From Nannochloropsis oceanica (taxonomy: Eukaryota; Sar; Eustigmatophyceae; Eustigmatales; Monodopsidaceae), in contig CP038130.1 in assembly GCA_004519485.1 (NCBI GenBank), positions 124,001-188,000 on the forward strand: a stretch of DNA of 64,000 nucleotides, in the 5' to 3' direction. Positions 1 to 64,000 of the stretch are shown piece after piece (within the stretch, counting starts at the first letter, position 1; each line of letters starts with the position of its first letter). The translations under genes were made by a program, and so were the position numbers. The notes under the pieces were generated by a model that was given only the letters and a program-made list of their open reading frames with translations, was not told the DNA's origin and did no database searches.

Positions 1-88
1 TGCGATTAAGTACCAACTGAATTGCTATTCTCACTCTCTTTTCTCTCTCTCCTTTCTCTCTCTCCCTCTCTCCCCCTCGCTCCCTCAG

Positions 89-3000
89 CGATCGTCTGCC
101 TGAGGAAAGTCCGAACGACTACAACGACCGCCTAATCCGTGCCGCCTCCTCCTTCTACACCCAGCAGCTGGGGGAGGAGGGAGGGAGGGTGGTGATGGTG
201 TCCTACGACAAGGACAATCTCCGCAAGGCCAAGGCCGAGGGGATCGAGGTATTTTAATGCAGGGTGCCCCCCTCTTCCTCCCTCCCTCCCCTCCCCCCCT
301 CCCTCCCTCCCTCGTTGTCTCCTTAAATTCTTCTTGTGATCTCGTCTATCTCCTCTTAATTTCATCCTTACAATCGCCCCTCCACCTCCCCCCTCCCCCC
401 GCCCTCACTCCCTCCTTCAGGCCATGACGCTAGCCGCGCTTGTCTGCTCCACCCACCCCGAGCTATCAGATCTCTTGGCTGTCCCTTCCGCTGCCGCCGA
501 TGCCTACACCGGAACAAAGGGAGGGAGAGGAGGAGGGAAGGAAGGTGAGTGTGAGATGGGTGTAGTCGAGGCTCCTTCCCTCCCTCCCTCCCTCTCTCCC
601 TCCCTCCCTTTCACCCGTCTATCTCTCACCTTTCGCGCCATCCCTCCCTGACCACTATTGCTCATCTTTCCTCCCTCCCTCCCTCCCCCCCTCCCGTTCT
701 TCTTTCCTCCCTTCCTTGGTTTTTACAGAAATCTTGCCCGCGCATCTGTCGCCGGCTGAGCTCAATAAGGGCATCAAAAGCGGGCGCTTGCTCCAGGTAA
801 GCCCTCCCTCCCTCCCTCCCTCTCTCCTTCCCTTCCTCTCTCCCTCCTTCCTCCTCCAACTGCCCTCACTTCCTCCCTCTTTCCCTCTCTTCCTTCCTCT
901 CCCGACGTCCAGGGCACCCTGCGGGTTGAGCGTCACTGCTGGCACGACGCCTACGTTTCCGTCCGCGGCCTCGGTGATGGGGAGGGAGGGGGGGACGGGC
1001 GGGTGTCGGTGCTGGTGCGTGGCATGCAGAACGTGAACAGGGCATTGGACGGTGATGTGGTGGCCGTTGAGATATTGCCCAAGCAGCACTGGCTCACGGG
1101 GCAGGAGGAGGTAAGGGAGGGAGGGAGAGAGGGAGGGAGGGAGGGAGGGAGGGAGGGAGGGAGGGAGGGAGGGAGGGCAGGAGAATAGCACTGGTGACCC
1201 TTCTTCTTTTCACTCACCCTCACGCTCTGGATGTTTCTCGCGCGCTCACCAGCTGACATTCCAGGAAGAAAAAGAAGCCGCCGAGGCGGCTCAGGAAGGG
1301 AAGGTTCAGGGGGAAGGTGAGGGAGGGGAGAACGACACTCCCTCCAACTACGAAAGCCTTATCCCTTCTCCGGTCGTGCAGCCCCCGGCCTCCTCCTCCT
1401 CCTCCTCCTCCACCGTGAAGCCGACAGGGCGTGTAGTGGGAGTGATTAAGCGGTATGTCTCTCTCGAAGGACATCCCTCCCTCCCTCCCTCCCTTCCTCC
1501 CTCCCTTCCTTCCTCGGTTTGCTGTCTCCCTGACATCAACTTCCCCTCCCTCCCTTCCTTCCTCCCTCCCTCCCTCCCACAGAAATTGGCGTGTCTACTG
1601 CGGCAGCCTGCAAGCCAGTGCCGATAAAGTGGGAGGGGGAGGGGGAGGAAGTACCGTCTCGGCGCTCTTTGTGCCCGTCGATCGTCGTCTGCCCAAGGTG
1701 AGCCTTCCTCTCCCTCCTTCCTTCCCTCCCCTCCCGCCCCTCCCCCCCTCCCCTCTTACAACTCTCACACCTGGCCCGTGTTTCTCGTCCACCGATGGCA
1801 TGATGCTCATCGCTACCACTAACAGCATCCTCATTATCCAAATCATTATCATTCCTCATGATCCTCACCATCATCATTACATTCAAGAATATTCTAATCA
1901 CCATCCCAATCCTAATCCTAATCCTTCGTATCCTCAGGTGCGCCTTCAAACCCGACAACGCGAGGCCCTTCAAGATAAACGCATCCTCGTCGCCGTCGAT
2001 GGTACGTTCTCCCTCCCTCCCTCCCTCCTTCCCCCCCTCCCTCATATTCGATCATCCATCCCTCCCTTCCTCCCTCCCTCCCTCCCCCCCTCCCTCATAT
2101 TCGATCATCCATCCATCCATCCCTCCCTCCCTCCCTCCCTCCCTCCCCTCCCTCCCTCCCTCCCTCCCTCCCTACCTTATTAGCCTGGCCAGCCACCTCT
2201 CGTTTCCCCATCGGCCACTACGTCAAGACGCTCGGCGCAGTCGGCGACAAGGAGGTGGAGACGGAGGTAGGGAGGGAGGGAGGGAGGGAGGGAGGGAAGG
2301 AGGGACGGTCGTAGACTAATGCATCTGATTCGTCCTCGCGCTCTATACACCCGCAGGTTCTACTCCATGAGTACGACATTCCCTGGGAGCCCTTTTCCGA
2401 AAAGGTAGGACCTCCCTCCCTCCCTCCCTCCCTCCCTCCTTCCTTCCTTTCATCCCTTTCTCTCTCTCCTTCCCTCTCTCATGTTCGATCATCCGTCCAT
2501 CCTTTCCTCCCCCCCTCACCCTTCCTTCCCTCCCTTCCTTCCTATGTGATGGCCTGCCTGCCTCCGTCCGACTGGAAGATGACACCCTCCCTCCCTCCCT
2601 CCCTCCCTCCCTTCCTTCCTTCCTATGTGATGGCCTGCCTGCCTCCGTCCGACTGGAAGATGACACCCTCCCTCCCTCCCTCCCTCCCTCCCTCCCTCCC
2701 TCCCTCCCTAGGTGATGGCCTGCCTGCCTCCGTCCGACTGGAAAATGACACCCTCCCTCCCTCCCTCCCTCCCTCCCTCCCTCCCTCCCTCCCTCCCTCC
2801 CTCCCTCCCTAGGTGATGGCGTGCCTGCCTCCGTCCGACTGGAAAATGACGCCGGAGAACACGCAGGGAAGGAAGGATTTGAGGAGCGTACCTGTCATGA
2901 GCATCGACCCACCGGTGAGGGAGGAAGGGAAGGAGGGCGGGAGGGAGGGAAGGAGGCGAGGTGTGTTCACTCCTACATCCCCTCTCTTTGTTCTGACCGA

Positions 3001-6000
3001 TCCGATCCATTCGACCGACCCCAGGGATGCAAGGACATCGACGACGCCCTTCACTGCACGCGCCTTCCCAACGGCAACTTCGGTGCGTACCCCGCCCTCC
3101 CTCCCTCCCTCCTTCCCTCCCTCCTCCTCTCCCACCTCTACCCCTCCGTTCATTCGCTCCCTCCCTCCCTCCCTCCCTCCCTCCCTCTCTCCCTAGCTGT
3201 GGGTGTGCACATCGCGGACGTGTCTTATTTCGTGGCCCCGGGGAGCGCCTTGGACGAGGAGGCGGCCAACCGCTCCACGAGGTGAGGGAGGGAGGGAGGG
3301 ATGGAGGGAGGGATGGAGGGAGGGAGGGAGTGAGGGCGGGAGGGAGGGAGGGCGGGAGGGAGGAAGTCACGTGATAAACAAAAGAGGGGCAGGCTGGAAG
3401 ACTTGATGCCAAGGTCCTCAAGGAGGAAGGCTGCTTCTTGCCTCACCGCCCGCCCTCCCTCCCTCCCTCAGTACCTACCTGGTCCAGCGGCGCCTGGACA
3501 TGCTCCCAAAGCTCTTGACCGAGACCCTTTGCTCCCTGACGAGCACCAGCGACCACTTCGCTTTCAGGTAGGGAGGGAGAGAGGGAGGGAGGGAGGGGGC
3601 CTCCACACTTTCAACTCTTCCCTCTTGGCCATTCTTTTGACCTCAAATCCTCCGCGCTCGAATTGAACTCCCCTTTCCCTCCCTCCCTCCCTCCCTTCCT
3701 CCCTTCTCCCCGCAAGTGTGACCTGGGAATTGACCCCGCAGGCCGACATTGTGGCGGTGGATTTCTGCCGGTCCATCATCCGCTCGGTCGCCGCCCTCTC
3801 GTATCAGGAAGCCCAAAACATCCACGACGACCCCCGACGGAAGGACGCAGTGGCGACGGTAAGGAGGGAGGGCGGGGGAGAGAGAGGGGAGTAAGGTCGG
3901 GGTGAATCCGGCCCGTCTTGATCCTTTTTTTACTGACCTTCCCGCCTCCCTCCCTCCTTCTTTTCCTCCCTCCCTTCCTCCTTCACCAGGGCATCCGGGA
4001 TTTAAACAGTCTTGCCAAACAGCTCCGAAGCAAACGCATGGAGGCAGGCGCCCTCCTCCTCGCTTCCACGGAGGTCAAGTTTGTGCTGGATGCCGAGAGC
4101 GCCGATCCCTTGGATGTCCAGGTGCGTCCTTCCCCTCCTCCCTCCCTTCCTCCCTCCCTTCCTCCCTTTCCCTCCTCTGGTTTTCGCAGAACATTCTGTT
4201 TCTCCTCACTTCCACCTACTCCCTCCCTTCTTCCCTCCCTCCCTCCCGTCCTCCCCCCCTCCCTCTCTCTTTCTCTCCCACAGATGTATCAGCTGAAGGA
4301 GACACACGCCCTAGTCGAAGAATTCATGCTTCTGGCCAACATTACCGTGGGGAAGAAGATACTCCGGCACTACCCTACCCTGAGGTAGCCCTCCCTCTCT
4401 CCTCCCTTCTTTCCCTCCTTTCCCCCCCATCCTTCTCCAACATGTATTATTCATACGTTCCTCGCTTGCGCTCTCTTTCCCGGATACCCACCCTCACTCC
4501 CTCCTCCTCCCTCCCTCCTCCTCCCTCCCTCCTCCTCCCTCTCTCCTCCTCCCTCCCTCCTCCAGTCTCCTGCGTCGTCACCCGTCCCCCTCCCGCGAGC
4601 GTTTCGAGCCGCTCATCGCTGCTGCTGCCTCCCGCGGCTTTACTCTCTGTGTAGACGACAGCAGGGCGCTACAGCAGTCTCTCGATGCCTCCACGGACAA
4701 GGATGACCCTTATATCAACAGAATTGTGCGCATTCTGGCCACCAGGTAAGCCCTCCCTCCCTCCCTCCCTCCCTCCCTCCCTCCCTCCCTCCCTCCTTCC
4801 TTCCTTCCACTGGACCGCTAGTCAAGAGAGAGAGAGAGATTTCCATTCTCGTCACCTTTCCATGCTCACAACCCCTCCCTCCCTCCCTCCCTCCCTCCCT
4901 TCACCAGGTGCATGTTTCCAGCACAGTATTTCTGCTCGGGGGAGTGTCCGCAGGGGGAATGGCACCACTACGGACTCGCTGCCCCTATCTACACGCACTT
5001 CACCAGCCCTATTCGGCGGTATGGAAGAGGGGAAGAGGGAGAGAAGGAGGGAGGGAAGGAAAGGGATCTCAGCATTCATCCCCTCGCGCGTCTATGAGTT
5101 CATCCTACTCAGAATCTCACCTCTCCCTCTCCCTCGCTCAACCCTTCCTCCCTCCTTCCCTCCCTCCCTCCTTCTCTCCCTCCCTCCCTCTCTTCCTTCC
5201 TCCCTCTCTTCCTCCCTTCCTCCTTCAGCTACGCTGACATAGTCGTTCATCGCCTCCTCGCCGCGGCCATTGGAGTCGCCCCCCTCCCTGAGGCCCTCAT
5301 GGACAAGGGCAATCTGCACGATCTTAGCGAGAACATGAACCGACGACACAAGGCAGCGCAGGTAAGGCTGGGTCACGAACGAGGGAGGGAGGGAAGGTGA
5401 GAGGGAAGAAGCGGTTTCTACGTCTTCCGAATTTTGCGTGCGAGCGTGCGATGACAAATCCTGATCCTCTCCCCCTCCCTCCCTCCCTTCTTCTATCCCT
5501 GCCTCTCCCCCTTCCTCAGAACGCGGGGCGGGGGTCCACAGCCTTCCACACTGTCCTCTTCTTCAAAGAGAACCCGGCAGAGGCCGAAGACGCCTACATT
5601 TTGCGCATATTAGAGACGAGGCTCATCGTGTTGGTGCCGCGTTTCGGGATCGAGGTATGGACTGAGGCAGGGAGGGAAGGAATGGAGATGTATACACGAC
5701 ACTATGTGGGTGACATGACCAAGCTCTCTTCTCCACTCCCTTTCTATCTCGCTGCCCTTTCCTTCACGTTTCTCTCTCTCTCTGTACTCAATGTGTGCAA
5801 ATGGTTGATTCCTTGCTGATCCTCTTTTCCTCCCCACTCCCCCACACTTCTTCCTTTTTGTCCTTCTTATCAGGGTTCCATCGACCTTAAACCGCTTGCC
5901 GACCACGGGCTCTTGAATCGAGATGCGGACGGCCACCGCATCACCTGTCCAGGTCTGTGTCATTTTCTCCTTTCTATTCCCTCTTTTTCTCTTCTCTTCC

Positions 6001-6347
6001 CATTTCGAGCCGACGGAGTTGACTTGCTTTCTCTCTTTCCTCCCGACCCGCCCACCTCATCTCTTGACTCACCACACACAGACACTCACAATTCTTTTCC
6101 TCCTTCTCCCGCCCCCTCGTTCTTTCCCTCCCCCTTCCAAAAAGGTAACATCAAGCTCCGAGTCTTTGACAAGGTGCAGGTGGGCATCCGCGTGGCTGAA
6201 GGTCAGGCCGCGCATCGCGACGCCGTATTGTATACACTCAAGCGCCCTCTCATTCCTGGACTAGAGGAAGCGGCGGTCGGGGGAGGAGGAAAGAAGACAG
6301 GAGTAGGGGCAGCGCTGGGTAAGCGTAAAGGCGGAGGAAGCAAGTAA
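89..6347 (+). CDS. DIS3: DIS3/Rrp44 exosome 3'-5' exoribonuclease (5' partial)
   Basis: Catalytic subunit of the RNA exosome, degrading RNA 3' to 5' in nucleus and cytoplasm. Exons as read from GT/AG borders and reading frame: 89-248, 421-544, 729-796, 913-1110, 1253-1452, 1583-1697, 1938-2001, 2184-2266, 2357-2405, 2813-2914, 3025-3082, 3197-3281, 3472-3567, 3717-3858, 3990-4121, 4284-4384, 4566-4745, 4908-5018, 5229-5361, 5520-5654, 5874-5952, 6145-6347. The first exon is the end of the PIN domain. It is followed by cold-shock domains ([18 protein letters not shown]) and the RNB domain with the catalytic Asp cluster [27 protein letters not shown] and [16 protein letters not shown]. An S1-like end and a basic tail (GKRKGGGSK) close the protein. 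About 870 codons are visible; most of the PIN domain lies upstream of the window. Exon 9 and exon 10 do not join in phase as read (see findings). Introns are filled with CCCT/GGGA repeats. Identity is firm. Confidence 0.95.
1111..1186 (+). repeat. GGGA tetranucleotide tract at an intron donor (DIS3 intron 4)
   Basis: The intron starts GTAAGGGAGGG and continues as an almost uninterrupted GGGA array. It is typical of the donor-side tracts in this window. The array has no stop codon in any frame and has G-quadruplex potential as RNA. Confidence 0.85.
2546..2812 (+). repeat. Three tandem intronic copies of the 5' end of DIS3 exon 10
   Basis: The first ~41 bases of exon 10 (starting GTGATGGC at 2813) also occur at 2546-2586, 2627-2667 and 2712-2752. 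The copies are separated by CCCT arrays, giving unit spacings of 81, 85 and 101 bases. Copies 1 and 2 are preceded by TAT and carry GAAGATG. Copy 3, like the real exon, is preceded by TAG and carries GAAAATG. Copy 3 therefore keeps an acceptor-like AG, but it runs into CCCT repeat and the TAG at 2810-2812. Confidence 0.9.
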
Positions 6348-7387
6348 CTGAGAGATGGACGGGAATCGGTGGGAGCAAGGTAAAGAAGATACTAGAAAAT
6401 AGTAACCACAGGACATCAACAAAAAAGAAAACAAAGGAGAAAGTATGCATTGCTCGGCATGGAGTGCTCGATATCGCGATGTCCAATTTCTCCCCTCGAG
6501 TCTTAAAATTTTAATAATAATCAAACGTTTAACTCAAAAATCGGCGGTTACGCGCTTTGTGGTAGACTATTTTTATTCTTCTCTTCGGACTTTGCTCTTA
6601 CCTTGTGCGCGTATCGTGTTGAAGGGTAGAGCCTGGTAAACTCTGCATGACCTTCTCGCTCAGATGAGCTCGAAAAGGCAAACGTGTGAAATAAATGGAT
6701 GTGGGCGCGTGGATTAAGAACCTAGGTCAATGGGTGGTATTTCTTGAGTCGAAGTAGAGCGCGAGTTCATTGAAGAGTAGCACTGTGCCTATCTCTCCGT
6801 GCTCCTGCTCGCACTTCCAGCCTTTGTTATTCTAATACCACGCGTTAACAGGGAGGAGAGGAGGGAGGGAGTGGAGGAGTGAACGAAAAAGCTGTAGGCC
6901 AGACGTATAGTTTGAAATCTCTCCGAAGGTTCACCCCGTCTCCCTTAATCTTCCTCCCCCTCGCCCATTACCCATATCGATGCCCGGCATGACTACTGCG
7001 GTGTAAAAGTAAGACTTGCAGATGTATTGGCCCGAGCTGTGTGAAGACGGGATTTTTGCTGGCAACGATTACGTTGATGCAGCAAATGCCAGGGGGCAGA
7101 GTTGGGAGTTTTAGTATTGAAGATAGTTGACGGTTAGTGAGGCCGTAATGAGAGAAGAGAGAGACCTAAAAGAATGGCTTTTAAAGTGGTAAGTTTTGAG
7201 AGCAAAAAGGATGGAGGGAAGGAGGGAAGGAGGGAGGGGGGAAGGACAACCACTTTACATCCAACAGCGGTTTTGAGGAAATGCACGACTAGAATCACAA
7301 GTGAATGGATGGAATGAGTATTCGGCTTCTGTTTCACAATGTAACTTGCTTTACTTCTCTTTCTATACGGTTCGCTATGTACACTCC
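6348..7387. other. Intergenic region between convergent genes
   Basis: Holds the 3' ends of DIS3 (+) and the downstream membrane-protein gene (-). An AATAAA-like hexamer near 6690 could be the DIS3 polyadenylation signal. Short GGGA tracts lie at about 6850-6870 and 7210-7240. No convincing ORF, tRNA or repeat element was seen. Confidence 0.5.
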
Positions 7388-8585
7388 CTACTTTGCCTTC
7401 TTTTTCTCCTCTACCTCCTCTTTCGCATTCCCTTTACCTCTTCCCCCCTCCTCCTTCTTCCTCTGTGGCAACACCAACTTTACTAAGGCCACAGGTGCCG
7501 CTGCATGTGCAATTATGATGCTAAGGGGCCCCAAAATTGGAATCATCAAAACAAGGGTAAATGGTAACACAAAGGCAAGCGCTGCGACCTTCTGAGGATT
7601 TTCACGCACCAACAAGGCGAGCTCGGCGCGGCGGGAGAGGGGGGGTTGCTGCCGCCCAAGGTAGGGGAGATTGAGTTCTTGCAAGGAGGCGGTGAGGGAG
7701 AGAAGAAAGGAGAGGAGGAGAGTGGAGGGGTATTCAGTGAGGGGGAAGGTGGTGATGACGGCAGCGGCGACAGTATGCGAGGGGGAGAGGTAGCGGGAGA
7801 GAGTGTAGAGCTGTGGTTTGAGTGGGGGTTTGGACAGTGAATTGTCGAATGTGTGCTCTCACAATGTCTCAAAGCGAATACACATGTCAGTCACTCAAGC
7901 TCTAAGTCTATCGCTTCTGGCATCAGTGAAAAAAGGACGTTCGGTACTTCCTTTCCCCTGCTCTTCCCCACTTCTTCTTGTATCGACCACCATCCTCCAC
8001 CCCACGAACCTTGAATATAAACTTGAGCCCGCGGCCCACCAAAGGAATCCAGCTCAGAAGCCAATAGATTGGGAGGAAAAGGACGACGCTCATCCAACGC
8101 TTTGCTTCGGTCTTGGCTATGTCCCAACCGGAACGAGGGGCTCGCTTACGCAGGTCGGCCGTCAGAGACTCGTCGAGCGAGGATAGCACAGCGAGGTAGC
8201 ATCGGTCGAGAGGGGCGTACCAAACGAAGCGGAGGATGATGTTGATGAGGATGGGGATGGTGGTGTTCATGACCCAGTACCATTGCTGAACGCGGGGCGT
8301 CTGTGAGGACAAGCCCGTGAACCACAAAATTAGGCGCAAAGGCACGATGGTGCCGAGATAGAAGAGGAGAGAGAGGCCGAGAATAGGGATAAGGATGCGC
8401 TTATGCAGGGAGACTACGTAAGGATCTTTCACAACCGTGGCCACCGCCTGGGCTGCAGTTCGGAGCCCGAGAAGGGTTTGATTGAGGACGAAGAGAGCAA
8501 GCTCTCGAGCTGGACTTGCCGGCGGACCACCAATGGCCGCTGCAGCAGCCATGACATCAACAGATGAAGACGACGACAAAGACAT
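7388..8585 (-). CDS. Small multi-pass membrane protein (EI24-like at best)
   Basis: Two exons fit: 8585-8010 and 7648-7388, joined in phase 0 across a 361-base intron (donor GTTCGT, acceptor GGCAG), giving about 278 residues. Hydrophobic segments are seen around residues 67-95 (ILIPILGLSLLFYLG...), 110-125 (IPILINIILRFVWYA) and 165-185 (VVLFLPIYWLLSWIPLVG). A long pair is encoded by exon 2 (VAALAFVLPFTLVLMIPILG and on). The tail is Lys/Glu rich. The IPILGP-type motif in the last hydrophobic stretch recalls EI24/CysZ-type membrane proteins, but I cannot claim membership. The splice junction is inferred; an alternative acceptor at about 7680 gives a soluble C-terminus in another frame. The hydrophobic second exon makes the chosen model more likely. 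Function unknown. Confidence 0.55.
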
Positions 8586-9007
8586 ACGTGGGCCTCTGTC
8601 CTGTTAAATATGTTTGTGCATGTGGTTACAGACGGCCTTGAAGAAAAGACGGCGATGCAACCTCTGTCTCAGCCTTGTGAAACTGGTCGTGGAGGTATAA
8701 TGAATGGACATACACTGCACGTGCGCACAGGAAACACAAAATACACTTGACCAATATGATCTTGAGAGTAATCTATAATATCCTGATCCACCTCTATCTG
8801 CGGCAGTCAAGCGGAATTAAGGCAAAGCCGTGCTAGAAAACCTCCCTTTTTCCTCTTTTCTCCCTTTTCTCTCGCCTCATGCACCGTGGATTGTTTGTAA
8901 ATTAACCAAGGAACCCCAGCGCTAGCTATATATTGATAAGAACGCACAAGATATTACAGCACTGTCCCTTTTTTTCGTCTTTGTCCTGACTTTTACTTTT
9001 TCCCAAC
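8586..9007. other. Spacer between two minus-strand genes
   Basis: Contains the promoter/5' leader of the membrane-protein gene (start codon at 8585) and the 3' end of the TAP42-like gene. It includes a T-rich stretch around 8960-9000. Nothing else was recognised. Confidence 0.45.
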
Positions 9008-10468
9008 TCAAAATCGCTTCCCCATCTTATTCCCACTCCCCCGCGGGTTGGCATCCTTCCAGTCATCCCAGGCGCGGTCATGGAACGCTGCCTGCTCCAC
9101 CAGCTCCGCCTCGTCCTCCTTCCCTTCCTCCTCCAATTGCTTGTACCTTCTTGGACCTGCTGGTGCCTCCGCCGCTAGCTTTGCCTTGGCCTCTCGTTCT
9201 TCCGCTGCTGCAACTTCTTGAGCCGCGAACTCCTCAAGAGAGACAGTTGGAAGGCTGTAGCCTGGCTGAAACACACGAGCTCGAAGTTCTTCTTGCCGAA
9301 TGCGGAGCTGTCCTCCAGGTCCCCCCTTATCGATGTGAGTAACCTGCATGCCACTACTACTGCTGCACGCCCTGCCGTTCTGGCCGGGGCGTTGCCGTGT
9401 ATCCCCCCTCCCTCCCCCCCTTTCTCCTACTCCTCCTCCTCCACCTCCAACTACCCTCTGCATCATCGACAAAAGTTTCGTTTCCTGCCGAAGCATAGGC
9501 CACTCATCTAAGACTTTTCTCGCCCCCATCTCAATCCACAACTTCGTCCTCTCCCTCTCCACCTCATCCAACTCCCCCTCCTCTTCCTCCTCCTCGTCCC
9601 CATCCTCCCCGCGCTTTCTACCCCTCTTCTTTTGCTGTAATTTGTCGTGCAAATAGTTGAGCTCACGCAGCCTTTCCTTTCCTGCCCTTTCCCTTCGAAA
9701 CCTCTCGATTTTCAACGCTCGCTGCATCCCTGCATCCATCCCTCCTTCACCTATACTTCCTTTGCTTGTCGGCAACACCGCCCGTCGTCGTCTATCATTA
9801 TCATGGCCCCCTTCCTCTTCTTCCTCTTCCTCCTCCCCCTCCTCTTCCTCCATCCTCCTCTCTGCCTCCCACGCCCTTTTATCCTCACCCTTCAGGAAAC
9901 CCAAGCCTTCACACCTCAGCATGAAAGCCTCCCAGTGTCTCTTCTCCCTCTCCATCCCTCTCTTCCTCGCATCCCCTCCCCCACCCACCCTCCCGCCCTC
10001 CATCGGGACTTTACCATGTAGTACCCCCAGGTAAAAATCAACCAGGACGTATTTCAAGTCAGCCGTGGCTACGTCATCTACTTTTTCGTTCGAAGACAAC
10101 AATCCAAGCCCGTGCACCTTTTTGGAGATCTCGTACAATAACGCCAGGCCTTTTTGGAGGTCGTCGGCTTCGCTGCTGGAGGCGGAGGGAGAGGAGGAGG
10201 AGCAGGAGGATGGGGGGGAGGAGAAGTAGGGGCAGGGGCAGGGGATGCTGTCATCCAGGCGAGCGACGAGTGCTTGGGCTTCCTGGAAGAGGGCGGACAG
10301 AGGTTTGTCTGTGCTGACTTGGTTTTGTTGATGGTCTGGCGAGGATGTACTGCGGCTGGGATTGGCGCGGTCAAGTGAGAGGGCGGCGAGGCGTTCGGAG
10401 GGAAGGAGGTCGGCCATCGGAAAGTGCTGGAGTGAGGACCGGAATAGCGTAAGTTTGATGGTAGGCAC
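9008..10468 (-). CDS. TAP42: TAP42/IGBP1 (alpha-4) family PP2A-associated protein
   Basis: Regulatory partner of type 2A phosphatase catalytic subunits, acting in TOR-linked signalling and in protection of free PP2A catalytic subunit. Single exon, 486 residues. Family features: an N-terminal helical repeat region (LSALFQEAQALVARLDDS, LQKGLALLYEISKKVHGLGL, TADLKYVLVDFYLGVLHGKV); a basic/acidic middle with RALKIERFRREKAG-like residues 235-265; and the diagnostic C-terminus DDWKDANPRGSGNKMGKRF. Met18 (MADLLPSERLAAL) is an alternative and perhaps better start, because the first 17 residues look like leader. Poly-Glu (about residues 205-225) and Ser/Gly inserts lengthen it relative to the usual ~350 residues. 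Its start faces that of the next gene across 630 bases. Confidence 0.9.
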   Translation of the reverse strand: MPTIKLTLFRSSLQHFPMADLLPSERLAALSLDRANPSRSTSSPDHQQNQVSTDKPLSALFQEAQALVARLDDSIPCPCPYFSSPPSSCSSSSPSASSSEADDLQKGLALLYEISKKVHGLGLLSSNEKVDDVATADLKYVLVDFYLGVLHGKVPMEGGRVGGGGDARKRGMEREKRHWEAFMLRCEGLGFLKGEDKRAWEAERRMEEEEGEEEEEEEEGGHDNDRRRRAVLPTSKGSIGEGGMDAGMQRALKIERFRRERAGKERLRELNYLHDKLQQKKRGRKRGEDGDEEEEEEGELDEVERERTKLWIEMGARKVLDEWPMLRQETKLLSMMQRVVGGGGGGVGERGGGRGDTRQRPGQNGRACSSSSGMQVTHIDKGGPGGQLRIRQEELRARVFQPGYSLPTVSLEEFAAQEVAAAEEREAKAKLAAEAPAGPRRYKQLEEEGKEDEAELVEQAAFHDRAWDDWKDANPRGSGNKMGKRF

Positions 10469-11096
10469 AGAGTAAGAAGAGGATGGAATTACACGCTTTA
10501 GGAGGGTGGGGTTGTTTTGCTAGCTGCAAGACGTGACAAGGAGGACAGGAAGGGAAGGAGGAGACCCGACGGGGAGGTCGAGACTCCCGGAGGAATAGGA
10601 ACAGCGGGCAACGTTTAAACAATGTCTTGTCTGTAGGGGGTGAATTCAAAATGCAATATCACACAAATATACAGATACATATACCGCGGAATAAGGCCTC
10701 CCTTGACAGTGGAGGTCGTCATCCCTTCGCTCCCTTTTTTACAACGCTCTGGCGAGTGTAGACGCCCCGAGACGACAGGCTGTGGATATGCAAGCGGCAC
10801 GACAGTACTTGCCCTATGACCACCATATCCCACAGTCTGTGCGTGGAAGGAGCGGCACATTTAGCGTCTCACCACAGCAGGCGCATGGCAGATGATGGTG
10901 TGCGTGGTTTTCGTTTCATCTTGGCCGTCTTCAACTTCTTCCTCGATCGCCGCCAACACCCGCGCACCAACACATGTCCTCGTCGACGGGGTACCTCACG
11001 CACTCCACATTCACACCCCACCTTTCCACATTCCATCAAAGCCACATATATCTGGCAGGTTTATAGACTGGCCTGCCACAACGGCTGACCTCCGAG
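10469..11096. promoter_or_regulatory. Divergent intergenic region (TAP42-like / PA-domain protein)
   Basis: About 630 bases between two start codons facing away from each other, so it should hold both promoters. An AT-rich stretch (ATACAGATACATATACC, 10667-10685) is visible. No clear TATA box can be assigned to either gene. Confidence 0.4.
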
Positions 11097-14000
11097 ATGA
11101 GAAGACGAAGAACAGCCTCCCCAACCACTGCCACCATGGAGGCCTCACAACTACTACAACACCCGTCATCGGCAGCACTGGTGGCACGACGTCCCTCCAC
11201 CCTGCTCCCCCTCCTCCTCAGTTTCCTCCTCTCCTTTACCAGTCTCACCCAGCACAAAGCCTTCACCCTTGCGGCCGCGGCTGATGTCGTCCTCCCTCCT
11301 CCTGACGCTACGACCCCCGTCCCCCTTGGCGGCACTACAACCGAACACGGCCTCCATCCCCTCCGTAAATATCTCCCTACCACCATGGGTAATGAAGAGA
11401 GCGAGAACGAAGAAGTGACTGCTCAAAGGGTGGAGGCGGCGGGCCCGGCACAGAAGGGGAGGGATGTCTGGCCTCCTTACCGCAACATGCCCGCTATTGC
11501 ACTTCAAACCACGGGGGGGAAAACATGGAAATTCTCCCCGAATGACGGCACAGAGTCAGTGTTATTTGTGCTGGTGGAGCGTTCTTTGAAGTACTTGCCG
11601 ACGTTCGAGTGGGAGGAGGAAATGACGGGTCTCAGCCCGTGGTCGAGTCGTCCTAACTTGACTATGGTGTTTGTGCCCAGGACTGATCCTCTAGACGCTT
11701 ACCAAGTCGCACAAGAAGCACATACCGCGCTCTCGTCCAACACGGATGACGCCGAGTACTGGCTTCCGCGCATGCATTTCTCCTTGGACACGATGGATAG
11801 CCTTCGGAGCAGTGGCTCCTGGTTTACGGACTATGTTGCCGCCTGGTCCGTCCCTGCCCCGTCTGTTGCCGTCCTCGCCGATCTAAAACCAAACGGGACC
11901 GAACAAAGCCTTCTCGACCTCTTCGACGCCACCCCTCCCACCTCCGGACTTGCCATGCTTGCGCCGGGAGCACCGGGGGCGTGTGGCGATGGTATCGTGG
12001 GAGCAACGTGCGGGAAAGTGGCTTTCTTTGGAACCGCGTGCTTGGAGAAGGACAGGGATAATCGACCAGTGCCCCCTCAACCGGTGCAAGACGTGGAGGG
12101 GAAAGTAGCTTTGGTTGCCCGGGGAGGTTGCACGTTTTCGGAGAAGGTGAAGGTGCTCAAGTCCTCGGGGGCGGTGGCAGCTATAATTTATAGTGACGAC
12201 AAGCAGCGTTCGCCCTGGCTGGCCACCGAGGACGGGGGGGAGGGAGTGGTGGTGAAACCCGAGACGTTTCCTTTGGTCTTGATCGACCGGGAGCCGGGGC
12301 AGGTATTGAGAGGGATGACAATGGACACCACCTTGGTGGAAAAGCTGGCCGTTACCATATTTGAACGCGCGAGCCCGCCTTGGGCGTTTGCGGCCGATCG
12401 TTTCGGCCGTTTCCGACGCCTGGTACGAGGGTACGGCTCCCTTGCTGCTGCGGTTTTAGAAGCGACGAGTTTTGAATTTGAAAGCCTCGTGGCACAGACT
12501 AACCCTCCCGCGGCTGATCTTGGCCTGAACCCCACTACTTTGACGGTGGACGTGCTGGAGGGAGGGGGAGGGGGGGAGGGAGGTCGGGCGGGGGAATCCG
12601 TGGAGAAGAAGAGTGCGACGGAGGCTGTGGTGGAGATTCCGTCTTACATCACAGAGAGGCCCAATGGTGGGTTGCATCTTAAGATTAACTTGATGTGCCC
12701 GGATCGGGAAGAAGAGAATTGCCCGAGGTGGGCAAGCTTTATCAAGATTTATGCCTGCGAGGTCCCGCTGGAGGAAGAGGAGGAAAGCGGTCACCACCAC
12801 CGCCACCATCACTTTCGTCATTTGTCCGGAGTGGATGGTGATATGACGCCTGCAAATGTTGCTACTGCGGCTGCTGCTACAGGGGGCATATTGAAGCCGG
12901 ACATCTATAGACAGCGAGCGCAAACCGACGCCCCTCCCCCCATCGACACCAGCGGTGGCAATCGCAATATCACCCCCTCCCTTACCACCCATCCCACGTC
13001 TACAGTCGCTACAGACGCTGCTGGTACTACTCCCCCTACCTCTCGTCCTTCTATTCCTGCCCAACAGCCTCGCGACGCCCTCCCCCACGACGTAGGGGCT
13101 GAAGGCAGGGCGGATAACGATTGGGACCCTCGTGTGTGGCAAGGGTGCGGTGGAGAAGTAGTAGAGTTAGGGAGGCTCGTCTCACCAGCAGGGAGGGAGA
13201 TGCTCACTTTGGTGGAGGCCTCTCCGTTCCTTGCGGCATTACCTTTAAAGGGGACGTACCGACGAGGAGGGGGGAGTGGCGCCTACCACCCATACACGCC
13301 GAAGATTAAGGTGTTTGTGTTAGGGGCGGAGGGGTACAACGTGTCCCTGTCCTTTCTGTTCACGGCGGCAAACCCTGGCGACTTGGTGCCCTTTAAGACC
13401 TTTCGGGTGTCGAGTTTGCAGGAATGGGGGAAGGGAGGGCAGCAGGGAAGTTCGCCCTCTCAATCGATTCCGCTGCCGAGAGGAGTGCCTTCTTACGCGC
13501 TCGTTGCCGCTATCACTGCTCAGGGCTCGCCAAGCGGTAGTGACATCCCCTCCACCTCCCACATGTTCCGCATTCAAGAAGACGCTCCTGCGACCGAGGC
13601 CGACGCCCCTCCGTCCCTTCCTCCCCCGCCCCTCGAATGGACCGTCCCCCTCATTTTTCAATCCCAGCCTTTCGGCTGTTCGAATCTCACCCTGACCCGG
13701 TCCGGTGTTGTGCCTAATCAATTGGGCGACTGGTACAGTTCACAGCCGGGGTTCTGTCCAGGGCAGCCGGTGGCCCTCAAACAATTTTTCATGTCTCGTG
13801 CCCCTTCATCGGGCCGGGGGGGGATTACAGTGACATACATCATTAATGACGTTGGCAATGAGGAGTCGGAGAAGGGGAGAAACGTGGGGGGGGGAGGAAA
13901 CCCACCATTAGGGGCACCAGGGCATGTGGACCTGGAGGCTTACCTTGTGACGTATGCGTTTTTACCGGAGACGCCGGAGGTATCGGCCGTGGCGTTCGTA

Positions 14001-15224
14001 AATGCCTCCGTCCTCCCCCCCTCCCTCGCCCCTCCCTCTCCCTCGGTCTCTTCCTCGTCGTCCTCGGTGGGTAGCAGTGTAACGACACAAAATGGGCATA
14101 CCACACTCACTTTGCGCTTGCCGGGGCCACCGGTGCAGGACGGGCAGGACGCCGTCATCTCCTTCCCTCCCCCCTTTCTTGATCCCAACATGGCGCGCAT
14201 GCCAGTCGACCTCTACCGAGTCTCCCTCTCTGAACGTATCTCAGGCAACACCCTCGTCTACACCTTTCCTGTCTCGGCCCCTGCAGACCTCAGCACCACA
14301 GCTACCACCGATCCCCCTGTTGCTCGTGCTCCAGTAAATAGCCAAGCCGTTCAGGTTCAAGTTTTGAACAGCTCGGCCGCTTTTCCGTCACAAGAGCAAG
14401 AAAATAACGGAGCAGGAGGGATGGGGGATAATGCTCCTCCCTCTATTCCTCCCCTGGCCCCTACCGAAGGCAGCGGAGGCCACCGGCGGGTCCAAGCGAC
14501 CACGACACCCCCGCCGTCCCTCTCTTCCTCCCTCCCTCCCTCCATGCAGCTGGTGCTTCAGAACTTGGTCGTTCGCACGGATTATCTCGTCAAGATCTCG
14601 GCCGTGTCCTCTGCCGGTCCTAGTCGTGCCTCTGTCCTGACCGTGAATGTTCCCGGCACCTCATCCTCCCCCCCTTCCTCCCCCTCCCCCTCCTCCTCCC
14701 GACGGCGGAGACGCCGGCATCATGACATGAAGGCAGGGCAGCAAGAGGAAGGGGAGGAAGAGTGGGAGAGCTCGGGCATGGGAGCGGGCGAGATGGCGGG
14801 CGTGATCGTAGGAGTACTCGGAGCGGTGGCCTTGGTTAGCATGTTGGGAATGTGGGTGTGGAGGGGCACGGCGCGCAATCGATTTTTTTCACTCGGGGAG
14901 GAAGGGGGAAGGACGGAAGGGGGAAGGACGGAAGGGGGGGTGGGGGTGGTGACTGATGATGGTGAGGCGGGCGCAGCGACTGGGGCAGTGGGGATGGTGA
15001 GAGGGAGGGGCAGGGAGAGAAAGGGGGGAGAGGAAGAGGAGGGGGGGGGGGGGGAGAGGAGGAGGAAGAGGAGGGGGGAGGGGGAGAGGAGGAGAAGGAA
15101 GTTCAGGATTGGACTGAGGGGCGTGGGGGGGAGAGAGGGGGAGGGGGAAGGGGAGAGCGGCCGATGCTGCCACGCACAAGGAGTGTTGGGAGTCCGAGAC
15201 GGTCGGTGTCACTCGGGTCATTAA
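11097..15224 (+). CDS. Large secreted or type I membrane protein: PA domain plus PNGase-F-like module
   Basis: Single exon, 1375 residues. Met14 is an alternative start just before a signal-peptide-like segment (LLPLLLSFLLSFTSLTQ, about residues 38-55). Residues ~290-410 form a protease-associated (PA) domain (GKVAFFGTACLEKD, GKVALVARGGCTFSEKV, AAIIYSDD, PLVLIDREPG). Residues ~520-765 and ~850-965 look like two jelly-roll halves related to peptide-N-glycosidase F and copper monooxygenases (LGDWYSSQPGFCPGQPV; HVDLEAYLVTYAF). A beta-rich FN3-like segment follows (LVVRTDYLVKISAVSSAGPS). One transmembrane helix is seen at ~1231-1256 (GVIVGVLGAVALVSMLGMWVW), then a Gly/Glu/Arg-rich cytoplasmic tail coded by GGGA/GAG repeats. 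It is probably on the cell surface or in the endomembrane lumen. PNGase activity is inference; I could not confirm catalytic residues. Confidence 0.7.
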   Translation: MRRRRTASPTTATMEASQLLQHPSSAALVARRPSTLLPLLLSFLLSFTSLTQHKAFTLAAAADVVLPPPDATTPVPLGGTTTEHGLHPLRKYLPTTMGNEESENEEVTAQRVEAAGPAQKGRDVWPPYRNMPAIALQTTGGKTWKFSPNDGTESVLFVLVERSLKYLPTFEWEEEMTGLSPWSSRPNLTMVFVPRTDPLDAYQVAQEAHTALSSNTDDAEYWLPRMHFSLDTMDSLRSSGSWFTDYVAAWSVPAPSVAVLADLKPNGTEQSLLDLFDATPPTSGLAMLAPGAPGACGDGIVGATCGKVAFFGTACLEKDRDNRPVPPQPVQDVEGKVALVARGGCTFSEKVKVLKSSGAVAAIIYSDDKQRSPWLATEDGGEGVVVKPETFPLVLIDREPGQVLRGMTMDTTLVEKLAVTIFERASPPWAFAADRFGRFRRLVRGYGSLAAAVLEATSFEFESLVAQTNPPAADLGLNPTTLTVDVLEGGGGGEGGRAGESVEKKSATEAVVEIPSYITERPNGGLHLKINLMCPDREEENCPRWASFIKIYACEVPLEEEEESGHHHRHHHFRHLSGVDGDMTPANVATAAAATGGILKPDIYRQRAQTDAPPPIDTSGGNRNITPSLTTHPTSTVATDAAGTTPPTSRPSIPAQQPRDALPHDVGAEGRADNDWDPRVWQGCGGEVVELGRLVSPAGREMLTLVEASPFLAALPLKGTYRRGGGSGAYHPYTPKIKVFVLGAEGYNVSLSFLFTAANPGDLVPFKTFRVSSLQEWGKGGQQGSSPSQSIPLPRGVPSYALVAAITAQGSPSGSDIPSTSHMFRIQEDAPATEADAPPSLPPPPLEWTVPLIFQSQPFGCSNLTLTRSGVVPNQLGDWYSSQPGFCPGQPVALKQFFMSRAPSSGRGGITVTYIINDVGNEESEKGRNVGGGGNPPLGAPGHVDLEAYLVTYAFLPETPEVSAVAFVNASVLPPSLAPPSPSVSSSSSSVGSSVTTQNGHTTLTLRLPGPPVQDGQDAVISFPPPFLDPNMARMPVDLYRVSLSERISGNTLVYTFPVSAPADLSTTATTDPPVARAPVNSQAVQVQVLNSSAAFPSQEQENNGAGGMGDNAPPSIPPLAPTEGSGGHRRVQATTTPPPSLSSSLPPSMQLVLQNLVVRTDYLVKISAVSSAGPSRASVLTVNVPGTSSSPPSSPSPSSSRRRRRRHHDMKAGQQEEGEEEWESSGMGAGEMAGVIVGVLGAVALVSMLGMWVWRGTARNRFFSLGEEGGRTEGGRTEGGVGVVTDDGEAGAATGAVGMVRGRGRERKGGEEEEGGGGERRRKRRGEGERRRRKFRIGLRGVGGREGEGEGESGRCCHAQGVLGVRDGRCHSGH

Positions 15225-16087
15225 ATGATTATGAGATTGGGCGGTGGGAGACGGACGTTGGGAGGGAGGAAGAGGGAGGGGAAGGGAAGAGGGAGGGCAG
15301 GCCCATATTTGATCTGGTCTAGGGAGGGGGATAGGAGCAAGCGAGGAGGGGAATGTCAGAGGGTTTATCGGCTTATATTAATGAATGATAAATGAAAAGG
15401 GATTCGATTAATGCTACAGAGGGAGTGATGAAAGGGGGGGTCATGAAGTCGACGAAAGGGGAGAGAAAGTGACAAGAAAGAAGGAAACATTTGAGAAGAC
15501 AGAAGAACAAGAATACGAACAAGAGCAAGAACAAGGAGAAGACCTTCGGTAAGAGTGCTGGGTTTTGTATGGGGACGGGAGGAAGGGGATGAGGGAGAAA
15601 TGGACGGGTAGATTAAACGACCAGAAACGAGAAATGTGAATAATAAAAATCAGCAATGATCAACATCGTCGACATTGAGAGAGATTTTCGAGTGGAAAAT
15701 AGGAGAGGCATGATATTCTGATTGCGATTGGTGTATTAGTGTGTGAGAATAATGGTGCTCTACAGAGGTACGAAACGTTCAAGGGAGGGAGGGTGGGAGG
15801 AAAAGAGAGAGAAGGGGGGAAGGAGAGAATGAGAACAGAAGGCAAGAGCGAGTAAGGAAGGCAACAGAAAGTTTTAAAAGGGGAAGAAATTTTTCTCCTA
15901 TATTCCCCCGGCCACGCTTCTTAAATTTCATTTTACGTCAAAACTTTATCTCCTCTCCGGGCGAGTCAAAAGCTTTCCCTTTTAGTATTGCGTGTGTGCT
16001 TTTTCTTTTTGTTACTGGATCATCACGTCAAAACCTTTTTCATCTCCTCTTTTCCCTTATTTTTCTCTTCAGACTCCTTGATATGCT
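15225..16087. other. Intergenic region between convergent genes
   Basis: Shared 3' region of the PA-domain gene (+) and the P5A ATPase gene (-). It is A-rich on the + strand (GAA/AAG purine runs 15470-15560) and shows no gene. Confidence 0.45.
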
Positions 16088-19000
16088 TCATGGACCCTCT
16101 TTTTCAACCTCTAACGACCTCTCCTCCTCTTCCCCCTCTCCCTCCTCCTCCTCCCCTCCTCCCGCAGTCGCTAAATTCATCATCATTTCGGCTGGGTCCA
16201 TGCTTAGGGTCGCCACTACCCCTTCCCACGGCACCAACCCCCCCAAAATCGCAGCCCAAGCGATCAACGCCATCCCAACCTTCTTCCATCCCTCCCTGGC
16301 CTCCCCTCCCGCCCTCCTCCTCGCCCTGCCCACCTCGGGAGCAAACACTTGCAGCATCGCGGCGTTCCAAGCCACCGGCAACACAAACTGTCCGAGTAAA
16401 TTACACGCAATCCCCGTCCTCCTCCTCCAGCTCTCCCTCCCTCCCTCTCCCCACCGCTCCACCTCCAAACGTCGGTTTATCCTCCCCGTGTCCACTTCAA
16501 GGGCAACGAGAAGGGGGACGAGGAAGAGCCCCACCAGCGCAAAAACCAGCGAATGGCTATCCAAAATCCCGGTGGAAAACGGACGGCCTTTGACTGTGAC
16601 CACACACCCAACCGCCGTCTCCACCAACTGAGACAGAAACATGAGTGAGCCAAGAGGATCTGCCATCTTGACCTCCTTTCCGTTCTCCTCCTCCCTGATC
16701 ACACCTTCGGTCCCGCCCTTTTTCCCTCCCTCCCCCTCTACAATCTGCAACAAGCCATACGTCAAGCCCGTCTGGATCGCACACCCACCCAGCACACTCA
16801 ACAACGAGGAAGGGTGAAGCACCGATTGAGGGAGGGTCACAGGCTCAATCCCCGGAAGAGGGACGATGTTTCTCATCCCTATCTCAACCACGGAACCCAA
16901 AATGCCGGCAACAACCAGCTGCCTTCTCCCCATCCGTGCTCCCTTGGACGCTAACGTGAAATGATACAACAAATTGGACAAGGAAAACGACAGGCCTTGC
17001 TGTGACTGCTGCTGCACGCGTGCTAGTGATGCTCTGCCCTGTCGGATAAGTTCAGTAACACACATGATAGAAGGATTCTTGCTCGTAAACGGAGCTGCCA
17101 GAGACGCATCCCCTAACTTCAACTCCAGCCCTTCCCCCCCCTCGCCCTCCCCCTCGCCCTCCCACCTCCTCGCGGCCATCCCAACGATGTCGTCACGGCT
17201 GCCAAAGACTTCCTTCGAGACCTTTGTGTAGGTGGCATAAAACAACTGAATATATGCCCAGGCACTCGCGGGCTTTTCGCGTGCCCTGGCCCTCTCTAAT
17301 TCCTCACTCAAAAGCCTTTGGAAGTTCTCTCGTGCTTTGAGCATTCGGGTGCGCTCCGTCTTCTTCTTTTTTGCTGCTGCTGTTGCTTCTGCTGCGGCTA
17401 CTGCAGCTGGCGATATCGACTTGGTTGTTTTATTTGGAGGCCTCCCTGCTTCCCTACCTCCCTCCTTCTCGGCAGCATTGGCGTTGCCAAAGCCGGTGAG
17501 TAGAGCTACACCGCAATCCGCTTCCTTCAGCGCACCTACGTCGTTCGCGCCATCTCCACACATCAAGACCACCCTCCCTCCTTCCGTTCTCATCAATCTT
17601 ACCACCATCTCTTTCACCTCTGGTGTCGCTCGAGCCAACACCCGAAACAAATGCAAATGCCTCCCAATCTCCCTTCCCTCCCTCCCGCCCCCTTTCCCTC
17701 CCTCCTTCAAGGCCTTGGTCAGTGCTTTCCCACCTGCACAAAGGTTGTACTTCAGGGCGAGGCGAGGGAGGGAGGCCGGACTATAGGCCACAATCCGGCG
17801 TCTGTTGGGAGGATCAAAGAGATAAGAAGAAGGAGGAGAGGAGGAGGAGGAGGAGGAGGAGGAGGAGGAGGAGGAGGAGGAGGAGGAGGAGGAGGAAGAA
17901 GAGGAGGAGGAGGAAGGGGGGGACGGAGCCAAGAACCACGCAAGGCAGCTCTTGTTTTTCTTTCCCTTTTTTCTTCTCTTGGCCGTCATACTGCCTTCCA
18001 CCGTCTCTTTTTTCTCCTCCTGCTCTTCTTCCAACACTATCGTCCTCTTCCTCTTCTTTCCTTTTCTTCCCACCTCCTCCTTTCCTCCCTCCTCCTCAAC
18101 TATCCCCACCTCTCGCGCGACTGCCAAGCTCGTCAACAGACTGTCACCGCTCAGTACACACAACGACATGTTACCCTTTATCAAGTCATTGATCACATCC
18201 CTCGAGTCCGCCCTTATAACAGTGCGAAACGCCGCAAATCCCGCAAAAATCAACCCACTCTCAACCCCCTCCCTCCCTCCTTCCTCCTCCTCCTCCTCCT
18301 CCTCCTCCTCCTCTTTCCCTCCTTCTTCTTCCTTGTAGCCCAGCGCTAGGACCCGCGTGCCTTCAATGGCGAGGTGTTGGTAAGAGGACTCGTACGAAGG
18401 CGGGAGGGAAGCAGGCATGAACAAGGGTTTCATCGCTTCCGGCGACCCCTTCACCAATACCACCCTCCTTCCCTTCCTCCCTCCCTCCCTCCCTCCCTCC
18501 CTCCCTCCCTCCCTCCCTCTCCCCTCCTCCCGGACCACGACACTCATCCTCTGCAAGGCCGCTGAGAACGGGAACCTCTTTTCAATCACCAGCGACTCCG
18601 TCACATTCCCTCCCTCCTTCCCGCCCTCCTTCTCCCCCCTCTTCCCGCCCTCCCCTCTCAACATCAGGCGAGACACTACCCCCTTCCTTCCATCGTACGT
18701 CCACCCTCCCCCATTCCCTCTCAAGGCGCTTAATTCGAGACTATCCCCCATCAGCTGTCCTTCGACTTCCACGAGGGAATGACACGCGGCCAGGATTTGT
18801 TGTGTGCGCAGGGGAGCGAGGGAAGGGGGGGAGAGGAGGACTGCTGACAAGGACGAGGAGGAAGACGAAGCGGAAAAAGGGAGGTCACCATCCGAAAGCG
18901 GGAGGGAGGGAGGGACGACGACCCCTCGAAGAGTAAGGTGCTCTGTGGTCAGAGTACCCGTCTTATCAAAGATGCACGTATTCACCGAACCGGCAAGGGG

Positions 19001-21277
19001 AATGCGGAAAGGCTCAGTGCACAGCATCTGAGCTTTACCGGAAGCAAGGATATTCACCGCGCCTGATACTGTGTCCGAGAGCATGTCCAACAACCAAAAC
19101 GGAATGCCCCTGGCCAGCAGCCGTGTGGCCCGGAGAAGGAGGAGCTCGGGGGTAAGTTCCCTCTGTCCTTCCTCCTTTCCTCCCTCGTTCGATATGGTTG
19201 GCACTGGCAACCCCACCCCTCCCTCCTCCCCTCCCTCCTTTTCCTCCTCCTCCTCCTCCTGCTGCTGCTGAAGCTTCTGTAACACTTGCGTGTGTAGTTC
19301 GCCCGACCCCTTCCAGATAACCCCTGCTGCTGCTGCGACTGCGACGAGGCCCAGGCCCGCGAACAACTTCAAGGTATCAGGAGAGTCAATGTCGACCTGA
19401 GCGTGCTGTCTGAAATCGATCATCCGCAACAGCTCGCCCTGGGTGGAGAAATACCCCGTGCGCAACACCCGGGCCACGAGCCTCTGCCCCTCTATCCGTA
19501 GCACGCGAGTGCCACTGAAGAGAATATGGGGACGGTGCTTTCCCTCCATGTCCAGGTACTCCCCCTCCTCCTCCCCCTCCTCCTCCTCCTCCTCCTCCTC
19601 CTCCTCCTCCTTTCCTCCATCCCGCTCTCCTGGGGTTCCGCCGCCAACTGCCTTCCCCATTCCAAATTTCCTCCCTCTCTTTCCTACAGACGGAGGGGTC
19701 TTGAGCTGAGGGAGCGATTCCCCTGTCAAAATGGCTTCATCGACCACAATCTGTCCCTGCATAATTAACAAGTCAGCCGGCACCTCCCTCCTGATCCTTC
19801 CCTTCTTCCCCCCCTTCCTCCCTCCCTCCCTCCCTTCTTCCATCCTTCCTTCCTCCTCATCCCCTCTCATCTCAAGCACGTCCCCGGGAACCAACTGCTT
19901 GGCCGTGACACTCACCCACCCCCCTTCCCTCCAGACCCTCATCTTCCCCCTCGGCCCTCCCTCTCCACCTTCCCCCCCCTTTTCCTCCTCTTTCACGACC
20001 TCCTCCCTAAGCTTCCTCAAATTCGCCCTCACGGTGCTGGCGCACCGGTAGCGAAATGCAATGAATTGAAAAGCAGACATGAGGAGGACGGAAGGGGGTC
20101 CATGGTCAGCAGCTGAAAGAATGAGGTCGAGGAGCTTTAATACCGTAACGGGGGAGAGGGCCTCGTTCACTAACAAGGTAAGCAGGGGGGGGATGGAGAC
20201 ATCCAAAGCATTTGGCCCATATTGCCGGAGGGCGCATGCGGCGCGTTTGTGGCCGTGAGTGCCGGTGTAGGGGCCGACGGGAGGGAGGGAGGAGAGGAGG
20301 GAGGGGAGGAGGAGGAGATGGGTAGAAGGACGGCGGGGGTGGAAGGCCGCGGGGGCAGGGGAAGAAGACGTGGACGAAAGGGCGGAGGAGGAGGAAAGGG
20401 AGGAGGAGGACAGGACATAGGTGCGATGTTGGTATATAAAGGTCAGGCGACGTCGACGCTGCTGCTGCTGCTGCTCTTGCTGCTCCTGCTGCTCCTGTTG
20501 CTGCTGCTGCTTGGACTTCTCCTTCGCCATTACTTTTCCTGTCTTACCCTTCCTCTTCTTCTTCCCCTTTCCGTTGCTCTTCTTCAACTCCATCTCTTCC
20601 CACTTCTTCTCCTCTTCTTCTTCTTCCTCCAGCTTGGTTTCCACCAGGCCCTTTTCACCATGTGGCTTAGTTACCACGACGGCCATGGTTGCCTCGGCGG
20701 GTATTGCAGTCTGCTTGTAATTTACCCAGACATTGAACGCCAAGGACCAACGTTGGAAGAGGAAAAAGAGCATATTGGCCGTGATAGTGAGGAGAAGAGA
20801 TAGGAGAGGTATAACGCCTCGTTGATGCTTAGGGGAGGGAGAGGAGGAGGAAGAGGGAAAAAGGGAAGGAGTCAGGCAGGGATAGGCAGCGAGGAGGATT
20901 GCGCTGACGAGGACGGTTTTTAGGAGGTAGTGAGGAGAAGGACGTAGAAGCGTGACTGAGGAGAGGGTTTCATCATTTTGAACAGGAATGGAAGCGGGTG
21001 AAGAGGAGGAGGAGGGGGCGGGGGGGAAGGCTCCACCCCGTTGGTGCAACAGCTGCGGTGGGGGTGGGGAGGGTGGGGAGGTTTTGCTGCGTATAGATCG
21101 TGTCGTGGAGTAGAGGGCAGCGGGACTGGGCAGGCCCGAAGGAGCACTCAACACGCTAGTAATCCTGGTGGGACCGATGGTGAAGAAGAGGAGCCAAGCC
21201 AGGAACAGCAGGTGAAGGCGCAAAGGGAGCGGGCTGAGGGAGGCGAGGCGATGATGTGATAATGACCAAGGTCTCAT
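16088..21277 (-). CDS. SPF1: P5A-type P-type ATPase (ATP13A1/Spf1 family), ER membrane
   Basis: P5A ATPases sit in the ER membrane and extract mis-inserted transmembrane helices. Single 5.2-kb exon, 1729 residues against roughly 1,200 for relatives. The signatures match the P5A group: actuator loop PADLLIMQGQIVVDEAIL followed by TGES near residue 520; phosphorylation motif DKTGTLTTEHLTLRG near residue 770; N-domain KRFPFSAALQRMSVVV; and hinge CGDGANDVGALKEADCGVAL near residue 1245. Hydrophobic segments near the N-terminus and in the last 400 residues supply the membrane helices. The excess length is low-complexity insertion: poly-Glu/Lys, a run of about 30 Ser (17831-17900), and REGG repeats coded by GGGA (18465-18530). 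It shares a 434-base divergent promoter region with the DHCR24-like gene. The family call is firm. Confidence 0.93.
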   Translation of the reverse strand: MRPWSLSHHRLASLSPLPLRLHLLFLAWLLFFTIGPTRITSVLSAPSGLPSPAALYSTTRSIRSKTSPPSPPPPQLLHQRGGAFPPAPSSSSSPASIPVQNDETLSSVTLLRPSPHYLLKTVLVSAILLAAYPCLTPSLFPSSSSSPSPKHQRGVIPLLSLLLTITANMLFFLFQRWSLAFNVWVNYKQTAIPAEATMAVVVTKPHGEKGLVETKLEEEEEEEKKWEEMELKKSNGKGKKKRKGKTGKVMAKEKSKQQQQQEQQEQQEQQQQQRRRRLTFIYQHRTYVLSSSSLSSSSALSSTSSSPAPAAFHPRRPSTHLLLLPSLLSSLPPVGPYTGTHGHKRAACALRQYGPNALDVSIPPLLTLLVNEALSPVTVLKLLDLILSAADHGPPSVLLMSAFQFIAFRYRCASTVRANLRKLREEVVKEEEKGGEGGEGGPRGKMRVWREGGWVSVTAKQLVPGDVLEMRGDEEEGRMEEGREGGRKGGKKGRIRREVPADLLIMQGQIVVDEAILTGESLPQLKTPPSVGKRGRKFGMGKAVGGGTPGERDGGKEEEEEEEEEEEGEEEGEYLDMEGKHRPHILFSGTRVLRIEGQRLVARVLRTGYFSTQGELLRMIDFRQHAQVDIDSPDTLKLFAGLGLVAVAAAAGVIWKGSGELHTQVLQKLQQQQEEEEEEKEGGEEGGVGLPVPTISNEGGKEEGQRELTPELLLLRATRLLARGIPFWLLDMLSDTVSGAVNILASGKAQMLCTEPFRIPLAGSVNTCIFDKTGTLTTEHLTLRGVVVPPSLPLSDGDLPFSASSSSSSLSAVLLSPPSLAPLRTQQILAACHSLVEVEGQLMGDSLELSALRGNGGGWTYDGRKGVVSRLMLRGEGGKRGEKEGGKEGGNVTESLVIEKRFPFSAALQRMSVVVREEGRGREGGREGGREGGRKGRRVVLVKGSPEAMKPLFMPASLPPSYESSYQHLAIEGTRVLALGYKEEEGGKEEEEEEEEEEEGGREGVESGLIFAGFAAFRTVIRADSRDVINDLIKGNMSLCVLSGDSLLTSLAVAREVGIVEEEGGKEEVGRKGKKRKRTIVLEEEQEEKKETVEGSMTAKRRKKGKKNKSCLAWFLAPSPPSSSSSSSSSSSSSSSSSSSSSSSSSSPPSSYLFDPPNRRRIVAYSPASLPRLALKYNLCAGGKALTKALKEGGKGGGREGREIGRHLHLFRVLARATPEVKEMVVRLMRTEGGRVVLMCGDGANDVGALKEADCGVALLTGFGNANAAEKEGGREAGRPPNKTTKSISPAAVAAAEATAAAKKKKTERTRMLKARENFQRLLSEELERARAREKPASAWAYIQLFYATYTKVSKEVFGSRDDIVGMAARRWEGEGEGEGGEGLELKLGDASLAAPFTSKNPSIMCVTELIRQGRASLARVQQQSQQGLSFSLSNLLYHFTLASKGARMGRRQLVVAGILGSVVEIGMRNIVPLPGIEPVTLPQSVLHPSSLLSVLGGCAIQTGLTYGLLQIVEGEGGKKGGTEGVIREEENGKEVKMADPLGSLMFLSQLVETAVGCVVTVKGRPFSTGILDSHSLVFALVGLFLVPLLVALEVDTGRINRRLEVERWGEGGRESWRRRTGIACNLLGQFVLPVAWNAAMLQVFAPEVGRARRRAGGEAREGWKKVGMALIAWAAILGGLVPWEGVVATLSMDPAEMMMNLATAGGGEEEEGEGEEEERSLEVEKEGP
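17831..17900 (-). repeat. GAG/TCC trinucleotide repeat coding poly-Ser
   Basis: Nearly pure AGG/GAG array on the + strand, read on the - strand as a run of about 30 serines inside the P5A ATPase cytoplasmic domain. Repeat-length polymorphism would be in frame. Confidence 0.9.
18465..18530 (-). repeat. Coding CCCT/GGGA tetranucleotide tract in the P5A ATPase
   Basis: The same CCCT repeat that fills introns elsewhere here lies inside the P5A open frame. It is read on the - strand as REGG repeats between MSVVVREEG and VVLVKGSPEAMK in the nucleotide-binding domain. Confidence 0.85.
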
Positions 21278-21711
21278 TTCTTCTATTCACCGGGGATGAA
21301 ATTATATATATAATAAGCACTTCCCCGCTCGGCCAGGCCCCATAGGCATGCGTCGCTCCTCCTCCTACCCGTGGCTATGGTGGTTGTATGTGCATGTGCG
21401 TGGGTAAGGGTGTGAGTGAAACGCAAAACATGGCTTTCCAAAACGGCAACACACTCGCCAAAATGGAAGCGTGCGGCCTGCCGTAGTCTTTGCGTCAACA
21501 AACGCAGACACACCTTGCCCCTCCTCATTTACCCCTAGCAGGGAGCGGCAGACATCGGGATGCATTTTGCCACATCGACCTGCGCTCGTGGCTCCCATTC
21601 TCATGCCCACACACAACACCTCCACAGTTGAGCCTCTCACACATAGGCAGCCTCCCCCCAAAGAGACAAACGACGACCTTCCCTCCTCGTGCTGCTAGTA
21701 CTGCTCCAGCC
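21278..21711. promoter_or_regulatory. Divergent promoter region (P5A ATPase / DHCR24-like)
   Basis: 434 bases between two outward-facing start codons. A TATA-rich element (AATTATATATATAATAAG, about 21300-21317) lies only 25-40 bases upstream of the ATPase start codon. Otherwise GC-rich with nothing recognised. Confidence 0.5.
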
Positions 21712-24275
21712 ATGGCGGATGCCAACCATAGACCAAGAAGAAGAAGGCCCATCTTCCCCTTCCTACTTTCCGCTTCTCTCTTCTTCCTTCTCTCCTCCCT
21801 TCTTCCCAATCTTACCCATGCCTCAATGGGCTTATCGCCCGAGGCCGCTTCGTGGGCTAGAGTCGAAGACCTTGCTGCGCAAGTCAAGGAAGTCACCAGT
21901 CAGCGGCATCTCCCCCTCTCACTCGCCCCTCGGAGGCACGGATCGTCCTATCACCTCACTGAAAAGGATTATAAGAGGAACGCGACGCTTTTATCGTTGG
22001 CTGGGCATGATCACGTTGTGCGGGTAGACCGTGAGAGAAGGATCATTCATGCTGAGGCTGGGGTTACGATGGAGGCCCTCGTGAGGACTGCGAGGGAATA
22101 CGGTTTGGTTCCTAAGGTGGTGGCACCCTTTAGAAAGGCAACTGTGGGAGGAGCGGTGAGTAGACAAAAGAGACTTTCGACCATGCTCCTCCTCTCTCTT
22201 GCTCTTCTCCCCCATTGCCTCCTTCCCCGTCTTGCTTATTCTTCTCTCTTATTGCTCCCTTCCAGGTGTCAGGCTCCGCCGCCTCGAGCAGCTCGCACCG
22301 CCACGGTTCGTTCCACGACAGCTGCAACTACCTGACCGTTGTTTTGGGGAATGGAAGTGTGGTTACATGCTCCAAGAAAGACAATGCAGAATTGTTCAAT
22401 TCGATGGCAGGGTCACAAGGGACCTTAGGCTTGGTAGCGTTGGTAGGAGTGGAGTGTGAAGAAGCCGGTGAGGTTACAAACAGGGAGGAGGCGAGGGAAG
22501 AAGGGAAGGAAAGAGGGCAGGAGGATGAGAGAAAGAGAGAGCCTATGCAGCATTGCAGCATTGTTTAATTTGATTTAACAGCCGAGTCACAAGGGACCCT
22601 GGCCCTGGTGGCATCGATGGTCGTAGAGTGCAAAAAGAAGTGAAGGGAGGGAGAGAGGAAGAGTGAAAGATGAACAAAACAAGTAACTTTTGTCTTCCAT
22701 TTATCCTTCCTTCTTTCCCTCCTCCCCTCCCTCAGCACCCACCGTTCGAATTACCTACACCCGTCAAGCCTCAGTCGAGGAGGGTCTCTCTGCCCTCAAG
22801 CATGCCTGTCACTACCCTACCCCTCCTCTTTCTCCTCAGGGAGGGGCCGAAGGAGGGGGAGGAAGGCCTGACTTTGTGGACGCGGTGCTATTTCGGGAGA
22901 AGGGGAAGAAGGTGGGAGAGGTGGCCCCAGCAACACAGGTGGGTGAAAAGGGAGGGAGAGAGGGAGGGAGGGAGGGAGGGAATGCTGCACGAAAGACAGC
23001 AGTGTATTCATCGATTCGCTGTTTCCTCCATCCCTCCCTCCCTCCCTCCCTCTCACCTGTCTTTGCAGTTGACCGCTGAGGCCATCTATGATTTTTCCGA
23101 AGTCCCACTAGCAACAGCAGTAACAGCGGAAGAAGAACAAGTCGGGACCCGCTCCCACTTCTTCTCCGAAGGCGCCAAGCTGAACGAAGGCGGCAACCTC
23201 CTCCCCTCACCTTCCTTCCCGCCCTCCCTCCCTCCCTTGTACACCGGGGGGCGTTCTCCTTCTGATTTGTTTTACTCGGAGCACGTAAATGACATCCACG
23301 CGCTTTTGGGAAAAGCGGGTGCAGACTCCTATGTGGAGAGGATGGACCTTGAAGATTATTTGTTCCGCTTTGACAGGGGAGTGTTTTGGTTCGCCCAGGT
23401 GAGCGTTATGTCATGATATGTTGGTGGAGAGAGGGAAGGAGGGAAGAATTGGGATGAAGAGAGGGAGGGAGGAAGGGAAGAGTTGGCTCCATGGTGTTTT
23501 TTGGGAAGCAATCGCGTTGTCTTCATTCAACGTCATTCTCACCTTCCCTCCTTCCCTCCCTTCCCCCCTTCCTCCCGGCTTTGCTTCGCAGTCTGCAGCC
23601 GCCTCCATCGCCACGATTCCCTTCCTGCAGGGCTGGCTGTTTCCCCTTGCCTCTCGCTCCCTTTTCTCCCGCTTCTGTTGGCGTTGGCTCTTTACCTCCT
23701 CCTCCCTCTTCTCTCTTCTCCACGCCGCCACCCCCGACCTCCTTTCTTCCCGCCTCCTCCTCCTCGCTCCCTCCCTCCCCCTCTCCCATGCCGCTTCATT
23801 CCTCCCCTTCCTCCACACCACCCTCCCTCTCCCTCCCCCCGCCCCCCTCTACCTCCTCCCTATCCGGGGTGCTGCCGTTCGCCAGCCTTTCGCGCCGCAG
23901 GGTCACATTCACACGTTATTTCTCTCTGTCTTAATCCATGGTCGATTGACGCACGGGGCTGCCGAAGGACACACGAGGAGGGTGGAGGGGTGGCTGGGGA
24001 GGAAGGGAGGGAGGAAGGGGTTGTGTGCGATGAATTTCTACGACAAGAGGATGTTTTGGAGTGGCTTCCCGCTGTATGATTGGAGAGAATATTTGTATTT
24101 GAGAGGGAAGTACGCGGCTGATGGTATATTTCCCTCGCTGGAGGAGAAGGTGTGCTGGGAGGGCCAGGAGGGGGAACGGGAGAGATGGAGGAAGGGAGGT
24201 GGGGAGGATGGAAAGGGATGGGTGAGGAGGTATCTGGAAGGGCGGAGGAGGAAGTTCGTAGGGATCTTATTGTAG
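21712..24275 (+). CDS. DHCR24: DHCR24/DIMINUTO-family FAD-linked oxidoreductase
   Basis: Family members reduce the delta-24 double bond of sterols, or are related flavin oxidoreductases, in the ER membrane. Five exons: 21712-22155, 22266-22467, 22736-22938, 23069-23398, 23592-24275; all phases agree, giving 620 residues. A signal-anchor-like segment (PIFPFLLSASLFFLLSSLLP) follows the chosen ATG; in-frame sequence extends upstream. FAD-binding PP-loop region: RIIHAEAGVTMEALVRTARE, then TVGGAVSGSAASSSSHRHGS and CNYLTVVLGNGSVVTCS, matching the ESSSHKYG / ELVLADGS blocks of DHCR24. YVERMDLEDYLFRFDRGVFW and NFYDKRMFWSGFPLYDW match the conserved C-terminal half. The family is clear; whether the substrate is a sterol cannot be told. 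Intron 2 holds a decayed copy of the end of exon 2. Confidence 0.85.
22543..22643 (+). repeat. Decayed intronic copy of the 3' part of DHCR24-like exon 2
   Basis: The intron segment GTCACAAGGGACCCTGGCCC... resembles exon 2 GTCACAAGGGACCTTAGGCT.... The match continues for roughly 90 bases and covers exon positions ~22380-22467 including the GAATTGTTCAATT block (intron: CATTGTTTAATTTGATT). By eye the match is about 70 percent with small gaps. Confidence 0.75.
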
Positions 24276-24924
24276 GGAGAGCGAGGGGGGTAAGGAGGGA
24301 GGGGAGGAAGGAGGTGTAGCAGTTTGGAGGGAGAGATTGGAGAATAGTTAAAGCATCAAAACAGAAACAACATAGGACTCGTTAGAGCGAAAAGCAGCAA
24401 TGCGCGTCACACACACACACACGTTGTGTTTTTCTTGATGGGTGATGCCTCATGTGTTTTAAATGTGCTCCTTGCCTGAAGAAAAGGACTGCGTGCTTGA
24501 TTTCTGTCGAGCAGACGAGGAGATGAGCGAGGGACGTATCATCAAAGTAATGGCGCAGGTTTTGTGCTTGCTGCGAACAGATGCACTTCCCTTACCCGCC
24601 TATAGCGCGTTCTCCTTCGTCTTCTTCTGCCTTCTGTCTTCTTTCGTATGACGCTCGTGTAATTCGAGCTCATCCCTGCCCGCCCAAGAGGACGAAGTGC
24701 CCCAAAAGTAATTCATGATGACCTTATTTCCTCCACAGAGAGGGAAAAGACTTACCCTGTGAATACGTCAACAGAACCTTCCTCCTCCTCACTCTCCCTT
24801 GGAATGCACCCGCCGCCGCTTCCCTCTAAATGTGTCTTCATCCTTTGACTTTTTCTTCCTCGTATGTATAGAGCGACAGAGTTGAAACTCTCTACCTCCC
24901 TCCCTCCCTCCCTCCCTTCTTCAT
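24276..24924. other. Intergenic region between convergent genes, with a CA microsatellite
   Basis: Holds 3' ends of the DHCR24-like gene (+) and the uL15 gene (-). A short (AC)n tract lies at 24408-24422. No gene was recognised. Confidence 0.5.
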
Positions 24925-26249
24925 TTACGCATTGGCTAGCCGGGCATACGCCTCCTTGTCCTCCTGCCTGATCTCCGCGCGGATCCTCTCCCGTGCTCCT
25001 CCCGGACGGGGGATATCCACATATTTTCCCTCGGCCTCCTCCTGCTCAGTGATCGCCTCCTCTTTATCAAGCAACGCCAAGATCCCCTCCACGTCCACCC
25101 CCTCCATCTCCACCACCTCATTCGTCGTAGGCGACAAGAGCACGCACTTTCCCCCCGCCGCTTCAATCGCCGCCGCCGCCGAGGCCGTGAAACCGTGCGC
25201 CAACACCGTCAAAGGCCGCGTGAGAGGGATGTCGCCCCCAACCACCTTGAACAGCTCGAGCTTCTGCTTGGACACCACGAACTGATCCAGCAAAAAGCCA
25301 GGGTCGATGATCGTGCGCGTTGGGAACAGCTCCGCCGCCTCGTTCAAATGCTCCAACTTCACCAGTGCATACCTCGTACGGGTATGACCCGGGCCCATGG
25401 GACGCCCCGGCCATTTGGGCGAACGTCGATACTGCGTCGTCTGCCCTCCCTCAAACCCCGGGCGAACCCCACCCCGGGAGTTCTGACCACGCATTCCATA
25501 TCCACTGCTCCCACCCCCGCCTCCAGCATGCCCGCGGCCCTTTCGGTGGCGCTTGGGGTAGTTTCCGGGGAACGGACGGAGGTTGGTCAGGTTCGGCTCC
25601 TTGTGCCCTTCCTCCCCTGGGGCAGGAGCACCTGTGATATCTTCGATGAACTTAATCTCACGACGCTTGTGATCGAAGAGACGCATGGTCAGGGACCCCG
25701 CACCGGAGCGTTGGGCGGTGCTGGTAGGACGGACGAGGGAGTGAGATTGTTGTCCCTTGAAGCCGCCAGAGAGCATGAAGCCTGGTTCGAAGGGAGGGAA
25801 AGCAAGGAAGGGTGGATTAGATCAGGGGTAAGACAGATGAGGAGAGAGAGACCTGGCGACATGATTGTCCCTCGAGACCAAAAGTAAGAGCATGCTCTCT
25901 GTTGGGACCGCGGCGGTGGTTGTAGGCTGGGAAATGAGGACGCGCTAACGTACAGCGCCACCAGGTCCTCTTCCTCCTCAAGCGTCCAATCCAGCATCCA
26001 ACCCGTGGTTACGAGACAGAATGGACCTAAACTCTTAAGCATCGTGCCTAAACGCATGCGATAGTAGCTATCAGAGTCCCCCCACGAGCTAAGCGTGCAC
26101 AGCATATACGTCGGTCTATCCCTCCTACCCATACGTGCTGTTGCTCTCCTCCCTCCCTCCCTGCCTCCTCTCCTCCTCCTCTTCTCGTGTTACATACCTG
26201 CTACGGCGGGGATGGCCGCAAGGGCCAAGAGGATGCGTCGACCACCCAT
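24925..26249 (-). CDS. rpl15: Organellar (plastid-type) ribosomal protein uL15
   Basis: Large-subunit ribosomal protein. Two exons: 26249-26198 (52 bases, donor GTATGT) and 25781-24925 (acceptor CGAACCAG), joined GCA G|GC TTC, giving 302 residues. The core motifs NLTNLRPFPGNYPKRHRKGR, SSGYGMRGQNSRGG and VRPGFEGGQTTQYRRSPKWP are those of uL15. GYGMRGQ.SR is closer to cyanobacterial/plastid forms than to mitochondrial ones. The first exon codes a short hydrophobic leader (RRILLALAAIPAVA) ending in A-G-F. In ochrophytes, plastid-imported proteins carry a signal peptide followed by an aromatic residue at the cleavage site. Plastid targeting is therefore my inference; a mitochondrial protein is the alternative. 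Starts divergently from the THYN1-like gene. Confidence 0.85.
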
Positions 26250-27045
26250 CCTGTGATTTAAGAAGAGTGGACGTGAGGAAAGGGAGTGGGTGAGGTGCAA
26301 TGTACTAATTGCCAAAGACTAGATACACTTGCGTGTCTTGCTTGCTTCTGAGGTCGCTCCCCGTGAGGCTGGAGGTGAGCCACCGACCAGAAGCAAACCC
26401 AAAGGCCCTGGTGAGACATGCTAGACAAATTTAACAATTGTCTACACAGTAAATGCGGTGTGCCTTTGTCTGGGTGGGGAATGGGTAAAGGCCTGTATGA
26501 GTGGGTGCGTCATGCAGTCAAAGCGAGAGAGGGACAGGAGATGTTGACCTTGCCCTGTTGGGTGGCGGAGGGCAGCTCTCCACGCAGAGTAGTCTCGAGC
26601 CTTCGCACCTACTGCCGCCGAGATGCCTCTTTCGGACGACGACTACGCCCTCACACCTAGGTTGATTTACGACGCCCTGTACACCCGCCCACACAGGCAG
26701 AGTCACAGTCACACACAAGGTATCTTGTGAAGGGCAAAAATATCAGAATTCCCGGCTTCTCCTGCTCCGGGTCTCCTTCATCATTTGATTACCATAAGCT
26801 GCCTTCATTCTCCTCCTCTACGTCCGCCTCATCGCCCCACGTCCGCGCTACAACTCCTCGTCCTTCTTCTTGTTATCCTGGTTGTCGACCTAGTATCAAA
26901 TATTCTTGGCTCTCCATCTTTGGTTGTCACCGCGCGTGCTACTCGGATCACCGTCAGCTGGAGCAGCATCAGTAGGAGTAGCACTTTCGCAGCATTTCTC
27001 ACTACCAAGCCCCTCGTCTTTTTCCCTCCCTTGACAAACTTCCTC
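26250..27045. promoter_or_regulatory. Divergent intergenic region (uL15 / THYN1-like)
   Basis: About 800 bases between outward-facing starts. In-frame sequence upstream of the THYN1-like ATG runs back to 26785 and could be an N-terminal extension rather than 5' UTR. No defined element was recognised. Confidence 0.35.
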
Positions 27046-27840
27046 ATGCCTCCCAAGCGTAAGGTAAGCGTTCGCGGGGTCATTACTCCGGGCGCTGGCA
27101 CAAAAAATACCAATGCCAGTGCTGCGTCCTCATCCCCCTCGCCCTCCTCGACCAACAAGAAAGCCAAAGCACCGGCCGCTGCCAAATCTTCATCCTCCTC
27201 CTCCTCCTCCTCCTCCTCCTCCTCCTCCTCCTCCTCCTCCTCCCCCTCCTCCTCCTCCTCCTCTTCCTCCTCCTCCTCCTCTGGACTCCGCTACTTTCTA
27301 ATGAAATCCGAGCCCCACGAATTCAGTGTCGATGACCTTGCATCCCAATCCGCGCAGACCCATTGCTGGGAAGGCGTGCGGAATTACCAAGCCCGCAACG
27401 TTATGAGGGATCAAATGCGCGAGGGAGACAAGGCTTTCTTTTATCATTCTTCGTGTAAGGTGCCGGGGATTGTCGGTCTGGTGGAGATCACCAAAAAGGC
27501 ATATCCGGATTATTTTCAGTGGGATAAGAAAAGTAAGTACTTTGATGAGAAGAGCACGAAAGAGGCTCCGCGCTGGTGGATGGTCGATGTGACACTCCGG
27601 GAGAAGTTAGAGGAGATCGTCCCATTGGAGGGCTTGAGGGAAGAAGGGCTGAAAAAGGGGAGTCCGTTGGCGGCGATGGCGCTGCTTCAGAAGGGCTCCA
27701 GGCTGAGTGTGCAACCGGTAAGAGAGGAGGAGTGGCGATTTATTTGCGAGAGGATGATTAAGAAGCAAGGGGGCCAAGAGGTAAAGAATGGGGGAGAAAG
27801 AGTAAAGAGGGAGAAGGGGAAAGGAGCAGAAGATAAGTAG
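27046..27840 (+). CDS. THYN1: EVE-domain protein, THYN1 (thymocyte nuclear protein 1)-like
   Basis: EVE domains belong to the PUA-like fold and bind modified bases in nucleic acid; THYN1 homologues are nuclear. The start chosen is the ATG of MPPKRKVSVRG, which gives an N-terminal basic (NLS-like) segment; an in-frame upstream ATG at 26785 is possible. 264 residues. A Ser/Ala-rich linker with about 35 Ser coded by TCC repeats (27191-27282) separates the N-terminus from the EVE domain. The domain runs from LRYFLMKSEPHEFSVDDLAS to RLSVQPVREEEW. It includes HCWEGVRNYQARNVMRDQM, GDKAFFYHSSCKVPGIVGLV and the W-rich PRWWMVDV. The tail is Lys/Glu rich. Single exon. The family is firm, the exact role unknown. 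Confidence 0.9.
   Translation: MPPKRKVSVRGVITPGAGTKNTNASAASSSPSPSSTNKKAKAPAAAKSSSSSSSSSSSSSSSSSSSPSSSSSSSSSSSSGLRYFLMKSEPHEFSVDDLASQSAQTHCWEGVRNYQARNVMRDQMREGDKAFFYHSSCKVPGIVGLVEITKKAYPDYFQWDKKSKYFDEKSTKEAPRWWMVDVTLREKLEEIVPLEGLREEGLKKGSPLAAMALLQKGSRLSVQPVREEEWRFICERMIKKQGGQEVKNGGERVKREKGKGAEDK
27191..27282 (+). repeat. TCC trinucleotide repeat coding poly-Ser
   Basis: Nearly uninterrupted TCC array inside the THYN1-like open frame, read as poly-Ser with one Pro interruption. Confidence 0.9.
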
Positions 27841-28106
27841 GATGGTGATGAGAAATTGGATTGGGAGCTGCACATCAGAATGAGGAGTAGAGGAAAATAA
27901 GGGATAGCAGACAAAAATAAATGTAGCGTAATTGCGTGTGATTAGAAATGATATGAACAAAATTAAACAACAACTGTAACACTTTATCTCTGAATGAATT
28001 CTTTTTTATTTTCTCTCTTCTCTTTGTCATGAATAAAATTCGATCTTGCATGCTCTTGCTATACTTATCTTCCCTTCCTTGTCTTCTACCACTGCTTGAT
28101 ATCCTT

Positions 28107-31100
28107 CTAGTCATCACTTTGCATCAGCAATGCTGTGCCGGTCAAAACCCACTTTGAGACCGGCTCCACCGTCCTAAGTGTCGCAAGAAAGACATAGGTT
28201 GGCCCGCGAAAAGACGTCAAGTATACTGGGCATTCATATACGTCGGCCTGATGTCTTAGGTATCCCACCGCTGAGGGTTCCCATTCTGGCTGCACGGGCA
28301 CGGCACGAATATATATAACTGGCAGCGGCGAGCGCAGCTCTTTGAGCTTGCTGTCGGTCAGATGACCTCCAACCAAAATGTTGCCTATCACGTGCGTTGT
28401 CTCTGCGGCCTCTTCCGGAGGCGTCCACCGTGCTCCTTCGATAAATAGCCCGTGGACATAGACACCGTCGAGTGGCGGAGGGGTCTCTTTTGTGACTTGG
28501 TCAGAAGAGAATAGAGTCGTGATGTGCGTCTCGATTGTCATCTTGTCCAATGGGAGCCCCGTCTGACGGGCTGTGACCTGCATGACAGCTGTCAGATAAG
28601 CCGTAGGATTAAAGAGACCTGGGAGCCACAAGCACGCAGGAGGAGTGCCAAGGTTGTCGACCCAACCCTGTAGTTGGTGAATCCGCCGGATCATGTCCTG
28701 GAACTGTGAGACAAGGTTCTTTTTCGACGGCCAAGCCAGCTTCTCCCATGTACACTGCGAGAAGGAATTTCGGCCTGGCCACTCATTGGTCAACAATGCC
28801 TTGCTAAGATCCTCCATTGAAGATGACATGTTTAGCTGTCCCTTTAGACCCTTGTCAAGCTCTTGCAAGGAGCGACGGATCTCGCCGAGCAATGCGTTCA
28901 TACGCGCGCACTCCTGGAGCACCACCACCACAAAAGGTCCGTTTTTAGATAGCAATAAAACCTTGGCTTTCTCGTTTAGAAGGCTCAGACTAAACTCCTG
29001 GGGCAAACGATCAAGCAGATCTGTCATAATTAGCTTGATCACGGCTGCAGTGCTGCTAGCGGGTGTCGGTCCCGTGCCATTTCCAGTCGCTCGCGGCGCA
29101 GTCTCAGCTCCCGTTCCATTGACGACAGCACCCATTATGGATTGCACAGTCCCCAGTAATGCGGCTCCAGAGTTGGTCAAGTAGCCAATTTCGGCATTTG
29201 CATGCAGGCGAAACAGAGATGGGCCTTCAGGGGGGAGCTGCGTCTGGATGTAGTCCAAGTAGCCCTTGTAATTTAGCAGCTGGGGCGATGGCGAGGGAAA
29301 TTGGGGAGCCAGCTCCATTTGTGTAAATAATCCTTTCTCCAATAATACTTGCAAATAGGTATTGCAGGTGCGCCGGTCCCACGCGTCCGTTATATGGCCC
29401 CCGTACATGATCTCCCCCAAGATATAACGCAAGTCGTCCCAAGGTATCATGTCCGAGGGCGCTGCTTCGATGTGGGCTTGAAGCACATTCGCACAAATCG
29501 TCAGGTCGCCCGTATTAAAACTATATGCCCGCGACCAGCCTTGTGGGCCAAATCGTTTTCGACCCAGGACCAATGAGTGAAACCAGCACAGCGCAAAAAG
29601 GCAGGCCTGAAAGGTATGTCGCTTTTCCATTTGGCTCAAGGGTTGGTGGACACTAATCCGGTCGAGGTGTTCTTGCGAGAAATTAGACCATGCACGCAGC
29701 ATGTTGGACTTGATGTCAGCTGGTGCTTCATTTGCAACTTTGATGGCCCCTTGCATAAGCGATTCTGGCATGTTCTTCATTGTCGCCATCGGTGGGGGCT
29801 CGGCCGAAATAAAGCAGCGGAAGGATGGGTGTGGGCCATTGCCCACACCACAATCACCATCATCCCCTTCGCTTGAATTGCTACCGCCACTACCCGTCAC
29901 CACCTCCAGCAGGCGCTCAAATTTAGGTAGCCAGGACTGCATCAGGTGGCAATTCTGGAGCATGACCCAGCCCCCTTGCCTGGCGAAACGCTCAACCACG
30001 GCTTCAGCTAGTCCCTCCTGCCCTTGTCCCATGGAAATATTGACGAAATTTCCCTGCTCCGTTGAGATGCCCATCGTCTTGCCTAAGTCTTCCACCCAAG
30101 GTGTAGGATCTATCCCTGGAAAGAGCACAAAAAACATGGGCGTGGCGGGCGACATCTCCTGAAACGTCTGCATCATGTCAAACGGTGGCTGAACAATATA
30201 ATCAGGACCGAGAGTAGAAGCGATCCATCCTTTCAAAGCTGTCGTCAAGCGGTCAGGACGCAATGCGCGCAACAATATTAATCGAGGCAGGGGAGGCAGG
30301 ATCTTTTCAAAGTCGCCCGGAAGCTTAGTAGTCTCGGGCTGCTCGTGGTCAAACCAAATACGCCACTCGTCGGAGCTGCCCTGCATAGCATCACCTAGGT
30401 GATTGAAATATTTCTTGAAATTCTCCAAAGCCTTGAGACGCGGCCACACGGGTTCCGGAAGCCACTCCGCGAGAGCTCCCATGGGGCCTGGATTTGTCAC
30501 CACCTTTGGTGTGATGAGGTAGTCCAGCTCCTCGGGCATGATATGGCCATCGCTGACTAAAATCCTCAATGCTAGGAGAAAGGCAATCGTTATCTTATCG
30601 CGATCAAAAAGACCCCGACAGACGTATTGATATGTCGTTTTTGTGATGGCTTCAACCAAATTTGCGCACCTTTGTTGTAGCTCCTCATCCGACATCTCGG
30701 GTATGTGCTTGTTGGATGTATCACCAGCGCCACAGTCCTCGGCTAAATCTCCTCCTATACTGCCGCTTAAGCCTCCGTCAGAGTGAACACTGCCACTGCT
30801 ATTGCGCATCACCTCGTCACCGGTGGCCGCGGTATCGTAGTCGCTATTGCTATCCGCACCCAGTGCCACCACCCCTGGCCTTAGAGCTACTGACAGCGGC
30901 ACGCTGTCCATGCCTCGATAAAAGACAAGAATGAAAGCCGCTAGTGAGTAAATGTAATATGTGTGAACTTGCTCCAGATCGTTGAGGAAAAAGAAGAGCA
31001 GGGACGCTCGCTTTGCCACGGGGCGGTATTTTTCGGATGTAAGAAGAATTTGTGTCTGTGTGACGCGGGCGAGGGCGGCCTTGCTCTCAATATCTGTGGC

Positions 31101-34100
31101 TATACGTTTGGTCTCCTCCAGACCTTCAATTAATTTCACGTCCTCGCTTATGTCCCCTTGAGCCGTGGCTAGCTTGAACAGAATGTTGTCCTCCAATTCT
31201 TTCATCTTGATCTTGAACCCATTTTGTTGCTCCACTAGTTGCTCGCCGAGCTCGGCTAAGTCACGGCGCTCTTTCCGCACCACCAAAGCCATAAGTTGGT
31301 CTTCCAAACCCTTTTCTGTCACCGTAAAGTTCACAAGGGTCGTTTCGGCCTGAATCTCCGGCGGGAAATGAGGATTGGACAGCTTTGTATGCAAGTACAG
31401 CCGAAATTGGGGGTGCCATTCCACCTCCGTGTCCCCAACCTTTAAGAACTGCTTCTTGCCCCTCTTGACTCCTGCCCGCCGGATGACAGGGTCGAGGACC
31501 GCATCCACAGTCTCCTCAAGATTCTCAATCAAAAGAGCCCAACCGTTCTCCAAAGCTGCCTTGAGTTTGTCCAGTAGCGTTTTTTGTCCCAACCTCACCA
31601 CCTGAAGATTGCGGTTTCTTTCTTTGGCCCGAATCCATTCGATGCCTTGGAGCTGCGGATCAATGAGCAACGGCCAGCGCGCCGAGCTGCAGACAATAAC
31701 TCCGTTTTCAGTGCTGACTAGATCGCTCGGCAGTCCCTCCGTATTCCAGCCTGCAATCTGTGCCTCCGTTGTCAGCAGCTGGATAGGTGTCCAGGTCGAT
31801 AATGCCGCCTGCTGGTCCCCATCTCCACCGCTACAGCCATCAGCATCCGCAAGAGCTTTAACGACGGCTAACGACAACGGTATACTGCCTTGTGCTGCCT
31901 TGAGCTCCTTGACCAAGAAAGGCACAAAGTGCTGATACAGCAACTCATCGCGATAGGGCTTGGTAAAGGGCCCCAAGTACGAAATAAATGCGGCCGCTAG
32001 CAGCACGTCCCCTACCAAAAGGTTTTTACTATCTCTCATCTGTTGTACCAAGATCCCCCACCGCTCATTCTCCGATGACAAGGCATGTGTGAGGCGTTGT
32101 GCAAGATTTAATTTCCGATCTCCTTTGGCTACCGAGTTGAGAGCATCTTGTTTCTCTGTATTGGCCTGATCATACTCTTTGTTGAGCGTGTTTAGCTTCT
32201 CTTGCAAATCCGCAACCTTAGCTAGTACTAGAACTAGGCGGGCATTGGCTTCAGCCAGTTGGTCATTTGCTTGTTTGAGCGCTAGACGCTTGGGCTCCAC
32301 TGCGACAACAATATCATAGTAATTGACAATATTTACGACGAACGAGCACAGACCAGCGGCGGCAGAATTCTTGGTCATGATAATCTCACTTGAAAAATGT
32401 TCCAGGGCCAGATAACGGCGTACCTCCTTCCAATTTACGGCAGGTACCTTGTCGTTGTCCACATGCGCCTTCATTTCCTTAAGCATATCAATGTATTCTT
32501 GGATATTGCCCAGCAGCATCTTTTTGCAAGCGTCCCAGGAAGCGTCTTTAACTTTTCCCGTCTTAGCGTGGGTAGGAATATTAGGGTGAATACCGGCCAG
32601 CAGAATCATGGTTGCCGCGAAGACATCGTCGACACCTGTCGGCGGCTTGGCCATGGTTTTACACTCGGCTAGATCCTTCTTGTTGAGCGTGTCAAGTGCA
32701 GCCATGGCCTTAGCCACAGCTGGCTCGGCCTTGGCCAGATCAGTCTCTGTGTCTTTTTGCTTTACTGACACCTGCAACTGGATTTTAGTCACTTCCTCCT
32801 TTTCTCCTCGGGCCTTCTCCGTCTCTATCTCCACCACTGCCTTTTCGCGCGCCACAGTCTCGGCAATGCCCTCGGCCACGGTCTTCTTCTTCTCAGCCTC
32901 TTCCAACTTTATCTTCAGATCTTCTTCAGTCTTGGTGACCGATTCTCCAGTTTCGGCCAGTTTGGTGAGCCCATTTGCCAGCCGCATAATTACGTTGTCG
33001 GCCTCCGTTCGTTTTCGCTGTAACAGGATCCCAAATAACTTGAGTAGCTCCAAGTAGGACTTTGGTGTGGTATACACGAAGCGGTGCTCGACCCGCTGAA
33101 ACTTGGCAGCCACTTGATTGACCATCATAAAGCTGTAAGGCAAGAAGCGCTCAATGACTCCGCGGAGAGCCTCTGCTCTCGCAATATTACTCACGATGCC
33201 GGCACTCGTGTTCGAAGTCCCTCCGTCGCCTGGCAGTTCACCGTTGGTCTCTGTACTCTCATCAAGGTCCACGTGCGCCAAATACTTTCGTCCGACGCTG
33301 TACAAGGCCTCCATGGGCCAGGCCTGAAACCAATCAATGACGGTACAATTGACCAAAGCGGGAAACTTCCGTGCTCGGGTTCGAAAATTGTCGCCCACTG
33401 GCGAAAAGGCCAAGACCACATGCAAGTACTTGCGGATTTTGCCAATAAAGTAATCCCAACAAGCCTTCTTTTCTGGCACAATACCTGCAGCTTTGACCTT
33501 GGGCGCCACGGAGTTGATGATTCCTTCTGCTTCCTCGAGAGTAAAAAGATCTGGGATGTGCCCGGAGGCCAGCAAGTCGTTGATGTAGACAAGAAAACGT
33601 TCGTTGGTTATTTGACTGTCAGTGAGTAGAAACACTACCCCTTCTTCTCGTATGCCTGCCTTGTGGTACATGGCTTTGAGGTCTTCCTTCAGGTCCGCCA
33701 CTCCATAGGTGGCCGAAATGACGATCTGCTTGACAGTGTAGCCACACAAATGAGCCGCCAGCCGAGCCAGGGATTGCTTGCCGCTTCCCCCTACCCCTAC
33801 GAGCAGAGCATGTCCGCCTTCGTTCAAAATTATGCGAGAAATGCGCGCCACGTGCTTCAGAGCGTCTTCAAACAGGACTAGGTCCATGGTCGGATTCATC
33901 TCGTTATACTCGCGGAGAGCGTCTTCCAACGTGGCTGAGAGACGATCAAGGGATCTCACCTGGTCGTAGCACTTCTCTTGTGCATTGTCGGCAAAATGAC
34001 AAAAAACGAGAGGCACGGGATTCTCGGCCGCATAGAATTTTGTCAAGTTAAAAGTAGGGAAAAGTCGCTTAACTTGAGCTTGCGCCAGTCCATGGTACTT

Positions 34101-37100
34101 AAGAAGATCTTCGGGACTCGACAATCGGTCTCCGTACACGCGCTCTGACTCATGAAGCCACAGCTGAACGAATTTGTCCGCGGTCTTGACTTGCTCCGGC
34201 TGTGAGACGAGCAAGCCTTGAAACACGTTGGAAAGGTGCCGAATGTTGAACTCATAGTGAAAATTGGACACAGTCTTGCGAAAGAGACCCGCCACTTGCT
34301 GGTGTAGACCGTATGCGGCCTTGATAATGTTGCTGCCTTGGGCTTTGATATCCGAGTCAAAGTACTGCAAGTGTCCATCCAAAAACGTCTGGTAGATTGT
34401 GAGCAGTGAAGTGGGGCCGGGCAGACCGACGGCGAAGGTGGAGAACCACCGCTGCAGCCGAGGGTTCACTTGAAAAGAGCCTCCGGCGGGGTTCAGACAA
34501 GCCACCACCTGTGTCATCAATATTTGCTTCTGCTGTAGCTTGCTCATATCGTACACATGTCCGTATTCCATGTGCTGCCGTAACAAAGCAATCGCACTCT
34601 GCGTGTTATATGGGTCCACCTCCGGGAGATTTAGGTCATCCATAAAGTATACCAAGCGAGCGTTCCCCGGCGGGCCATACTGCGACCCAACTTTCTTTTC
34701 CAGTGATATGCTCATTGTACTGCACAGGCTGGCTGCAGTGGTATAGAAATTGAAATTGACTATGGCCGCCTGCATCACCTGCGGGTCCTGCTTGGCGAGC
34801 ATGGCGCTCACCAGCTGCGTCTTACCCGTTCCCGCCGCCCCTGCTAGCATGACAGGCCGCTGCATCTGCACCAGTGATTGCATCCAAGAGCTCACTGAGC
34901 ATGTCTCCGGCGTTGGCACGGTGATTTGTGACATGTGCATCGCACGTGAGTCATAAGATAGGTTGAAAAAGTAGGGAGACTTAGTCCAGGGCTCGAAAAC
35001 GTGCGCCTCGGGGTCTAACCAGTAATCGAAGACCGTGTCACGGCTTGGAAACTTGATTTTGCGCCATTCAGACCGCCACCAGTCACTAAATAATCGTTTG
35101 TAATCAGTTCCATCGTCCGCCACAGCTAGCATGGATCCAAAGGCCCAGACTGCGCAGTATACAAACACCTTCTCGAGAACGTCGTCGGCGCTGGGCGCCG
35201 TGGCAGCGGTACATGTACTACTGTTGCTACTGTTCGCACTAGGACCCATCGATTCTGCCACGGTTGTCGCCGCATGCTGAGGTCCCAGGTAGCCATCAAG
35301 CATATAGAGCAGCGTCTGAATCAAATTAAGATCGACAACGGGAAGCACTGCCTTTGCATTGACCTTGAGCCAAAACAAGGTTTTCTCGCAGTACGTCTCG
35401 AAGCAATCACGCAGCCTTTTCTTTACACTTGCGCTAGCTTCAAGTCCCAATCCCCAGGCGCCCTGCAACTTCTGTTCCTCCAAAGTGTTGTCCAGCCAAC
35501 TCTGAATAAGCGAGCGCCACTGTGTGCCATCATCAGTAGAAATGTACAAAATGCCAGCGCGGGAGACCGTCGCTGGCGTGGCATACTTAAGGTCTCGGAT
35601 CTCGAAAATCAGGCGCATATGAGACTTGAGTGGGATACGCTCGTTGGAAGCGAGAGTAAGCATGCGATTATCGTCCATAACAGAATTCATGGACTCGATC
35701 CAGTTGGCATCCAAATCGCCGTCCAGCAAGATCCACTTTGGGTGATCGTTTGGCATCTGCCCCAGCTCACGCATTACCTTGGAGAGTAGCCCATCTTTCC
35801 ATTCTCTTGTGGCCATATTCATGTATCCATACAACTCCTCGGTCTTTACAGCCTTAGGGTTAAGATCTACGACCTTTGTTGGATTGTTGCGCATTTTGCG
35901 GGCCTGGGCCAAAGTCTTCCAGCAAGCTGACTTGCCTGCTCCCGGTGGTCCCATAAGAAATACGCAATGTCGAATGGCCAACAGTTCCTGAAGCTGCACA
36001 ACTTTAAGCTTAAATGTTTCATCAGGCGAGAGCTGTAAGGCCTGACAAGCCTCATTTACGGCGTCCTCCAGGTCCGTATCTACCCTCCGCGGAGGATTCA
36101 TATTTGGGAACAGGTCCCCCAAAAGCCCGTTAAAGACTACCTCATCTTCACGCACAATCTTGGGTACGTTGAAATCCCGCAACGCGCGCATCAACAGGGC
36201 TCCTTCGTCCAATTCAGGCTCCTGTCGCTTGAATGCTCCCGCCACCACCAACACGGACTTGATGGCCCGGAGGCCCCAATCGTAGTGCAGTTGCTTTGAG
36301 AGCAGCTCCCTCAACAGCGAATACAGCCCATAGAACTTAGATGCTAGAATATTTGCAGTGACAAAACCCTCTGCCATGAGCATGTTCTCACAAATAAGGA
36401 CTAGGTCGGGGACCATTACCGTCATGGGGCGAAATAGCGCCTTCAGTCCTTCAGGAAGCTCTGAACGACCAAGATAGCCCGGATTCATGGTGATATAGAC
36501 ACCACAGGTCGGGTCAAGCTTGATCTCATCGCCCTCGATCATGATGCGCGAAGTATCTGCCTTGATTCCGTCGCAGACTGCCTTGAATTGCACCGAGCAC
36601 ACAGATAGGACTTCAGGCACCAGGCGATTGAACTCGTCAAAGCATCCCCAGGCACCGGAGGATGCCAAACCCTTGAAGATATTGCCGAGCCCCATGTAGT
36701 CCATCTCAGGCGAGCAGTTAAAGACATAGCAGCACTTGGCCAGAGCATTTGCTAAGTCCTTGGTCGTCTCTGTCTTACCCGTACCGGCTGGTCCCGCAGG
36801 CGCACAGCCCATGTAAAGGCTAAGGGCCTGCGTGGCTGTAACGTAAATACGATCCGTCAGCGCCGTTATAACCAAGCGAGGACCATTACCGAGATACTCG
36901 TAATCATAGGGCAAAACAGCGTCACAAATGGCCACCTCTGCACGCTCGCCATTCTCAGCGCCGCGGAGATGACGGTCTCGTGTCTGAAAAGGCGCATGTG
37001 CGGGTGGTAACCTGTACTTGTGTTTGAGCTGCGCCTGCCATTGAAAGCAATTGACATCGTCGACCTGTTCCCGGCAGAGCCTCTCGACAATGTCACGCGA

Positions 37101-40100
37101 GTGAGCATCCATGGTAATGCAGACCATCACCCGCTGGCGGTCTTCTTTGCTCAAATTCGAAGATTGGGTCAGCCGAATCAACGCAGAGAGCTGCTCGATC
37201 TGCCGACGATGCTGCGCTGACAAAGCCTTAGGGTCCTCTCCCGTGCGCATGCGCTCAAATGCTTCCTCCACCTCGTGCACATAATTGACTGCTAAGGTGA
37301 GCAGCACAATTTGGGCAGGATCAGAAGGCTGCCCTGTCCGGGAATCCTTGTGCATTAACCAGTCAATGCGAGGCATCTCCTGATACCGCCGTAAGGACCG
37401 AGTGAATGCCTTAAAAAGCGTGGTCTTCATGCCGTCCAGCACCATCTGCATGTACACCTCCACTTTGCCTTCGAGAGGAATCGGCTGATCGAAAAACACC
37501 TCCTCAATGCCTACGTCCGACACGAATTTGGTGGCAAAAGGCCGGCCTGATCCAATAATGACGCCATCATTTCCCGTCTTAGACTCATCCAACACCAACT
37601 TTTTGGTCGAGAGGTAGATCTTGGGTACGTGCACCAGGATTTTGTGCGGTGCAGATCCGTTTGATAGAATGTCGAGCAAGTCTGCTTCGCTAACAAAATA
37701 AAAGCGCGGAAACTGCCGTCGACGGCCATCGAGAAAATCAGTCAAAGACTTTTGACAGAGTTCCAGGTGCTGCATGATCTGCTCCAGGTACGCGGGAAGA
37801 CCATCCACGGTGCACGACAACCTAATATTCTTGACGTTCCAGGCCTTCTGAAGTGTCTGCCTCACATCCAAATCGATACCTGCAAAGCGGAAGGCATCCT
37901 CTGGCAGCTCCCGTTTTACCTCATCCGAACCAATAAATAGCGGCTCCAGGTACGACCACATGCGCTGAATACTCTGAAAAGAGATAAATACCTCATTTAT
38001 TGTGCCCAAAGTCAGCTGCCATGCGGCCACCTGACATTCAAATTGGGCTTTGTATCGGGAATTTGTCATACCTTGCAGTAACAGCTGGTCGTTCTCCAGG
38101 ACCTCAAGATCGTCCTCTGTCATCTTGAGCAAGGGCACATTGGTGTCCTTGTAGGGATCCGTCTGCCAGAAAATGTTTTCCCAGCGTGCCTCGAGCCCCT
38201 CGATCTGGTTCTCCATCTTTTCCTCCTTGGCAGCTTGGTCGCCCATATCTTCAATCTCTCCAGCAAATTGTAACAGGTTCAATGAGGCGAGATTGCCGAA
38301 TGTGAGCTCCAAGTTCTCCATGGGCGACAGGTGCCAGAGCATTAACCGAGCAGCCTCGATATCTGCTTGGACTTGGCCCTCCGGGGCTTGACCATTTCCC
38401 TCTTCCTCGACTTCTCTCTTTGCATTATTATCACCTGATTGGCTGCCATCGTCATCATGATCACTATCTGGTGCACCTGCACCCGTCGGAGCAGATTTTG
38501 CCGTACCCGCAGACGTGTCGACAATCGCCTTCTTATCTCCTTCCTCCTCAATTTTGATGACAGGGGACGCTGGGTCTGGCTCTGCTGTAAATTCTCCGAC
38601 TTCTGGTACCGACGACAGCTGGTAGTCAGAGGTAATTGCGGACCTATCCGTCGCCGACGACACTGGTGCCGCCTCAGCGAGCAGATCCTGTCCCGCCACC
38701 GCATCCTCAGTGAGTGTTATATTCTGATCAGCCAATTCTTCTTCAGCGATAACTGTAAGAGTCGTCGCCGCCGTTGCAGCCATGTAGACAACAGCAGCCC
38801 TAGTTTCCTCTTCCTCGGAAGGCAGATTCAGCATCTTTCGCATCAGCAAATTCCAGTGGCGCGGCCGTACAGCTTTCCCCCGGAGACTGCGAATCAAAGG
38901 AAGAGTGTTCATGAAGTCTTTTGAAAGCGCATCCGTTTTTTGGTAGGCATCAGACCAGCGTACGCATCGATGCAGGGACTTGACACTCTTGACATGCTTC
39001 TTCATCTCTTCCTCCAATACGTCGGGATCTAGATCCGCCCAGCGCTGGTTCCTCGTGCTGGTGATGTAGGCTTGCAGTGCGTCGATCACTCCCCAAAGTT
39101 TTTTGACCTCGCGTACTTCGACATCCATTGCCTGAATAATATCCGCTGATTTCTTGAAAATGTCATCTGAAAAAGCAAATACAGTGCACAGATGCTGGTT
39201 ACGCCCCAACCGCTTCTTTTCTTCCAATTGTAGCCGCTCTGCGTCACAAATCTTGTCTCGGGCCATCCGTGGGCTAGTATCAAAGTCCCAGAAACTTAAA
39301 GTATGGAAAATCTTCAGTTTTTCCTCGAGAACCTGCTCGTATAGTTCCACATCTTCCTGCACCTTGAGTGACCACACTTTGTTGTGTGGGGCAATTGCCG
39401 TTGCAGTCACCGGGGCTTGTCTCTGCACCTCTTTCCACAAAGTTACTGCATTTTCCAATGAGTTTATCATATTGTCTAGACGGTCTACCCTAAGGCCTTT
39501 GCGCTTCAAATATTGCAACGCAGCCTTGCTGGTGTCAATGCGCAGTTCCATCTCCAAGCGCCGCTGGTCCACAGCCGCTAAAATTTCCTTGATGCAAATG
39601 AGAGGTTCCACGTCATCGTGAGCTCTCGGTATTGGTACGCGTAGTCCCGTGACAGCCTTGTTGCAAAAGTCTTTGAGCTCTGCGGTGGACTCTTTGAGAT
39701 GTTGGACGAGGATTGGCCCCGTAAGCTCGTTGCTTACGGGCATTCCATTTCTGTGCTGTACAGGCACGCCATCAGTAACACTGCTCCCCCTATCCCGACC
39801 CACAGCCTCAATTATATATGGTGAGCCACGAATTGGGCCGGCCATGCCTTGGAAAGTACCAAGGAAATCCACGTGGACGGCAAAGGAGCCAGCATGAGGC
39901 AGCACAAAGACAACTTGATAAGTGCCATCCTCTTGATCTAGGATCTTGACAGGCGAATCGCGATTGCCGGTAGCGACGGTAGTCTCTTTCATACTGAGGC
40001 TGTCGCCGTGATTAAGCTCGCAAACGCGGACAGCAAACTCGTCCATTCCGCATGTTCTATTGGCGCCGGATGCGTCTCGGGCTTGAATAACAAAGGAGGT

Positions 40101-41785
40101 AGCCGGTTCGCCGGCCGAACACCCAGACAGTAGACCTGGACCAAAGGCGACGGTACTGTCAGCACTTGTGACGGTAAAATAAGAAAAGGCGACGACGGAA
40201 TTTGTTAGCGGTTTGCTGCCCACAGCCACGCGCACTTCCGTAGGGACGGGACCATACTTATCATATGCAGGCGTGGTAAAAGTAAGTGTGGTCTCGTCGA
40301 TTATGATGCCTGGTACGTCCACATACCCCTTTGGGCATGCTAGTCGCACCATGGCCGTCGGAGGAACCGCCTGTTGTCCCAAGAAATTGAAGCCAGCTCC
40401 CTTGACAGAGCAGAGAGTATTCCCGGTCAATGGCCCAATGGTGGGTGTAATCGTACCGACAAAGTACGGCGGACCAACGACGTCAATCACGCGACATACA
40501 TGCACTTCTCCAAGCCAATGAGAGGCCCATCCACCAAAGAGCACAAGATGCCCGCTCTCGGCATCATATGCCATCTGGGTGTCAGCCCGAGGCGCTGGTA
40601 AGGTGCCCACGGCAAGGGGATGGGACCAGCCTTGGGTCCCTGTCTCGTACACGACCAAGTCGCTGCGAAAGGCACCTTGAGAACTGGGGCCACTGCTGCC
40701 ATTGGCAACGGTGGAAGACAACGAAGCCGCACTGTTGGTCAAGGGCGGGAGCTCTCCATTGTTGCCTCCAAACACGAACATCTTCCAGTGCGGGACAGCG
40801 ACAACCGCTACAGCTGTGTGGTTCCACCGGGGTGATCCCCAGCGTTCAGGCCCACTGGCTGTCTCAACGTGCGTCCATGTCACAGAGAAAGTGTCAAAGA
40901 TATGTAGATCATCGAACTGCGTCATGGCATTCCAGCCTCCAGCGAGCACGAGCTGATGCTGTACAGCCACCAAACTGTGTCCCGACCGCGCCTCTGGGAC
41001 ACACCCGCTAGGACTGGCAGCAGTCTCGTATGGTGCAGCAGAAGTAGAGGGAGGGAGCGATGATGAGGCCCACGGCAAAGCAGGTACATGTACGCCACTG
41101 CTCTTGCTGCTTCCATTGCCCGGGTGGACCAGCTGCCATTCCCACGTCTCGAGGTCCAAGGCATATAAATCGTTAAAATCCTGCCTAGCAAAGCCTTCTC
41201 CGCCATAGCCACCGAAAATGTACAATTTATGCCCAACCAATGCGGCCGCATGCGCCCCACGAGGACTCGGTTGCACTCGTCCTGTTGCCAGAGGCTGCGA
41301 CCACTTGTCCTTGGCTGTGTCCAGCACCCATACGTCATTTAAGCGCTGCGTACTGCTCCGGTAACCGCCAAAAATCAATATGTGCGTATCGTTTATGGCC
41401 GTAGCACTGTGTTTCCACCTTGCCTCAGGGACCGTCAGAGCGGCGATGGTGCCAGCGGCTCCTCGGACGGGAGATGGCATGGACAAGACCGAGGTGGAAG
41501 TAGGGACCTTGGTCCAGTAGAAAGTTTTAGCATTGGACATATCAAGCTTGAACAGCTCGTTGTTGGGGCCTGGTGGTCGTCTGGAGTCGATGCCACCGAA
41601 CAGGTAGGCCATACCGTTCTTGACAATGGTGAAAGAGTGGCCCGACCGCTTGGTAGGCAGGTCGCCGATGCACCTTGGCCGCGACCATTCCATTTCCGCC
41701 GACCGTTGCTGGAAAGTAATTGTGTGGGAAAATTTAAGAGGAAAGTATCAAGAATCTAATATCATGCAGCGCCAGCACGTACCAT
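28107..41785 (-). CDS. Axonemal outer-arm-type dynein heavy chain with N-terminal Kelch, IPT/TIG and filamin domains
   Basis: Motor subunit of flagellar outer dynein arms. The main exon runs 41693-28107 or a little upstream (4528 residues). A possible first exon ending exactly after ATG (41785-41783), a 74-base intron and acceptor TTCCAG at 41709 would add MQRSA in frame. Order: Kelch repeats (residues ~1-400), IPT/TIG (~425-525, SVKGAGFNFLG), filamin-type repeat (~530-650, DGTYQVVFVLPHAGSFAVHV), tail/linker, AAA1 GPAGTGKTETTKDLA (~1635), AAA2 GPPGAGKSACWKTLA (~1915), AAA3 GAAGTGKTQLVSAML (~2285), AAA4 GVGGSGKQSLARLAA (~2635), stalk coiled coils and microtubule-binding tip (~2930-3180), AAA5, AAA6, C-terminal domain with WVMLQNCHLM (~3917). 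The Kelch/IPT/filamin head is the architecture of Chlamydomonas outer-arm alpha heavy chain (ODA11). It has no CCCT/GGGA repeats, unlike its neighbours. All four P-loops look intact. Confidence 0.95.
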
Positions 41786-42275
41786 GATCAAAGTCCACGT
41801 GTAAGGGGGCAAGGTCCCGAGGCAGGGAGACGTGCAAGCTCCTGTTTTTGGGTGCAGGACGGGAAGGGAATGTGAATGTCGTATAGAAAGACGAGGTGGG
41901 GCACAGGGCAGTACCAAACAGAAGATGAGTCCATGGCGTATTCTGTTGGGCGTATGAATGCGCTGGCCAAGGGTTCAAAAATGTAGGCAAGTAAGAACGA
42001 AGAATGAAATTAAAAAAAAAAGAGGATGGGCCCAAAAACGGCAATGCCTCCCTCTCCGCGCCATTTTAGTTGGACTCAGACTTGGCGCGTCTTGGCTCTT
42101 TGACACGCAGAGCACATCACCAAATACTACAGTCACTCGCGGCATACACAGGACGCATAAAAGGACTTTCAGTGCCAGTAAAGCCTTTGCAGTCCGAAAC
42201 CAGCAACCACCATTTCGCCGAGGCTCGCTCTCTTTTCTAATCTTCACGTCATTCATCTCGGCAGCAAACGGCATC
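41786..42275. promoter_or_regulatory. Divergent intergenic region (dynein / NodB-like membrane protein)
   Basis: 490 bases between outward-facing starts. The + strand carries an open frame from 41958 that may be 5' UTR or a long N-terminal extension of the downstream gene, and an A-run at 42010-42021. No defined promoter motif. Confidence 0.4.
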
Positions 42276-44138
42276 ATGGCCCCGCATGTGCGTGGGACAC
42301 CTACCCGTGTTCGGCCTGCCCTTCTCCACTTCACCTTCGTAGTCCTAGCTGTCTTCTTCGCCTTCCCGGCCCTGAGCGTGCCATTGCTCCAGACTTTTAA
42401 GGGGGCCCAAGACTTCCCGCCGGCTTTGACCTACGCCCTCGTCATGGCAGGGGCGGCCGCGTGGGCCTTGGCCTCCTTCACCGCGTCCTCCGCCTGGCTC
42501 TCCCTCGGCCTGGCCATAAGTTTGGCAGGAGGTCTGCACTACCTCTCGACCCTGGGGCTTGTTCGGGCCGCGGTGGTTGTACCTGCAACATTTCCCTTGG
42601 TCCTGGCGGGCTCGATCAGCGCCCCAGCCCTCACGTCCTTCGACCCCATTTTCATTCTCGGCCTACTTGCTGGAATGGGCTTCCAGGGATTTCAGCATTT
42701 GCAAGAGACAGCACGCGTCGAGGTCTTCGCCCTTGTGACTGTGGGGTTCGTGACATTATTGACTTCCCCTGGTTTAATTGGTTACACGGCCTCGCGGGCT
42801 CTCTCCCCTCTCAGTACCTACGCCTTCCAACTCTCTGGCGCGGCCCTTGTCCTTATCCTCGCCTTCGTTCAACCATCCCTTCCTTCCTCGTTCATATCTG
42901 GTCTTACCCTTGCCCTTCTACTGGCGCGCTATCTGAGCAAGCCCCCGGAGTTCACAGAAGCTGCGCGGCAGAACGCCCGTGCCTCCCATTGGCTCTTCGC
43001 CGCCTTTCTAGCTACCCTGTCGATCATCCTCACATTCGAAGTAAACGAACAGTACAACCCGGCAGGCCTCACAGCATTTACATTCATCCTACTCGGCACG
43101 GGCGTGGCGGTCCTCAGCACATCATGTCTGGCAGCCACTGCACGAGTTTGGGGGCCAGTGCGGTCAGGCGAACACCAGATGGTGACATTGGACTTCCTAG
43201 CCCTCTGCGCGTACTTCATCATGCCCCTCCTTTACGTCACCTACCTCGGTCTACAGCAGCTCTTGCCGTCTCTTTCGTCCTCTCCCCTCCTGATTTCCGC
43301 TCCGGGCGTGGACTGGGTCCTGCACCTGCTGCAGCCGCTGCAGCGACCACTGCAGCTGCTGCAGCTCTCATATCCCTTGGCGCCTGCTTTGTTGCTGGGG
43401 TGGATGGTGGTGGCCACCCAGGAAGCATTCGAGGAGTCCTCGATTCTGTGGGCGCATTGGTTGATCGGAACGTACTCATTGGGTACGCTCGATACGAAGC
43501 ACGTGGCATTAGTGGCCCGATTGGAGGCGCTCTTGGAAAGCGTGCCAAATGAAGGAGGGAGGGAGGGAGAGGAGTATCTGCCGGCATTGCTGAAGGAGGC
43601 AGGGTTGCCGGTGTTGAATATTTTTGTCTCGCCTTCCGTCGCTATCTCTCATGGGGATTTGTGTGCGGCATTGAGCAAAGAGGGGCATGTATTAGGGTTG
43701 GAAACAGCAGCAGGACCTTTCGCGTTTCCTCCGTCAGTGATGAAGGAGGTGTCAACAGGAGCAGCAGCACTGAAGAAAGCGCAAGCTAGTGGTGGGGGCA
43801 AAGGAGAGGTGGACTGGTACCTCGGGACTCAAGGATACAGAAATCCATGGGCTCTTTGGAAGGCCTCAACGATGAATATGCGTTTTGTCGCACCGGGCCA
43901 CAGGGTGGTGTTGGGGGATAACGCAGGGGTGGCTCTGTGTAGGCTGCTGGATCCATGGTGCAAAGGGGGTGTGGTGATGGTGGAGGTGGGGGCGAGAGGG
44001 GTACATTTGCTGGCAACATTGAAGGACTTGCGGGAGCAGGCGGAGAGGGCCGGGTATGTGGTAGACTCCTTGTCAGCTGTTTGCCCAGAGGTGCAGCCCA
44101 TGGTGCTGCCGGTCGAGGGAGGAACTGGAGCGTTTTGA
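42276..44138 (+). CDS. Multi-pass membrane protein with degenerate NodB-like (polysaccharide deacetylase) domain
   Basis: Single exon. The chosen ATG (MAPHVRGTPTRV) gives 620 residues; open frame continues upstream to 41958. Residues 1-400 contain about ten hydrophobic segments (LHFTFVVLAVFFAFPALSV, FPLVLAGSISAPALTS, IFILGLLAGMGFQG and others). The last ~200 residues read like a NodB/carbohydrate-esterase-4 fold: KHVALVARLEALLES (position of the beta1/TFDDG motif), LPVLNIFVSPSVAISHGDLC, EGHVLGLET (position of GHEIGNHT), YLGTQGYRNPWALWKAST (position of RPPYG), KGGVVMVEVG (position of the GxIILLHD strand), LREQAERAGYVVDSLSAV. The metal-binding His/Asp residues of active deacetylases are not evident, so it may be a pseudoenzyme. 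The NodB call is my inference by motif order. Confidence 0.6.
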   Translation: MAPHVRGTPTRVRPALLHFTFVVLAVFFAFPALSVPLLQTFKGAQDFPPALTYALVMAGAAAWALASFTASSAWLSLGLAISLAGGLHYLSTLGLVRAAVVVPATFPLVLAGSISAPALTSFDPIFILGLLAGMGFQGFQHLQETARVEVFALVTVGFVTLLTSPGLIGYTASRALSPLSTYAFQLSGAALVLILAFVQPSLPSSFISGLTLALLLARYLSKPPEFTEAARQNARASHWLFAAFLATLSIILTFEVNEQYNPAGLTAFTFILLGTGVAVLSTSCLAATARVWGPVRSGEHQMVTLDFLALCAYFIMPLLYVTYLGLQQLLPSLSSSPLLISAPGVDWVLHLLQPLQRPLQLLQLSYPLAPALLLGWMVVATQEAFEESSILWAHWLIGTYSLGTLDTKHVALVARLEALLESVPNEGGREGEEYLPALLKEAGLPVLNIFVSPSVAISHGDLCAALSKEGHVLGLETAAGPFAFPPSVMKEVSTGAAALKKAQASGGGKGEVDWYLGTQGYRNPWALWKASTMNMRFVAPGHRVVLGDNAGVALCRLLDPWCKGGVVMVEVGARGVHLLATLKDLREQAERAGYVVDSLSAVCPEVQPMVLPVEGGTGAF

Positions 44139-44685
44139 GTAGAGTGGAGGCGCGTGGGATTAGGGAATGAAACGAGAGAGAAGGAGACGAATGGTATGCA
44201 TTAAAAATATGAAGACAATAGGAAAATAAATAATCGAAAAGTACGGCACGTGGACTTATTTATAGAAAAGGGGAGGTTCTTGTTTTCTTCTGTATTCTTT
44301 TTTGGACGATTCTTTGATTTAAGTGATATAAAAGAGGGAAAGACAATGCTCTGAATAATCGTGCTGGAGTAAGATCGTCACATTGGAAACACATTGACAT
44401 GAGAGGGGAAAAATCGACATGGGCCAGACGCCGGAAGGCAAGAGAGGGCAGGGGGGAGGACAAAGGCGCTTGCCACAGTAACAAACAGGAGGCACAGGTT
44501 CAGAGATTGCGATTCACTTGAAATTGTGAACACATATTGTGCTTTTAGTTTACTATAGGGCCCTCCAAGATATCTCGAAGAGCACAACCGGCAAAGAAGG
44601 CGAACACGTCGGAACACGTTCACGTGGAAAACTCTTCGCCTCCACATTTTTCATAGCTCTTGTTCGTCAAATTAGGCACAGCAAC
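44139..44685. other. Intergenic 3' region
   Basis: Downstream of the NodB-like gene, with AATAAA-type A/T-rich sequence (GAAAATAAATAATCG near 44221). No gene was recognised. Confidence 0.4.
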
Positions 44686-45045
44686 TTAAACAATAGGATC
44701 TGACTGATCGAACGAAGGTATGTATTTTACATAGCTGAAACCAGGGACGGATAAACTTTTGCTTGGTCTTCTTGGCCATGTTGCAAGTGCGTGTCGCCAC
44801 TGGCGACTTCCCTCGGGTTTCCCATAGCACGAGACATACACACACGATGCTAGCGTCTCCTCTTGATCACGCGCCGCAAACCTTTCCACGCCACAATTTG
44901 CACATACGCAATTTACAAGACGATATGCCAGCAAGGGCAGGGTAAGGGAGAGGCACAAGAGTCCAAGGAAAAGACGGATTGCAGTAGGATTTGTTGTCGT
45001 TCCACTTTGAGGAGACGTACTCCAAAATCGAGCCAAGTCCGCCAT
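44686..45045 (-). CDS. Doubtful small membrane protein ORF
   Basis: An open frame from ATG 45045 (MADLARFWSTSPQSG) codes one good hydrophobic helix (AIRLFLGLLCLSLTLPLLAY) followed by Cys-containing, non-conserved-looking sequence to 44686. A GTATGT at 44907-44902 just after LVNC could be a donor, in which case the true second exon is elsewhere. The helix recalls the first helix of VMA21-type V-ATPase assembly factors, but the second helix expected there is missing. The ORF also extends upstream to 45165. It is placed divergently to the GH1 gene, where the alternating gene order would predict a minus-strand gene. Confidence 0.25.
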   Translation of the reverse strand: MADLARFWSTSPQSGTTTNPTAIRLFLGLLCLSLTLPLLAYRLVNCVCANCGVERFAARDQEETLASCVYVSCYGKPEGSRQWRHALATWPRRPSKSLSVPGFSYVKYIPSFDQSDPIV

Positions 45046-45425
45046 CCCCGATGTCACATGCCTTTCAACTGGCCACCTGGACGGCTGGCTTCCAACATTG
45101 TGTTTGCCCAAACAGAGTCTGATCTTGGCATCATGGAGGCCTCCAGGAGGCAGCGCGGCTGGCATAATTACTTTTTTGGCGCCGAGCGGAGGGTGTCACA
45201 TCCCGTCCACTGCCAACAAGAGCGCATTAAGGAGCACAATACCAAGCACCTCTGGCAGAGCGCACTCCTCCACTCACCGCTTCACATACATACACACAGA
45301 TAAGAGGAAGCGTTCAAGGTAGCAGGTGATCACCAAGCAAAAAGCGACCGCACCGATCTATTCTTACTCGGCCCGCCCACCCTCCGGTGCTCGCCCTCAA
45401 CTACGACATAGACCAAGTGCTTACC

Positions 45426-49789
<4,364 letters not shown>

Positions 49790-50099
49790 GAGATGGGTGA
49801 AAGAAAGGAATGAGGGAGGGAGGGAGGCAGGGGGATCGAAATTCGTGTGATATATGATAATTCTTGTAGAAAGCTCAAAAAGAAGTAAAGACAGTGTGAG
49901 AGTTCGCAATGTAATATAACCGTTGTTTACCTCTTCTTGGACATCTATTTGTAAAACAGGCACCACGCACCCACCTGACTTTAAATGTAATGCTCACGAA
50001 AAAGCGTTATGGGACAAACAACGACACCCCTCATTCTCTGTTAGGGTTATGTGACTGTTCATTCTTGGGCTTAGCAATCCCTTTTACCGACGAGTGCCT
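49790..50099. other. Intergenic region between GH1 gene and Fanzor relic
   Basis: 3' region of the GH1 gene with a short GGGA tract at 49811-49826. If the Fanzor relic kept its guide-RNA end, it would lie here (downstream of the nuclease on the - strand). I see no obvious terminal repeat. Confidence 0.35.
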
Positions 50100-51190
50100 T
50101 GTGGTTCTAGGCAGCATTCTTATCCCAGTCTTCCTCGTGCCCAAAACATTCCCACTTAAAAAAATTGCCATCCCCTAATCCCTCGTTGATGAGACCGCAA
50201 GAGCTGCACGTCTCACTCGTGCCATACTCCCCCAGATCAAAGACGACCTTCCTACAACCCTCGGCCTTCATCCTGATACGCTGGTTGAAGAGGGTGTGTC
50301 GTTGGAAACGCATCGTTTCCTTGTGTCTGCTGTCAGAACACTCGTCCCCCCCAACATCCTCCCTACGCCCAATTTTGGACCGATGATTACCGCTGGATCT
50401 CGAATTTGCACGGTATCAAGCCCTTGTAACTTTCTTAATCTTCAGTCGCATGCTCCTACTCTTTTCCCGATCCCACCCCTTCTCTCGCAACCCTCTTCTC
50501 TCCAACGTTAAAATTCTTCTCCGGATGCCATCGTTCTTCCTCTCAATGGCATGCGCGCGCTTTCCCATACTACCAGGAGCGATTTCTCCACATTCCTTCT
50601 CCGAATAGTATGTCATAAAAGTGCGCACTCCGGGGTCGAGCGCCCCTACTCGCTTCCCCCACCTTTTTTTTTACTTCTTGCTCTTCTTATTCCACCTTGT
50701 AAGGCATCAAAATGTACCATATCCCTGAACAATGCTGAGTACGACAGTCTGCGTCAACTCCATGCTTGGGGTTCTCGCACATCTTAAAACCTTTCTCCAT
50801 CCCAAGATTGTGCTGGGTTGAAAAGAGGAAGAGCTCCGGCAATTTTTGGTCCTCGCTTGGCGCGCGTGCGAATAGCCGATGGAGTCTCTTTCATTTAAAC
50901 ACATTGGACCCGTTCTCCTCTGGGGCACCCACGAACTTTTTAAAATCTGGCTATCCGGCTTGGCCTTTTTATCCTTGATAAGACGAAGACCTGAGCTTCA
51001 TGTGTCCCGGGCCGCCATCATCCACACACGCATCTTCCTGGCCTGTACAACCGTCGGACATAGGCGAGTCTTTTTCACGCGCCAGAGATCTTGGCTGCTC
51101 TCTGTGTTCGTGTGTGTTGAGGGGTGGGGAAGGGAGATGATAACACTCTTCCTCCTACATCTGCTTGGAGGGGTGCCTCCCATCCTAAAT
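50100..51190 (-). pseudogene. Decayed Fanzor / TnpB-like RNA-guided nuclease
   Basis: Fragments lie in the right order on the minus strand. (a) ~51,090-50,998: RVKKTRLCPTVVQARKMRVW, matching the N-terminal KxRLYPT..Q...L..W segment of TnpB/Fanzor. (b) ~50,690: SGIWYILMPYKVE, the strand before RuvC-I. (c) ~50,640-50,420: LDPGVRTFMTYYS with the catalytic Asp of RuvC-I, followed by a helix rich in Arg/Lys (RRRILTLERRGLREK, SRSMRLKIKKV). (d) ~50,400-50,330: IIGPKLGVGRML at the RuvC-II position. (e) 50,310-50,107: KAEGCRKVVFDLGEYGTSET, then CSSCG and WDKNAA, the zinc ribbon and RuvC-III. The reading frame is broken several times, so the gene is dead as read. No serine recombinase or terminal repeats were found. 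Family assignment rests on motif order. Confidence 0.75.
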
Positions 51191-52060
51191 CTCCACCTTT
51201 TATTGCAATATATATTTACCCCTAGATCTACTCGCCAGATCTACTTGCTGGCTTGCCTTTGGAGGCCTTGGTCTCTTTTGTAGAATAATTTATGTACAAA
51301 GGTCACGCGACAATCTCCTCGTCCGCGTCGCGCTTCCGGTATGAGTCAATCCTTACCCATGACAGCAAATTAATTTTCCTCCTATTCTTCTCACTCTCGG
51401 TCTTCTTGAGCGACCACAGCTTCCCCGACATTTCCTTGCATGACTCAGACTCGTTTCACCATCTGTAGGCTTTGTTCCAATTTGTGGGGTTCGAGCTCGA
51501 TCTGCGCGATGTTTTCGCCCTCTTTTGTGTTAAGCTGACGCGGCAATAGACATTTTAAAATCCTATGTGAGTGTGTGGATGTCTGGATGTGTGGGTGTGT
51601 GTTGGCGTGAGTACGTGCACCCGTGGGGGAATTCGTTGCTGGTGGGATTTTTTCCCCCGGAAATGACACATACATGTCCTTTTCCGCTCCTGTCCCCACG
51701 GTGCTGTCTCGACCGTGCCCAGACTAGAAAGCACTTGTGTGTTTACGAATGTACGAATCGCCCTCCTACACATGTGTAGCTTTAGCAGAAATCATTCGCT
51801 TCCACCAATCTGCGCAGTCCACGTACGTCTAGTTGTATTGCTGTCTGGGTAAGGCAGAGGAGGCAAGCGAGCGCGATGATGTCCGCGTCATGTCGATTTT
51901 GAAGAAGCATGGCCCGCGCAGCACCGCGGGGACGGCAAATCCTATAGCTCCTCATTTTTTGTCAAGAAGCCGGGCCTGTTCAACTACTCACATCACACCC
52001 ACAATACGAAGCACAATTATCGATTCCAGGAGCTCTGCTAAAGCTGCACTCACTGCTACC
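51191..52060. promoter_or_regulatory. Region upstream of the acidic-protein gene
   Basis: Begins at the Fanzor relic's 5' side and leads to the acidic-protein gene. It contains a GT-rich stretch (51567-51612). Open frame from 51833 runs into the downstream gene, so part may be coding. No element boundary was seen. Confidence 0.35.
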
Positions 52061-53120
52061 ATGGCGGCCTCCGCCAGCGACAAACACTCTTCTTCTTTTT
52101 CAGGAGGCGGAGCCAGGTCTTCAACCCCGTCCCTCTCTTATGTAATCTCCCGTGGCAGCGGTCTGACCACACGTGCACATGAGAGTGACGAGGAAGAAGA
52201 TAAGAATGAGCAGGGCCTGCTTTGTATTTCTCACTCGCGTCGGTGGTGGTGGCGGGGTATGCCGTCTCCTCGTCGTCTTCTGGAGGAGGAGGAGGATTCG
52301 GGAGAGGAGGAGGATGAGGAAGAGGAAGAGGAGGAAGAGGAGGAAGAGGAGGAAGCCGAGACGGAGCCAGAGGAGCAGGGGCAGGAGAAGACCGAGGAGC
52401 AAAACGAAATAGACCAGCACGGTGGCAGTAGTGACGAGGACAGCTGTGCCACTGAGCCGGATGAGGCGTGGATGGAGACTGGCATGTGGGGCGTTGAAGA
52501 GACGGAAACGATCGCGAATTTGCGTCGGCAGGGTCTTCCTATATACTTTCCATCGGGTAAATTTAAAGGAGTCGGCTTGCGCGCACTTAAACGTACTGTC
52601 GAAGGGCGAGGTGAGTGCGTGTATGTGTACAATGAGGAAGGAGGGAGGAAGTGCATAGGTGCTGGATGAGAGGATGCAAAGAGTAAAAAGGACAGAGTCA
52701 CGAGGGCGAAATATTGGATTGCCTCCCAACTTGTATCCCGTTTCCTGTCTCAGACCGCATGCCGGCAATGCTCTTGTATTACACCGCCTTAATGCCTCTT
52801 CGATCCGCTCTAACTCAAGCGGCATTTCTTCCTCCCTTCTTTTCCTCCCCTTCCTCTCCCCTTTTCTCTCTCCTTCCCTCTTTTTGAACCCACCAGCATA
52901 TATCTCCGAATACCTCGCCAAGAAACCTGGGTGGTTCCAGCGCTGCAATGTACCTGAGAATATGGCGCTTCTCGAGTCCCTCTCCCGCCTGCGCATGCTC
53001 CGCCGCGTGACGGACCTTCAGGGTAAGGTCGTCCCCGCCAGCCGAATGCTTCGAGATTGGAAGAAACAAGTGACCCCGAAGGCATTCATTTTCAAGCGGC
53101 AGCGACGGACGGCGTCATGA
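52061..53120 (+). CDS. Unknown acidic protein, two exons
   Basis: Exons 52061-52610 and 52897-53120 join in phase (CGA G|CA) to give 257 residues. The start was chosen for its ACCATGG context; in-frame ATGs at 51833 and 51890 would add up to 76 residues rich in Ser/Thr/Arg that could be a targeting leader. The middle is a long Glu run (about residues 70-110, [15 protein letters not shown]). The conserved-looking part is C-terminal: ETIANLRRQGLPIYFPSGKF, LRALKRTVEGRAYISEYLAK, KPGWFQRCNVPENMALLESL, RLRMLRRVTDLQGKVVPASR, MLRDWKKQVTPKAFIFKR. This is basic and probably helical. I do not recognise the family. The acidic/basic polarity would suit a nuclear or nucleolar protein, but that is only a guess. 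Confidence 0.65.
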
Positions 53121-53844
53121 TCGCGCGGCCGCCTTAGCGTCGTCAGCGGTGAAGGGAGTGAGGAAGACAATATCTGGTAATGGTGGTTGTGGGATATAAT
53201 TAGACGGAGGGGGAGGGCCAGCGTCGCCTTGGCCTGGAAAGGAGATACACACACATTAAACATATGCTCTCCAGACGGCTTTGTATACATCTATTATGTA
53301 TTTACATGTATATATATCTGTATATACAATACATGTACATGTGTTATATGCAATCAATCTGTTTAAACGGCGTGATTTTTTATATGGAGGAGGATAAGGA
53401 CGGGGGTGTAGTGATCGTTGATGTAGGCTCTTTGGACGTAGATATAAAACCTTCGAATGGACTCATGGCTCTGCGGCGTTGTCTTCTCCTTCGGGTTTTC
53501 TTTGCATGAAGGGAGAATAAGATATCCTGTAGGCTCACCCTCCTGCCCTGTTCATTCCTTGCCTCGGTCCTCGGTTCTCTTGCTTCTTCTACTTGTTCAT
53601 TCCGTGAAAAAAGTCTTCTGGCGCGACATTACCAGAGCCGATGGCCAGCAATAAATTTGGAAGTTAAATTAATATGGCATCATGAATATCTATCAAATAT
53701 GAATAAAAGTTATTGTCTTTGTTGTGTCTTTTTCTCTCTTTGCTACGAAGCGAAACACGTTTGGCTGCCACTGTGGTAGCTCTTTTGATACCGCTTTCTA
53801 CATTTTTTTGTGTACACGCTGAATTCTGTTCCCTCTTTCTATTT
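53121..53844. other. Intergenic region between convergent genes
   Basis: Shared 3' region of the acidic-protein gene (+) and the KIX-like gene (-). It has an AT-rich, partly palindromic stretch (TACATGTATATATATCTG, TACATGTACATG; 53280-53350). No gene was recognised. Confidence 0.45.
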
Positions 53845-54699
53845 CTACTTTCGGATCCGCTTTCGATGGGAGCCAATCGTGCTTGCTGCTGCTGCTGCAA
53901 ATTCATTCGTCTTTTCTTCCACAGCTTTCGTGGGCACAAAATAATTAGCCCCTTTCTTCTCCGCTCCTTCTTCTTGTGCATCCTTGATGCTTCGTCGCGA
54001 TGCCCGCCTAAACTTATTCTTGCCTACCCCAGTCTCTGCTTCCGTCTTTTCCGCCTCTTCCACGCTGATGTCTTTCGGAACTTCCACTTTTCGCTTCATT
54101 GCTTCTCCTTCGTCCCCTTTCTCCTGCTTCTTTATAGATGCCGTCGCCGTCTTTATCTTCCCTGACCTGCTCCTTTTCCCTTTTCCTCTCCCCTCTTCTT
54201 CATTTTTTCCCATCCCACTACCCATTTTTGCCGCTGCCGCTGATGTCGTTAGAGCAGCCCGTTCTCCTGTGTTTTTCTTTGCTTCTACCAGACGCCGATC
54301 AAATTGTACAGCATTTTTGATATAGTCCAACCGAGAAGGGGCCCAGGCATGTAGAGCTTCTTCTTGCAGGGCCACCGCTAATTCTAACACTTCCTCATAG
54401 CTTGTGGTCTGGTGTTTGAATGCTGCCAGTATATTTTGGCGGACCTTCCTCCGTTCGGTATCCGTGAGAGGCACCCGCCATTCCCCGCCAGACCTTATTC
54501 CTGCATCGACTTCTTTGCGTTGTTGGGCGGCGGTAACGGCAGTGAGTTGACGGTGGAGGGGTACGCCGGCTGTATAGGAGACGGAGGTCCGGAGGATGGG
54601 GATGGGAAGAGTGGGCGAGGGCACGGGGGCAAGAGACGGTGGCCGTGGCTGCGCTGGCGGGAGAGATTCTTGATCGGTGGGCAAGGTGGCGGGAGCCAT
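53845..54699 (-). CDS. KIX-domain-like, lysine-rich protein (Mediator MED15-like N-terminus?)
   Basis: Single exon, 284 residues. Residues ~72-135 (GEWRVPLTDTERRKVRQNIL, AAFKHQTTSYEEVLELAVAL, QEEALHAWAPSRLDYIKNAV) follow the spacing of KIX domains in MED15/ARC105. There a WR...R..V...I...L....E.L...A..FEE..F..A.S..DY...I pattern recurs. KIX domains bind activator peptides, which would place this protein in transcription. The remainder is charged low complexity (GKGKRSRSGKIKTATASIKK, EEAEKTEAETGVGKNKFRRA), without the glutamine-rich middle of animal or plant MED15. The KIX assignment is inference by pattern. Divergent partner of the RBR-type gene. Confidence 0.55.
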   Translation of the reverse strand: MAPATLPTDQESLPPAQPRPPSLAPVPSPTLPIPILRTSVSYTAGVPLHRQLTAVTAAQQRKEVDAGIRSGGEWRVPLTDTERRKVRQNILAAFKHQTTSYEEVLELAVALQEEALHAWAPSRLDYIKNAVQFDRRLVEAKKNTGERAALTTSAAAAKMGSGMGKNEEEGRGKGKRSRSGKIKTATASIKKQEKGDEGEAMKRKVEVPKDISVEEAEKTEAETGVGKNKFRRASRRSIKDAQEEGAEKKGANYFVPTKAVEEKTNEFAAAAASTIGSHRKRIRK

Positions 54700-55227
54700 G
54701 AATTGGGTGCGATGGGTGAGGGTCTGAAAGTTGCCTGTAAAAGCAAGGCAGGGGAAGGTGGGCCGTTCGTGAATGAGAGTGGGGTAAACATGTATACCAG
54801 GGCAGCCTCTCCTGGTAATGCATATTCCAGCATGAATGCCTCACGCATAGTATACATGTCTGTCATAGTACAATGATCCTACACAGCCTAGGCAAGGCTT
54901 GTGCTTCTGCTCTCCGCTCTGCTCACGTCGCCAGTGATCGCCCAATGGCTGTTCGCTCTTACATTTCGCAACAAGTCCATAGCTGCTTCGCAAATTGCCA
55001 ACGAATCCTTGGTTTAGCTTCACATACTCAGGATATTCATGTGCACGTGGTCATCTTGTTGTCTTCGGCCTCACCCATCAGAACTCTTATTTCCTTTAAT
55101 CCTCCTCCTTCCCACATTTCCACAGCTGTCGGGCTTTCACCTGCAACAGCAACAACACGTACGTGCATCTTTGCCCATTCCGCTATCCTACGACTGAAGA
55201 GCGCCCCAAGACCACAACCCCTAGCGG
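54700..55227. promoter_or_regulatory. Divergent intergenic region (KIX-like / RBR-type)
   Basis: 528 bases between outward-facing starts. Open but unconvincing frames cross it on both strands. No defined promoter motif. Confidence 0.4.
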
Positions 55228-57270
55228 ATGAGAATGGCGGAGAGGCTTTGCAACATTCAGTTCCCCAACCATCTTCTGCAGCAGCAGGAGGAGCTGCAAC
55301 AGCGATGCATAATTTGCTTGGACCCCCAGGAAAGTGCTACTGCTACTGGATCCACCCCGAACTACCAGCAATGCCCCATCGGTGGTCATATTGTCTGCCA
55401 CAAAACATGCCTGGACTCCCTGGTGTTGTTTAATGTCTCACCTGAGCGCTTGCGGGCCTATCATGGTGAGATTCCTTGCCCCTGGGTGAACGCGGAGCAA
55501 GGGAGGCAGCTGTGCCCCCAGCGTTGGCATTATCGAGAGTTGGCAACGCATTTGTCACCAGACGTGCAGCTCCGGTACGTGGAGGGGGTCACGACGTTCA
55601 TGCGCACCTTGCTTGGAGAAAAATATTATCCGAATCGCCATCATCTCACCGAAGAAGCGGTGCAGTGGCAACACCAGAAAAGAGAAGATCCGCTTGTGGA
55701 AGCCGCAGCAGCACACATCGTGAGCGACCTACTCAGCCTCCATTGTCCTTCATGCGCGACTGTCTTTGCCGACTTTGATGCTTGCTGTGCAGTCACATGT
55801 GGGGCGTGCGGAACACATTTCTGCGGTCTCTGTCTGGACCAACCGGGGGGGGGGGGCGCGAGGGAGGGAGGGCGCAAGGGAGGGAGGGAGGGAGGGAGAA
55901 GCTTGAAGGAGCAGGCGCACGCGCATGTCATTGGTGTACATGGGCAATTATTCTTCCAAGAGGATGAGATCTTGAGGCAACAGAATATTTTTCGGATGAG
56001 GCGGATCGTGGAATATTTGCTGGAGGTCACCACAACCCCTTCCTCCGTCCCTCCCTCCGTTCCTCCATCTCTCGCTCCTGATACCAGCAGCAGCAGCACC
56101 ACCACCACCAGCTGCACAACTTACTCTCGAGAAGAAAGAAAAAAAGGGAAGCAAGAAGAGGAGAGTAAGGCCCTACAGTTTGTGGCACAGGCCTTGACAA
56201 AGGTCGCTAAGGAGTGTGCGGCCTTGGAGATGGACGTACGAGAGATTGAGAGGATCTTTTATCGATATCGCCAACACCAGGCAAGGGGAGATGACCAGGA
56301 GGGGGAGGAAGGGATGATAGTATTTAGGCCTCGGCGTCCAAGTCGTCTGCGATTTGAGGATCTTATGGGGGAGGGAGAGAGGGAGGGAAGGCTTGTCTTC
56401 CGGGAGGCAACACCCATTTTACGGTTGGCAGGTGGGGAGAAGATGAATGTTACTGTTGTTGCTCCTGCTGCTACTGCTGTAACCTTATCTAGTGCAGCTG
56501 TCCTTCTTGCTGCTACTACTGCTGATGGTAGCGCGCCAGCGGGCCCTGCTGCTGCTGCTGCTGCTACTGCTTGTACTTCTTCTACTGTGATGGCCCTTAT
56601 CTCAGCATCGGCGGCTGCTGCTGCTGGCTTTTCAGGGCCTGCAGGACATAGTTATGCAGTAGAGGGGGAAGGGATGAGGGAGGGAGGAAAGGAGGAAGGG
56701 AAGGGCATGGATGAGGTGAACAGAAGGACGGACGAAGGGGAAGAGGAGGAGGAGGAGGAGCATGGGCATCGCCATCGTCGTCGGCGGACGTTCAGCTTCC
56801 AATCCGAATGCCCGGATTCGATCTCTACGAATGGTTGGAGTGCTTTCTCCTCCTTCTCTTCCTCCCTTTCTTCCTCGCCCTTGTCTTCGCCTCTGCCACA
56901 TTCTCTTTGGCCTGAGCGAGTCATGGAGGATGTGGAGGAGGAGAAGGAAGAGATAATGGACGAGGAGGAAAATAAAGAGGCGAAAGAGCAGCAGATCGTC
57001 GAAGGCGAGGATGAGAAGTATGAGGATGACGAGGACGAGGAGGAGGAGGAAGAGGAGAAGGAGGAGGAGTCTTACTTCTATGAGGAAGAGGGCGGCATCT
57101 CTCTGATGCAACACAGGGTAGGAAGAGGGAGGGAGATAGAGAAGGGGGAAGACTTGAGCTTCTCTGTGTCTAAACAAGAGGAAGGGATGGATGTAGTGGT
57201 TAGAACCAGTGAGGAAAAGGAGGAAGAGACAGAGAGTAAGGGCGTGGCGGCGAATTATTTCACTTTTTGA
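55228..57270 (+). CDS. RBR/IBR-type zinc-finger protein, possible E3 ubiquitin ligase
   Basis: Single exon, 680 residues. Residues ~27-100 form a Cys/His cluster (RCIICLDP, CPIGGHIVCHKTCLDSLV, IPCPW, QLCPQRWHYRELATHLSPDV) like the first RING-type zinc site of stramenopile RBR-like proteins. Residues ~171-245 form an IBR-like ribbon (LHCPSCATVFADFDACCAVT, CGACGTHFCGLC), completed by AHAHVIGVHG. Between FCGLCLDQ and AHAHV the frame contains a GGGA tetranucleotide tract (55845-55899) read as REGG repeats. No GT donor is present at its left border, so it is not a spliceable intron of the usual kind. The C-terminal half is low complexity (Ala, Thr, Ser, then long Glu/Asp runs). Ligase activity is inferred from the finger pattern only. 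Confidence 0.7.
   Translation: MRMAERLCNIQFPNHLLQQQEELQQRCIICLDPQESATATGSTPNYQQCPIGGHIVCHKTCLDSLVLFNVSPERLRAYHGEIPCPWVNAEQGRQLCPQRWHYRELATHLSPDVQLRYVEGVTTFMRTLLGEKYYPNRHHLTEEAVQWQHQKREDPLVEAAAAHIVSDLLSLHCPSCATVFADFDACCAVTCGACGTHFCGLCLDQPGGGGAREGGRKGGREGGRSLKEQAHAHVIGVHGQLFFQEDEILRQQNIFRMRRIVEYLLEVTTTPSSVPPSVPPSLAPDTSSSSTTTTSCTTYSREERKKGKQEEESKALQFVAQALTKVAKECAALEMDVREIERIFYRYRQHQARGDDQEGEEGMIVFRPRRPSRLRFEDLMGEGEREGRLVFREATPILRLAGGEKMNVTVVAPAATAVTLSSAAVLLAATTADGSAPAGPAAAAAATACTSSTVMALISASAAAAAGFSGPAGHSYAVEGEGMREGGKEEGKGMDEVNRRTDEGEEEEEEEHGHRHRRRRTFSFQSECPDSISTNGWSAFSSFSSSLSSSPLSSPLPHSLWPERVMEDVEEEKEEIMDEEENKEAKEQQIVEGEDEKYEDDEDEEEEEEEKEEESYFYEEEGGISLMQHRVGRGREIEKGEDLSFSVSKQEEGMDVVVRTSEEKEEETESKGVAANYFTF
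55845..55899 (+). repeat. Coding GGGA tetranucleotide tract inside the IBR zinc finger
   Basis: A G-run followed by GGGA repeats with a few substitutions, in frame within the RBR-type gene. It is identical in type to the intronic donor-side arrays. Confidence 0.9.
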
Positions 57271-58252
57271 GCCTCTCTTGCCAATTGGCCGACGGCGCCA
57301 TCGACAGCCGAATGCGGAAGAGAGAGAGGCATAGAGGAAGAGATAGAGGATGTATACATATATACACATATGTATATTTTCATCTGCCAGAATTCTGTCC
57401 TTGACGTGGACAAACTTTTGTTAAGGGAAGAGTGAGTGCACGACAGACGAATGATTGCACTTTCCCACGACGGAACCAACTTCATATCGGAAGATATAAT
57501 TAACCGAATATTTAGTGGAGAGACGATTTTCTGAAGAAGGAAACAGGCTATATGGAGGGGAGTAAAGCGAATGATATGTCAGGTAAAGTTAAGCGAGTAA
57601 ATGGTGGTCGGAGCGCAAGGCTTGAGTGGAGTATAAGAGGATTAAGAAAAATATAAGTGCTAGCTAGAGGAGCGAAAAGCGAACATGAAAATTAATTATG
57701 ATAGCGAGTGAGAGGTGGTTGGAGCGTAGATCTTAAAAAGAGTGTAGGAGGTGAAATAGTGGCCCAAGCTAGATGGATAAAATGCAGACATAATCATAGA
57801 TAGTGGAGGAAGTAGGTCGAGTACAGACACGCCTCACAAAGAAAAAAGAGTAGATATACATTTAATCATACTGGCGCCATCCATTTATTTCTTTTTTTAT
57901 GTATAGTCTCTCCTTTCATGCTTGAAAAGTTCTCACATCTTTCTCCCGCTGCTGCTGCTGCTGCTGCTGCTGCTACTACTACAACTATGACCTAGTCACG
58001 TTCCCACGTCTTCCACGAGCCTTCCCCCCTCCACCTGATCCCACCCGCTTTCTGTTGATTTCCCATAACGGCCTTCGGGTGCCATCTTTTTCCTTTTCTT
58101 TTATTTATATATATTAATGGATGCAATCATTTTCACTCAAGGAATGCAGGCTTCGACCAACTGACGAAAAACATAAGATGGTATTTGAAACACTCCCGCA
58201 GCCAGTCTCTTTCTCCCTCCCTTCCTTCTTCACTCCCTCCCTCCCTCCCTTC
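57271..58252. other. Intergenic region between convergent genes, with decayed tandem repeat and GCT microsatellite
   Basis: Shared 3' region of the RBR-type (+) and NRAMP (-) genes. Two imperfect ~105-base units lie at 57593-57703 and 57704-57806 (compare GCGAGTAAATGGTGGTCGGA with GCGAGTGAGAGGTGGTTGGA). A GCT array is at 57948-57974. AT-rich sequence TATACATATATACACATATG lies at 57353-57372. No gene was recognised. Confidence 0.55.
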
Positions 58253-60795
58253 CTACGTCGACGCCTCGCCTTCCCCATCACTCACACTCTCAATCAACGG
58301 GTTATCCAGCCTATGGTGCCCTGACGCCACTATGATCACCCCTTTCCCCCCTCCTTCCTTCCCTCCCTCCACCTCCCTCGCCTTTCTCCTCTCCAACAGC
58401 CGTCGCCGCACCTCCCACCCTTCAGGCATCATTTCCACCACACCCCAATAGCCCTTCACCACATCATCAGCCACCAATGCATACGAGAACCTCAAATAAA
58501 TGATCCCTCCGATCGCTGTCAGGACATACATCCACCACGGTTGCCCCCCCCCTATCCGCAGCACCACCAGATAGATATTTATTGCCAAGACCATGAAAGC
58601 CAACGACCAGATGGTCACTGTTAAAGGCAGGCCTGACACGTGCTCCCCCATAATTGCCGAAGAGGACGTGAAATGCAGCACGGGCAAGAGCGCAAACGAC
58701 AGCAACACCGAATTGAAGACATTGATGGCTTCTTGGAACATGTCACTCAAATTTTGGTTGTTCTCCGTCAGAATCGCAACGACCAGCCCCGGCCCAATGG
58801 CCACGAATCGTGTGAAGGTCACACGCGCCCACAAGGGAATCTTTAGGTCGAGGAAACCTTCCATTACATACTGTCCGGCATACGTCCCCGTCATGGTGCT
58901 CGCTTGTCCTGCTGCCAACAACCCGACCCCCCAGATGTACTTCGCGCTTTTTCCCAGAGCGTCAGCCAGGGCATCATGAGCTCCAGCGAGGCCGATGGTG
59001 CTGCATATACATGCACCTTCCGCGTCCCGGGAGAGGCAAGCCAGTGGACCCCCCACTATGTTGGCGCACCCGTCGTCGAAAAAATGGTAGGCGAAGACGG
59101 AGACCACGGCCAGGTTGATCACAAAAGACACCAACAAGGCAATGCCCGAGTCGATCGCGAAGTACTTGTTGGCTTGAATGACGTGCGCGGGCTTGCGGCG
59201 GTTCACTTTCCGAGAGAGGACAAGGGCCGAGTGCAGGTAGATGTTGTGAGGCATGATCACCGCGCCTGGGGAAGAAAGGGAGGGAGGAAGGGTGAGAGGG
59301 AGGGAGGGTGAGAGGGTGGGGGGAGTTTACTTTGCCGATTGTCTTGCCATCCGCAGGCTTGCAATGGCCTAGCCTTCTGGGAGAGGACGAGGGCCCAAGG
59401 CAGGTAGACAATAGTGAATCAGAACCATGGCCGGATCCCTCCCTCCCTCCCTCCCTCCCTCCCTTCCTTACCAATCAGCCCGACTGCCGACAAGACGGCA
59501 AACGGTTTGATTTGGGGCACAAAACCTTCGGCGATCAGTCCCGGCGGTGGTGGTTGTTTCCCAAAATTAATAAAAAAGCACACCGTCATGATGGCCACCA
59601 GCACGACGAAGAGCCCTTCGAGCTTCCGAATGCCGAAGTAGTGGATCGCGAGGAAGGTGAAGGTGTCGATGAAGGTCACCAAGCACCCAAGCCACAGGGG
59701 GAAGCCGAAGAGGATCTGAAAGGCGATGGCCGACCCAATGATTTCTTGGAGGTCATTGCCAATGATGGCCAGTTCGATAAGAACCCACAGGACCATGGAA
59801 ATGGCGTGGCTGTAGTGCTCCTGGGAAGGAGGGAGAGAGAGGGAAGGAGGGAAGGAGGGTGAGGGGTGGGCTAAAACGGAGTCTTTGCAGAATCTAATAC
59901 CCTACAACCAAGTGGCGAAGGGAAGGAGGAAGAAGAGGGCATAAACGAATTGTCGCAGGAGAGCATCTACCAGCACCACTCCACATTAATCAGAAATGCC
60001 GGAAAGTCCACTAACACGTACCTTGCAGACTCGCGCAAGATTCTTGCCTGTCACCACCCCTAGGCGTGCTGCCATGCATTGAAGAGCAAAGCCCATAAAC
60101 GTGGCCAGGGCCAACATCCATAGCAGGTCGTAGCCTGCAGGTAAGGTGAGGAAAAGAAGAAGGGAGGGAGGAAGGAAGTGAAGACGTGAGGAGAGGGGGA
60201 AGTTGTCTTGAGGCAATAATAGGGCTAAAAGGCCGCAAAACAAAGTAGGAAAAAGAAGCACAGCCCTCCCACTCCTCCCTCCTCCTCGTCCTCATGCTCC
60301 TCCTCCTCCTCCTCTCCGCCCCTTTCCAGCATACGTACCCGTGTACGCGCCAACCTGCAAATCCGCCTCCAAATTGCCCGGATCCAAGTAAGCAATGCAC
60401 ATCAAGAACCCGGGCCCCGTATACGACATGAGCGTCCGAAAACTAAAGCATGGTGCCCCCACTCGGTGTCCCCCTGGTCCCATCTCCCCGACTTCATCCT
60501 CCAATTCATGCACTACATCCACTTCTCCATCCGGGTCACCACCCTCGACAGCGTACAAAAAGGAGAATATCCCTGATTTCGGCGGCTTCTCGTGGTCATG
60601 CCCTGGCCGTGGGTGCGTGTGCGTCTCTCTGTATTCGGGGTCGTCTGCCTCCAGCTCCTCTAAGGACCGGCGGGCTTCACCTGAAGTAGGAAGGAGCGCA
60701 GCTGCAGCAGCAGCAGTAGCAGTGGCATCCGTGGGGACAAGGGCCGTGTGCACCGCATTCTCATCGTCGCTCGACATGTACCTGTCTGTGTGCAT
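58253..60795 (-). CDS. NRAMP (SLC11) family divalent metal transporter
   Basis: Proton-coupled importer of Fe2+/Mn2+-type ions. Four exons with consistent phases: 60795-60339, 60134-60022, 59820-59472, 59265-58253; 643 residues. The N-terminal ~115 residues are hydrophilic (Asp/Glu/Ala rich). TM1 carries the metal-site motif AYLDPGN, and TM6 carries AVIMPHN (Met retained, as in transition-metal-selective members). Further family blocks: [60 protein letters not shown] and [15 protein letters not shown]. The last gives the usual 11-12 helices. The membrane (plasma, vacuolar or plastid) cannot be told. The C-terminal tail has a GGGA-coded [10 protein letters not shown]. Intron 3 contains a decayed copy of the start of exon 4. 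Confidence 0.93.
59351..59428 (-). repeat. Decayed intronic copy of the 5' part of NRAMP exon 4
   Basis: On the + strand, GGCTTGCAATGG..., GGGAGAGGACGAGGGCCC and GGCAGGTAGACAATAGTGA correspond in order to exon 4 GGCTTGCGGCGG..., GAGAGAGGACAAGGGCCG and TGCAGGTAGATGTTGTGA (59185-59260). By eye about 70 percent over ~80 bases. It lies in intron 3, upstream of the acceptor-side CCCT tract. Confidence 0.75.
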
Positions 60796-61649
60796 GAACG
60801 ATGTAGGGGTGGTGTCAGTCCGTGGGTGGATGTCGAGGAACGCTCTGGGAACGCAAGTGCGCGCCGCAGGAACACGCGGGTCTATGAGGAGATCTTATTT
60901 GGCTCGGGCTCTTTTCCTGAGAGATGGTGAGGTGGAGGCAGGGAATGACGCAAATGACTGCCACCACCAAGGTCATATTTTCGGAGGCCATCTTTGTGAG
61001 CCTTCCTGAACCAGTGGCACGCAGCCAGGGTGTTGACGACGGTGCCTCGCCCTTCGCATGGGAGACGCTTCGTCGGATAAGGGGATTGAGGTTGCTCGTC
61101 CGGGTAGCGTATAATATTAGTGTCGTACCGAGAGGGGTTAAAAAAGGGAGGACAAATGGAAACAAGCGACACATTGTGTAGCATGGCTGTCTTTATCATC
61201 ACCCTTTGTCGTTCCTATTTCATTTTTTTTCGTTTTTGGGAATTGTCTTGTGTATGGTCAAATTGGTTGTCCAGGCATCCATCCTTGTGGGCCTGCATTG
61301 TTCCCTTTGGTCCCCCCTCTACCACCCTCCGGCTTTCTCGTTCACCACCACCAGAACATTAGGCGTCATCAAAATAATGCGGATGGAGTTTCGGCCCAAT
61401 GAAATCTTCTAAATATCAAATCAAAGTCCAATCCTTCCGGACCCATCGCATCCGCGCGCCTATACCATGTTGACAAGACGCCCGAAACCGCAGCCTCTTC
61501 CTTCTTTTCCCCCCCCTCCCTCCCTCCCTCCCCTCTCTCATCCACTGCCATCCCTCAACTCTCTATAATCACTCTCCCTTCCCTTTCGTCCCTCATTCCC
61601 CCTCCTCCTCCTCGTCCTCCTCCTCGTCCTCCTCCTCGTCCTCCTCCGT
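60796..61649. other. Spacer between two minus-strand genes, with GAG/GAC-type microsatellite
   Basis: Holds the NRAMP promoter/5' leader and the 3' region of the isopropylmalate synthase gene. Directly after the synthase stop lies a (CCT)n array with CGT interruptions (61600-61647). Nothing else was recognised. Confidence 0.5.
61600..61647 (-). repeat. CCT-rich microsatellite just downstream of the leuA stop codon
   Basis: CCT/CGT array on the + strand (GAG/GAC on the sense strand) beginning a few bases after the stop codon of the isopropylmalate synthase gene. Confidence 0.85.
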
Positions 61650-64000
61650 CTAGATCTTTCCAAACTGCGGGTGCAAGGGCAAGGACCCTCGACTGACTGC
61701 CACTCTGTTAAGAGCACTCAGATAAGCTTGAGTGGCCGCCACTACCACGTCCGTGTTAGCACTACGGCCATAATAAATCATGCCCGTTGACAAGTCCTCC
61801 AGACGAACGGTGACTTCCCCCAGGGCATCGATTCCTGCTGTGACGGACGAGACGGCGAACTCCAGGAGCTGGAGGGAGGAGGGAAGGAGGGAAGGAGGGA
61901 GGGAGGGAGGGGGGTAGGGAAAAAGATTGTCAGTGCATGCGTCAGCAAGACTTGTTTTCCTTTTCCAAGACTCATCAATCCTCCCTCCCTCCCTCCCTCC
62001 CTCCGTACCTTAATTTTATCGATGCCCAGGGCCTTGGTCACTGCTACATAGGCTGCGTCCACCGGGCCTATGGTAGGGGGGAGGAAGGGAGGGAGGGAAG
62101 GAAGGAGGAAGGGGGGGAGGGAAGGAGGGAGGAAGGGGGGGAGGGAGGGCAGCTGGTAAGGAAGCCGCTTGTCAAAGGATGGGGAAAGGGAGGGAAGGAG
62201 GGAGGGAGGACAAAGACGTACCGGTGCCAGTGGCGGCCATGATGATTTCTTCGTTCGTTTCCTTGTTGAGGAGGCCGATGGTGGCCGTGGGTACTTGGCT
62301 GTCACCGCAGATGACCTAGGGAGGGAGGGAGGGAGGGAAAGATGGGTGAGTGTTTGGCTCATTCGGTGTTTGAAGAGGTTGCCTTATGCAACCTCTCCCT
62401 CCTTCCCTCCCTCCTTCCCTTCCTCCCTCCCCCCTTTATATTCATACCTGGCAGCGCACAAGCTCGAAATTTCCCGCGTCGAACTCGAGGCGCATTTCAT
62501 CATTCACGATAGACTCCAAGTCAAGGTTGGTGATTTCCTGGGAGACGGAGGGGAGGGAGGGAGGGAGGGAGGGAGGGAGGGAGGGAGGGGGGGAAGAAGA
62601 GTTTGATGCGGTGGGTTCTGACGGACCTGTCAATTTGAGTCCTGGCGGGCTTGCCATGTCCGAGTCTCATCTCCCTCCCCTCCCTCCCTCCCTCCCGCCC
62701 TCACCTTCTTCTTGTCCGCCACCTCCTTGAACCGCACAAAGGCCTTATTCAACTCGGCGTCTGTCAGGGACTCGTAGCCCAGCTCCGTCAGGCGGGAACG
62801 GAAGGCGGCACGTCCGGAGTGCTTCCCTAGGACCAATCCTGGAGGGAGGGAGGGAGGGAGGGAGGGAGGGCGGGAGGGAGGGAGGGAAAGGTGAGTCAAG
62901 AGCCATGAGCCCGCTCCGTGAGACGAGGCCTGGAAAGAGGGAGGGAGGGAGGGAGGGAGGAAGGGAGGGGCGTACCGTTCTTGGCCAGGCCGATGGACTC
63001 GGCGTCCATAATCTCGTAGGTGGATTTGTTCTTCAACATGCCGTCCTGGTGGATGCCACTCTCATGGGCAAAGGCGTTGGCACCGACGATAGCCTTGTTG
63101 GGCTGGATGACCTGAGGGAGGGGGGAGGGAGGGAAGGAGGAATGGAGGGGGGGATGAGGGTGCTGGGCAATCGTGGGATGGAGGGAGAGGACGAGAAACA
63201 GCACTTGGCGATACCATGTTTTCTCCTATGCCTCCTTTTCCTCCCTCCCTCCGTCCCTCCCTCCCTCCGCACCATGCCCGTCAATGTAGAGACCAGGCGG
63301 GACGTCTTATAAATCTCAGTCGTACAGATGTTGGTCAAAGCGAGCTCACTCTCGGGCGTGCGTCCAAACCTGAGCAAGGGAAGGAAGGAGGGAGGGAGGG
63401 AGGGAGGGAGGGAGGGAGGGAGGGAGGGAGAAGGAAAGGATATGCAGGTGAAACGCAACGTCGTCTTCGCGTTCGCATCCGACCCTAGGGGAGGGAGGGG
63501 GGGAGGGAGGGAGGGAGGGAAGGAAAGAGAGCAAGGTAGTTTTACCTCGGGTTGTAGAAGGATTTACGGACGTGCAGCGCCATGACGATTTCTTCCAATG
63601 CCGCGTTTCCTGCGCGTTCTCCAATGCCATTAATGGTGCATTCCACTTGCCGCGCGCCGCCTTCAATGGCCGCCATGAAGTTAGCCACTGCCATGCCCAG
63701 GTCGTCGTGTCTGAGGGAGGGAGGGATGGAGGGAGGGAGGGAGGGAGGGAGGGAGGGAGGGAGGGAGGGAGGGGTATGGTGAGGCGACGCCCCTGATGGC
63801 TTCTTAATACCGCTACACTGCACGACAGGCAGGGATACCGCTACACTGCATGACAGGCAGGGATGGAGGCAGGGATGGATGGAGGGAGGGAGGGAAGAAG
63901 GAAGGGAGGGAAGGAGGGAGGGAGGGAGGGAGGGAGGGAGGGCTTACCCATGCACGGAGATGGTGACGCCTTGGATGCCCTTGACGTTGGCGCGGAGGCC
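61650..64000 (-). CDS. leuA: 2-isopropylmalate synthase, first enzyme of leucine synthesis (5' partial)
   Basis: Condenses acetyl-CoA with 2-oxoisovalerate; in algae usually plastid-located. Nine exons with consistent phases: beyond 64000-63948, 63710-63546, 63369-63273, 63111-62976, 62838-62705, 62537-62448, 62315-62222, 62067-62009, 61868-61650. Catalytic-domain blocks: [56 protein letters not shown] and the metal-binding [35 protein letters not shown] leads to the linker. The C-terminal regulatory (leucine-binding) domain includes [25 protein letters not shown], and [17 protein letters not shown]. The presence of the regulatory domain suggests leucine feedback control and separates it from short methylthioalkylmalate-type forms. 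About half the catalytic domain and any transit peptide lie beyond the window. Confidence 0.95.
63718..63775 (-). repeat. GGGA (sense CCCT) tract in a leuA intron
   Basis: Long, almost pure array at the acceptor side of the first complete leuA intron in the window (sense CCCT before CTCAG). Representative of the acceptor-side arrays. Confidence 0.85.
63808..63863. repeat. 28-base direct repeat, two copies, in a leuA intron
   Basis: Units at 63808-63835 and 63836-63863 (TACCGCTACACTGCACGACA... and TACCGCTACACTGCATGACA...) differ by one base. Confidence 0.9.

Follow-up and report, generated by a model that had tools for sequence, protein, structure and literature searches.

Tandem genomic duplication has been called, in a review (PMC3443670), the sole route of intron gain shown in vivo, and the closest published case that we found to the locus described here is of this kind. 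In the RNA-dependent RNA polymerase gene of potato, a tandem genomic duplication across an intron-exon boundary placed a cryptic donor site, located in the exonic piece, where it gave rise to a new, RNA-supported intron (Ma, Lan and Niu 2016, PMC4974935). In the related AGGT duplication model, exemplified by ATP2A1 (Hellsten and others 2011, as cited in PMC4974935 and PMC3443670), an exonic segment is duplicated and an intron is created de novo. Introners, or transposon-borne introns, are dispersed copies of one element through which several genes of a genome change in intron content (PMC9860276). Here we describe an intron in a DIS3/Rrp44 gene of the alga Nannochloropsis oceanica whose 3' end has very probably grown through successive tandem duplications of a CCCT tract, the acceptor and a 41-nt exon edge. 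The same duplication structure is found at other genes, at several degrees of divergence.

As described for potato, the duplicated segment in DIS3 reaches from the 3' end of an intron into the exon that follows, with branch region, pyrimidine tract and acceptor copied ready-made, and the copies differ by point changes. Unlike in that report, we found no strong donor here and the intron seems to lengthen; the copies number four in DIS3 or twelve at another locus, and similar structures occur at several genes with CCCT tracts. With the AGGT model, as summarized in the sources citing it, the locus shares a local tandem duplication that supplies splice signals, including an AG/GT junction in copies 3 and 4, but an existing intron is extended and the candidate donor, GTGATG, is weak. 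Loci of the DIS3 type resemble introners, as those are described, in altering the intron content of several genes of one genome; in contrast to them, each copy stems from its own neighboring exon. Dispersed copies in unrelated genes, the mark of an introner, did not appear when the genome was searched with the 102-nt exon, which matched its own four places in DIS3 and no others among those reported (match counts in this search are lower bounds), whereas the marks of tandem duplication are present in DIS3: the copies are adjacent and direct, and the unit carries both tract and acceptor. A literature search, which was limited and is no proof of absence, found no report of exon-edge copies in Nannochloropsis introns. 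The kind of event, tandem genomic duplication, is already known; new here are lengthening rather than gain, the many copies with stacked acceptors, the recurrence at several loci and, probably, the link to CCCT tracts.

The stretch of DNA that we analyzed (the window, 64,000 nt) lies within contig C4 of the N. oceanica genome, which comprises 29.26 Mb in 32 contigs. It contains, at 89-5952, the DIS3/Rrp44 gene, for which a model of 21 visible exons was placed by eye; when spliced, this model yields a single open frame of 800 codons. The predicted protein matches human and yeast RRP44/DIS3 over nearly its full length (E 4e-208 to 3e-178, full-length chains), with residues 6-778 aligning with human RRP44, and the Pfam domains RNB, OB_Dis3, Rrp44_CSD1, Rrp44_S1 and PIN_4 score above cut-off. 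Because the gene begins before the window, its 5' part lying upstream of position 1, the names "intron 9" and "exon 10" given in the initial annotation to the host intron and the exon that follows it are valid as a count of visible parts only. The host intron is the longest of the 20 introns seen in DIS3, and the protein match to RRP44/DIS3 runs across its junction. Rfam and tRNA scans of the window returned no matches, and a scan of viral contigs for relatives returned none. As a separate observation, two copies of the segment TTCGATCATCCRTCCATCC lie in visible intron 7 of DIS3 and one in visible intron 9 (2002-2183 and 2478-2502), with no further genome match reported when up to one mismatch was allowed; going by these copies, sequence seems also to have moved between introns of DIS3.

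Table 1. Features of the DIS3 host intron and the exon that follows it (window coordinates).
Feature	Position	Strand	Basis
DIS3 host intron, ninth visible, GTAGGA...CTAG, 408 nt	2405..2812	+	By-eye exon model, RRP44/DIS3 protein match
Exon-edge copy 1; AT in place of the acceptor AG	2546..2586	+	Sequence comparison, genome search
CCCT/CCTT tract separating copy 1 from copy 2, with CTAT at its end	2587..2626	+	Sequence
Exon-edge copy 2, same sequence as copy 1; AT in place of the acceptor AG	2627..2667	+	Sequence comparison, genome search
CCCT tract closed at 2711 by an intact CTAG, a candidate decoy acceptor	2668..2711	+	Sequence
Exon-edge copy 3; differs from the exon at two sites, both of synonymous type	2712..2752	+	Sequence comparison, genome search
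CCCT tract and acceptor CTAG continuing the DIS3 frame	2753..2812	+	Sequence, frame
True exon (phase 0, 102 nt), whose initial 41 nt (2813..2853, copy 4) gave rise to the copies	2813..2914	+	Exon model, protein match

The initial annotation had reported that about 41 bases from the start of this exon occur four times, three of them within the intron and separated by CCCT repeats, and our comparison confirmed this together with the coordinates (Table 1). The copies are spaced 81, 85 and 101 nt, and the tracts between them measure 40, 44 and 60 nt and are mostly CCCT. A chance origin is excluded, because 32 exact non-repetitive bases of the repeat recur 166 nt further on. Positions 9 and 39 differ from the exon in all three intronic copies, and position 33 does so in copies 1 and 2. 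The proposed division into two classes, copies 1-2 versus copies 3-4, is borne out by the boundary (CTAT in the former, CTAG in the latter) and by position 33 (G in copies 1-2), but not by positions 9 and 39, where copies 1-3 share bases unlike those of the exon. All variable sites fit one ladder, copies 1-2, then copy 3, then the exon, with no repeated change. All three differences fall on third codon positions and are synonymous, for which the chance would be about 0.01-0.02 without constraint; this is expected if the changes arose in the coding exon between duplications. The simplest account, though three sites make a small basis, is that the differences arose in the coding exon and that the copies are snapshots of it. 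The four copies and their two classes are best explained by stepwise duplication, as had likewise been put forward from the start, and other genes show the same structure.

CCCT tracts are hard to assemble, and four copies in a simple-repeat region could in principle have been produced by the assembly itself. However, the DIS3 copies differ in substitutions as well as in tract length, copies at other loci are diverged, and the published assembly was made from about 113-fold PacBio coverage with Illumina polishing (PMC6610115), its mean read length of 4.3 kb being enough to span the host intron. Such an artefact is therefore very improbable, although the identical units of the 12-acceptor array described below speak in its favor to the extent that their number could be wrong.

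AG dinucleotides in the host intron end only at 2408, 2578, 2659, 2711 and 2812, and those at 2711 and 2812 are the only ones directly after a tract. Of these two intact acceptors, 2812 alone keeps the DIS3 frame, from which we infer that the last acceptor is the one used. The acceptor of copy 3 is, as first noted, still present as sequence, and the predicted run into a stop was reproduced: its use would give 34 codons followed by a stop. Retention of the host intron would leave the frame open for 135 residues.

In copies 3 and 4 the tract is followed by AG and then directly by GTGATG. This (CCCT)nAG/GT arrangement is the layout of both the AGGT duplication model and recursive splice sites, and prompted us to consider that the copies create new introns, the junction in copy 3 acting in turn as an acceptor and a donor, and the intron being split or taken out in two steps. 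AG/GT is also present in the copy at a further locus, L032. We scored donors with a matrix built from the 21 DIS3 donors placed by eye, which themselves range from 5.31 to 12.25. GTGATG after the AG of copies 3 and 4 scores 4.89, slightly under the weakest of these donors, and the corresponding score at copies 1-2 is -0.54; moreover, the copies at three other loci (C20, L031 and L045) lack a GT after the boundary. The weak donor argues against recursive splicing or AGGT-type intron gain, and we regard either as rather improbable. A branch-point role of the TGAC found in each copy was considered as well, but the motif is too weakly defined in the 20 introns to judge. Eight strict branch-like motifs were sought in the host intron, and none was found within 294 nt of the true acceptor.

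We looked at 20 arbitrary 10-kb samples, one per contig from 20 contigs (7,500 of 200,000 bases masked, in two of the samples). One of them, L024 from C20, holds 12 acceptors in exact 85-bp units, each consisting of a tract, TGCCTAG and the first 49 nt of the exon, in an intron of a PH-domain gene (L024:1964-2999; C20, about 201,964-202,999). The last acceptor keeps the reading frame; from the first, translation would run into a stop. Provided that the array is correct, no more extreme case was seen, and it may be very young. An intron "caught in the act" of growing, the wording of the initial annotation, is an apt description of this identical array and a less apt one of DIS3, where two copies are already without acceptor.

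Three further loci came from scans for two close tract acceptors and from a looser scan, followed by small fetches (nine loci, those of the loose scan taken from among the matches listed, of 541). At L031, in a gene whose PHD match is below cut-off, the copy lies 71 nt upstream and has one synonymous difference. The copy at L032 lies 92 nt upstream and matches over 35 nt at 89% identity, with amino-acid changes; by eye, a weaker copy is also present in the next intron. L025 (386-640) is a donor-side mirror of these cases, in which the exon end and a GTGAGGG donor occur three times at spacings of 118 and 75 nt, one of the three donors having its GT changed to AT (gene structure by eye). No exon-edge copy was found in the fetched loci L027, L028, L029 and L030. 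Two more were not counted: L026, with a 13-nt intronic repeat only, and L033, with only 13 nt shared at a boundary. Just before its CCCT tract, L033 also has a perfect tandem repeat of 28-29 nt (L033:205-261).

Enrichment over reversed controls varied between these patterns. The loose pattern was not enriched (541 places versus 517), and the first close-acceptor scan showed little enrichment (14 places, 11 of them in the C20 array, versus 9), while the second returned 5 places versus 0. From these five, DIS3 and L040 were examined, with C10:944118, C18:509943 and C22:411726 left out, and L040 was rejected as not significant (score fraction 0.32 in the null). On the donor side, two pattern scans gave 4 and 10 places versus 2 and 3 in the reversed control; inspection of two of these matches, L171 and L172, by eye revealed no clear exon-end copy.

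In addition, we surveyed 137 tract-AG sites that were chosen regardless of copies. Of these, 97 came from the 100 listed (CCCT)6AG matches, which extend to contig C25 (120 in the genome), minus three belonging to DIS3 and L032, and 40 from the first 42 listed (CCCT)5NNNCAG matches (204 in the genome), minus two that overlapped fetched loci. Each exon start was compared with the 311 nt upstream of it, and the same exons paired with other introns provided the null. When the match was anchored at the boundary, L065 scored 16 and L037 and L045 14 each, against a null maximum of 13 in 5,480 comparisons. Without the anchor, L158 reached 34.5, L065 22.5 and L152 19.5 against a null maximum of 16.5 in 1,644, with L045 (15.5) and L037 (14) falling within the null range of this test. 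A recognizable upstream copy of the exon is thus found at 5 of the 137 sites, at offsets of 84-114 nt, and 132 sites are without one; all five are TAG sites (5/97), compared with 0/40 CAG sites. The L158 match starts 22 nt inside, at a TGCAG for which the copy has TGCAA, and this TGCAG may be the true acceptor. At L152, the copied piece is exon-internal. L038, L124 and L140, with weak matches at offsets -113, -114 and -127, were not counted.

The identical test was applied to control sites from the window and the samples, namely YAG preceded by pyrimidines but lacking a tract. With low-complexity starts excluded, 3 of 131 tract sites and 0 of 544 no-tract sites gave a match (p = 0.007); with them included, the figures are 3/137 and 3/620 (p = 0.08), all three control matches being low-complexity repeats. 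These values supersede a comparison of 3/80 with 0/544 (p = 0.002), in which the control had been tested slightly more strictly. Shifting the anchor 15 and 30 nt into the exon gave 2/80 and 0/80 matches at a score of at least 10, and a separate run on the 50 tract sites of the window and samples gave 13 matches, all in DIS3 or the C20 array (two loci). Surveyed and control sites alike are acceptor-like by sequence only, and the reversed patterns are so frequent (31 places versus 120 for the TAG pattern, 100 versus 204 for the CAG pattern) that some of these sites are not splice sites. The copies are probably associated with CCCT tracts, at modest significance. We also observed that CCCT-tract AG sites lie toward contig ends, their median relative distance to the nearer end being 0.106 versus 0.25 expected (based on 34 of 39 listed C1-C10 positions, after removal of near neighbors).

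At least eight other places in the genome resemble the DIS3 case, with copies that for the most part start right at the splice boundary, spacings of 71-118 nt in all counted cases and divergence ranging from identical arrays to copies about 80% alike. This points to a recurring route of intron growth, and the recurrence at varied divergence supports the original proposal that the DIS3 intron grew by duplicating its repeat tract together with the exon edge.

The fate of the acceptors bears on whether the copies have a function. An intact CTAG follows the 44-nt tract before copy 3, its last six bases are those of the true acceptor, and its use would end translation after the short frame given above; such a site might be a working splice switch, with use of 2711 causing an early stop and destruction of the transcript and so tuning the amount of DIS3. 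The C20 gene, whose first acceptor leads to a stop, has likewise kept 12 intact acceptors. On the other hand, the acceptor has been lost in DIS3 copies 1-2 and in the copies at L037, L045 and L065, and probably in that at L158, and loss at several loci suggests decay rather than upkeep. This argument is qualified by the copies at C20, L031 and L032, which, like DIS3 copy 3, still have their acceptors, and loss does not strictly track divergence. Overall, we consider a switch unlikely. Nor do we think that the copies are retained as alternative exons to supply a variant of the protein, a reading that is highly improbable: the differences are indeed synonymous in DIS3 and L031, and the L045 copy encodes a similar peptide (FLLKQISDQ versus FVLKQINDK), but the DIS3 copies run into the CCCT tract, where read-through meets a stop, the copies at L032 and L045 have amino-acid changes, as does that at L065 in each of three frames, and the acceptor is lost in L045 and L065.

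Extension of the intron by stepwise duplication would proceed as follows. A unit comprising part of the intron's CCCT tract, the acceptor and 41 nt from the exon start would have been duplicated in place, and later duplications would have led to four copies, of which the intron absorbs all but the last; a one-copy ancestor of the DIS3 intron is implied. After each duplication the downstream copy would remain attached to the whole of the exon with its donor site, and because it does so, splicing to the last acceptor would leave the protein unchanged and the earlier copies intronic. The last acceptor presumably wins as the one nearest to the exon's own donor site, that is, by exon definition, and the extension would be tolerated since the downstream copy, with its whole exon and donor, is the one that exon definition favors. 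Once intronic, the earlier copies would decay. The loss of AG common to copies 1-2 would most simply predate the further duplication that separated them; in general, acceptor loss could stem from selection against decoys or from plain decay, and the numbers favor neither.

Repeats of the CCCT type are prone to form triplexes or quadruplexes, at which replication may stall and templates may switch. The tract may have provoked the duplications in this way. In DIS3, the microhomology between exon breakpoint and tract amounts to 2 nt (CC), read by eye. Tandem duplication also occurs in this genome without any CCCT tract, as a perfect 83-bp duplication at L020:4707-4872, which counts against this reading.

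How introns change length and how new splice sites appear is, as a rule, deduced from isolated events of the distant past. In the compact genome of N. oceanica the process seems to be visible at multiple loci, diverged to different degrees, so that its rates and fates could be measured. A broader interpretation, which we put forward tentatively and hold to be possible rather than probable, is that splice-site CCCT tracts in Nannochloropsis act as an engine that copies the intron end and the exon edge, adding growth steps of about 70-120 nt, leaving dated snapshots of the exon and generating multi-acceptor states (twelve acceptors in one gene) among which the spliceosome chooses the last. If true, this would provide a natural test of 3' splice site choice. 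The stacked, near-identical acceptors also constitute a natural experiment that sets first-AG scanning against exon definition, and for gene finders they hint at a risk that exon starts are misplaced in Nannochloropsis.
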